A DNA stretch of 32,786 bases from a virus, in IMG/VR virus record IMGVR_UViG_3300024520_000308, positions 1-32,786 of that record; one strand, given 5' to 3'. The notes beneath the pieces were generated by a model. That model worked only from the letters and a program-made list of their open reading frames with translations, made no database searches and was not told the DNA's origin. Of this stretch, positions 1 through 32,786 are shown one piece after another (the stretch's first letter is position 1; every line of letters begins with the position of its first letter). A program made the translations under genes and the position numbers.

Positions 1-1
1 A

Positions 2-730
2 AAAGACGAGGGAACTGTTTGGTTAAATCTTGGGGACTCTTATGCGAGCAATCACTACACAGGAACTAGAGATTCAGATACAGGGTGGAAACATGGGGAG
101 CTGTCACAAGGACATCAAGCGAGAGCGGGTGGTGCGGGTGGCATATATAAAGTGAAAGACCTTATGGGAATCCCGTGGATGGTTGCCCTTGCTTTAAGGG
201 CGGATGGTTGGTATCTAAGACAAGACATTATATGGCACAAACCTAATCCAATGCCTGAAAGCGTTCAAGACAGATGCACCAAAGCACATGAATACATCTT
301 CTTACTTACCAAACAAAGAAATTACTATTATGATCACGAAGCAATTAAAGTGCCTGTAAAACAAGATTGGGGAACAAGGGATAGAACCGAAGGAAAGTAT
401 CACAATGAAGGAACAGGACTGTCTCCGCATACAGGATTAGAAGATTCTTACGAGAGTGCAAACAAGCGATCTGTTTGGACTGTCACCACAAAACCATTTA
501 AAGGTGCACACTTTGCTGTATTTCCGCCTGATCTAATAGAACCATGCGTTCTTGCGGGCTGTCCTAAAGATGGAACTGTTCTTGATCCTTTCGGGGGTGC
601 GGGTACAACTGGCTTAGTTGCTGACCGAAATGGTCGTAATGCCATATTGATTGAACTCAACGATGAATATGCTGAGATGGCTAGAGATCGACTCTATAAT
701 GATGCTCCACTTTTCGTGGATGTAGAATAA
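2..730 (+). CDS. DNA methyltransferase, beta-class N4-cytosine/N6-adenine type (5' truncated)
   Basis: This enzyme should transfer a methyl group from S-adenosylmethionine to an adenine or cytosine amino group in phage or host DNA. The frame is open from base 2, so the gene starts before the window; an internal GTG at 152 is only an apparent start, because the preceding residues (WLNLGDSY, then a Gly-rich stretch) already belong to the family. Visible motifs are DLMGIPW, then WYLRQDIIWHKPNPMPES with KAHEYIFLLTK, and near the C-terminus LDPFGGAGTTG, the SAM-binding motif I. Motif I lying C-terminal is the beta-class order. The catalytic (D/S)PPY motif must lie upstream, outside the window. No restriction partner is seen. 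It is the only plus-strand gene here and ends convergently with the structural operon. The specificity cannot be read. Confidence 0.9.
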   Translation, partial: KDEGTVWLNLGDSYASNHYTGTRDSDTGWKHGELSQGHQARAGGAGGIYKVKDLMGIPWMVALALRADGWYLRQDIIWHKPNPMPESVQDRCTKAHEYIFLLTKQRNYYYDHEAIKVPVKQDWGTRDRTEGKYHNEGTGLSPHTGLEDSYESANKRSVWTVTTKPFKGAHFAVFPPDLIEPCVLAGCPKDGTVLDPFGGAGTTGLVADRNGRNAILIELNDEYAEMARDRLYNDAPLFVDVE

Positions 731-1041
731 GCATCTATCAAATCTAAATTAGTGTTAGTTTCTGATGTGTCAGAATGTGACGCTTGTATAAATATTTTCA
801 AAACCAGAATCCTGCTTGCCAGAAAAATATTTTCATTGCCGGCTTCGGCCCGAGAAAAAAAATATTTTAGTTTACCGACTGCTGTATTATTGTTTTGCGA
901 AAACTCATAATGTAGCAGTAGGAATACTCGTATTGGTAGTCGTATTCGTGTTTGTGTTGGTAAATGGTTAAATATTTTTGTCGGGATACAACTGGTGCAA
1001 GGAATGTAGCAATAGGTTAGTCAAATATTGACTGGTCAAAA
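731..1041. other. 311 bp convergent intergenic region with repeats and hairpins
   Basis: This gap lies between the 3' ends of the methyltransferase and the leftward structural operon, and I see no convincing gene in it. It contains a 6 bp inverted repeat at 760-775 (TTCTGA/TCAGAA). It has AAATATTTT at 790-798, 825-833, 860-868 and 970-978. A small GC-rich hairpin (GGC-TTCG-GCC) sits at 841-850 and a long hairpin at 875-922. From 871 onward it carries short stretches nearly identical to parts of the fibre gene, the Asn/Thr-repeat gene and a small tail gene. See the findings for coordinates of each match. Confidence 0.8.
875..922. terminator. Long hairpin, possible terminator of the leftward operon
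   Basis: Arms 878-890 (ACTGCTGTATTAT) and 907-919 (ATAATGTAGCAGT) pair over 13 positions if one G-U and one U-G wobble are allowed; CC/GG adds two pairs beyond a mismatch. An inner 5 bp stem GTTTT/AAAAC (892-896 with 900-904) closes on a GCG loop. Read leftward, an eight-T run (862-855) follows about 12 nt after the stem, which is further than in a textbook intrinsic terminator. The position, downstream of the operon's last gene, fits termination. Confidence 0.35.
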
Positions 1042-1043
1042 TT
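1024..1043. promoter_or_regulatory. Near-palindrome overlapping the operon's last stop codon
   Basis: A 9 bp arm AATATTGAC, spacer TG and arm GTCAAAATT make an imperfect palindrome (one mismatch). It matches 12497-12516 at 19 of 20 positions, and that second copy is a perfect palindrome. Its last two bases lie in the TAA stop of the giant protein gene. It could be a protein-binding site; a short RNA hairpin is also possible. Confidence 0.3.
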
Positions 1044-4000
1044 AGTCGAAGCGACCTACTTTCTCGTCATATTTCTTATTGAACTTGTTATATTCTTTTC
1101 TGATACGCTCATCTAATACCTCTATTTGATCTGCTATGTTTAAAGCATCAGCAACATTTTGAGGAATTTTGTCATCAAGTTTCTGCCTTCTGTCTCTTAA
1201 TCTCTTTAATACTCTGTCAGTGTTTTTTACACGCTGTTCCATTTTCATAAGGTTTCCATACCTATCCTTATATTCTTTTCTTCTTTTACTAAGCAAAGAA
1301 CCTGACATATCATCGTATTCAGCAACAGCATTGATGACGTTTTGTTTCCTTTGAAAGTATTCTGTTTGAGACATAAATGGATCAGGCTCACCCCTGACTC
1401 TTCTAATAAAAGGAATTTGACCAACAGGTACGTCTGGCAACTCACCTCTAGCCACAATAGACTTTGTTGTTTCTTCAGCAAGACTCAGTGTTCTACGAGC
1501 AGTTTGTCCCGCACCACCTAATACTGTGTCAAAAAGATGTTGAACTGTATCTGGCGAAACATCAATCAAACCGCTTTTATATTTACTACCGCCTGTCATC
1601 TCGTTTAGAAATGGCATTAGTTTTTTAAGAAACTCGTTTGTATTCTTTTTAGCAAGGGAGCTGTCTGATCTTTTTGCGCCTATAGGAAAGTTTTCTGTAT
1701 AAACAGGTGCGCCAAAGAAGTTTTCATTCATTGCAACCTCAACCAATGGAACAAGAGCTGTTGGCGTTGCTGTTTTTACTCCCCCTGTCACCAAATCTTT
1801 TGATCTTGAAAAGCCTATTGGGTTAAATGATGTTAGCATCCCCCCTGTAATTAGACTGGCTGATTGTGCGGGACTTGAAACTCCCATCAATGTATCTGCA
1901 ATTCCTGTTCCTAAATTATGAAAAACACTATATCCATATGGCAGTGGAAATTTAAAATACAAGCCTTCTTTTCCAACTGTGCCGGGAACTCTTTCTGTTC
2001 CTCTTGGGTCCATAACAATAAAGTTTCTTTCTTTAATGTAATCAGGGATTCTTGAGTAATGGCTTCGACCAGTCTCTTCATCATCGCCACCTACCATTTC
2101 ATTATATAATGCATTAAGCATCGCAAACGTAGCAAGACCCGCAACTGCTTGTTGTTTTCTTTTTGAGGTTTTCAAACCTCTAAGCATATTCGCTGTACCT
2201 TGAACACTTGCATTGAAGAATAGATATAAACTATTAAGAGTCTGACCATCCATTCCTTTTCTGTTGAAGTTTACTGTCAGGTTTTTGGCAAGTATGGCTG
2301 ATTGTTTTTTAGAAATACCAGCTTTCCTAGCATTTTTATATGTTGCGAAACGAACCCCATTTTCGACAGAAGCATTTACATCGTCAACATATTTAAAAAG
2401 AGTCGTCATTCCTTGTTTAAAATTCTTCTTGCCTTCAGTCATTTCCATCAAATTGTTTACATTGTCAGCAACCTCATTAATTGTTGGCACATAAAACCAA
2501 TCCGCTTTTGCACCTGAAGATAGAAAGTCATTAAACATTTGTTGTTCTTCAACTGGAAGGCTTTCAAATGCTTTGGGATTTTGGTTTTTTCTAAACCCTC
2601 TATACATTGTTTTCATTGATGATGGTGTATCTTTTACAACTTGTTTGGCAATCGCCTCTCCATCTAGCTTTCCTATGTCTTGTTCTGTAATTAGAGCAAA
2701 TACACCTGTTTGTATATCTCTAAAAAAGTTTGAAACCATAAACTCAGGGTTAAGGGATGTATTAATCATGGATAAGTATCTGCTTATCGGTCCAAAGATT
2801 TTGATGATTTTACTATTTTCTTGAACACCTAAGTTTTTTAAAGCGGTCAACATACGAACATTGTTCAGTTTAATATAATGTTGTTTGCCATCTCTTTTAA
2901 GACCAATTAAATCATCCATATTTTGTAATTGATATTTACTGGCTTTAGTCGGTTTTATTCTGTAATTTTTTACATATCCATCTTTTCTTGTATTACTCTC
3001 TATGTCTGGATTAGTTGGGTTTACATAAAAAACTTGAAAGGCATCTCTAAATACAGGCGTATCTTCTGAAAACACTTCCCACAAAGCATCATTTGGATTT
3101 TGTTCAGCTAGAGTCAAAAGCTCATTCATAACTTTATTTTTTTCTGCTCTAATAATTTTTGCTGTTCGATCAGCAATCGTATTCAACAAAGGAGATGCAG
3201 ATTGAACACCTTTTCTACCTTTTACTCTCCTGTTCTCTTTGCCTATAATGCTCATCCCACGACCCGTAGGCGGTGGAAAGCCTTCTACTTTTTCATCTCC
3301 CGCAATACCTTTTAGTGGCACATAAAAATTATAATTTTTCTGCCAACCATCGACCTCTTCTTCAGCAACAAGACCAGCATCTTGCATGATGTCTCTATTT
3401 TTTTGAAGCATTGGATCAACATGGTCTTGAAAAAATTTCTGCATTTTTCTTCCAAGCTGATTTCCATTCTTCCATTGATAACTGATTCTATCTACATTCT
3501 CTATTCTATTGGTCTGAGCCAAATCAGATTGTAGTTTCTTTAATCTGTTTTGTTCTCTTGTATCTAAATTCTTTTTGACTTGTAGTTTCGCAATGCTGTC
3601 TAACAATATCTGATAATCTGGATTAACAATCTGTTCTGTTATTACCTGTGGGTCTATATCAAGCCCATACTTTGTTTTCATAATTGCTTCAGCATCGGCT
3701 GTATTAATTCCAGAACCGCCATCGGGTTGATTCTCATCAATCTTTGCAACAAAAGCATTTCTTTCGGGTGCGTGTCTCATCTGTGCAAACTCATCAATCA
3801 TTTCCTGATTAATATCCCTAGCTTTCATTTCTTCAACCATAGGTATAACTTCTTGATTTTCAAGCTGTCTTATTTGTTCTTCTGTTCTGCCTTCAAATAC
3901 AGTAAGCCCACCATAAAAATCTGCTTCATCAGCTATAGGGTCTAACCCTTCTTTTTTTCTTTTTTCTGTTATCTGTTCCTGTATTAGTTTTGGATCAATA

Positions 4001-5223
4001 AATTTGTCTTGAACTTTATAAATAAAGTTAGTGACATTTGTATTGTCTGACTGATTGAACTGAACTCCCGCATCTGTTTTTGGATCATTTGTATTTGGAG
4101 TTTGAAAAATGTTAAACCTTTCAAGACTTCTTGATAAGATATTTTCATTCTGACTTTCTTCATCATCTCGTTTTAATCTCTGAGCATTTTTGAAGTTCCT
4201 GACAAAATTTTGATTAGGTATAAAACGATTATCTTCTTTTTGTATAACGCCTTCAGCATACATTCTGTCAATAATCCCTTTTAATTCAGGAATATTTGTA
4301 ATGCCTGTAGCCTGTCTTATTGTTGTAATGTTTACATTTTTAGCATCAACCACCGCTTCTAAAGCAAGTTGATAAGCATCTTTTGTTTCTGTTGCTGTTT
4401 CTTGATTAGAAGCCAATACAGCAGATGGCACTGTTGCTGAACCTGCCGCTGTACCACCAAGTATTCCCTCACCTAATGCTTGTTTAGCATCTAGGTCTAG
4501 TCCTGCTAATGTTCCTGCCGTGCTTCCTGTTTGCTCTACAATAGACTGAGCACCCTCAGTAACTGCTTCTCTACCAGCAGACGCTAACCCCGTTTTCAAA
4601 GAGTTATTTAATAAACTTAAATTCTTAATACCAATGGCATTTAATGCACCTGATGTTCCTGAAGCAAGAGCGGCAATAGACCAATCTTCCCAAGATGGTT
4701 CTTCTCTTCTATTGTTTTTTGCTCTGTTTAAAGCAACAGGTCCTAATAACTGAATCATTTCAAACAATGCAGGTCCTACTAATGCACCAACAGGTCCTGC
4801 TAATGCAAAGCCTAAACCTGCTGAAGCAAGTGAACCACCAAGCTGACCTGATTGCTCAACAGTTGCTCTAGGTAAATAACCAAACTCAAAACCTTTGCCT
4901 TGTTTATTTATAAAATCCTCAGTTGCACTTGCATAATCTTCTGGTGCTTCAATAATATCTTTAAACCAATCGCCCACACCTTCAGCACCTAATGCTTCAA
5001 GTGTTGTACCAATATTCTCAAGCGGTTGGTCTAAGCCATAAACAATGGCAGAACCAAAAGATGTATCTTCTTCAGTGGGGGGAGTGGGTTGCCTTGAACT
5101 AGGCATAGGTTGTTGTACCTCTCTCGAAGGAGCGGTAGCCTCATACATAGCTAAAATTTCTTCGTCAGGTATGTTTTGAAATTGAGGATTCTGTTGTTTA
5201 AATTCTTCTACAGAAAAAGCCAT
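1042..5223 (-). CDS. Giant polyvalent internal virion / ejection protein (1393 aa), LPD38-like C-terminal region
   Basis: This is probably a virion protein carried inside the particle and ejected with the DNA; no enzyme function is assigned. The N-terminal 60 residues are polar and Pro-rich, followed near residues 125-165 by a Gly/Ala-rich hydrophobic stretch (GGSLASAGLGFALAGPVGAL) that could insert in membranes. Around residue 828 comes SNFFRDIQTGVFALI, then FFNASVQGTANMLRGL near 1003 and FKFPLPYGYSVFHNLG near 1090. This series is what I recall for the large polyvalent protein-associated domain LPD38. The last ~90 residues are highly charged and coiled-coil-like. It is the last gene of the operon, as very large ejection proteins often are, and starts 2 nt after its upstream neighbour. 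No lysozyme, transglycosylase or protease motif was recognised. A replicative polyvalent role is possible but less likely. Confidence 0.8.
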   Translation of the reverse strand: MAFSVEEFKQQNPQFQNIPDEEILAMYEATAPSREVQQPMPSSRQPTPPTEEDTSFGSAIVYGLDQPLENIGTTLEALGAEGVGDWFKDIIEAPEDYASATEDFINKQGKGFEFGYLPRATVEQSGQLGGSLASAGLGFALAGPVGALVGPALFEMIQLLGPVALNRAKNNRREEPSWEDWSIAALASGTSGALNAIGIKNLSLLNNSLKTGLASAGREAVTEGAQSIVEQTGSTAGTLAGLDLDAKQALGEGILGGTAAGSATVPSAVLASNQETATETKDAYQLALEAVVDAKNVNITTIRQATGITNIPELKGIIDRMYAEGVIQKEDNRFIPNQNFVRNFKNAQRLKRDDEESQNENILSRSLERFNIFQTPNTNDPKTDAGVQFNQSDNTNVTNFIYKVQDKFIDPKLIQEQITEKRKKEGLDPIADEADFYGGLTVFEGRTEEQIRQLENQEVIPMVEEMKARDINQEMIDEFAQMRHAPERNAFVAKIDENQPDGGSGINTADAEAIMKTKYGLDIDPQVITEQIVNPDYQILLDSIAKLQVKKNLDTREQNRLKKLQSDLAQTNRIENVDRISYQWKNGNQLGRKMQKFFQDHVDPMLQKNRDIMQDAGLVAEEEVDGWQKNYNFYVPLKGIAGDEKVEGFPPPTGRGMSIIGKENRRVKGRKGVQSASPLLNTIADRTAKIIRAEKNKVMNELLTLAEQNPNDALWEVFSEDTPVFRDAFQVFYVNPTNPDIESNTRKDGYVKNYRIKPTKASKYQLQNMDDLIGLKRDGKQHYIKLNNVRMLTALKNLGVQENSKIIKIFGPISRYLSMINTSLNPEFMVSNFFRDIQTGVFALITEQDIGKLDGEAIAKQVVKDTPSSMKTMYRGFRKNQNPKAFESLPVEEQQMFNDFLSSGAKADWFYVPTINEVADNVNNLMEMTEGKKNFKQGMTTLFKYVDDVNASVENGVRFATYKNARKAGISKKQSAILAKNLTVNFNRKGMDGQTLNSLYLFFNASVQGTANMLRGLKTSKRKQQAVAGLATFAMLNALYNEMVGGDDEETGRSHYSRIPDYIKERNFIVMDPRGTERVPGTVGKEGLYFKFPLPYGYSVFHNLGTGIADTLMGVSSPAQSASLITGGMLTSFNPIGFSRSKDLVTGGVKTATPTALVPLVEVAMNENFFGAPVYTENFPIGAKRSDSSLAKKNTNEFLKKLMPFLNEMTGGSKYKSGLIDVSPDTVQHLFDTVLGGAGQTARRTLSLAEETTKSIVARGELPDVPVGQIPFIRRVRGEPDPFMSQTEYFQRKQNVINAVAEYDDMSGSLLSKRRKEYKDRYGNLMKMEQRVKNTDRVLKRLRDRRQKLDDKIPQNVADALNIADQIEVLDERIRKEYNKFNKKYDEKVGRFD

Positions 5224-5225
5224 TG

Positions 5226-7061
5226 TTATTTATTATTTTCTTCTTCTGGAGCTGGCGGCAATGTTATTCTTATTGCTTCTCTTATTTGTTGCATAATAGC
5301 CTCTGCACTATCTGGATAGTTATCAGTAATAAAATCTTCATTCATTTGCAATAAAGCAAGCAACTCTTGTAAAGTTCTTCCTGTTTGATTGCTAAGATCA
5401 CGATCAATATTTGCAATTTTAAGACCAATATCTATATCCATTGCTCTTGATTCGCCCATAACTCTTGCTCTTTCTTTAGCAATATTAAGCTGTTCTGTTC
5501 TGGCTTTAGTTCCAGCTTCTTGAAAGCCTTTGGCAATATCGCCACCATGACTAGCATTAGCAATTGATGCGCCCAAGTCCATAAGTATTTGTGATTGACG
5601 AGTAGCTTCCATGCCTTGAAGAGCATCTAAATACTCTTGGAATGTAGTATCTTCAGGAACACTTGCCATAGCATCAGCAAGCATTTTTCCTGCTTCTGTT
5701 TCCATTCCGGTTTCAACACCTTCATCTAAGACTTGATCAGTTGTTTCATTATCTCTTTTTTGTTGAAGAGCATCTTGTAAACTTTGAATATTGTCTTGTG
5801 TAATTGCATCTTCTGTAGATGCTTCTGCTGATCCACCAATACTAGGCTCAAGATTATCTTCACCACTAATTGCAGAAAGAGCAGCATTACCAACAAAAGC
5901 AGAAGGAAGAGTTCTACTATAAAATGGACTTTTCAAAGGATTTGCAAACGGATTTGAAAAAGCCTTTATAGCTTGTCTGCCAACTTCTTGCATAGGAATC
6001 GAAGCCTTTCCACCATAACTTGGAACGAACCCTTTCCCAATTACAGCTTCTACCATTCCGGGCAATTGTCTTTCTTTTCCAGCAAATTTACCAATCCGCT
6101 CATAAATTGGTTTAGAAATTTTTTCAGAAAATTTATTTCTTAAAGAACCAAGACCTTCTTTTATACCAGCTCTTCCAGCAGTGTATGCTGCTTTTCCACC
6201 AGTAACTGCTGCTTTTCCGCCAAGACCAAGAGCGGTTGCGGCTCTACCACCTATAGGAATAAAAGATGCAGCTAAAAGAGCATTATCAATTTTACTAGTT
6301 GGATCATAAAGCCAACCACCTTCACCAACTATCTTACCGCCCATTGGTCCACTTATACCAGCAGCAAGATAGCCACCATCGGGATCAATCATTTCACTTT
6401 GTTCTGTTTCTCTTAAAGCATCTCTTAATGCTATTTGTTCGTCTGCTATATTAGAGAAATTTTCATATACATTCTCAGGTAAATTAGATTCTTCTAAACC
6501 AAGCCTTCTTTGAAGAATTTGACCGCTTTCATTTCGTGGCATTGATTGATCATAAAGCTCACCAAATAAATATTTATCGGCATCCATTGATCCTTCTGCT
6601 CTCCTTTGTGCAGGAGATTTTTGCGAACCATCTGGATTAAAATACTGAGGAAACTTTTTCATAGCCCTTTCACGATTAAACAATTGAGCAATGATTTTGT
6701 CTGCTTCATCTTGTGTCATTTGTGTGCCACTTTGATAACGAACAGCACCACCCTCTCTCATCTGCATAGGCGCATTCTGAGGCATTTGTTCTTGCATCAT
6801 AGGGTCTTGCATCATTTGTTGTTGCATCATGTTAGGATCGATATTAGGTATTCCCTGTAATTCCATAGCCTGTTCTTCAGCAACACTCATTTGAGGAGGC
6901 TGATTCATCTGCATTTGATATGAATTACGCATATCGTTTCGTCTTTTGATTTCTGTAGCAACCAAGAAACTAGGTGCAATCCCTGTAGGTTGCATCATTT
7001 CTTGAGCCAGTACATCATCAGGGTAATACTCAAGCTCTTTTTGTTGATCAATTATACTCAT
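5226..7061 (-). CDS. Gln/Met-rich tail or internal virion protein (611 aa)
   Basis: Probable structural protein of the tail or the ejected complex; no enzymatic motif. The N-terminus (ELEYYPDDVLAQEMMQ, then FLVATEIKRRNDMRN) resembles an opening common in marine phage proteins of this position. A Met/Gln-rich linker follows (about residues 50-98), then the cassette MREGGAVRYQSG near residues 100-112. A Gly/Ala-rich hydrophobic segment around residues 260-310 could contact membranes, and the C-terminal third is predicted helical and charged. The ATG overlaps the upstream stop as ATGA, and GGGAGG lies upstream as a ribosome-binding site. It sits between a related 370 aa tail protein and the giant ejection protein. 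Real gene with high confidence; role inferred from position and composition. Confidence 0.75.
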   Translation of the reverse strand: MSIIDQQKELEYYPDDVLAQEMMQPTGIAPSFLVATEIKRRNDMRNSYQMQMNQPPQMSVAEEQAMELQGIPNIDPNMMQQQMMQDPMMQEQMPQNAPMQMREGGAVRYQSGTQMTQDEADKIIAQLFNRERAMKKFPQYFNPDGSQKSPAQRRAEGSMDADKYLFGELYDQSMPRNESGQILQRRLGLEESNLPENVYENFSNIADEQIALRDALRETEQSEMIDPDGGYLAAGISGPMGGKIVGEGGWLYDPTSKIDNALLAASFIPIGGRAATALGLGGKAAVTGGKAAYTAGRAGIKEGLGSLRNKFSEKISKPIYERIGKFAGKERQLPGMVEAVIGKGFVPSYGGKASIPMQEVGRQAIKAFSNPFANPLKSPFYSRTLPSAFVGNAALSAISGEDNLEPSIGGSAEASTEDAITQDNIQSLQDALQQKRDNETTDQVLDEGVETGMETEAGKMLADAMASVPEDTTFQEYLDALQGMEATRQSQILMDLGASIANASHGGDIAKGFQEAGTKARTEQLNIAKERARVMGESRAMDIDIGLKIANIDRDLSNQTGRTLQELLALLQMNEDFITDNYPDSAEAIMQQIREAIRITLPPAPEEENNK

Positions 7062-8170
7062 TGCGGTCTACCGCCTCCCATGCCTTGATAAAGTCCCAGA
7101 GCACCAAGCCCTGCACCTAATGTTTGTTGAAATAAACCGGGTCGTTGTGCATAACTGCTAACAGTTTGACTTGGTTGTAAGTTAAGCCCACGAATAATAT
7201 TACTCTGAAACCCAATTTGTTGTTGTGGATAACCTTGTTGTCTAAGGAAGTCCTCATATCCAATATCAAGTCCAGCTTGTCTAAAGCCTCGTCTTTGACC
7301 ACCGACACCACCAAGAGCACCGATTCTTTCAAGTGCCATTTGTTGTGCTTGTGGTGCAAACCCACCTAATAGTTGTGCGGCACTTAACTGTTGTCCTTCT
7401 TGTGCCATTCTGGATGCTCGATCTCTTTCAAATTGTTCTTGTGCTGATTGATATCCAGACTGCAATCCTTGTGTTTGTATATTGCTTAGGTTTCTAAGCA
7501 AGTCTCTATTAAGATTAGATTCAACAATGCCTTCTCTATAGCCACCCAATGCGCCTTGTGAAGCTGCATCCAAACCTATACTAGATCGTTGAATGTCGGC
7601 ATCTCTTATTGCTTGTTGTTTAGCAATATCAGTAACGCCTTGTTGGTAAGGAGACATATATCTTTCCATTGGAGACTGATATCTCGGTCTTGGATAATAA
7701 GGTCTTTGAGGACTTAATCCTCTTAGCCCAAATGATTGCATTTGCATTGGGTCTTGTCTAAAGCCTCTTTCTCCGCCATAGATCATTGATGGTCTTTGTT
7801 GTTGAAATCCACCATACATGGGTTGCATTGGTTGTTGAAACCCGCCATATATAGGTTCTCTTGGCTGTTGAAAACCTGTGAATGGCTCAAAGGGTCTGCC
7901 TTGTGAAAGCTGAGATGCCGTTTGCTCTGCTTGTCTTTGAGCAAAAGGTGTCCCTTGTCTAGCAAGGTTTCTTGTCATACCAAAAGCCTGTTGCTCTTCT
8001 GGAGCAAATTCTGCTAAACGCTGACTTGGGTAAGTCGCATAGGGTTGCAGGCTTTCTGCTTCTCCTCTTGAGAGCAGACGACTGTAATAAGGTTTTGCCT
8101 CTGCAGGAAATTGTGTTTGTGTTACTGTCTGTTCTACTGGTTGACTAGAGCCACCGCTACTTCCGCCCAT
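7058..8170 (-). CDS. Gln/Arg-rich structural (tail) protein (370 aa)
   Basis: Putative tail-associated virion protein. It opens with a Gly/Ser-rich leader, then QTQFPAEAKPYYSRLLSRGE and RLAEFAPEEQQAFG, a pattern I recall from tail proteins of marine podovirus-like genomes. The middle holds repeats of GGFQQPxxPxYGGFQQ. A conserved helical block follows (YMSPYQQGVTDIAKQQAIRDAD, GLDAASQGALGGYREGIVES, NLSNIQTQGLQSGYQSAQEQ) with heptad-like Leu/Gln spacing. The C-terminus is Gly-rich (LGAGLGALGLYQGMGGG). No catalytic motif is visible. It overlaps the downstream 611 aa gene by 4 nt, implying coupled translation. Confidence 0.72.
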   Translation of the reverse strand: MGGSSGGSSQPVEQTVTQTQFPAEAKPYYSRLLSRGEAESLQPYATYPSQRLAEFAPEEQQAFGMTRNLARQGTPFAQRQAEQTASQLSQGRPFEPFTGFQQPREPIYGGFQQPMQPMYGGFQQQRPSMIYGGERGFRQDPMQMQSFGLRGLSPQRPYYPRPRYQSPMERYMSPYQQGVTDIAKQQAIRDADIQRSSIGLDAASQGALGGYREGIVESNLNRDLLRNLSNIQTQGLQSGYQSAQEQFERDRASRMAQEGQQLSAAQLLGGFAPQAQQMALERIGALGGVGGQRRGFRQAGLDIGYEDFLRQQGYPQQQIGFQSNIIRGLNLQPSQTVSSYAQRPGLFQQTLGAGLGALGLYQGMGGGRPQ

Positions 8171-8173
8171 TTA

Positions 8174-8626
8174 TTACTCCTGTATTCTAACTTCAAAAAA
8201 GGTGGCATGTTTTCTCCACCCCATGTTCTTAAACCAATTCCAGAAACCAGTTCTACCGATTCCTTCTATACCATCATATCCATTTTTTTTAGCAAAATGA
8301 CCCAACATATCTAAGCCATCTTCTAACCACCAGTCCATTTTAATGCCTGCAATATGATCTATGTGTAACATTCTCAATCCTGTTGGATATTCTTTTAAGA
8401 AAGTAACACTGCATCCTATGATCTCAAGATTAGATGTATCATAAACTATCCACATTTGACAACGACCAGAATCAATGTCTCTATAGACATCATCAATGGT
8501 AACACGACCACCGCTTCTTTTAACTGACCTTCTTAATAGTTTTGCACACTCATCCCAGCATTTATCTAATATTTCTGGGTGAACCATTGACCATTCTAGT
8601 TCATGTTTTAAAGCGGGTTGATTCAT
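8174..8626 (-). CDS. GNAT-like acetyltransferase-fold protein (150 aa)
   Basis: Small protein of GNAT-like pattern. An N-terminal helical part is followed by strands (CQMWIVYD, LEIIGCSVTFLKEY), a beta strand LRMLHIDHIAGI, an acidic helix, and a C-terminal GFWNWFKNMGWRKHATFFEVRI resembling the usual GNAT ending. The acetyl-CoA loop (Q/R-x-x-G-x-G/A) is not clear, so activity is uncertain. Similar small GNAT-like proteins occur among podovirus tail and internal virion genes; T7 gp13 lies in a comparable place. Its ATG overlaps the stop of the upstream 591 aa gene as ATGA. It may be a virion-assembly protein rather than an enzyme. Confidence 0.6.
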   Translation of the reverse strand: MNQPALKHELEWSMVHPEILDKCWDECAKLLRRSVKRSGGRVTIDDVYRDIDSGRCQMWIVYDTSNLEIIGCSVTFLKEYPTGLRMLHIDHIAGIKMDWWLEDGLDMLGHFAKKNGYDGIEGIGRTGFWNWFKNMGWRKHATFFEVRIQE

Positions 8627-10398
8627 ACTGGCATTACCTGTCTGCTATCAATGGGTTCTGCTTGTTTTATTGTTCCTGTTTTAGCCATACGAGTTCTATC
8701 CAACATTCCATCTAGTTTTCTTGAACCCTCTTCAGAATTGCCATCTCCTAATTGAGAAACCACATCTGCTGGAACTATATATTCACCCGGTGATGCTGCT
8801 ATTCTATTTTGATTTCCAGCAACGCCTTGAACAAAGTCATCCATTCCACCGCCAAACCCTTCTATCATTCCTTGTGTTTGTGTTTGACCATCAGGATTTA
8901 ATACTTGTTCTCTCAAAGACATAAAGGCTTCCTGTCCATACAGCCCAATAAACTGATTAATAACAGCATCTGCTGTTTCTTGGTCTGGAGCCATTCCTTG
9001 AATAACCATAATTGCTGCTTGTATAAGCTGTTCATTTCCTTCAGTCATCATGCCATCATCTAATCCAGCAATGCCTTGACCCTCTTGATATCGAATGTCT
9101 CCACCTTCAGCAAAGGTTAATTGATTATCAAAAGTATTATCAATTTGTGGAGTGTTTAATCCTTGTAATAAAGATTGTAATCCTCCTAGTTGTGTACCTA
9201 ATCCACTTAATTGACCAGACAAATCAGAAAATTGTTGTGAATAGTTAGGGGTTTCATAAGTAGGCATTTGGAAATTACCAAACATATCAGTTAGTCCTCC
9301 TAACTGAGATGATAAATTAGAAAACTGTTGATTGTAATCAGGAGTTTCATATGTTGGCATTTGAAAGTTTCCAAATATATCGGTCAAATTACCAATGCCT
9401 TGTTGCAATCCTTGAAACTGACCAGAATAATCAGGCAAATCATAAGTAGGAAAGTCAATTTGACCAGCAAGATTGCTCGCTAACTGATTATAATCAAAGT
9501 CAGGAACCTCGTATGTTGGCATTTGGAAATTACTAAACTGATCTGTTAGTCCTCCTAAACCTTGTTGTAAAGACTGAAGCTGATCAGAGTAATCAGGCAT
9601 TTGAAAATCAGGCATTTGAAACTGAGATTCACCAAAATCAGGAATATTTATTTTATTAGCCAAAAGATCATAATCTATTACAGGTTGCTGAAATGTGTTT
9701 TGGTTTTGAAATAGGTTTGATATATCAAGCCCGCCAGCAGTTGTATCACCAAGATTTACTCCACTAAACAAACCTTCCAATCCCGGCAAACCACCAATAC
9801 CACCAATACCACCAAAATTTATAGGGGGCATAGTAGGTGGAGTTATTCCATATGGGTATTGTCCCATTGTTGAAGCAGGAGGATTTGATGTTGGAAAATA
9901 ATTAAACTCAGCATCAATACCCGGTCTATATCCAACAGGAGGAGCTTCTGGAACTCTTGCTTGTGTTGGAACTATATTTGGATTATTAAAATTTGGAAAG
10001 CCAAAGTTATAACCACCATAATTATAGTTATCATATGGACTCATCATTGTAGAACGATTAGGAGCCATTCTTGATTGATTTTGGTTTAACAATGGTTGAA
10101 AAAAATTATTCGTATTAGGAGTGTATGTATAATCTTTTGGAGGTAAACCTACATTTGGAGGTAAACCTACATTTCTGTTTCTGCCTACATTTCTCTCTCC
10201 CTGACCATACATAGGATTTTCTGGTCCAATAAACATTCGATCAGGACCGTCATATCGTTGCATATTGCCTTGATCATCTGTATAAAATGGATCAAAACGA
10301 ATTTCTTGTGGGATATTTGGATTATTAAAAAAGTCAGCAGGAGGCGTAGGAACAATTTGTCCATCAAGCATCATTGGTTGTCTATTTTTTTTAGCCAT
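8623..10398 (-). CDS. Repeat-containing tail protein with GEYIVPADVVSQLGDG module (591 aa)
   Basis: Probable elongated tail or ejection-complex protein. The first ~200 residues are Asn/Pro/Tyr-rich and low complexity, including a tandem NVGLPP pair. Residues about 260-410 carry roughly 31 aa repeats built from FQMPTYETPDY followed by an amphipathic QQFSNLSSQLGGLTDMFGN helix. After AEGGDIRYQEGQGIAGL comes a C-terminal module with SPGEYIVPADVVSQLGDGNS and RKLDGMLDRTR, which I recall at the C-termini of many marine phage tail proteins. It overlaps the next upstream gene by one base (TAATG) and the GNAT-like gene by four (ATGA). The function is not known from sequence. Confidence 0.75.
   Translation of the reverse strand: MAKKNRQPMMLDGQIVPTPPADFFNNPNIPQEIRFDPFYTDDQGNMQRYDGPDRMFIGPENPMYGQGERNVGRNRNVGLPPNVGLPPKDYTYTPNTNNFFQPLLNQNQSRMAPNRSTMMSPYDNYNYGGYNFGFPNFNNPNIVPTQARVPEAPPVGYRPGIDAEFNYFPTSNPPASTMGQYPYGITPPTMPPINFGGIGGIGGLPGLEGLFSGVNLGDTTAGGLDISNLFQNQNTFQQPVIDYDLLANKINIPDFGESQFQMPDFQMPDYSDQLQSLQQGLGGLTDQFSNFQMPTYEVPDFDYNQLASNLAGQIDFPTYDLPDYSGQFQGLQQGIGNLTDIFGNFQMPTYETPDYNQQFSNLSSQLGGLTDMFGNFQMPTYETPNYSQQFSDLSGQLSGLGTQLGGLQSLLQGLNTPQIDNTFDNQLTFAEGGDIRYQEGQGIAGLDDGMMTEGNEQLIQAAIMVIQGMAPDQETADAVINQFIGLYGQEAFMSLREQVLNPDGQTQTQGMIEGFGGGMDDFVQGVAGNQNRIAASPGEYIVPADVVSQLGDGNSEEGSRKLDGMLDRTRMAKTGTIKQAEPIDSRQVMPV
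9170..9622 (-). repeat. ~31 aa protein repeats within the 591 aa tail protein
   Basis: About four to five units of FQMPxYExPDY plus an amphipathic Leu/Gln-rich helix, each near 31 residues (about 93 bp); one unit carries an inserted degenerate half-copy with FPTYDLPDY. Adjacent units are very similar at the protein level and partly diverged in DNA. Confidence 0.75.
10136..10171. repeat. Tandem 18 bp direct repeat
   Basis: Two adjacent identical copies of TTTGGAGGTAAACCTACA encode the doubled NVGLPP motif of the 591 aa protein on the minus strand. This looks like slippage or recent duplication. Confidence 0.8.
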
Positions 10399-12026
10399 TA
10401 GCTATAGTCTCCATCAATATATCGTTTCTTGTATAGTGATCCACCTTCTCTAGCATAGTAAGGTATATTCTCAGGATGCATACGATAAAGCTCTGCTTCT
10501 CTTTCTTCTTCTTTTCTTTTCATGTTTTCAAGAATATCTTGATATCTTCTTTCTGCATCTCTGGTAGCCTGCAATCCTGTTCCTCCAATTAAACCCAAAC
10601 CTTCTAAAGACATTAGTTCATTTTGCAATCCCCCAAGACCAGCAGACTTAATGTTTCCAAAAATTTCACCTGTACCACCCATGTTAGATAAAGAACCTAT
10701 TTGACCAGCAGCATCTCCAATAGCAGGCGTTAATGCTTGATTAATATTAGCCATTTGAGATGCAGGTAAATCCATTGAGCCTAAAGCACTACCAAGATTC
10801 ATGCCTCCTCCAGTTAAGTTTTCAACATTTACTAATTGTTCAGGAGTCAATACAGAACTTAGTTTATTAGCATTTGCAAGAGCTTGCGTTGGAATTGCCG
10901 CAGTTGAGTCAACAGCCGTTGAAGCTAGATTTTCTGTAAGACCTGCGGTTTGTGCACCTGTTTGAGCTAGATTTTCTGTAAACTTACCGCCTAAAGCACC
11001 AGTTGCTCCACCAAGCAATATATCTTTAAAATCACCACCCCTTAATGCGGAACCACCTGCTCCACCTATTGCTCCTGCTGCTACTGCTCCTAAACCCGGC
11101 ACCAACATTGGAAGCAAGAAAGGCAATCCAAACCCTAGTATATCTCTAAATAAACCAGCTTCAGGCAATCCTGTTTGTGGATTAGTAGTCATTAAACCCG
11201 GTGCAAGAGATGCAATTCCTGCAACCTCATCTGGGGTAACGTGCATAAGCATTGTGTCATCACCACGACCTGCATTAGCAAGCTGTTGTGCTTGACCCAT
11301 TAGTTGTCCACCACCTGCTTTTTTTTCTGGTTCGTTTTGTTTCATATATTCAATCATATCTTTACTGAATGAATCTGGGTTTTTTTCATAAGCCTCAAAA
11401 AACTTTTCTAATCTTTCATCTGATTTTTCTTGTTGTTTTTTATCTTTAATTAATTGCTCAATTGTTTTTCCTTCGTTGTATCTTCCTGCTAATTGCATAA
11501 GCTCATCTCTATATTGACTTCTTAAATAATCAGGCAAAAACTCTATTGCATAATCAGGATTTCTTTCGTATGCATCTGGAGTCTCTTTCATTCTTCTTGC
11601 TCTTTTTTGCAAACTTCTTAATTGATTGCGACCTAGTTTAGAAGAAACATCAAACTGAGGCTTTGCTTCAGGCACTTCTCTTTTGCTTGCGCTAACTAAA
11701 ATTTCTTCTATAGGTATTTGTGGTTGTGGTTGTGTTTGTGCAGTAGTGCCCAAACCCAAAGATGTTCCCATAGTAAATGGACTTTCTGGTACGCCAGCAA
11801 ACCCCATAGTTGATGCCGCTCCTGAAGCACCTGCTGGTACAGGGTACTTACGAGAAAGCAATCCTTTTAATCCAGAAAACATACGACTTCCTCTGGCTCG
11901 TCTTATTTTGCGAGACAATTCATTGTATGCTTTTCTTCCTTGTTTTGTGGTTCTATCAATAGACTCAAGTTCAGCGAACATTAAATCTAATTCTTCGTTT
12001 GGCGAACCTAAATATCTTTGTACCAA
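10398..12026 (-). CDS. Glycine-zipper tail / ejection-complex protein (542 aa)
   Basis: Probable tail protein interacting with the cell envelope. The N-terminal half is charged and helical. Near residues 235-280 lies AGGGQLMGQAQQLANAGRG followed by DDTMLMHVTPDEVAGIASL and then TTNPQTGLPEAGLFRDILGF, a block I recognise from many marine phage tail proteins. It is followed by a hydrophobic Gly/Ala-zipper (LPFLLPMLVPGLGAVAAGAI, GGAGGSALRGG, GGATGALGG) that could span or perturb membranes. The C-terminus ends AREGGSLYKKRYIDGDYS, sharing the EGG tail seen in the neighbouring tail genes. It starts 9 nt downstream of the 111 aa gene and overlaps the 591 aa gene by one base. Function is inferred from the family pattern; no enzyme motif is seen. 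Confidence 0.75.
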   Translation of the reverse strand: MVQRYLGSPNEELDLMFAELESIDRTTKQGRKAYNELSRKIRRARGSRMFSGLKGLLSRKYPVPAGASGAASTMGFAGVPESPFTMGTSLGLGTTAQTQPQPQIPIEEILVSASKREVPEAKPQFDVSSKLGRNQLRSLQKRARRMKETPDAYERNPDYAIEFLPDYLRSQYRDELMQLAGRYNEGKTIEQLIKDKKQQEKSDERLEKFFEAYEKNPDSFSKDMIEYMKQNEPEKKAGGGQLMGQAQQLANAGRGDDTMLMHVTPDEVAGIASLAPGLMTTNPQTGLPEAGLFRDILGFGLPFLLPMLVPGLGAVAAGAIGGAGGSALRGGDFKDILLGGATGALGGKFTENLAQTGAQTAGLTENLASTAVDSTAAIPTQALANANKLSSVLTPEQLVNVENLTGGGMNLGSALGSMDLPASQMANINQALTPAIGDAAGQIGSLSNMGGTGEIFGNIKSAGLGGLQNELMSLEGLGLIGGTGLQATRDAERRYQDILENMKRKEEEREAELYRMHPENIPYYAREGGSLYKKRYIDGDYS

Positions 12027-12035
12027 TTTACTCTC

Positions 12036-12371
12036 CTAGTCGTTACTGGTTTCGCAACCAAATAAATTAAAACTCATGTCTACAGCACTTGTGTAGACCT
12101 TTAAAACATCTGTCTGATTAAGTGTTATACCTATTACAATTGTTAGGGAATCATTAGCCGCAACTGATTTGTCATAGTATAAATATTGTTTATCATCAGC
12201 TCCTGCTCCAGCAACATGAACGCTTAACCTAAATGTTATAGCAGAACCTGTTCTGTTTGCTGCTACCACAGAACTAATTGTGGTCATTACTTTGTCAGGG
12301 ACAGTATATAAAGTCGTAGTAGTTGTTGCTGATGGATCAACCTGTCCTAAAACTTTTAATGTATCAGCCAC
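12036..12371 (-). CDS. Small virion structural protein (111 aa), GTG start
   Basis: A beta-rich protein with Thr-rich N-terminus (VLGQVDPSATTTTTLYTVP), SSVVAANRTGSAITFRLSV, and NDSLTIVIGITLNQTDVLKV. I recall this as a common small protein beside tail genes of marine phages, likely a tail or fibre accessory. The start is GTG at 12371, overlapping the upstream gene by 8 nt, with GGGAG just upstream as ribosome-binding site. The exact role is unknown. Confidence 0.7.
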   Translation of the reverse strand: MADTLKVLGQVDPSATTTTTLYTVPDKVMTTISSVVAANRTGSAITFRLSVHVAGAGADDKQYLYYDKSVAANDSLTIVIGITLNQTDVLKVYTSAVDMSFNLFGCETSND

Positions 12372-12567
12372 CAGATGCTCCCATTAATAAAAACTGATGC
12401 CTTCTTACAGACAAAGAAGAAGGTTTGTTTTGTAATCTGTTTGCATTTCCAATGTCATTATTTATATCAAGTATTGCACCTTCAATAGTTGATCTTAATA
12501 TTGACTGGTCAATATTTGAGTATTCTGTAGGAGCAATAGGTAAAGGTATTGATGTTTTCTCAGCCAT
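12364..12567 (-). CDS. Small conserved tail-region protein (67 aa)
   Basis: A short protein opening MAEKTSIPLPIAPTEYSNID, with a helical centre (QSILRSTIEGAILDINNDIG) and a basic C-terminal part ending LLMGASGG. Proteins starting with an S(I/V)PLPIAPxEY pattern are common in this position in marine phage genomes, so I take it as real although short. It overlaps its upstream neighbour by one base (TAATG) and its downstream neighbour by 8. The perfect palindrome 12497-12516 lies inside it and encodes NIDQSI. No function can be assigned. Confidence 0.65.
   Translation of the reverse strand: MAEKTSIPLPIAPTEYSNIDQSILRSTIEGAILDINNDIGNANRLQNKPSSLSVRRHQFLLMGASGG
12497..12516. repeat. Perfect palindrome inside the 67 aa gene, second copy at 1024-1043
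   Basis: Arms AATATTGAC and GTCAATATT flank a TG spacer, giving a perfect 9 bp dyad within coding sequence. The copy at the end of the operon differs at one position. It could be an operator-like binding site or a recombination target. Confidence 0.45.
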
Positions 12568-14414
12568 TATTGTCTCCCATCTAATCTAGTGTCTAATCTA
12601 AAGTGTCCCAATCTCCAACCATATCCTATTCCAGTGCTTTCAAATCTTAATACTGCTTGTCTTGATCGACATCTTACAAATGCTTGTTGGGTTGAACCGC
12701 TTACAGAAGAAGTAGACAGGGTTGATAAGCTGTCACTCGGATAGTTTCTTCCTTTAATAGAAACATCTAAATCATTATCAGTATCAGCATCTCTAAACTG
12801 TATATCTGGTATAACCCTTGATACCAACATAAAGTTGTTTCCATCTTCAATATCAAAGTCTGCGGTTTCAATATATGCTGTCATAGCACTTCCATCATCA
12901 TCATGACCAAACTCTTGGTTATACAAATAATTAGAGTCAGTTCCTGATTTGCCAGCCGCAATTGGGTTGTTTTCTAAATGTGCTTCAATCCACGCTGTTC
13001 TAACCATTGTGCCTACAGACCATATATCTTCAATGTAGTTGTAAATTACATAACGATCTATTTCTTCTGATCCTGATGATGGGTAAAACCACATCACTTC
13101 ATTAAAATCTATATTAGCAGTGCCAAAAACTTTATATGCTTGAGATAAGTTTATGTCCCCATAAATATAATCTCTTACTGCACATGGTAATGGGCTAACT
13201 TGACCCGAATAAGTAAAGAAACTTCCTCGATCCATAAAGTAAACAATACCATTAGCGTTGACAGCAGCATTTGGTGAAATCATTGATACGCCTGCTTTTA
13301 ATTCATTGAACGAAAATATAAATGGAGCACCAACAAATCTCATTGAATGCATAGCTGAATCAGTCCATATAATAATTTCCTGTCGAGTTCTTAATGCACC
13401 TACAATTTTACTGCCACTACTTATTTTTACTCCGCCTGCTGAATTAGTAGATGAAGGTGTCCAATCTATAGCAGACTCTTGATCTGACCACCTAACCAAT
13501 AAAGGGTCTAAAGAAGAAGAGCCTATAGGATTAGAGCCAAAACAAATAATATGACGATCTACGTCAGACACCATTATTTGCAATGCTTTTGTTGGAACAT
13601 CAGATGCTCCTGCTAATGATGTAAAATTTATTGCTCTAGTGCTTGTTCCAGAACTTTGATCCCAATAATAAATACCGCCTGCTCTTGGATTAAAAACTAA
13701 ATCATCACCAAAGTTATCTTGGCTGTATTGTCTTAATTGATTTGTATCATCTAAAGATGCGGCAGAACCAAATGTTCCACTGCCCCAAGGTCCAACACTC
13801 CAACCTGTAGAGGAAACATAATCATCCAGCCCTACATTAATTTGATAAGCGCCAACAACGCTTGATCCACCGTTTCCTGAATCACTTGCGTTTGCTGTAA
13901 CTGTATCACCATCGGTGTCTTTCGCTTCAATGGTGTAGCTGTTGGCGTTTACAATTGTTGCAATCTCATATTCTTGATTAAGAACGGTTGCAGTAATTAA
14001 CCCACCTAAAGTAGCGGCACCACTAAAAGTTACAAAGTCTCCTTTAACTGCTCCATGTGCTGTATCAGCTACAGTAATTGTTGCATCACCATTTGTTGCT
14101 GAAAAAGTCACATCGCCAGCAGAAGTTGTAGCTCTTATAGGTGTAATATCATTATAGGTTGTACCATCTGCTATATAAAATTTAAGATGTGTTCCAATGC
14201 CAATATAGTTAGTTCCACTAGAAGCACCATAATTATATAAAGATCGTGCTGTTCCTAAAAAAGTAGAGCTTGAGTATTTAGCCCAACCACCTATTTTTTC
14301 TGCATGACCAGAGCGAAAACGAATTTTATCAGAATCATACCATCCAAATTCATTGGTATAAGAAGTTCCTTCTTTATCTATTCCTGCTTTAAAAATATAT
14401 TTTAGTAATGCCAT
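12567..14414 (-). CDS. DNA-stabilisation-like tail protein (615 aa)
   Basis: Likely a structural component of the short tail or its closure, resembling the phage stabilisation (P22 gp10-like) group. It opens GTSYTNEFGWYDSDKIRFRS and EKIGGWAKYSSS, and continues with GIGTHLKFYI and YNDITPIR, a pattern repeated among marine podoviruses. Residues ~105-190 form an inserted beta-rich domain (GDATITVADTAHGAVKGDFV). Later come DDLVFNPRAGGIYYWDQSSG, DRHIICFGSNPIG, ILWR-like strands and MHSMRFVGAPFIFSFNELK, suggesting repeated beta blades. The C-terminus (FRLDTRLDGRQ) is typical of the group. It begins just downstream of a membrane protein gene and ends overlapping the 67 aa gene by one base. Assignment to the gp10 group is from pattern memory. 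Confidence 0.75.
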   Translation of the reverse strand: MALLKYIFKAGIDKEGTSYTNEFGWYDSDKIRFRSGHAEKIGGWAKYSSSTFLGTARSLYNYGASSGTNYIGIGTHLKFYIADGTTYNDITPIRATTSAGDVTFSATNGDATITVADTAHGAVKGDFVTFSGAATLGGLITATVLNQEYEIATIVNANSYTIEAKDTDGDTVTANASDSGNGGSSVVGAYQINVGLDDYVSSTGWSVGPWGSGTFGSAASLDDTNQLRQYSQDNFGDDLVFNPRAGGIYYWDQSSGTSTRAINFTSLAGASDVPTKALQIMVSDVDRHIICFGSNPIGSSSLDPLLVRWSDQESAIDWTPSSTNSAGGVKISSGSKIVGALRTRQEIIIWTDSAMHSMRFVGAPFIFSFNELKAGVSMISPNAAVNANGIVYFMDRGSFFTYSGQVSPLPCAVRDYIYGDINLSQAYKVFGTANIDFNEVMWFYPSSGSEEIDRYVIYNYIEDIWSVGTMVRTAWIEAHLENNPIAAGKSGTDSNYLYNQEFGHDDDGSAMTAYIETADFDIEDGNNFMLVSRVIPDIQFRDADTDNDLDVSIKGRNYPSDSLSTLSTSSVSGSTQQAFVRCRSRQAVLRFESTGIGYGWRLGHFRLDTRLDGRQ

Positions 14415-14415
14415 A

Positions 14416-14856
14416 TTATTTCTTTACCAGACTTCCGCCAAAGTACATTCCAATTATAGCTGATACTAAATTTGTATCTAGCTGTGTTATAACTAATCCT
14501 TGAAAAGTAATCCATTCAAAGACTTCTCTTCCATCTCTAAAAAACCAAAATCCCGGATTCCAATTTGTATATCCAACTGTTACAGCAACCATTGGATAAA
14601 ATACTGCTACCAATTTTGGCAATAGAACGATTGCAAAAATAGCAGTCAACGCTATTATTCTTCGTGTCCAAGCAAAACCTTTGTCTTTCAAACCATGATC
14701 TAAAGACTGTTTTCTAGCCTTCATATCAAACTCACCTCTTGTTATAAGAAGTTTTTGTTGTTCTTCTTTAGCCTTTCTGCTTTGCGACCATATACTTAAT
14801 AAACTACTTAATAAAGTAGACCCAAGCATAGTTATAATTTCAAAAGGAAAACCCAT
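14416..14856 (-). CDS. Three-helix membrane protein, holin candidate (146 aa)
   Basis: An N-terminal hydrophobic helix (FEIITMLGSTLLSSLLSIWS) is followed by a charged helical region (RKAKEEQQKLL) and a GFAWTRRIIALTAIFAIVLLPKL hydrophobic segment, whose WTRR entry resembles 3-TM holins of the gene-transfer-agent type. A third membrane-compatible stretch (WITFQGLVITQLDTNLVSAI) ends the protein. A role in inner-membrane permeabilisation or tail anchoring is inferred. It starts 9 nt after a 57 aa gene and ends 2 nt before the next. No endolysin is adjacent, which weakens the lysis-cassette reading. Confidence 0.55.
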   Translation of the reverse strand: MGFPFEIITMLGSTLLSSLLSIWSQSRKAKEEQQKLLITRGEFDMKARKQSLDHGLKDKGFAWTRRIIALTAIFAIVLLPKLVAVFYPMVAVTVGYTNWNPGFWFFRDGREVFEWITFQGLVITQLDTNLVSAIIGMYFGGSLVKK

Positions 14857-14865
14857 AATTGAGTT

Positions 14866-15039
14866 TTACTTTTTAGATTTTATTGCAACAGTTTCATATG
14901 CTTCATTTACATCAGGTGTTGACTTGTCATCACCTACATACTTACCATCTTCATCTCTAGCACGAACTGTTTTTTCTTCATAGCCAAGAAACTTTGTTTT
15001 AAACCAAGTTGCTAATCCTATTTTTTTTGCATACAACAT
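14866..15039 (-). CDS. Small conserved protein (57 aa), short gene
   Basis: Reading leftward from ATG at 15039 to TAA at 14866 gives MLYAKKIGLATWFKTKFLGY followed by EEKTVRARDEDGKYVGDD, then KSTPDVNEAYE and a Lys-rich end. The VRARDEDGKYVGDDKSTPDVNEA core is one I recall from marine phages. AAGGA lies about 6 nt upstream of the ATG, and the gene fits exactly between its neighbours with short gaps on both sides. The first 20 residues are amphipathic or hydrophobic. Function unknown; it sits among membrane-associated genes. Confidence 0.75.
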   Translation of the reverse strand: MLYAKKIGLATWFKTKFLGYEEKTVRARDEDGKYVGDDKSTPDVNEAYETVAIKSKK

Positions 15040-15056
15040 ATTATTTCCTTATTATT

Positions 15057-15431
15057 TTATGTTTTCTTATGGCTGTTGGTATAAAGTCCAAACCAAGCTG
15101 CCCCAGCACCCACAACGATTGAAATTAAACCCGATTGTTCAAAACTCGGCTCTGGTATATCCATAAACCAAAAAGTTGTGTAATAAAGCAAATACATATA
15201 CACAGCTAAAAAAGCTCTAGGTATAATTCTCCAACTGTCTATGGCTTGTGCTACGAAAATAAACTTTTGATAAGGGTTATCATTCTTTACATCTTCAAGT
15301 TCTCTGATTCGATCTTTAAGTGAAGCGTTCTCTTGAAGCATCTCCATGAACTTAGATAAGTCCATCTCTACTTCATTGCGAGACATGTCTCCACCAAATC
15401 TACTGCTTGGGTAATGTTCTTCTTCACTCAT
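15057..15431 (-). CDS. Two-helix membrane protein, holin-like (124 aa)
   Basis: A charged N-terminal part with a coiled-coil-like stretch (DLSKFMEMLQENASLKDRIR) precedes two hydrophobic segments: IIPRAFLAVYMYLLYYTTFW and SGLISIVVGAGAAWFGLYTN, ending in the basic tail HKKT. The topology of two membrane helices with a charged end fits a class II holin or another small phage membrane protein. It lies one base after the 121 aa coiled-coil gene and upstream of the 57 aa gene. Lysis function is inferred only from topology and neighbourhood. Confidence 0.55.
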   Translation of the reverse strand: MSEEEHYPSSRFGGDMSRNEVEMDLSKFMEMLQENASLKDRIRELEDVKNDNPYQKFIFVAQAIDSWRIIPRAFLAVYMYLLYYTTFWFMDIPEPSFEQSGLISIVVGAGAAWFGLYTNSHKKT

Positions 15432-15432
15432 A

Positions 15433-15798
15433 TTAATTTGCTAGTGGGTTATCGTTTTTGTTCTTTAGGCTTTGCACATCATCATACATAGAGTCAATGC
15501 TTGAGTTTATTCCTGCAATGCTTGTTTGCATGGCAACAATGTCATTCTTAATCGGACTTAAATCTTGTGTCTCAACATTTAATGATTTAATTTGTTCGCC
15601 AACAGCAACTACATTTTTGTCCAATGCCGTAACTTGATCTCCAAGTGCATCAATCTCATTGATATATCGTGTCATTTTAGATTCAAGATTTTCTATACGA
15701 TTAACATATGTTGCACCTGTATAACCGAAACCAGCCAAAGTGCTAACAATACCAGCAAGAGCTATAATTTGAGTTGTTTTATTTTGAAACCAATCCAT
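15433..15798 (-). CDS. Membrane-anchored coiled-coil protein (121 aa)
   Basis: A single hydrophobic N-terminal segment (IIALAGIVSTLAGFGYTGAT) is followed by about 85 residues of heptad-like helix (VNRIENLESKMTRYINEIDA, VTALDKNVVAVGEQIKSL, SIAGINSSIDSMYDDVQSLK). This topology is like an i-spanin or a scaffold for the neighbouring membrane proteins. There is no lipobox. It overlaps neither neighbour but is separated from the next gene by one base. A spanin role is one possibility among several. Confidence 0.55.
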   Translation of the reverse strand: MDWFQNKTTQIIALAGIVSTLAGFGYTGATYVNRIENLESKMTRYINEIDALGDQVTALDKNVVAVGEQIKSLNVETQDLSPIKNDIVAMQTSIAGINSSIDSMYDDVQSLKNKNDNPLAN

Positions 15799-15806
15799 AT
15801 ACCTTC

Positions 15807-16121
15807 CTATAAAATTTTAGTAACTTTTCTACGATCTGGCATTACTGCACCACATCCTTTTGCAATAAAACCACCTTTAGCTTTTCTGTGTGGTCTTACT
15901 TTTTTAGCAATTCTTTTAGGTTGTTTAGAATGTTGTCTACCTTTTTTAGTATCTTCTCTTTTCTTTCTAGTAGTAGAAGCATATTCAGAAGAACTTAAAG
16001 ACTTTATAGCGCTTTCTGGTAAATATCTTTCTCCAGTATCAGCAGACTTTTTGCCAGATTTTGTTCTCCATTTTTGTTTAGTCCATTTCTTTAAAGACTG
16101 TTGAGACTTTGCAAGCGCCAT
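15807..16121 (-). CDS. Very basic small protein with GCGAVM C-terminal tail (104 aa)
   Basis: A Lys/Arg-rich protein. The N-terminal part (LAKSQQSLKKWTKQKWRTKS, TGERYLPESAIKSLSSSEYA) matches a small domain I recall as frequent in marine phages (DUF5872-like). The C-terminus ends GGFIAKGCGAVMPDRRKVTK, a tail motif also recurring in such genomes. The ATG overlaps the previous stop as TAATG and has a strong GGAGG about 9 nt upstream. Its charge suggests nucleic-acid binding or association with packaged DNA, which is inference. Confidence 0.72.
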   Translation of the reverse strand: MALAKSQQSLKKWTKQKWRTKSGKKSADTGERYLPESAIKSLSSSEYASTTRKKREDTKKGRQHSKQPKRIAKKVRPHRKAKGGFIAKGCGAVMPDRRKVTKIL

Positions 16122-16318
16122 TAACGATATCCTCCGCCTGCTTTTTTATAAGCTTTTGCAAGCATCTGTGCTTTTCTAGCAGACCATTGACCTGATTTAC
16201 CACCTTTTGTTCCAGACTTAATTCTACTAAACAATCTTTTACGCATAGTTGGTTTAGTATAATTACCTGCTTTATTTACAGTAGATTTCTTTTTTCTAGT
16301 TGTTTTCTTTTTTGGCAT
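16121..16318 (-). CDS. Very basic small protein (65 aa)
   Basis: The protein starts MPKKKTTRKKKSTVNKAGNY and continues with MRKRLFSRIKSGTKGG and GQWSARKAQMLAKAYKKAGG. I chose ATG 16318 because it directly follows the upstream gene's TGA (TGAAATG) and because the family I remember begins near this Met; a longer in-frame start at 16417 would overlap the upstream gene by almost 100 nt in another frame. The WSARKAQMLAKxY core is a common small marine phage motif. Function unknown; probably nucleic-acid-associated judging by charge. Confidence 0.7.
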   Translation of the reverse strand: MPKKKTTRKKKSTVNKAGNYTKPTMRKRLFSRIKSGTKGGKSGQWSARKAQMLAKAYKKAGGGYR

Positions 16319-16319
16319 T

Positions 16320-16625
16320 TCAACATTTCCATCTTCTTCTTGCTTGGTTAATTCTTGAATTAGGATCGTTTCTTGTTTTAGCTGAGCTTTTTCTTTTTTG
16401 TCCTGCTGATCTTGCACAATAAGATTTCCTTCTTTTAGCCGCTTTGCTTCCTTTTTTAACCTTTCCTGTTACTGCTGTTTTTAATTTACTGCCGGGATTT
16501 TTTTTACGATAGGCTTTTACGCCTTTCTTAGTCATTCCTGCTCCAGCTTTTGTTTTACGATAATTACCACCTTTTCCTGTGGTTCTTCGTATGGGTTTAG
16601 CTTTTTTTCTTTTTGCTACTGCCAT
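16320..16625 (-). CDS. Very basic conserved protein, DUF6321-like (101 aa)
   Basis: The protein contains AGAGMTKKGVKAYRKKNPGS, KLKTAVTGKVKKGSKAAKRR, KSYCARSAGQ and ends DPNSRINQARRRWKC. This combination is a well-spread conserved phage protein (I recall DUF6321). It is strongly basic, with two cysteines near the end (CARSAG and the final WKC). It lies in the middle of four consecutive basic genes and is followed directly by the 65 aa gene. Biochemical role unknown; a DNA-associated virion protein is plausible. Confidence 0.75.
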   Translation of the reverse strand: MAVAKRKKAKPIRRTTGKGGNYRKTKAGAGMTKKGVKAYRKKNPGSKLKTAVTGKVKKGSKAAKRRKSYCARSAGQKRKSSAKTRNDPNSRINQARRRWKC

Positions 16626-16627
16626 TA

Positions 16628-16789
16628 TTATCTTCCAACTTTTTTCATTGCTTTTTTATGTGCTTGTGTAAAAGTTAAAGGACTCCTACTTCTTGTCATA
16701 AGATTTGTCATTTCTTTCATATGTTTAGAAGTATGATGTTTCTTATGTCTTTGCATTGCGTTTTTTTGTCTTGTAGTTAATTTTTTCAT
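16628..16789 (-). CDS. Small His/Lys-rich protein (53 aa), short gene
   Basis: From ATG at 16789 to TAA at 16628 the reading is MKKLTTRQKNAMQRHKKHHT, SKHMKEMTNLMTRSRSPLTF, TQAHKKAMKKVGR. The RHxxHHTxKHMxxM ... FTxAHKxAMKxVG pattern is familiar from marine phage genomes. It begins in an ATGA overlap with the stop of the 796 aa gene and ends 3 nt before the DUF6321-like gene, so the operon spacing supports it. It carries one HH pair and many Lys residues. Function unknown. Confidence 0.75.
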   Translation of the reverse strand: MKKLTTRQKNAMQRHKKHHTSKHMKEMTNLMTRSRSPLTFTQAHKKAMKKVGR

Positions 16790-19176
16790 AAATTTGGTTG
16801 CATATTTATTAACTTATTTGCACTGTTTAAGCTTTCTGCATACATTCCCATAAAAGCATTGTTGTTATCTGGTATAGATACATTAGCATAAATGTCTTTT
16901 GCCTCATACCAAGTTGGAAGTTCTGGTATTTGAACTTGAGTATAGTCATTAAATCCTTGAACATACCCCATATATGCAATTAATTGGGACTCATCTGCAT
17001 ACTCACCTGTTTCTTGTTGTTGCTGTTCTAACTGCTCTTGTTGATCTTCTATATTTTGAGCAACAATTTGATCAGCAATTAAATCGGCTTCAGAAGTAGG
17101 CATTTCAGACATTGCTGTATTAATTTCTAACTCCATTGAGCCAACTGCTGTATTTTGTGAACCACTAGTATTTGCATCACTTTGACCAACTACTACATTT
17201 TGTGAGCCAGTAGTATTACTTGAAGCCCCTGTATTTGTTGAAGCATTAGAAACAACAGTTGTTGAATTGCCAACTGCACTATTATTACCACCCATAGTAT
17301 TTGATGCACTTTCGCCAACAGAAGCATTATTACCACCTACTTCAACATTGCTAGAACTCATTGATAAAACCTGTTGAGTCTGTATTGCAGAACTTGCTAC
17401 TTGTGCAGAAATACTGGGCGAATTACTCGTGCTTATACCGCCTCCTGATGCTGAACTAGCTACTGCTGTACTCGTAGGGTTAGAAACGCCACCAGAAGCC
17501 ACAGAAGAAGCATAAGAGCCTCCTGACGATATAGATGTACCAGTGGCTTGTGCAGATGTTCCAGCAGTTGTACCGCTTACACTATTACTTGCTGCTCTAA
17601 TAGAGTCTGCTACAACATTTAATTGTTTTGCTTTTTTGTTGTCTTTTTTGTCTTCGTTCTCTGCGACAACAAGGTCGATAGTTTCTTCTCTATCTTCGCT
17701 CTCTTCATCAATTGTTTCGTTATCTTCCAAGTCATTAAATTCTTCTTCATCAGACTCAGCAAGTTGTTCAAGTATTTCTTCACTTTCTTCATTTTCAATC
17801 CACTCCTCAATTTCTTCTATTGTTTCAAACTCAAGAAACTCAATTTCTTCTTCTTCTATATATTCTTCAAGATTTTCTTGATACTCAAAATGGTTTAATA
17901 AAACATCTTCTAATACAGGAAGGTTATAGTTTGTTTCATAGTATTCTTCTACTAATAATATTTCTTCATATACCTGTTCAATATAAGGCTCTTCTTCAAT
18001 ATAACTTAAAGGAATAAATGTTTCTTCAGGCAATAAATCAAATTCTTCTACAAAAGGCTCAAGGTATTCTTCTTCAAAATACAGTGTTTCTTCGTAATAC
18101 AGTTCTTCTTCTACATATTCTTCAAAATAAAACTCATCTTCATAATGCACTATCCCCTGTAACTCAGTAGTGTATAAAGTGCTTTCTTCAAAGTAATAAT
18201 CTTCTTCTTGAAAGGGGTCATAATATCCATACTGATCGTTTTGATCTTCGTCATAACCAAACATATCGTCTTGATAATAAGTATCTTCAACAAATGTTTC
18301 GACCATATACCCAGCACAAGTTGGCGAATATTGTGCATCCAACGAGCATTCATAATCAAATAAATCATCCCAATAGTTAGGACACTGAGTAGAATACAAT
18401 CCATCTAAATCACATTGTTGATTTAAAAAAGCTGCTTGATAGCCAGTACATGCGGTATTGTTTAAAGGATTACTGCAATCCAATCCGTTTCCAGAGCCAA
18501 CACCATATAAGCTACCCCCACTTTCTAACAAAGTATTAAAAGATGTGCTGTTCCAATTTGTATTAACACAAGTGCCTGCAACATTTGTTGAGCCTGTACT
18601 GCACTCATCGTGATACAAGTAAGTGTATGATTCGCTTGAGCTTCCCTGTTCACCGATCAATACATCGTGATTAATAATGTTTAATCCGCCATAACGAAAC
18701 TCAAAACTGTCGTTGGATTTCCAAAGTATTACTTCAAATGAATTATCAGTGTTACCCCGATTGTATTCTCGTAAGTTGTACCATCCAAATACAGTCTTAT
18801 CTGTAAAATTTCTAGCCAACACGCTAGAACCATTGTCTCGTATTAGGTCAGTCCAAAAAGGATAAAGCGTATATGTATGTTGTCCTGCCAAAGGATCAGG
18901 TGTGTAATCATTACAATAACTTCCTGTCGACTTAAAGTGTAGACAACCATTTGTTGCCATTCGTGCTGATGTAAAATCTTCGCCATAAAAAGTAAATGTA
19001 AAATCTAGGTTAAAAGCAGAAGAAACCGAATCATCTCCAACGCCCATATTGTTAGAAGTAGCTATATAGTTTGTTTTTAAATCAATAAGAGATTGATTTG
19101 CTTCGTAAATATACCCTGCATTTAAGGTAGGTATAAATAAAACAAAAGCTAAACTAACTGCCCTTATCAAACTCAC
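16786..19176 (-). CDS. Secreted nidogen-like, Glu/Tyr-rich surface protein (796 aa)
   Basis: A Sec signal peptide (SLIRAVSLAFVLFIPTLNA, cleavage before GYIYE) implies export from the infected host or assembly outside the cytoplasm. Residues ~55-200 look like a NIDO (nidogen-type) domain: FNLDFTFTFYGEDFTSARMA, NGCLHF, LYPFWTDLIRDNGS, VFGWYNLREYNR, SFEVILW and NHDVLIGEQG. Several cysteines (GNGLDCSNPLNNTACTGY, SPTCAGYM) could form disulphides. Residues ~300-510 are extremely Glu/Tyr-rich. A Ser/Ala/Gly-rich stretch follows, including SQNTAVGS units like those of the fibre gene. The end is more ordered (ELPTWYEAKDIYANVSIPDN). The start is GTG, overlapping the upstream gene by 23 nt. I recall similar proteins in marine phages; the role is unknown. 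Confidence 0.75.
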   Translation of the reverse strand: MSLIRAVSLAFVLFIPTLNAGYIYEANQSLIDLKTNYIATSNNMGVGDDSVSSAFNLDFTFTFYGEDFTSARMATNGCLHFKSTGSYCNDYTPDPLAGQHTYTLYPFWTDLIRDNGSSVLARNFTDKTVFGWYNLREYNRGNTDNSFEVILWKSNDSFEFRYGGLNIINHDVLIGEQGSSSESYTYLYHDECSTGSTNVAGTCVNTNWNSTSFNTLLESGGSLYGVGSGNGLDCSNPLNNTACTGYQAAFLNQQCDLDGLYSTQCPNYWDDLFDYECSLDAQYSPTCAGYMVETFVEDTYYQDDMFGYDEDQNDQYGYYDPFQEEDYYFEESTLYTTELQGIVHYEDEFYFEEYVEEELYYEETLYFEEEYLEPFVEEFDLLPEETFIPLSYIEEEPYIEQVYEEILLVEEYYETNYNLPVLEDVLLNHFEYQENLEEYIEEEEIEFLEFETIEEIEEWIENEESEEILEQLAESDEEEFNDLEDNETIDEESEDREETIDLVVAENEDKKDNKKAKQLNVVADSIRAASNSVSGTTAGTSAQATGTSISSGGSYASSVASGGVSNPTSTAVASSASGGGISTSNSPSISAQVASSAIQTQQVLSMSSSNVEVGGNNASVGESASNTMGGNNSAVGNSTTVVSNASTNTGASSNTTGSQNVVVGQSDANTSGSQNTAVGSMELEINTAMSEMPTSEADLIADQIVAQNIEDQQEQLEQQQQETGEYADESQLIAYMGYVQGFNDYTQVQIPELPTWYEAKDIYANVSIPDNNNAFMGMYAESLNSANKLINMQPNL

Positions 19177-20341
19177 GCTTACAAGTTAGTCTTGATTTGT
19201 TTTGTCCAGAAGAATTTTCAGTCCTAGAACATTTAGAAACATAACTGGCTTTTGCTTCTTTGTAATCTGGTCGGTCTTTAGGATTAGCAGCCCATGATGC
19301 TCTAGCTTCTTCGCCTATCTTCCCTTCATATGGGCAAGGTGTGCCAGCCATATACATAGCACTAAATACTCTTACATCTTGGCACATAATAGCAACTGCT
19401 GCGACTTTCATGCCCATATCGTATAAATATTTTCCTAGTTTTAGTCGTTCACAGTTTGTATCTCTAACAGTTCTTCCAGCCGACAAACCAAATACTTGTC
19501 CTTGAAATGCACCAGATCGACCTACAGTACAAAGGTCTTGGCTATAGCTCATTATAGAAGGAGCAATCGCAGAAGCAGGCGGTGCTTTAGTCGTGATATT
19601 TTGATTGATAGTTTGTTCAGACTTTGACTCATTAATGTTTCGATTTGTGTTGTCAGAAGTGCTGTTATTTTCATTAACGTTTTTATTGTTGGTCTGCACA
19701 TTTGAATTTGAGTTCGACTCGTTTTTATTTACATTTGTGTTGTTAGAAGTCGATGTCGAATTATTGTTATTGTTATTCGTGTTTGTGTTTGTATTCGTAC
19801 TTGTCGAAGTGTTGTTGTTGTTATTTGTATTAGTCGATGTACTAGTATTGTTATTGTTATTGGTATTAGTATTGGTGCTTGTCGAAGTATTTGTATTTGT
19901 ATTATTGTTTGTATTGCTCGATGTACTTGTATTGTTATTTGTATTTGTTGCAGTCGATGTTGATGTATTGCTATTGGTATTATTATTAGTAGCGGTTGAG
20001 CTATTAGTATTATTATTAGTATTTGTATTAGTATTTGTGTTAGTTCCAGTTGACGTACTGGTATTAGTATTGGTGTTGTTGTTGGTGTTGTTGTTTGTAT
20101 TGGTGTTTGTACCAGTAGAAGTTGTTGTAGTCGTATTGGTATTGTTATTAGTATTGCTGTTAGTGTTTGTATTTGTATTGGTGTTGGTATTTGTGTTTGT
20201 ATTGGTCGTAGTCGTAGCCGATGTTGTTGTCATTGAATTTTCTTCACAATACTGAGAACCAGCAGTACAGTCGCCAGTTTGATCTGCCTGTGCATCATTT
20301 ACAAACAAAAATATAGCAAGCAATGGTAAATATTTTTTCAT
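19154..20341 (-). CDS. Secreted Asn/Thr-repeat protein with Cys-containing C-terminal domain (395 aa)
   Basis: The N-terminus (KKYLPLLAIFLFVNDAQADQ) is a Sec signal peptide with likely cleavage after AQA. After a short Cys-containing segment comes a long low-complexity Asn/Thr/Ser region (residues ~37-250), mostly alternating NT pairs. The C-terminal ~140 residues are globular: SQDLCTVGRSGAFQGQVFGL, SAGRTVRDTNCERLKLGK, MGMKVAAVAIMCQDVRVFSA and MAGTPCPYEGKIGEEA. This core is one I recall in marine phages beside the nidogen-like protein. The ATG overlaps the upstream nuclease stop as ATGA, and the end overlaps the next exported protein by 23 nt, suggesting the two are made together. Function unknown; a surface or host-envelope role is inferred. 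Confidence 0.75.
   Translation of the reverse strand: MKKYLPLLAIFLFVNDAQADQTGDCTAGSQYCEENSMTTTSATTTTNTNTNTNTNTNTNTNSNTNNNTNTTTTTSTGTNTNTNNNTNNNTNTNTSTSTGTNTNTNTNTNNNTNSSTATNNNTNSNTSTSTATNTNNNTSTSSNTNNNTNTNTSTSTNTNTNNNNNTSTSTNTNNNNNTSTSTNTNTNTNNNNNNSTSTSNNTNVNKNESNSNSNVQTNNKNVNENNSTSDNTNRNINESKSEQTINQNITTKAPPASAIAPSIMSYSQDLCTVGRSGAFQGQVFGLSAGRTVRDTNCERLKLGKYLYDMGMKVAAVAIMCQDVRVFSAMYMAGTPCPYEGKIGEEARASWAANPKDRPDYKEAKASYVSKCSRTENSSGQNKSRLTCKREFDKGS
19735..20233 (-). repeat. Asn/Thr-codon low-complexity repeat
   Basis: About 500 bp encode runs of NT, NN and TS dipeptides on the minus strand. Both Asn codons and several Thr codons are mixed irregularly, so the protein is repetitive while the DNA is only loosely so. 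The plus-strand frame over it is an artefact giving V/L/F runs. Confidence 0.85.
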
Positions 20342-20769
20342 ATGCTTTCTGGATCAAACAAACCTTTTGCAATTAATGTTTGTCTATTAGTAATGTGTTC
20401 TTTTTCTATTTCTTCTTTGCTCTGTCCGTAGTATTCAACCGCAAGAAAGTTATCAATTAAAGATTGATTGATATTTACGCTTCTCCCTTTATTACCAACA
20501 TGAAGCTCTCCCAATATTCGACCAAACTTTCCTTTCTTGTCTTTTTTGGTTTTAATAATTACATCGCCTTTTTCAAGCATATCAACTAAAAAATTTTTAC
20601 TCATTAGTCCTCTAGCCTTTTCATCTTTATCTCTAGTGCGTGATTCTGGTGTATCAATGCCGTACATACGAACTCTTGCCTTATGTAATATAGAAAAACC
20701 ACAATCAATAACTACATCAACTGTATCGCCATCTACAACCCTATCAATTTCACATTTATATTCGTACAT
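20338..20769 (-). CDS. Thermonuclease-like (staphylococcal nuclease fold) nuclease (143 aa)
   Basis: A calcium-dependent sugar-nonspecific nuclease of the SNase family. The motif VVDGDTVDVVID supplies Asp15 (equivalent to SNase Asp21). VRMYGIDTPES supplies Arg34, Asp39 and Glu42 (Arg35, Asp40, Glu43), and GKFGRILGEL supplies Arg84 (Arg87). The catalytic set therefore looks complete, and length fits the family without a signal peptide. The ATG overlaps the upstream stop as TAATG, and its own stop overlaps the next ATG (ATGA). Lying inside the virion module rather than with replication genes, it may help degrade host DNA, process DNA during entry or be carried in the particle; these are inferences. 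Confidence 0.88.
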   Translation of the reverse strand: MYEYKCEIDRVVDGDTVDVVIDCGFSILHKARVRMYGIDTPESRTRDKDEKARGLMSKNFLVDMLEKGDVIIKTKKDKKGKFGRILGELHVGNKGRSVNINQSLIDNFLAVEYYGQSKEEIEKEHITNRQTLIAKGLFDPESI

Positions 20770-20966
20770 TATCCACCAAAAATAATTGATGCCATTCCAG
20801 CAACTAAAGTAATTAGGGTGGCTACTATAAAGTGTTCAATTCTTTTAACACGATTAAGCATTTCAAGCCATCGCTCTGCACAAACGGCTTCATGTTTTTC
20901 TATTCGTGTATGCACATTTGATATTCGAGTATTTAACTCGAACTCAATATCATTAGTTTCGTTCAT
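20769..20966 (-). CDS. Small coiled-coil plus membrane-anchor protein, XhlA-like (65 aa)
   Basis: A charged helical N-terminal part (IEFELNTRISNVHTRIEKHE, ERWLEMLNRVKRIEHF) is followed by one C-terminal membrane helix (IVATLITLVAGMASIIFGG). This resembles haemolysin XhlA-type phage proteins that work with holins. I chose ATG 20966 because it overlaps the upstream oxygenase stop as ATGA; an in-frame ATG 21 nt further upstream would lie inside that gene. The stop overlaps the nuclease start as TAATG. A lysis-helper or membrane role is inferred. Confidence 0.6.
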   Translation of the reverse strand: MNETNDIEFELNTRISNVHTRIEKHEAVCAERWLEMLNRVKRIEHFIVATLITLVAGMASIIFGG

Positions 20967-21685
20967 GCTGGCTCTACTTCCCAACAATTAAGGTTGGAAG
21001 CCACTGTTCGTCTTTCTCCCTCGCCTCTAAATGGGTAAACCATGTGAGACAACCAAGATGGAAATAAATACAGCTTTCCAACTTCGGGTTGCACCTCAAA
21101 ACTTTGTGGCGGTCTTAATCGTTCTACGTTCATAATTTCGTTTCTGCCGTAGTTAAAGGCTAAATACCCATCACATACACCAGACGATTCATATTTGTTG
21201 TATAAAGGACTTCCAGCAGTCGGTTGATCCAATATCTGTTGCGGTACTTTAGTCCAAGCAGTTGTACTAATGCCCATAATCGTTTTAGTGCCATGATCGT
21301 GTATTGGATTGTAATCGCCAGCATAACTGTGTACCGACCACGTTTCGTCTACGGCTACTTGCCGATTCTTTTTAAGGTTACTGCCTGTGCTTTTCATAAA
21401 ATGATTGATGTACTCAGCCCCTAGACTGGTTACAAACTTAGAATACTGCCTAACCATTTCGTGTTCTGGGTCCATGTTCAGTTGCTCACCATGAGCAATT
21501 TGACCCACCAATGAATTAGCTAAAGATTCTTTGTCATCTTGTTTTCTTAAATCGTCTAAATATGAATTTAAGTCCTCGACCATTCCATCGGGCATCCGAG
21601 TTTCCAATACGAAAACAGAAGGCATTGTCCAGATATTAACATTAATATCCGATTCCTCTAAAGGCACTGCCTCTTTGTCAGCCAT
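20963..21685 (-). CDS. 2-oxoglutarate/Fe(II)-dependent oxygenase-like protein (240 aa)
   Basis: A putative 2OG-Fe(II) oxygenase of the group often found in marine phages. The iron site is suggested by YNPIHDHGTK (His129, Asp130, His131) and by LFPSWLSHMVYPF (His214); Arg225/226 in EGERRTVASNL would bind 2-oxoglutarate. The order, with an aromatic/Gly strand FNYGR between them, fits a double-stranded beta-helix. The N-terminal ~100 residues are helical and may contact a substrate. The substrate is unknown; modification of a virion protein or host molecule is possible. It lies 2 nt after a 106 aa gene and overlaps the next by 4 nt. Confidence 0.82.
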   Translation of the reverse strand: MADKEAVPLEESDINVNIWTMPSVFVLETRMPDGMVEDLNSYLDDLRKQDDKESLANSLVGQIAHGEQLNMDPEHEMVRQYSKFVTSLGAEYINHFMKSTGSNLKKNRQVAVDETWSVHSYAGDYNPIHDHGTKTIMGISTTAWTKVPQQILDQPTAGSPLYNKYESSGVCDGYLAFNYGRNEIMNVERLRPPQSFEVQPEVGKLYLFPSWLSHMVYPFRGEGERRTVASNLNCWEVEPA

Positions 21686-21687
21686 GT

Positions 21688-22008
21688 TTAACTAGAAGGT
21701 ACTGTAAACGCTTGGTCTGGTACAGGATTAACTACAGGATTCGTAATCACTGAATCCACTTGACTAGCAAATACTGCATCCCATTGTGATACAGGACACA
21801 TAGCTGTCAAAGCTGCAAGGTTAAACGAACTTTTTGCTGCTTTGGTAAAATCACCATCTGCTGCAATTGCTGTATGACTGAATACAGACTTGTAATACGT
21901 TGCATCGCCTTCGCTGTCGTTCTCGTAAGTCATCTCTAAATCCCATTGCTCAACCTTGCTTGACTTCACATAGGGAATAGATTTCGTTAATGTTTTAGTT
22001 ACTGCCAT
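21688..22008 (-). CDS. Small conserved protein downstream of the fibre gene (106 aa)
   Basis: The protein reads TKTLTKSIPYVKSSKVEQWD, LEMTYENDSEGDATYYKSVF, FTKAAKSSFNLAALTAMCPV and ends NPVVNPVPDQAFTVPSS. I recall similar proteins next to fibre genes in marine phage genomes, but with no function assigned. It has alternating beta-like strands and no signal or membrane segment. Spacing is tight on both sides (14 nt after the fibre gene, 2 nt before the oxygenase). A small tail-fibre accessory is a reasonable guess. Confidence 0.65.
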   Translation of the reverse strand: MAVTKTLTKSIPYVKSSKVEQWDLEMTYENDSEGDATYYKSVFSHTAIAADGDFTKAAKSSFNLAALTAMCPVSQWDAVFASQVDSVITNPVVNPVPDQAFTVPSS

Positions 22009-22021
22009 TTTTTATTCCTCG

Positions 22022-25000
22022 TTATTTGTCACACTTATCATGTGATTTAGATTTTAATTCCTCGACTTCTGCCGAGAGTTCTTGGATTGCTTTAATGAGT
22101 GGAAACACAAACATACTTTCGGATATTTGTTGTTTACCATCAGGTAATTCATCCCAGCCTTCAAAGTCGTTAATACCAGCTTTGTCTAGCGCTTGTTTAA
22201 TATCTTGAGCAATCATACCATGATGAATTTTATCATCTATCGGTTCTGTTTTACTTTTATCATGACTTACCCATTCTTTAGGATATTCGCTTGGCGATCT
22301 AAATTTATAGGTTGCTGGTTTTAAATCATTAATAAACTCTAAGCCTAATGTTGAAAGTTCAATATCCTTTTTAGCTCTTTCATCAGATGAATGTGTCCAT
22401 GTTGCATTTGTATTATAATTATTATAAATATGAGAACTTGAATTACCGATATGTACTCTAGTATTTGTTGTTCCATAAACAGAAGAACCAATTACAATTT
22501 GACCTTGACCATCGGCAGCGCCTATTCTTGTATCATAACCTATGGTTGTATTGTTCGAGCCACTACCTGTCGTACCTTGCGCATTTTTACCAACTGCTGT
22601 ATTGTTTGCTCCAGTCGTATTAGAACTAAGTGCATCTAATCCCACAGCAGTATTATTACCCCCAGTTGTAGTTGCTGTCATCGCAGAGTGTCCAACTGCT
22701 GTGTTGTTTGCAGCCGTTGTTTGTGCATCAAGGCAATAAGCACCGATAGCAACTGCACCATCACCTGTGGTGTTAGCTGACATCGCTTGGTCTCCTATTG
22801 CTACATTTCTGTTTGCAGTTGTATTGGCATCTAATGATTGATAACCGATAGCAACATTACCTATACCTGTGGTGTTTGCTCCTAAAGCAGATACTCCTAT
22901 ACCTGTATTCGCTTCTCCTGTCGTAAGAGCAAGTAAACTATTTGAACCTACAGCAGTATTACCTGACCCAGTTGTTTCAGCTTTTAATGATCTATAACCT
23001 ACTGCCGTGCTATGAACTCCACCACTATTTGTGGTGTTGTGAGTGTACAAAGCCTCATAACCAACTGCCGTCATGTATTTTCCAGTGGTGTTTGTATATA
23101 AAGCATCTGTTCCGATAGCAGTATTGTTAGCACCTGTGGTATTTCCTAGCATTGCATTTGTGCCAACAGCAACAAGAGAATCTGCTGTGGTGTTTGCAGT
23201 AAGTGCGGATTTACCAATAGCAACATTTGATGAACCCGTAGTGTTTGCTGCTAAAGTACCAGAACCAACAGCGGTGTTGTTTGCGCCAGCATTGTAATAA
23301 AGGGCTTGATTGCCAACCCCAGTGTTGTTAGAAGCAGTTGTAACTGTATATAAAGCCTCTTTACCCACACCCACGTTTGCTGCACCTGTGGTATTTGCTG
23401 TTAAAGCTGCTGAACCAACTGCTACATTACCACTTGCTGTGGTATTTGCTGCTAATGCACTTTTGCCCACTGCGACATTAGATGCACCTGTGGTGTTTGC
23501 TGTTAAAGCCAACCTTCCTACTGCGGTGTTAAAACTGGCAGTAGTGTTTGCTCCTAATGCTCCCGAACCAAGTCCTGTGTTACTTACACCAGTTGTGTTT
23601 GCGTCTAATGCCACACTACCCACTGCCACATTTTCGTCACCTGTGGTGTTTGCTATCAAAGCACTGTAGCCGACTGCTGTGTTATTTGATGCGGTGGTAT
23701 TTACTCCTAAAGCAGAAGCACCTACAGCAGTGTTTGCTGTTCCTGTGGTGTTTGCTCCTAAAGTTTCATTTCCTAAAGCTGTGTTCGCATTAGCCGTTGT
23801 ATTGGCATCTAGTGCTAAATAACCCACCGCTACGTTGTATGCTCCTGTGGTGTTTGCTGCTAAAGCTGAATAACCCACTGCGGTATTGTTATCGGCTGTG
23901 GTGTTTTCTTTTAAAGCAAGATTACCAACAGATACATTGTATTGACCAGTAGTGTTAAATTTCATCCCATCCACTCCAATAGCGGTATTATTTGCACCTG
24001 TCGTATTGGTTGTAAGTGAATTTTTCCCCACTGCCGTATTATTTTCTGCCGTTGTATTGGCATCTAAAGCTAATGCTCCTACTGCTGTATTTGCTGCTCC
24101 TGTGGTGTTTGCTGTTAAAGCTGAATAACCCACTGCGGTATTGTTATTCGGTGTGGTATTAGCGTATAAAGCACCACGACCCATTGCCGTATTGTTGGAG
24201 CCAGTAGTTGTTGAACCAAGTGCTGCGTGACCCACTGCCGTATTGTCAGCCCCAGTGGTATTGGCTTCTAGTGAGCCTTGTCCAACTGCCGTGTTTTCGG
24301 AAGCTGTGGTATTGGCTTGTAGTGAAGCACGACCTATTGCAACATTGTCTGTTCCTGTGGTGTTTGCTGCTAAAGCCGATTTCCCAACCGCTACGTTGTT
24401 TGCAGCCGTGGTGTTAGAGTCTAGTGCGCCTTGACCTACCGCTACATTAGCGGAACCTGTCGTGTTTAAAAGCAGTGCATCTGTTCCAATGGCGGTGTTA
24501 TTACTAGCAGTGGTATTTGCTCCGAGAGCGTTGTTTCCAACCGCGACATTACTTGCGCCTGTGGTTGTGGCATCTAGTGCTGCTGAACCTACCGCAGTGT
24601 TATAAGAGCCTGTAGTTAGAGCAGTTCCTGCTGTATCTCCCACTGCTACATTATCTGTAGCTGTTGTAAACGCATCAAGAGCGTTCTCCCCTATGGCAAC
24701 ATTGTTTGTTCCTGTGGTCATGGCTGTACCAAGTGCGCCAGAACCCAGTCCAACATTGCCTGTACCGCCTGTCATATCCAGTACGTCAGTGACTGCAGCA
24801 CCTGCTCCAGCACCATCGGTGACAATCATTTTAATTCCGCCATTCGGAATGACGACATTTGCGCCTGTGCCTTGAGATATGGTTACTTGATAACCCGCGT
24901 TGTTTTGAATCACCCAAGTCTTACTGACTGTGTTGGGTGCGAGTGTTACTGTATTGGTTGCGGTAATTGATCCTGTCAGCGTTAGAGCAAAGGCTCTGGC

Positions 25001-25180
25001 TGCATCGGCAGCGCCGTCTGCCATTGTGATTGTGTGGGTTGTTCCTGTAATGGCTTCTGAACCGCTACCCCATGCTTCCGCAATTAATTCTAAATTTGTA
25101 TTGGTACTCGTTCCCCAAGTACCCGACTCATCGCCTGTAGCGATTTCTTTAAGTCTTAGATCGTTTACATAAGTTGCCAT
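22022..25180 (-). CDS. Tail fibre with YadA-head-like repeats and C-terminal S74 intramolecular chaperone (1052 aa)
   Basis: Probable trimeric receptor-binding fibre. Residues 1-140 form an attachment domain (YVNDLRLKEIATGDESGTWG, then beta strands). From residue 142 run about 44 units of 17 residues with consensus N(T/V)AVGxxALxANTTGAx, the pattern of left-handed beta-roll YadA-head repeats. After a short connector (GQIVIGSSVYGTTNTRVHIG) comes the S74 domain: HSSDERAKKDI with Ser932 and Lys937 in the spacing of the Ser-Lys dyad known from endosialidase-type chaperones. Cleavage before Ser932 would release a C-terminal piece of about 121 residues that ends in a coiled coil (LIKAIQELSAEVEELK). 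The downstream 106 aa protein and upstream repeat protein may assist it. The receptor is unknown. Confidence 0.92.
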   Translation of the reverse strand: MATYVNDLRLKEIATGDESGTWGTSTNTNLELIAEAWGSGSEAITGTTHTITMADGAADAARAFALTLTGSITATNTVTLAPNTVSKTWVIQNNAGYQVTISQGTGANVVIPNGGIKMIVTDGAGAGAAVTDVLDMTGGTGNVGLGSGALGTAMTTGTNNVAIGENALDAFTTATDNVAVGDTAGTALTTGSYNTAVGSAALDATTTGASNVAVGNNALGANTTASNNTAIGTDALLLNTTGSANVAVGQGALDSNTTAANNVAVGKSALAANTTGTDNVAIGRASLQANTTASENTAVGQGSLEANTTGADNTAVGHAALGSTTTGSNNTAMGRGALYANTTPNNNTAVGYSALTANTTGAANTAVGALALDANTTAENNTAVGKNSLTTNTTGANNTAIGVDGMKFNTTGQYNVSVGNLALKENTTADNNTAVGYSALAANTTGAYNVAVGYLALDANTTANANTALGNETLGANTTGTANTAVGASALGVNTTASNNTAVGYSALIANTTGDENVAVGSVALDANTTGVSNTGLGSGALGANTTASFNTAVGRLALTANTTGASNVAVGKSALAANTTASGNVAVGSAALTANTTGAANVGVGKEALYTVTTASNNTGVGNQALYYNAGANNTAVGSGTLAANTTGSSNVAIGKSALTANTTADSLVAVGTNAMLGNTTGANNTAIGTDALYTNTTGKYMTAVGYEALYTHNTTNSGGVHSTAVGYRSLKAETTGSGNTAVGSNSLLALTTGEANTGIGVSALGANTTGIGNVAIGYQSLDANTTANRNVAIGDQAMSANTTGDGAVAIGAYCLDAQTTAANNTAVGHSAMTATTTGGNNTAVGLDALSSNTTGANNTAVGKNAQGTTGSGSNNTTIGYDTRIGAADGQGQIVIGSSVYGTTNTRVHIGNSSSHIYNNYNTNATWTHSSDERAKKDIELSTLGLEFINDLKPATYKFRSPSEYPKEWVSHDKSKTEPIDDKIHHGMIAQDIKQALDKAGINDFEGWDELPDGKQQISESMFVFPLIKAIQELSAEVEELKSKSHDKCDK
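22530..24757 (-). repeat. ~44 tandem 51 bp units of the fibre gene
   Basis: Units encode 17 residues; most end in NTTGAx or NTTASx and begin NTAVG or NVAVG. Hand counting gives about 44 copies with a few length variants (an 18 aa unit near the start and a 21-22 aa unit with NSGGVH near 23035). DNA similarity between neighbours is high and could mediate unit loss or gain. Confidence 0.88.
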
Positions 25181-25199
25181 ATTCTTTCCTCATAATAAA

Positions 25200-26033
25200 T
25201 TAAGCTGCCTCATCTTTCCAGTTTGGCGACTGTGATGGACTAACATTTGAATAAGATGGTGATTGACTTGCACCAGCATCTGTCCAATTTGGTGTTTGAT
25301 CAGGAGCAACTGGACTCCAAACCAATAATCCTCCTAGTTTACTTGTTCCTACAATTCCTGTAATTGAAATGCTTACACTAATACTAGCTGTTAGCTCTCC
25401 AACCTGACCTGTTCCAGCTAGTCCTGTTATTGAAATAATATTATCACTAACAGTGCTAATTGTTCCTAATGCACTTGTAGCAGCAATCCCTGTTGGATAA
25501 ACATTGGCATCACAAGTAACGGTTTCATCGCCTTGAGAAACAGTCGATGCTGTACCGCTAACACCAACAAGAGCTACACCATTTGCAACAACTGTGCCTA
25601 TTGCGCCAGTACCAGCTACTCCTGTTTCGCTGACATTTGCATCGGCACTAACAGTTTCAGTACCTAAAGCACTTGTACCAGCTACTCCTGTAACAGAAAG
25701 ATTAGCAACTCCAGTTACAGTTAAGCTATTTACTGCTCCTGTTCCTGCTACTCCTGTTTCGCTAACATTCGCATCAGCAGATATACTTAATGAGCCTAGT
25801 GCACTTGTTCCAGCGACACCTGTCTCTGTAACAATTGATGCACCAGTAGCAGTTAAACTACCGACAGCACCTGTAGCCGCAATGCCTGTCTCTACGACAT
25901 TCGCATCACAACTAACGGTTTCTGTTCCTAGTGCAGTTGTTCCCGCAACGCCTGTTACATTAACTGTAACATTAACGACTGCAGGTTCACCCCAAGGACC
26001 AGCACCCCATGTGGACCGACCCCAACCAGACAT
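25200..26033 (-). CDS. Repeat-built tail fibre or fibre-adaptor protein (277 aa)
   Basis: The N-terminus SGWGRSTWGAGPWGEP is Trp/Gly-rich and is followed by about ten repeats of 21-22 residues with consensus TGVAGTSALGTETVSADANVS. This is a beta-rich solenoid-like pattern. The C-terminus contains DQTPNWTDAG, SQSPSYSNVS and SQSPNWKDEAA, three copies of a (Q/S)(T/S)P(N/S)(W/Y) motif. I recall the same architecture beside marine phage fibre genes. No signal peptide or catalytic motif is seen. It lies 7 nt after the 143 aa gene and 19 nt before the long fibre gene, so a role in the same fibre assembly is inferred. Confidence 0.78.
   Translation of the reverse strand: MSGWGRSTWGAGPWGEPAVVNVTVNVTGVAGTTALGTETVSCDANVVETGIAATGAVGSLTATGASIVTETGVAGTSALGSLSISADANVSETGVAGTGAVNSLTVTGVANLSVTGVAGTSALGTETVSADANVSETGVAGTGAIGTVVANGVALVGVSGTASTVSQGDETVTCDANVYPTGIAATSALGTISTVSDNIISITGLAGTGQVGELTASISVSISITGIVGTSKLGGLLVWSPVAPDQTPNWTDAGASQSPSYSNVSPSQSPNWKDEAA
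25332..25955 (-). repeat. ~10 tandem 63-66 bp units in the 277 aa protein
   Basis: Units alternate TGVAGTSALG and TGVAGTGAVG cores, separated by Ala/Asp/Val-rich strands (VSADANVSE). One unit is degenerate (VGVSGTASTVSQG). The repeats differ from those of the long fibre gene. Confidence 0.8.
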
Positions 26034-26040
26034 AACTGGT

Positions 26041-26472
26041 TTACGCTATTCTAATAACAGCGTTACTTGCGTCTGCGGTTGGAAAAGATATTGTAAAACT
26101 ACCTGCTGTACTTGTTTTGTCTCCACCGAAATCAAAAACTGCAACAGATGGATCACCTGTAGCTGTGTCATTATAAATCATGCAACCTCTTGCAGTAATA
26201 GTAGCTGTTCCAAAAGTCAAATCAGCAAAATCAGTAAACGCAGTTGTTCCTGATGATGTAGGGTTGACGTTTGTTAAAGCTGCTCCGCCCGCAGTATAGT
26301 TTGTTCCCGATGCTTCTTGACCTGTGCTATAGGCTGTAGTAGAAGCACTCATAGTTGCAGAGCTAGTATATAAAGCAAGCTTAAAAGAGTTTCCTCCAGA
26401 TGCTTTAAAGTTGTGCGTTCCCTCAAGAAGTTCTTTCTTAAAAGAAGTACACATTGCTTGTGTTATAGCCAT
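26041..26472 (-). CDS. Small beta-rich virion protein (143 aa)
   Basis: A Thr/Ser/Gly-rich beta protein opening AITQAMCTSFKKELLEGTHN, with FKLALYTSSATMSASTTAYS, GQEASGTNYTAGGAALTNV and ARGCMIYNDTATGDPSVAVF. The F(K)LALYT ... Y(T)AGGxAL pattern is widespread in phage structural regions. It lies between a small helical protein gene and the fibre cluster, overlapping the former by one base (TAATG). A minor tail or fibre-connecting role is inferred; no enzyme motif is seen. Confidence 0.72.
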   Translation of the reverse strand: MAITQAMCTSFKKELLEGTHNFKASGGNSFKLALYTSSATMSASTTAYSTGQEASGTNYTAGGAALTNVNPTSSGTTAFTDFADLTFGTATITARGCMIYNDTATGDPSVAVFDFGGDKTSTAGSFTISFPTADASNAVIRIA

Positions 26473-26762
26473 TATAGCCTCCTAATAATTTCAGCTAAGT
26501 CCTTATGACCTTGCTGTTCTAGTTGATTACCTATCGTACACATATGGTTTTTAATTGCCTCATGCATATAGTAAGCAATGATTTTATAGCACACATTTTT
26601 AAAAGCGTGTGCTTGAGCTTTAATTTGCGGTGGTGCTGTATCACTTACCGAAATAATTTTGTCAGTTGCCATTTCAGCAACTTCTTCTGGAGTATGACCT
26701 CTGTTTTCAGTTGTCTTAACTCCTAAATTTCCTATAGATATTTTAAAAGAATCTGTTTCCAT
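26472..26762 (-). CDS. Small helical conserved protein (96 aa)
   Basis: The protein starts METDSFKISIGNLGVKTTEN, then RGHTPEEVAEMATDKIISVS, then AHAFKNVCYKIIAYYMHEAI and a final GHKDLAEIIRRL. The C-terminal two-thirds are strongly helical with a central amphipathic segment. I recall this kind of protein in the connector-to-tail interval of marine phages without known function. It overlaps both neighbours by one base (TAATG), showing it belongs to the operon. Confidence 0.7.
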   Translation of the reverse strand: METDSFKISIGNLGVKTTENRGHTPEEVAEMATDKIISVSDTAPPQIKAQAHAFKNVCYKIIAYYMHEAIKNHMCTIGNQLEQQGHKDLAEIIRRL

Positions 26763-27478
26763 TAGTATTTATTTGGCTCTGGAGGATTTAAATTTATATC
26801 ATTTCTATCTATCTTTCCAACTGGCTTTAAATTTTCTTCTATTTGAACCTCAGAAAACTTACAAACCTTTATCCCTTCTCCATTTTGATAAGTAACCTTT
26901 GGATCATGTAATCTATGATAACCATAAAGTTTATCTTTAAAATCTATATCTGTATCTAACAATGATGATCTTGGAGCAATTGAAACATTTATTCCAGAAT
27001 CTATACATTTAGCTAACCAAAATTCAACACAAGCTCTACCCGCTTCTGCAAAATGCATATTACTTTTATAAGTAAAATCTACACCAAAAATAGAAACACT
27101 TTTAACATTAGACCACAAAGCATAAGCAATCGCATAAGCAATCGTATTGTTAAAATAAGAACACCCTAGTTTTTCTACAATATCTTCTAATGGATATTCT
27201 TCAACAGCAGGCACTCTTTCATCTAGCTCACAAGAATAAATCGGATAATAAGCAGTTGGCAATACCAATCTCATCATCTTTGTCATAGACCCTGCATCTT
27301 CTGAATCTAAGAAACGACTCATAGGGTCTAATATGAAAGCCCTGTCTATGCGAGGCAAAACACCTATCATTGCATTAACTGCCCATACCTCATCAAACAA
27401 TACGCTATGAACCTGTGATAAATGGAAATCTATCTGGCTTTGTCCCATTGCTACAATTGCAATGTCTTTATCTTCCAT
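26762..27478 (-). CDS. Rossmann-like phage protein (DUF115/MptE-like?) (238 aa)
   Basis: The protein opens KDIAIVAMGQSQIDFHLSQV, a strand-Gly loop-helix of Rossmann type, then DEVWAVNAMIGVL, DRAFILDPMSRFLD, AYALWSNVKSVSIFGVDFTY and NMHFAEAGRACVEFWLAKCI. The end has LYGYHRLHDPKV. I remember this conserved family in marine phage structural regions; the fold faintly resembles DUF115/MptE-like proteins that bind nucleotides or pterins, but the role is unknown. I chose ATG 27478 because the domain begins right there and it avoids overlap; in-frame starts at 27517 and 27571 overlap the upstream gene by 26 and 80 nt. No good ribosome-binding site separates the options. Confidence 0.65.
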   Translation of the reverse strand: MEDKDIAIVAMGQSQIDFHLSQVHSVLFDEVWAVNAMIGVLPRIDRAFILDPMSRFLDSEDAGSMTKMMRLVLPTAYYPIYSCELDERVPAVEEYPLEDIVEKLGCSYFNNTIAYAIAYALWSNVKSVSIFGVDFTYKSNMHFAEAGRACVEFWLAKCIDSGINVSIAPRSSLLDTDIDFKDKLYGYHRLHDPKVTYQNGEGIKVCKFSEVQIEENLKPVGKIDRNDINLNPPEPNKY

Positions 27479-27491
27479 TTTTTTAGAAGAT

Positions 27492-28118
27492 TTAAAGCTG
27501 TCCTGCTCTGTAGGCATCGTTTCTATCTCTGCCTTCTCCCAATACTTTAAGTCTGCCCAATGCAGATTCATATCTTGTGTTATAAACAGACATCATATCC
27601 TGTTCGCCTTTCATATATACATATCCTTCTAGCAAACAAGCATATAGCAATGCTGAAGGAGCATTTGTTGATAGCCATGTTGTACCACTATCAGAGCCAG
27701 CAGTTATTGATGCTGGTCTATAAAAGTAATGTAATTCAACATTGTAAGCAGAATCTGGTGTTGGAGCTACAATAAAGTAATCATTATCAAATATAGCGTA
27801 GTATTCAGGCTCTCCTGTTGTAGTTGCGTTTGGATATAGCTCTCTGATCCAATTAACATCTTTGTTCATTAAAAAAGTTTGATTACTGCTGGCTGTATAG
27901 GATAAAGAATAAGGGGCTAAAAAATCAGTTGGAATACCTAAATATTGATTATCTGCTGATAAAGCACCCACCTGATTTTTTCTAAAGACAGGCAACTGAA
28001 CATTCTCAAGAATACGATCTTCTGCTTGTTTAATAATATCTGGAAGATATGTAGTAAAAGAAGTCTCACTATTCTGGAGATAATTCTGTATTAAGTTTTT
28101 TAATTCACCATAAGTCAT
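27492..28118 (-). CDS. Head-tail adaptor/connector protein, SU10-adaptor-like (208 aa)
   Basis: The protein starts MTYGELKNLIQNYLQNSETS, with LPDIIKQAEDRILENVQLPV, then YLGIPTDFLAPYSLSY, a loop (NATTTGEPEYYAIFDNDYFI), VELHYFYRPASI, and a C-terminal helical bundle (ALLYACLLEGYVYMKGEQDM, YNTRYESALGRLK). This helix-strand-helix plan is that of adaptor proteins lining the phage neck; I recall the SU10 adaptor family. It lies 2 nt after the zinc-ribbon gene and close to the 231 aa connector. The adaptor role is well supported by pattern and place, though not proven. Confidence 0.75.
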   Translation of the reverse strand: MTYGELKNLIQNYLQNSETSFTTYLPDIIKQAEDRILENVQLPVFRKNQVGALSADNQYLGIPTDFLAPYSLSYTASSNQTFLMNKDVNWIRELYPNATTTGEPEYYAIFDNDYFIVAPTPDSAYNVELHYFYRPASITAGSDSGTTWLSTNAPSALLYACLLEGYVYMKGEQDMMSVYNTRYESALGRLKVLGEGRDRNDAYRAGQL

Positions 28119-28120
28119 AT

Positions 28121-28465
28121 CTAGCTCGTTGTTACTTTAAGTGTTCCTACTTTACCATGCATATCAAGACCCACTGTTCTTGATCCAGCAGAAGTAACAC
28201 CACCGCCAATCGGATCGAATGCATACAAACGTCTGCTTGCTTCTTGTGCTTTATCAGGTCTTGGGTTCTCCAAAGCAATTGGATCATCAACTGGCATTCT
28301 GCCTAGTTGATACTGAGGTTGATCTTGATCAAAACACTCAGGACAAACCAAGAATCCACTGAGTCTTGTGTCAACTACTTCATCTTTTAAATCTTTTAAG
28401 TCGTAACGAAAACCGCAACGATCACAAAAGCCAAAAGCATACTTACCTTGTGCAAACTGTGTCAT
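28121..28465 (-). CDS. Small zinc-ribbon protein (114 aa)
   Basis: Two CxxC knuckles (FCDRCGFRY with Cys14/Cys17 and LVCPECFDQD with Cys41/Cys44) form a zinc ribbon. DQDQPQYQLGRMPVDDPIAL and NPRPDKA follow, then a Gly-rich beta tail (GGGVTSAGSRTVGLD). This arrangement is common between connector genes of marine phages, and the zinc ribbon may stabilise a neck or tail component. It overlaps the upstream connector gene by one base (TAATG). No other catalytic residues are evident. Confidence 0.75.
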   Translation of the reverse strand: MTQFAQGKYAFGFCDRCGFRYDLKDLKDEVVDTRLSGFLVCPECFDQDQPQYQLGRMPVDDPIALENPRPDKAQEASRRLYAFDPIGGGVTSAGSRTVGLDMHGKVGTLKVTTS

Positions 28466-29160
28466 TAGTTACTGTAAGATGTCCACGGCACAAAACGAAA
28501 ATTCGCTTTAACTCTATCTTCCTCAGATGCTAATTGCCACTGTTCTTCATATTCTTGTTTAAGGAAAGACAATCTATCCCCAGCTTCTGGTCTTTTCATT
28601 GCTATGTAATAAGCAAGCCCAGAAACCAAACAAGGTAAAAATCTTTTAGGAACATCCATGTTATTACTGCCGGGTTTTCCACTATCATAAATTTGTCTTA
28701 TACGATAATAAGACACAGTATAGGTTTGTGTAGAATCAGGCACGGGCCAAAGTGTGTACTGTGGTGTTGTTGTAAGTCTTTGAATCCATATTTGAGTAGG
28801 CTGACCCGATTGTAGTTTATTCGGTATATCAGCATATTGACTAGGAGATATTCTGGTTAGTTGATAATCTGTTTGACTAGAACTATCTCCAGAATTTAAA
28901 CGCAAATGCGTTTCCATTAAATCAATTGTGTCGTCAGGCAAAGTATAGGTCGATGTATCAGCAGTTAATGTTTGGGTTCCATTTTCAATAGTCCACAAAT
29001 TAATTCCACGATTCTGCCACTCAATCATCATCATATCGATACTGCGTCTTGCAGTACGATAGTCATAACCAGTCCTAGCCTCTAGTCCTGCTCGCTCATA
29101 TGCTTCTTCAACAATCTCACCGATATTAAGATTAAAAGAGTTTGTGGTTGCAATAGCCAT
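28465..29160 (-). CDS. Head-tail connector / tail-tube-adaptor-like protein (231 aa)
   Basis: The N-terminus contains FNLNIGEIVEEAYERAGLEA, TGYDYRTARRSIDMMMIEWQ and NRGINLWTIENGTQTL, a recognisable start of neck adaptor proteins (P22 gp4-like or related). Further on are STYTLPDDTIDLMETHL, SPSQYADIPNKLQSGQPTQ and YTLWPVPDSTQTYTVSYY, giving a beta-rich centre, then LPCLVSGLAYYIAMKRPEAG and a helical tail ending RFVPWTSYSN. It joins the head shell to the tail in the usual gene order, downstream of the capsid module. The family name is from pattern recognition. Confidence 0.75.
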   Translation of the reverse strand: MAIATTNSFNLNIGEIVEEAYERAGLEARTGYDYRTARRSIDMMMIEWQNRGINLWTIENGTQTLTADTSTYTLPDDTIDLMETHLRLNSGDSSSQTDYQLTRISPSQYADIPNKLQSGQPTQIWIQRLTTTPQYTLWPVPDSTQTYTVSYYRIRQIYDSGKPGSNNMDVPKRFLPCLVSGLAYYIAMKRPEAGDRLSFLKQEYEEQWQLASEEDRVKANFRFVPWTSYSN

Positions 29161-29164
29161 TTAA

Positions 29165-29446
29165 TTAACCATTTTTTCTAAATTTTTGTGGTCTAGCTGC
29201 ACCACTGCCTCTAGCAATAGTGTAATTGTGTTTAATTGTTTTGCCTTTTCCATACCTTACTTGTTTGCTTTTTTTAGGTTTAGAAGACTTTGAATCGTAA
29301 TAATTAGGCATATGCCCTCCTGATTGTTTTCTCTCTGATTTAGATAATGCTATAGCAACAGCTTGTTTCTGGGGATACCCCTCTCGTTTTAACTTAGAGA
29401 TATTCCCAGAAATAACTTTTTTAGAAGCACCACGTTTAAGTGGCAT
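29165..29446 (-). CDS. Small basic protein with KKVISGNISKL N-terminal domain (93 aa)
   Basis: The N-terminal domain LKRGASKKVISGNISKLKRE followed by GYPQKQAVAIALSKSERKQS is a very common short phage module. A Lys/Ser-rich middle leads to KHNYTIARGSGAARPQKFRK at the C-terminus, resembling the GCGAVM-type tail of the 104 aa protein. It overlaps the upstream gene by one base (TAATG) and sits 4 nt before the connector gene. Its charge suggests contact with DNA; the role is unknown. Confidence 0.7.
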   Translation of the reverse strand: MPLKRGASKKVISGNISKLKREGYPQKQAVAIALSKSERKQSGGHMPNYYDSKSSKPKKSKQVRYGKGKTIKHNYTIARGSGAARPQKFRKNG

Positions 29447-29637
29447 TACTTTTTAGTTTTTTTCTTCGCTGTCTTTTTAACAGGAGACATAGCTTTCATA
29501 GAGGCTTGCGCTTCTTTCTTAGTCATAAGACTTGAATCAACGATAACTTCTTCGCCATCAATGATTTCTGCAACTTGAAAGATTGCTTCGCCACTTGGAA
29601 CTCTCTCTCCATTCTGTACTACTTTGTACTTAGCCAT
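29446..29637 (-). CDS. Small protein with Lys-rich tail (63 aa)
   Basis: It reads AKYKVVQNGERVPSGEAIFQ, then VAEIIDGEEVIVDSSLMTKK, then EAQASMKAMSPVKK and a Lys-rich end. The first 45 residues form a compact beta-alpha unit; the tail is basic. It follows the decoration-like gene by 8 nt and overlaps the next gene by one base (TAATG), which supports it as real. Function unknown. Confidence 0.65.
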   Translation of the reverse strand: MAKYKVVQNGERVPSGEAIFQVAEIIDGEEVIVDSSLMTKKEAQASMKAMSPVKKTAKKKTKK

Positions 29638-29645
29638 AATAATTC

Positions 29646-30062
29646 CTAACTTGGATTAGTGTAATGTTTAATCACAGTCATAATAATAGTGTAACTATCG
29701 CCACTGCTATGACCAACTGTTGTAAACTGAACATCCCCTGTAGTGCCAGTTCCTGCATTATCAGGAATACCGCTAAAATCAGAAAAATCAAATTCATCAG
29801 CCCAATCAGCAGGAAGCTGAATAGCTAATACATCGGTATCGGCATCAAAAAGTATTTTGACACCCATTCCAATATTGCTGAAATGAATTTTCTCAATGCT
29901 TACTGAACTACAAGACATTCTTGTTACTGGATTAACAGACAAAGAAGATACGTCAATTTTAGTGACGGCACTCTCTCCAGTACCGTCACTTACGTTAGTA
30001 AACTTAAATGTAGCGTGTTGTGCTCCATCAGAGATGGTTTGTGTTGCTACTGCATCAGCCAT
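29646..30062 (-). CDS. Virion structural protein, decoration-type candidate (138 aa)
   Basis: A beta-rich protein: VATQTISDGAQHATFKFTNV, VTKIDVSSLSVNPVTRMSCS, SIEKIHFSNIGMGVKILFDA, LAIQLPADWADEFDFSDFSG and IIMTVIKHYTNPS. I recall such proteins in phage head regions without a firm role. It lies 15 nt after the 168 aa protein, two genes downstream of the capsid gene, so capsid decoration is inferred. No signal or catalytic motif is present. Confidence 0.68.
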   Translation of the reverse strand: MADAVATQTISDGAQHATFKFTNVSDGTGESAVTKIDVSSLSVNPVTRMSCSSVSIEKIHFSNIGMGVKILFDADTDVLAIQLPADWADEFDFSDFSGIPDNAGTGTTGDVQFTTVGHSSGDSYTIIMTVIKHYTNPS

Positions 30063-30077
30063 AATAAGCTCCTACTA

Positions 30078-30584
30078 TTAACTATTAGCAAATGGTGTAA
30101 CTATAGTGCCTGAACCTAAAATAATGCCTTCTACAGCATATTTAGCACTTGCCATAGCAGTACATTTTACAATACTACCTACAAGCCCACCTTTAGTTGT
30201 TCCATTCATGGTGATTACATCGTTAGCTGCGGCAGAAATAAAAGTTTTACCTGTTGCATCATCTACACCTGTGTATAGCCCACCAACGAACTTATCTGTT
30301 CCATCGGTTAAGATGTCCATGTCTGTTGCTGCGGTGACAACTATAAATGTAAAAGTAGCACCCAAATTATTAGTTTGATTTGGATCGTCATCTGCATCTG
30401 GTGCAGTTGCAACGATAGAAGGCAAAGTAAATTTACCATCTGCGTCATTAGTTACTAGGACTTTTCCAGCGTGTGCTGCAACAGTCAAAGTTGTATCAGC
30501 AGTTAAACTAACTACGTTAGCGTTTCCTGCCGAAATAAAACCAGCCAATGATTGTACTGGTCCTGAAAAGGTTGATTTTGCCAT
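30078..30584 (-). CDS. Head decoration / head-fibre-like protein (168 aa)
   Basis: A beta-rich protein: TFSGPVQSLAGFISAGNANV, SLTADTTLTVAAHAGKVLVT, NDADGKFTLPSIVATAP, ATFTFIVVTAATDMDILTDG and NDVITMNGTTKGGLVGSIVK. This resembles proteins in the capsid-adjacent position of many marine phages, often annotated as decoration or head fibre. A strong AAGGAG lies about 9 nt upstream of the ATG. It is separated from the capsid gene by a 132 bp gap holding a terminator and a stem-loop, so its level may be set independently of the capsid protein. Confidence 0.7.
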   Translation of the reverse strand: MAKSTFSGPVQSLAGFISAGNANVVSLTADTTLTVAAHAGKVLVTNDADGKFTLPSIVATAPDADDDPNQTNNLGATFTFIVVTAATDMDILTDGTDKFVGGLYTGVDDATGKTFISAAANDVITMNGTTKGGLVGSIVKCTAMASAKYAVEGIILGSGTIVTPFANS

Positions 30585-30603
30585 AATTAAGTCTCCTTAA
30601 TAA

Positions 30604-30646
30604 GTCCTACCGTCTTGGCATTGTCTGCTAGGTCAGTCTGTAGGAC
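30604..30646 (-). promoter_or_regulatory. Stem-loop in the leader of the decoration-type gene
   Basis: GTCCTAC (30604-30610) pairs with GTAGGAC (30640-30646); AATAA beside each arm extends the stem by five pairs across a three-base bulge. The loop is 29 nt. It lies between the capsid-gene terminator and the strong ribosome-binding site of the next gene. A weak promoter-like pair (TTGTCC, 17 nt, GACAAT, read leftward) overlaps it. Confidence 0.4.
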
Positions 30647-30670
30647 AAGTTATTCCTAGATTAAGTTAAT

Positions 30671-30694
30671 GGGGGTTGAGTAAGAAACCCCCCC
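30671..30694 (-). terminator. Terminator-like hairpin after the capsid gene
   Basis: GGGGGTT (30671-30677) pairs with AACCCCC (30686-30692) around an 8 nt loop; using the extra Cs and AT/AT outside gives up to nine pairs with a bulge. Read leftward, the hairpin is followed by ATTAACTTAATCT, A/T-rich but not a clean T run. It may attenuate rather than stop transcription. Confidence 0.5.
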
Positions 30695-30716
30695 ATCACA
30701 GGTTCCATTAACAAAA

Positions 30717-31622
30717 TTAAGCTCCTGAAGAACCGAAAGCACCAAGCGGATCAGATACTCCAAATGAATATCTTTCTCTAGCTTTGTACCTCACATTTCC
30801 AGTATCAAAATCGCCATCCATGCTCGTTTCCATTGGGGTTCTAACAAAATGTTTGAATCCATTTGGAACATCGGTCATTAAGAACCATGCATCAGTATCA
30901 GTTAGATAATGATTCACAGCATAACCACCGGGAACAACGCCCATTGATTTTATCGCATTAATATCATTGTCAGCAGTACCCACTCTGAGATCAGACTGTA
31001 GTATCCGTTGAGCAACAAACATCAAGTTAGGCGGTATAATCAACTTCGTTGGTTTTGCAGCAATTAGCAAACCACGCTCGTCAGTCCATCCAGCAATCTG
31101 AATAACAGCCGCTTCTAGTGAAGTTTCGTTAAGATCAGCTTGTGTAGAAGGAGTGTTCGAGTTTGTTCCACCTGAAACAAGAGGGTGAGAGGTGCTGAAT
31201 AAATCAACTCCATCACCTGAATCAAAATCTCCAAATCCTTTATTCAAAGGATATGCAGCTTTGACTTGCTTCGTGTAAGCCATAGCTCTGGCAAGTGCTT
31301 TAGTGTAGCGTGCAGAAAGCGAATCATAAAGATTATCTTCCATAGCTTCTTCAGTAATAGCAAATCCCATTGCAATGGTTTCGTGGTTGTATCGAGCAGT
31401 AAAAGATTCTTGTGCGTTATCATAACTGATAGCAGCACCTTCGTCTTTTACGGGGGCAGCGTTAAAGCCACTTAGCTTGACTTCTTCTTCAAACGATCTG
31501 TCCGAAGATTCAGTCTCATATACTTCTTCATGCTCATTGTCGTACTTGCCGTACTCTAACCCGAATAACGCATTTAAACCGGGTAGAAGTTCTTTAAGTA
31601 ATTGTGCTCTTGAAATAGCCAT
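30717..31622 (-). CDS. Major capsid protein, Mu gpT-like (301 aa)
   Basis: The main head-shell subunit. The pattern matches the Mu gpT-like group: LLKELLPGLNALFGLEYGKY, FEEEVKLSGFNAAPVKDEGA, SFTARYNHETIAMGFAITEE, then LARAMAYTKQVKAAYPLNKG, LFSTSHPLVSGGTNSNTP, AAKPTKLIIPPNLMFVAQRI and DAWFLMTDVPNGFKHFVRTP, ending RYSFGVSDPLGAFG. Length fits the family and no separate protease domain is fused. It has an AAGGA ribosome-binding site and begins 12 nt after the 192 aa protein. The downstream hairpin marks a likely transcript boundary. The identification is strong. Confidence 0.9.
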   Translation of the reverse strand: MAISRAQLLKELLPGLNALFGLEYGKYDNEHEEVYETESSDRSFEEEVKLSGFNAAPVKDEGAAISYDNAQESFTARYNHETIAMGFAITEEAMEDNLYDSLSARYTKALARAMAYTKQVKAAYPLNKGFGDFDSGDGVDLFSTSHPLVSGGTNSNTPSTQADLNETSLEAAVIQIAGWTDERGLLIAAKPTKLIIPPNLMFVAQRILQSDLRVGTADNDINAIKSMGVVPGGYAVNHYLTDTDAWFLMTDVPNGFKHFVRTPMETSMDGDFDTGNVRYKARERYSFGVSDPLGAFGSSGA

Positions 31623-31634
31623 TTATTAAATTCC

Positions 31635-32213
31635 TTATATTCCAGTTGTGTTATTCATGAGGTGACCAACATTAAACTTGACGACAACATCAGTGTAACT
31701 ATCACCAACAGCAGAGTTCGGTCCATCAACGAATTGAATAATACGAACTGGTAGCGTGTTAGTGGTAGCTGCAGTAGAAATATCGACAGCGTTTTTGCTA
31801 GTACCTATAGAGGTGGAGCCTGCTGTTTGAATAACCGCACAATTAGTTCCCAATACAGCTTGAGCGGCAGAGCCGTCACATTGCATTTGGAAAGTAATAT
31901 CTGGGTCATCCATAACATAAGCTACGGCATCTGAAGCAGAAGTAGATGCGGGCCATTGTTGGTTAAAGGTCTTTTGATTAGTACTTGGATCGGTGTAAGC
32001 ACATCCGACAAAAATACCAATTGGAGTCAAAGTAGCTGTACCAGAGTCTTTTTCGACAGTACCGGCAGTAACTAATTTAACAAAGTCGCCATAAAAAATA
32101 CCAGTGCCATAAGCACTCGCAATTTTATAGTGACGAACTTTTCCGCTAAAAGAACCATTACAACTAAGTCCAGCTTGTGGCATAGCACCGTAAGGTGTTG
32201 CACTACTAGGCAT
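31635..32213 (-). CDS. Structural protein upstream of the capsid gene (192 aa)
   Basis: A beta-rich protein: GLSCNGSFSGKVRHYKIASA, YGTGIFYGDFVKLVTAGTVE, ATLTPIGIFVGCAYTDPSTN, AVAYVMDDPDITFQMQCDGS and VRIIQFVDGPNSAVGDSYTD. The (H/Q)YKIASxYxTxIFxGDxV pattern is one I recall immediately upstream of capsid genes in marine phages. It is probably a capsid-associated or decoration protein. It is 12 nt from the capsid gene and 57 nt from the next upstream gene, within which nothing else was seen. Confidence 0.72.
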   Translation of the reverse strand: MPSSATPYGAMPQAGLSCNGSFSGKVRHYKIASAYGTGIFYGDFVKLVTAGTVEKDSGTATLTPIGIFVGCAYTDPSTNQKTFNQQWPASTSASDAVAYVMDDPDITFQMQCDGSAAQAVLGTNCAVIQTAGSTSIGTSKNAVDISTAATTNTLPVRIIQFVDGPNSAVGDSYTDVVVKFNVGHLMNNTTGI

Positions 32214-32270
32214 AATAGCCTCCCTATTTACATCACAAAGTTAAAATTCATAACCCCATGAAATAATAAA

Positions 32271-32735
32271 TTACTTCTTGGAGTTACTCCCGAAAGTAAC
32301 CCTAGACTGCCTTTCCGGTTGAAGCATAGGCATTCTTGGATCATTTTCTCTAAGGTAATTATTATCAATGCCACTCATCTGTTGATCAGCCATGTTATCG
32401 TAATATTCTTTACGATCTCTAACCATTTCAACAGGGGCTTTACATAATAATAACCCACCAACTTCAATTGCACCTTCATTTGCCCAGCGTGAGTTTTCAT
32501 CCGTAAGTATTTTCAACTTAGGTTGTGACTCAGCAGTGACGACCTCCCAGCCTTCTCTAAACTTACTGGAAACATTAGTGTTATCTGGGTTACCAATCAT
32601 GCTGGTACGAACCCATCTAAACACCCATCCTTCCTCTGGTTCAGGGTCAGGTAGTACATTTGGTGGTGACCACGACTTCTTTCGTTGTGTGGTTTTTCGA
32701 TTATACTCCTCTCTTGGAGTGCGCTCTTCAGACAT
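32271..32735 (-). CDS. Protein in the scaffold position (154 aa)
   Basis: A charged protein: SEERTPREEYNRKTTQRKKS, PPNVLPDPEPEEGWVFRWVR, SKFREGWEVVTAESQP, GGLLLCKAPVEMVRDRKEYY and MPMLQPERQSRVTFGSNSKK. Proteins with the GWVFRWVRTS ... REGWEVV ... LCKxPxEMVRxRxEYY pattern lie just before capsid genes in marine phages. A scaffold or assembly role is inferred from position and the charged ends. GAGG lies upstream of the ATG. It is 11 nt downstream of a truncated gene. Confidence 0.68.
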   Translation of the reverse strand: MSEERTPREEYNRKTTQRKKSWSPPNVLPDPEPEEGWVFRWVRTSMIGNPDNTNVSSKFREGWEVVTAESQPKLKILTDENSRWANEGAIEVGGLLLCKAPVEMVRDRKEYYDNMADQQMSGIDNNYLRENDPRMPMLQPERQSRVTFGSNSKK

Positions 32736-32746
32736 ATAAATATCCT

Positions 32747-32786
32747 CTAGTTATTTGCAGACATATCCTTAACCAATTGGTTAGCA
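32747..32786 (-). CDS. C-terminal end of an upstream gene (truncated by the window)
   Basis: Read leftward the last twelve codons give ANQLVKDMSANN and a TAG stop at 32749-32747, 11 nt before the next gene's ATG. In the usual gene order the missing gene would be portal or another head gene, but too little is visible to say. Confidence 0.4.
   Translation of the reverse strand, partial: ANQLVKDMSANN

Follow-up and report, generated by a model that had tools for sequence, protein, structure and literature searches.

Phage modules recombine at boundary or linker sequences, and where tail regions are invertible or variable, remnants of tail-fibre genes occur close to the fibre loci. Cluster A mycobacteriophages such as L5 and Bxb1 carry stoperators, in which one phage-specific site is repeated genome-wide and mostly in one orientation (PMC6550527), and in the LUZ24-like phage tf a predicted bidirectional terminator separates converging transcription units (PMC3517423). 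We analysed a 32,786-nucleotide IMG/VR record of an aquatic phage, referred to throughout as the window, whose gene map leaves 731-1041 as a non-coding gap between convergent genes, since a methyltransferase (MTase) gene on the plus strand ends at 730 and the structural genes, encoded on the minus strand, extend from the right of the window down to 1042. The gap is made up of AAATATTTT boxes, a palindrome at its end, and DNA like that of the fibre and Asn/Thr-repeat genes lying between the boxes on both strands (Table 1). The explanation that we consider best, and to which we give about an even chance, is that a control island holding fossil fibre DNA sits in the gap, where the late operon ends and the MTase-end transcription unit meets it; one block of this DNA has probably been kept for use.

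The late neighbour of the gap, on the minus strand, encodes a 1393-aa LPD38 protein. One of the related records, G001 (60,681 bp), matches window positions 419-549 at both of its ends, with ~131 bp repeated there, and is thus probably a complete circular map of ~60.55 kb. A Pfam scan recognised a LexA DNA-binding domain in a 116-aa protein of G001 (18879-19229), at the start of the late region. Three distant named relatives were reached through one structural protein: phage DSL-LC04, Roseobacter phage CRP-901 and Pelagibacter phage HTVC027P. Neither CRP-901 nor DSL-LC04 has a gap of this kind; the late gene there touches or overlaps the opposing one. Rfam holds no known RNA family for the gap. 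Tandem repeats are present in the late genes of the window, with units of ~93 bp in a 591-aa gene (9229-9621) and 66 bp in a 277-aa gene (25326-25986).

Table 1. Features of the gap and related sites; positions are those of the window unless a record is named.
Feature	Position	Strand	Basis or remark
Non-coding gap between MTase (+) and 1393-aa LPD38 protein (-)	731-1041	.	Without a frame conserved across nine relatives
AAATATTTT box 1	790-798	.	Sequence
AAAATATTTT box 2, 35 bp after box 1	824-833	.	Sequence
G+C-rich stem-loop GCCG-GCTT-CGGC between boxes	838-849	.	Sequence; replaced in relatives
AAAATATTTT box 3, 35 bp after box 2	859-868	.	Sequence
Fibre-repeat piece NNTAVGK	873-893	-	8.2 bits, against a best of 5.0 in 40 shuffled nine-gap sets
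Fibre-repeat piece HNVAVG, inverted relative to 873-893	906-923	+	4.4 bits, alone within the shuffled range
Asn/Thr-repeat gene-like piece TNTNTNTTTNT	926-962	-	Absent in G002, G004, G008, G014
AAATATTTT box 4; four-gamete pattern across it in relatives	970-978	.	Alignment of relatives
Fibre-repeat piece DTTGARNVAIG, conserved block	985-1017	+	TTGA[R/W]NVAIG in all nine phages
Palindromic operator-like site PAL, AATTTTGACCAGTCAATATT on late strand	1024-1043	-	Overlaps late-gene end
Second window copy of the palindrome, inside 67-aa ORF 12364-12567	12497-12516	-	Sequence
Early control region, AAAATATTTT boxes and palindromes	G004 7428-7589; G008 8230-8445; G011 15458-15974	.	After canonical-looking terminator in G004, G008

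An earlier note on this DNA had listed four short matches between the gap and distant tail genes, together with translations of 985-1017, 905-962 and 873-893. All four matches are present at the coordinates and on the strands it gave (871-888 with 22586-22603, 17/18; 943-962 with 19774-19793, 19/20, which includes the 16/16 first reported; 1003-1016 with 22807-22794, 14/14 on the opposite strand; and 1024-1039 with 12497-12512, 16/16, or 19/20 over 20 nt), and the three translations are correct. At a score of at least 14, 10 ungapped matches link the gap to the repeat genes. Shuffling it 500 times with dinucleotides kept gave 0.08 ± 0.28, none of the shuffles reaching as many, and 216 real segments of the same size from outside the tail genes gave at most 2 each. 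With the rest of the window the gap shares a single match of this score, where 0.23 are expected (p ~0.19), and it is the site at 1024. The excess over both shuffles and real segments indicates that two repeat genes are truly represented in the gap. Chance and low complexity are ruled out by the same controls as the source of the matches; the (NT)n piece at 926-962 is of low complexity, yet it too matches above shuffles. A third repeat gene (16786-19176) is matched only weakly. The proposal that three tail genes had contributed thus holds for two repeat genes, and a third tail-gene piece at 1024-1043 is rejected, as this site and 12497-12516 are copies of a dispersed palindrome.

A profile of the 23-residue fibre repeat, scanned on the corresponding gaps of nine related phages, gave 21 hits above 5 bits with a top score of 17.1. 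Over six records (G000, G001, G004, G008, G011 and G014), the profile found only the fibre or repeat genes and the gap, bar one weak 7.7-bit region in G008. A limited search of the literature turned up no account of fibre scraps in a comparable gap.

We compared the gap across these nine phages, several of which are close to one another. All have the same kind of patchwork, with the interior replaced piece by piece: G000, G001, G003 and G005 carry the Asn/Thr piece, an extra fibre-like piece is found in G002, G004 and G014, and the G+C-rich stem is replaced in relatives. The suggestion that the locus is a mosaic and not one decayed gene is borne out, as fibre-like pieces lie on both strands with a piece of the other gene between them, and the nine phages have different versions and no intact gene. 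A single decayed fibre gene, in one orientation and collinear with the fibre, does not fit this arrangement. The mosaic is real, and the pieces in it are old. G011 has only a distant relative of the late protein, and another gene takes the place of the convergent one. Several relatives align with the window as far as 1044, from where they have a divergent late LPD38 gene.

The last fibre-like piece and the palindrome (988-1043) hardly vary, with 50 of 56 columns invariant in all nine phages, G011 included, while the interior pieces differ. One scrap that stays almost unchanged in nine relatives is probably used for something, although recent exchange could be a partial cause of the invariance. 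Exchange near this boundary does happen, as the MTase of G008 is 92-95% identical to that of the window and its late gene 60-70%. Across box 4, left and right alleles occur among the relatives in every one of the four possible combinations, a four-gamete pattern that suggests recombination, although it could also arise by repeated gain or loss of the Asn/Thr piece.

The palindrome, AATATTGACCAGTCAATATT, of which 1024-1043 is one copy, is a 20-bp dyad asymmetric at its two central bases only. It was seen throughout G001, G002, G004, G008, G011 and G014, at ~10-12 copies per long record versus 0-1 for a reversed control pattern, and was absent from the parts of DSL-LC04, CRP-901 and HTVC027P that were examined. 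Its copies take positions common to different phages, mostly between early genes, and a few are inside genes. By eye, most sites in G001, G004 and G008 point the same way as transcription; each of these genomes has a single clear exception, and one site is flipped between G002 and G004. The dispersed palindrome looks like an operator system, one of which we found no report in the literature, and the 116-aa protein with the LexA_DNA_bind domain is a candidate for its binder. On the alignments, position 1044 is a module boundary right at the palindrome. The palindrome was also tried as a pointer to a host or prophage and gave a single match, in Konateibacter massiliensis, roughly the number expected by chance when a 20-mer is sought in 257 Gb, and this link was rejected.

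Four boxes lie in the gap, the first three at 35-bp spacing. In G001 18 boxes were counted, compared with 3.6 ± 2.0 in shuffles, and for 4 of 12 box sites a palindrome is no more than 150 bp away, where 0.66 are expected (p 0.04, in this one complete genome). Boxes and palindromes also cluster in an early control region of G001, G002, G004 and G008, behind a canonical-looking terminator.

From these patterns we infer a sequence of events in which illegitimate recombination would have captured short pieces of the tail repeat genes long ago, and exchange between phages, at the boxes or close to them, would have reshuffled these. Where the late operon ends, a DNA-binding protein of the phage may sit on the palindrome and regulate transcription or stop it. 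The adjacent fibre-derived block would have been co-opted into that 3′-end element, and the remaining pieces would be mostly passive filler. A bolder form of this explanation, which we put forward tentatively as rather less than an even bet, is that a piece of fibre coding DNA, captured beside the dispersed operator, turned into a fixed non-coding control element where the late operon ends and was kept across otherwise divergent phages, and that the AAATATTTT boxes are the joints at which such pieces are swapped. If true, the gap would offer a clear example of coding DNA reused as a phage non-coding control element, and the relatives would show captured pieces in exchange. It also points to a dispersed operator-like system in 60-kb phages known here from metagenome records only.

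The strongest rival to the control island, for which we see perhaps one chance in a few, is a plain recombination scar, in which the tail-gene pieces are non-functional debris and the palindrome, perhaps with the boxes, is the only functional part. It is favoured by pieces in both orientations, two source genes, frameshifts and turnover between close relatives, and by the difference in identity between the MTase and the flanks, which indicates frequent recombination here. Debris should have drifted, however, and 988-1016 shows almost no variation across the nine phages, the distant G011 among them. A scar, one of the origins offered in the earlier note, agrees with where the pieces came from but is a poor fit to the strong conservation of 988-1043, the regular boxes and the operator-like site.

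Since the genes converge, and phage tf has a predicted bidirectional terminator at such a position (PMC3517423), the inverted NNTAVG arms and G+C-rich stems could instead form an array of stem-loop terminators acting in both directions on convergent transcription, a reading that we regard as unlikely. The arms form a strong stem in G000 (z -3.5) and G004 (z -4.7) but show hardly any pairing in G005, G002 and G014 (z +0.2 to -0.9), and a conserved hairpin was rejected on this range of -4.7 to +0.2 across relatives. No terminator stem with a T-run in either direction was found in 731-1041, nor any canonical promoter or terminator.

An antisense role, in which late-strand RNA of 985-1017 would bind fibre mRNA by base pairing and adjust how much fibre is made, appears more doubtful still, and the evidence for this suggestion of the earlier note is weak and mixed. 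The block is complementary to the coding repeat of the fibre at 14/14 and 25/31 positions, and the predicted duplex in G001 reaches -40.8 kcal/mol versus -28.6 ± 2.6 in shuffles, while that of the window (-33.5 versus -29.9 ± 2.4 kcal/mol) lies inside the shuffled range. Complementarity, moreover, follows from homology, the block and the fibre are on the same transcribed strand, and there is no specific fit to the phage's own fibre.

A donor cassette for exchange into the fibre repeats, also raised earlier, would account for pieces that match the repeat genes and differ between relatives, but is already disfavoured and in our view very improbable. The pieces are at most ~30 bp long and 80-94% alike to the best repeat, and the gap pieces match their own fibre no better than that of another phage (fibre genes compared in G000 and G001 only), which argues against an active donor. 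Domain scans of ten window proteins with PHROGs and of eight with Pfam recognised neither a recombinase nor a reverse transcriptase, and in a Pfam scan of ten early proteins of G001 no integrase was noted. Least probable of all is a translated micro-protein (MVKYF...TTGARNVAIG), which was rejected because frames and starts vary among relatives: the amino-acid motif is in all nine phages and a short ATG-TAG frame at 964-1020 exists in G000, G001, G003 and G005, but by inspection G002, G014 and G011 have no ATG, GTG or TTG upstream of KYF, the sole in-frame start in G008 lies inside the motif and the stop is lost, and no ribosome-binding site was seen in the sequence.

Set beside diversity-generating retroelements, which are marked by a reverse transcriptase and adenine-directed variation, the pieces in the gap are too short for a template repeat, and the scanned window proteins included no reverse transcriptase. 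Like tail-fibre remnants in variable tail regions, the gap holds partial fibre sequence outside an intact gene; unlike them, it lies ~19-22 kb from the repeat genes, its pieces are on both strands and much shorter, and no invertase or recombination sites were seen. As in module linkers, short repeats flank exchangeable pieces and breakpoints fall at gene junctions (1044 and box 4), although what is exchanged here are tiny non-coding scraps of tail genes and not whole modules. The position of the gap between convergent transcription units resembles that of the phage tf terminator, with boxes, a palindrome and fibre-derived pieces in place of a canonical terminator. As with the Cluster A stoperators, there are many dispersed copies of one site, mostly codirectional with transcription. 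In a stoperator system a phage repressor binds the sites and blocks elongation. The L5 stoperator is 13 bp and asymmetric, whereas the site here is a 20-bp near-perfect dyad in ~10-12 copies, the LexA-domain protein is a candidate binder only, and the early part of G001 that was examined had no integrase noted in it.
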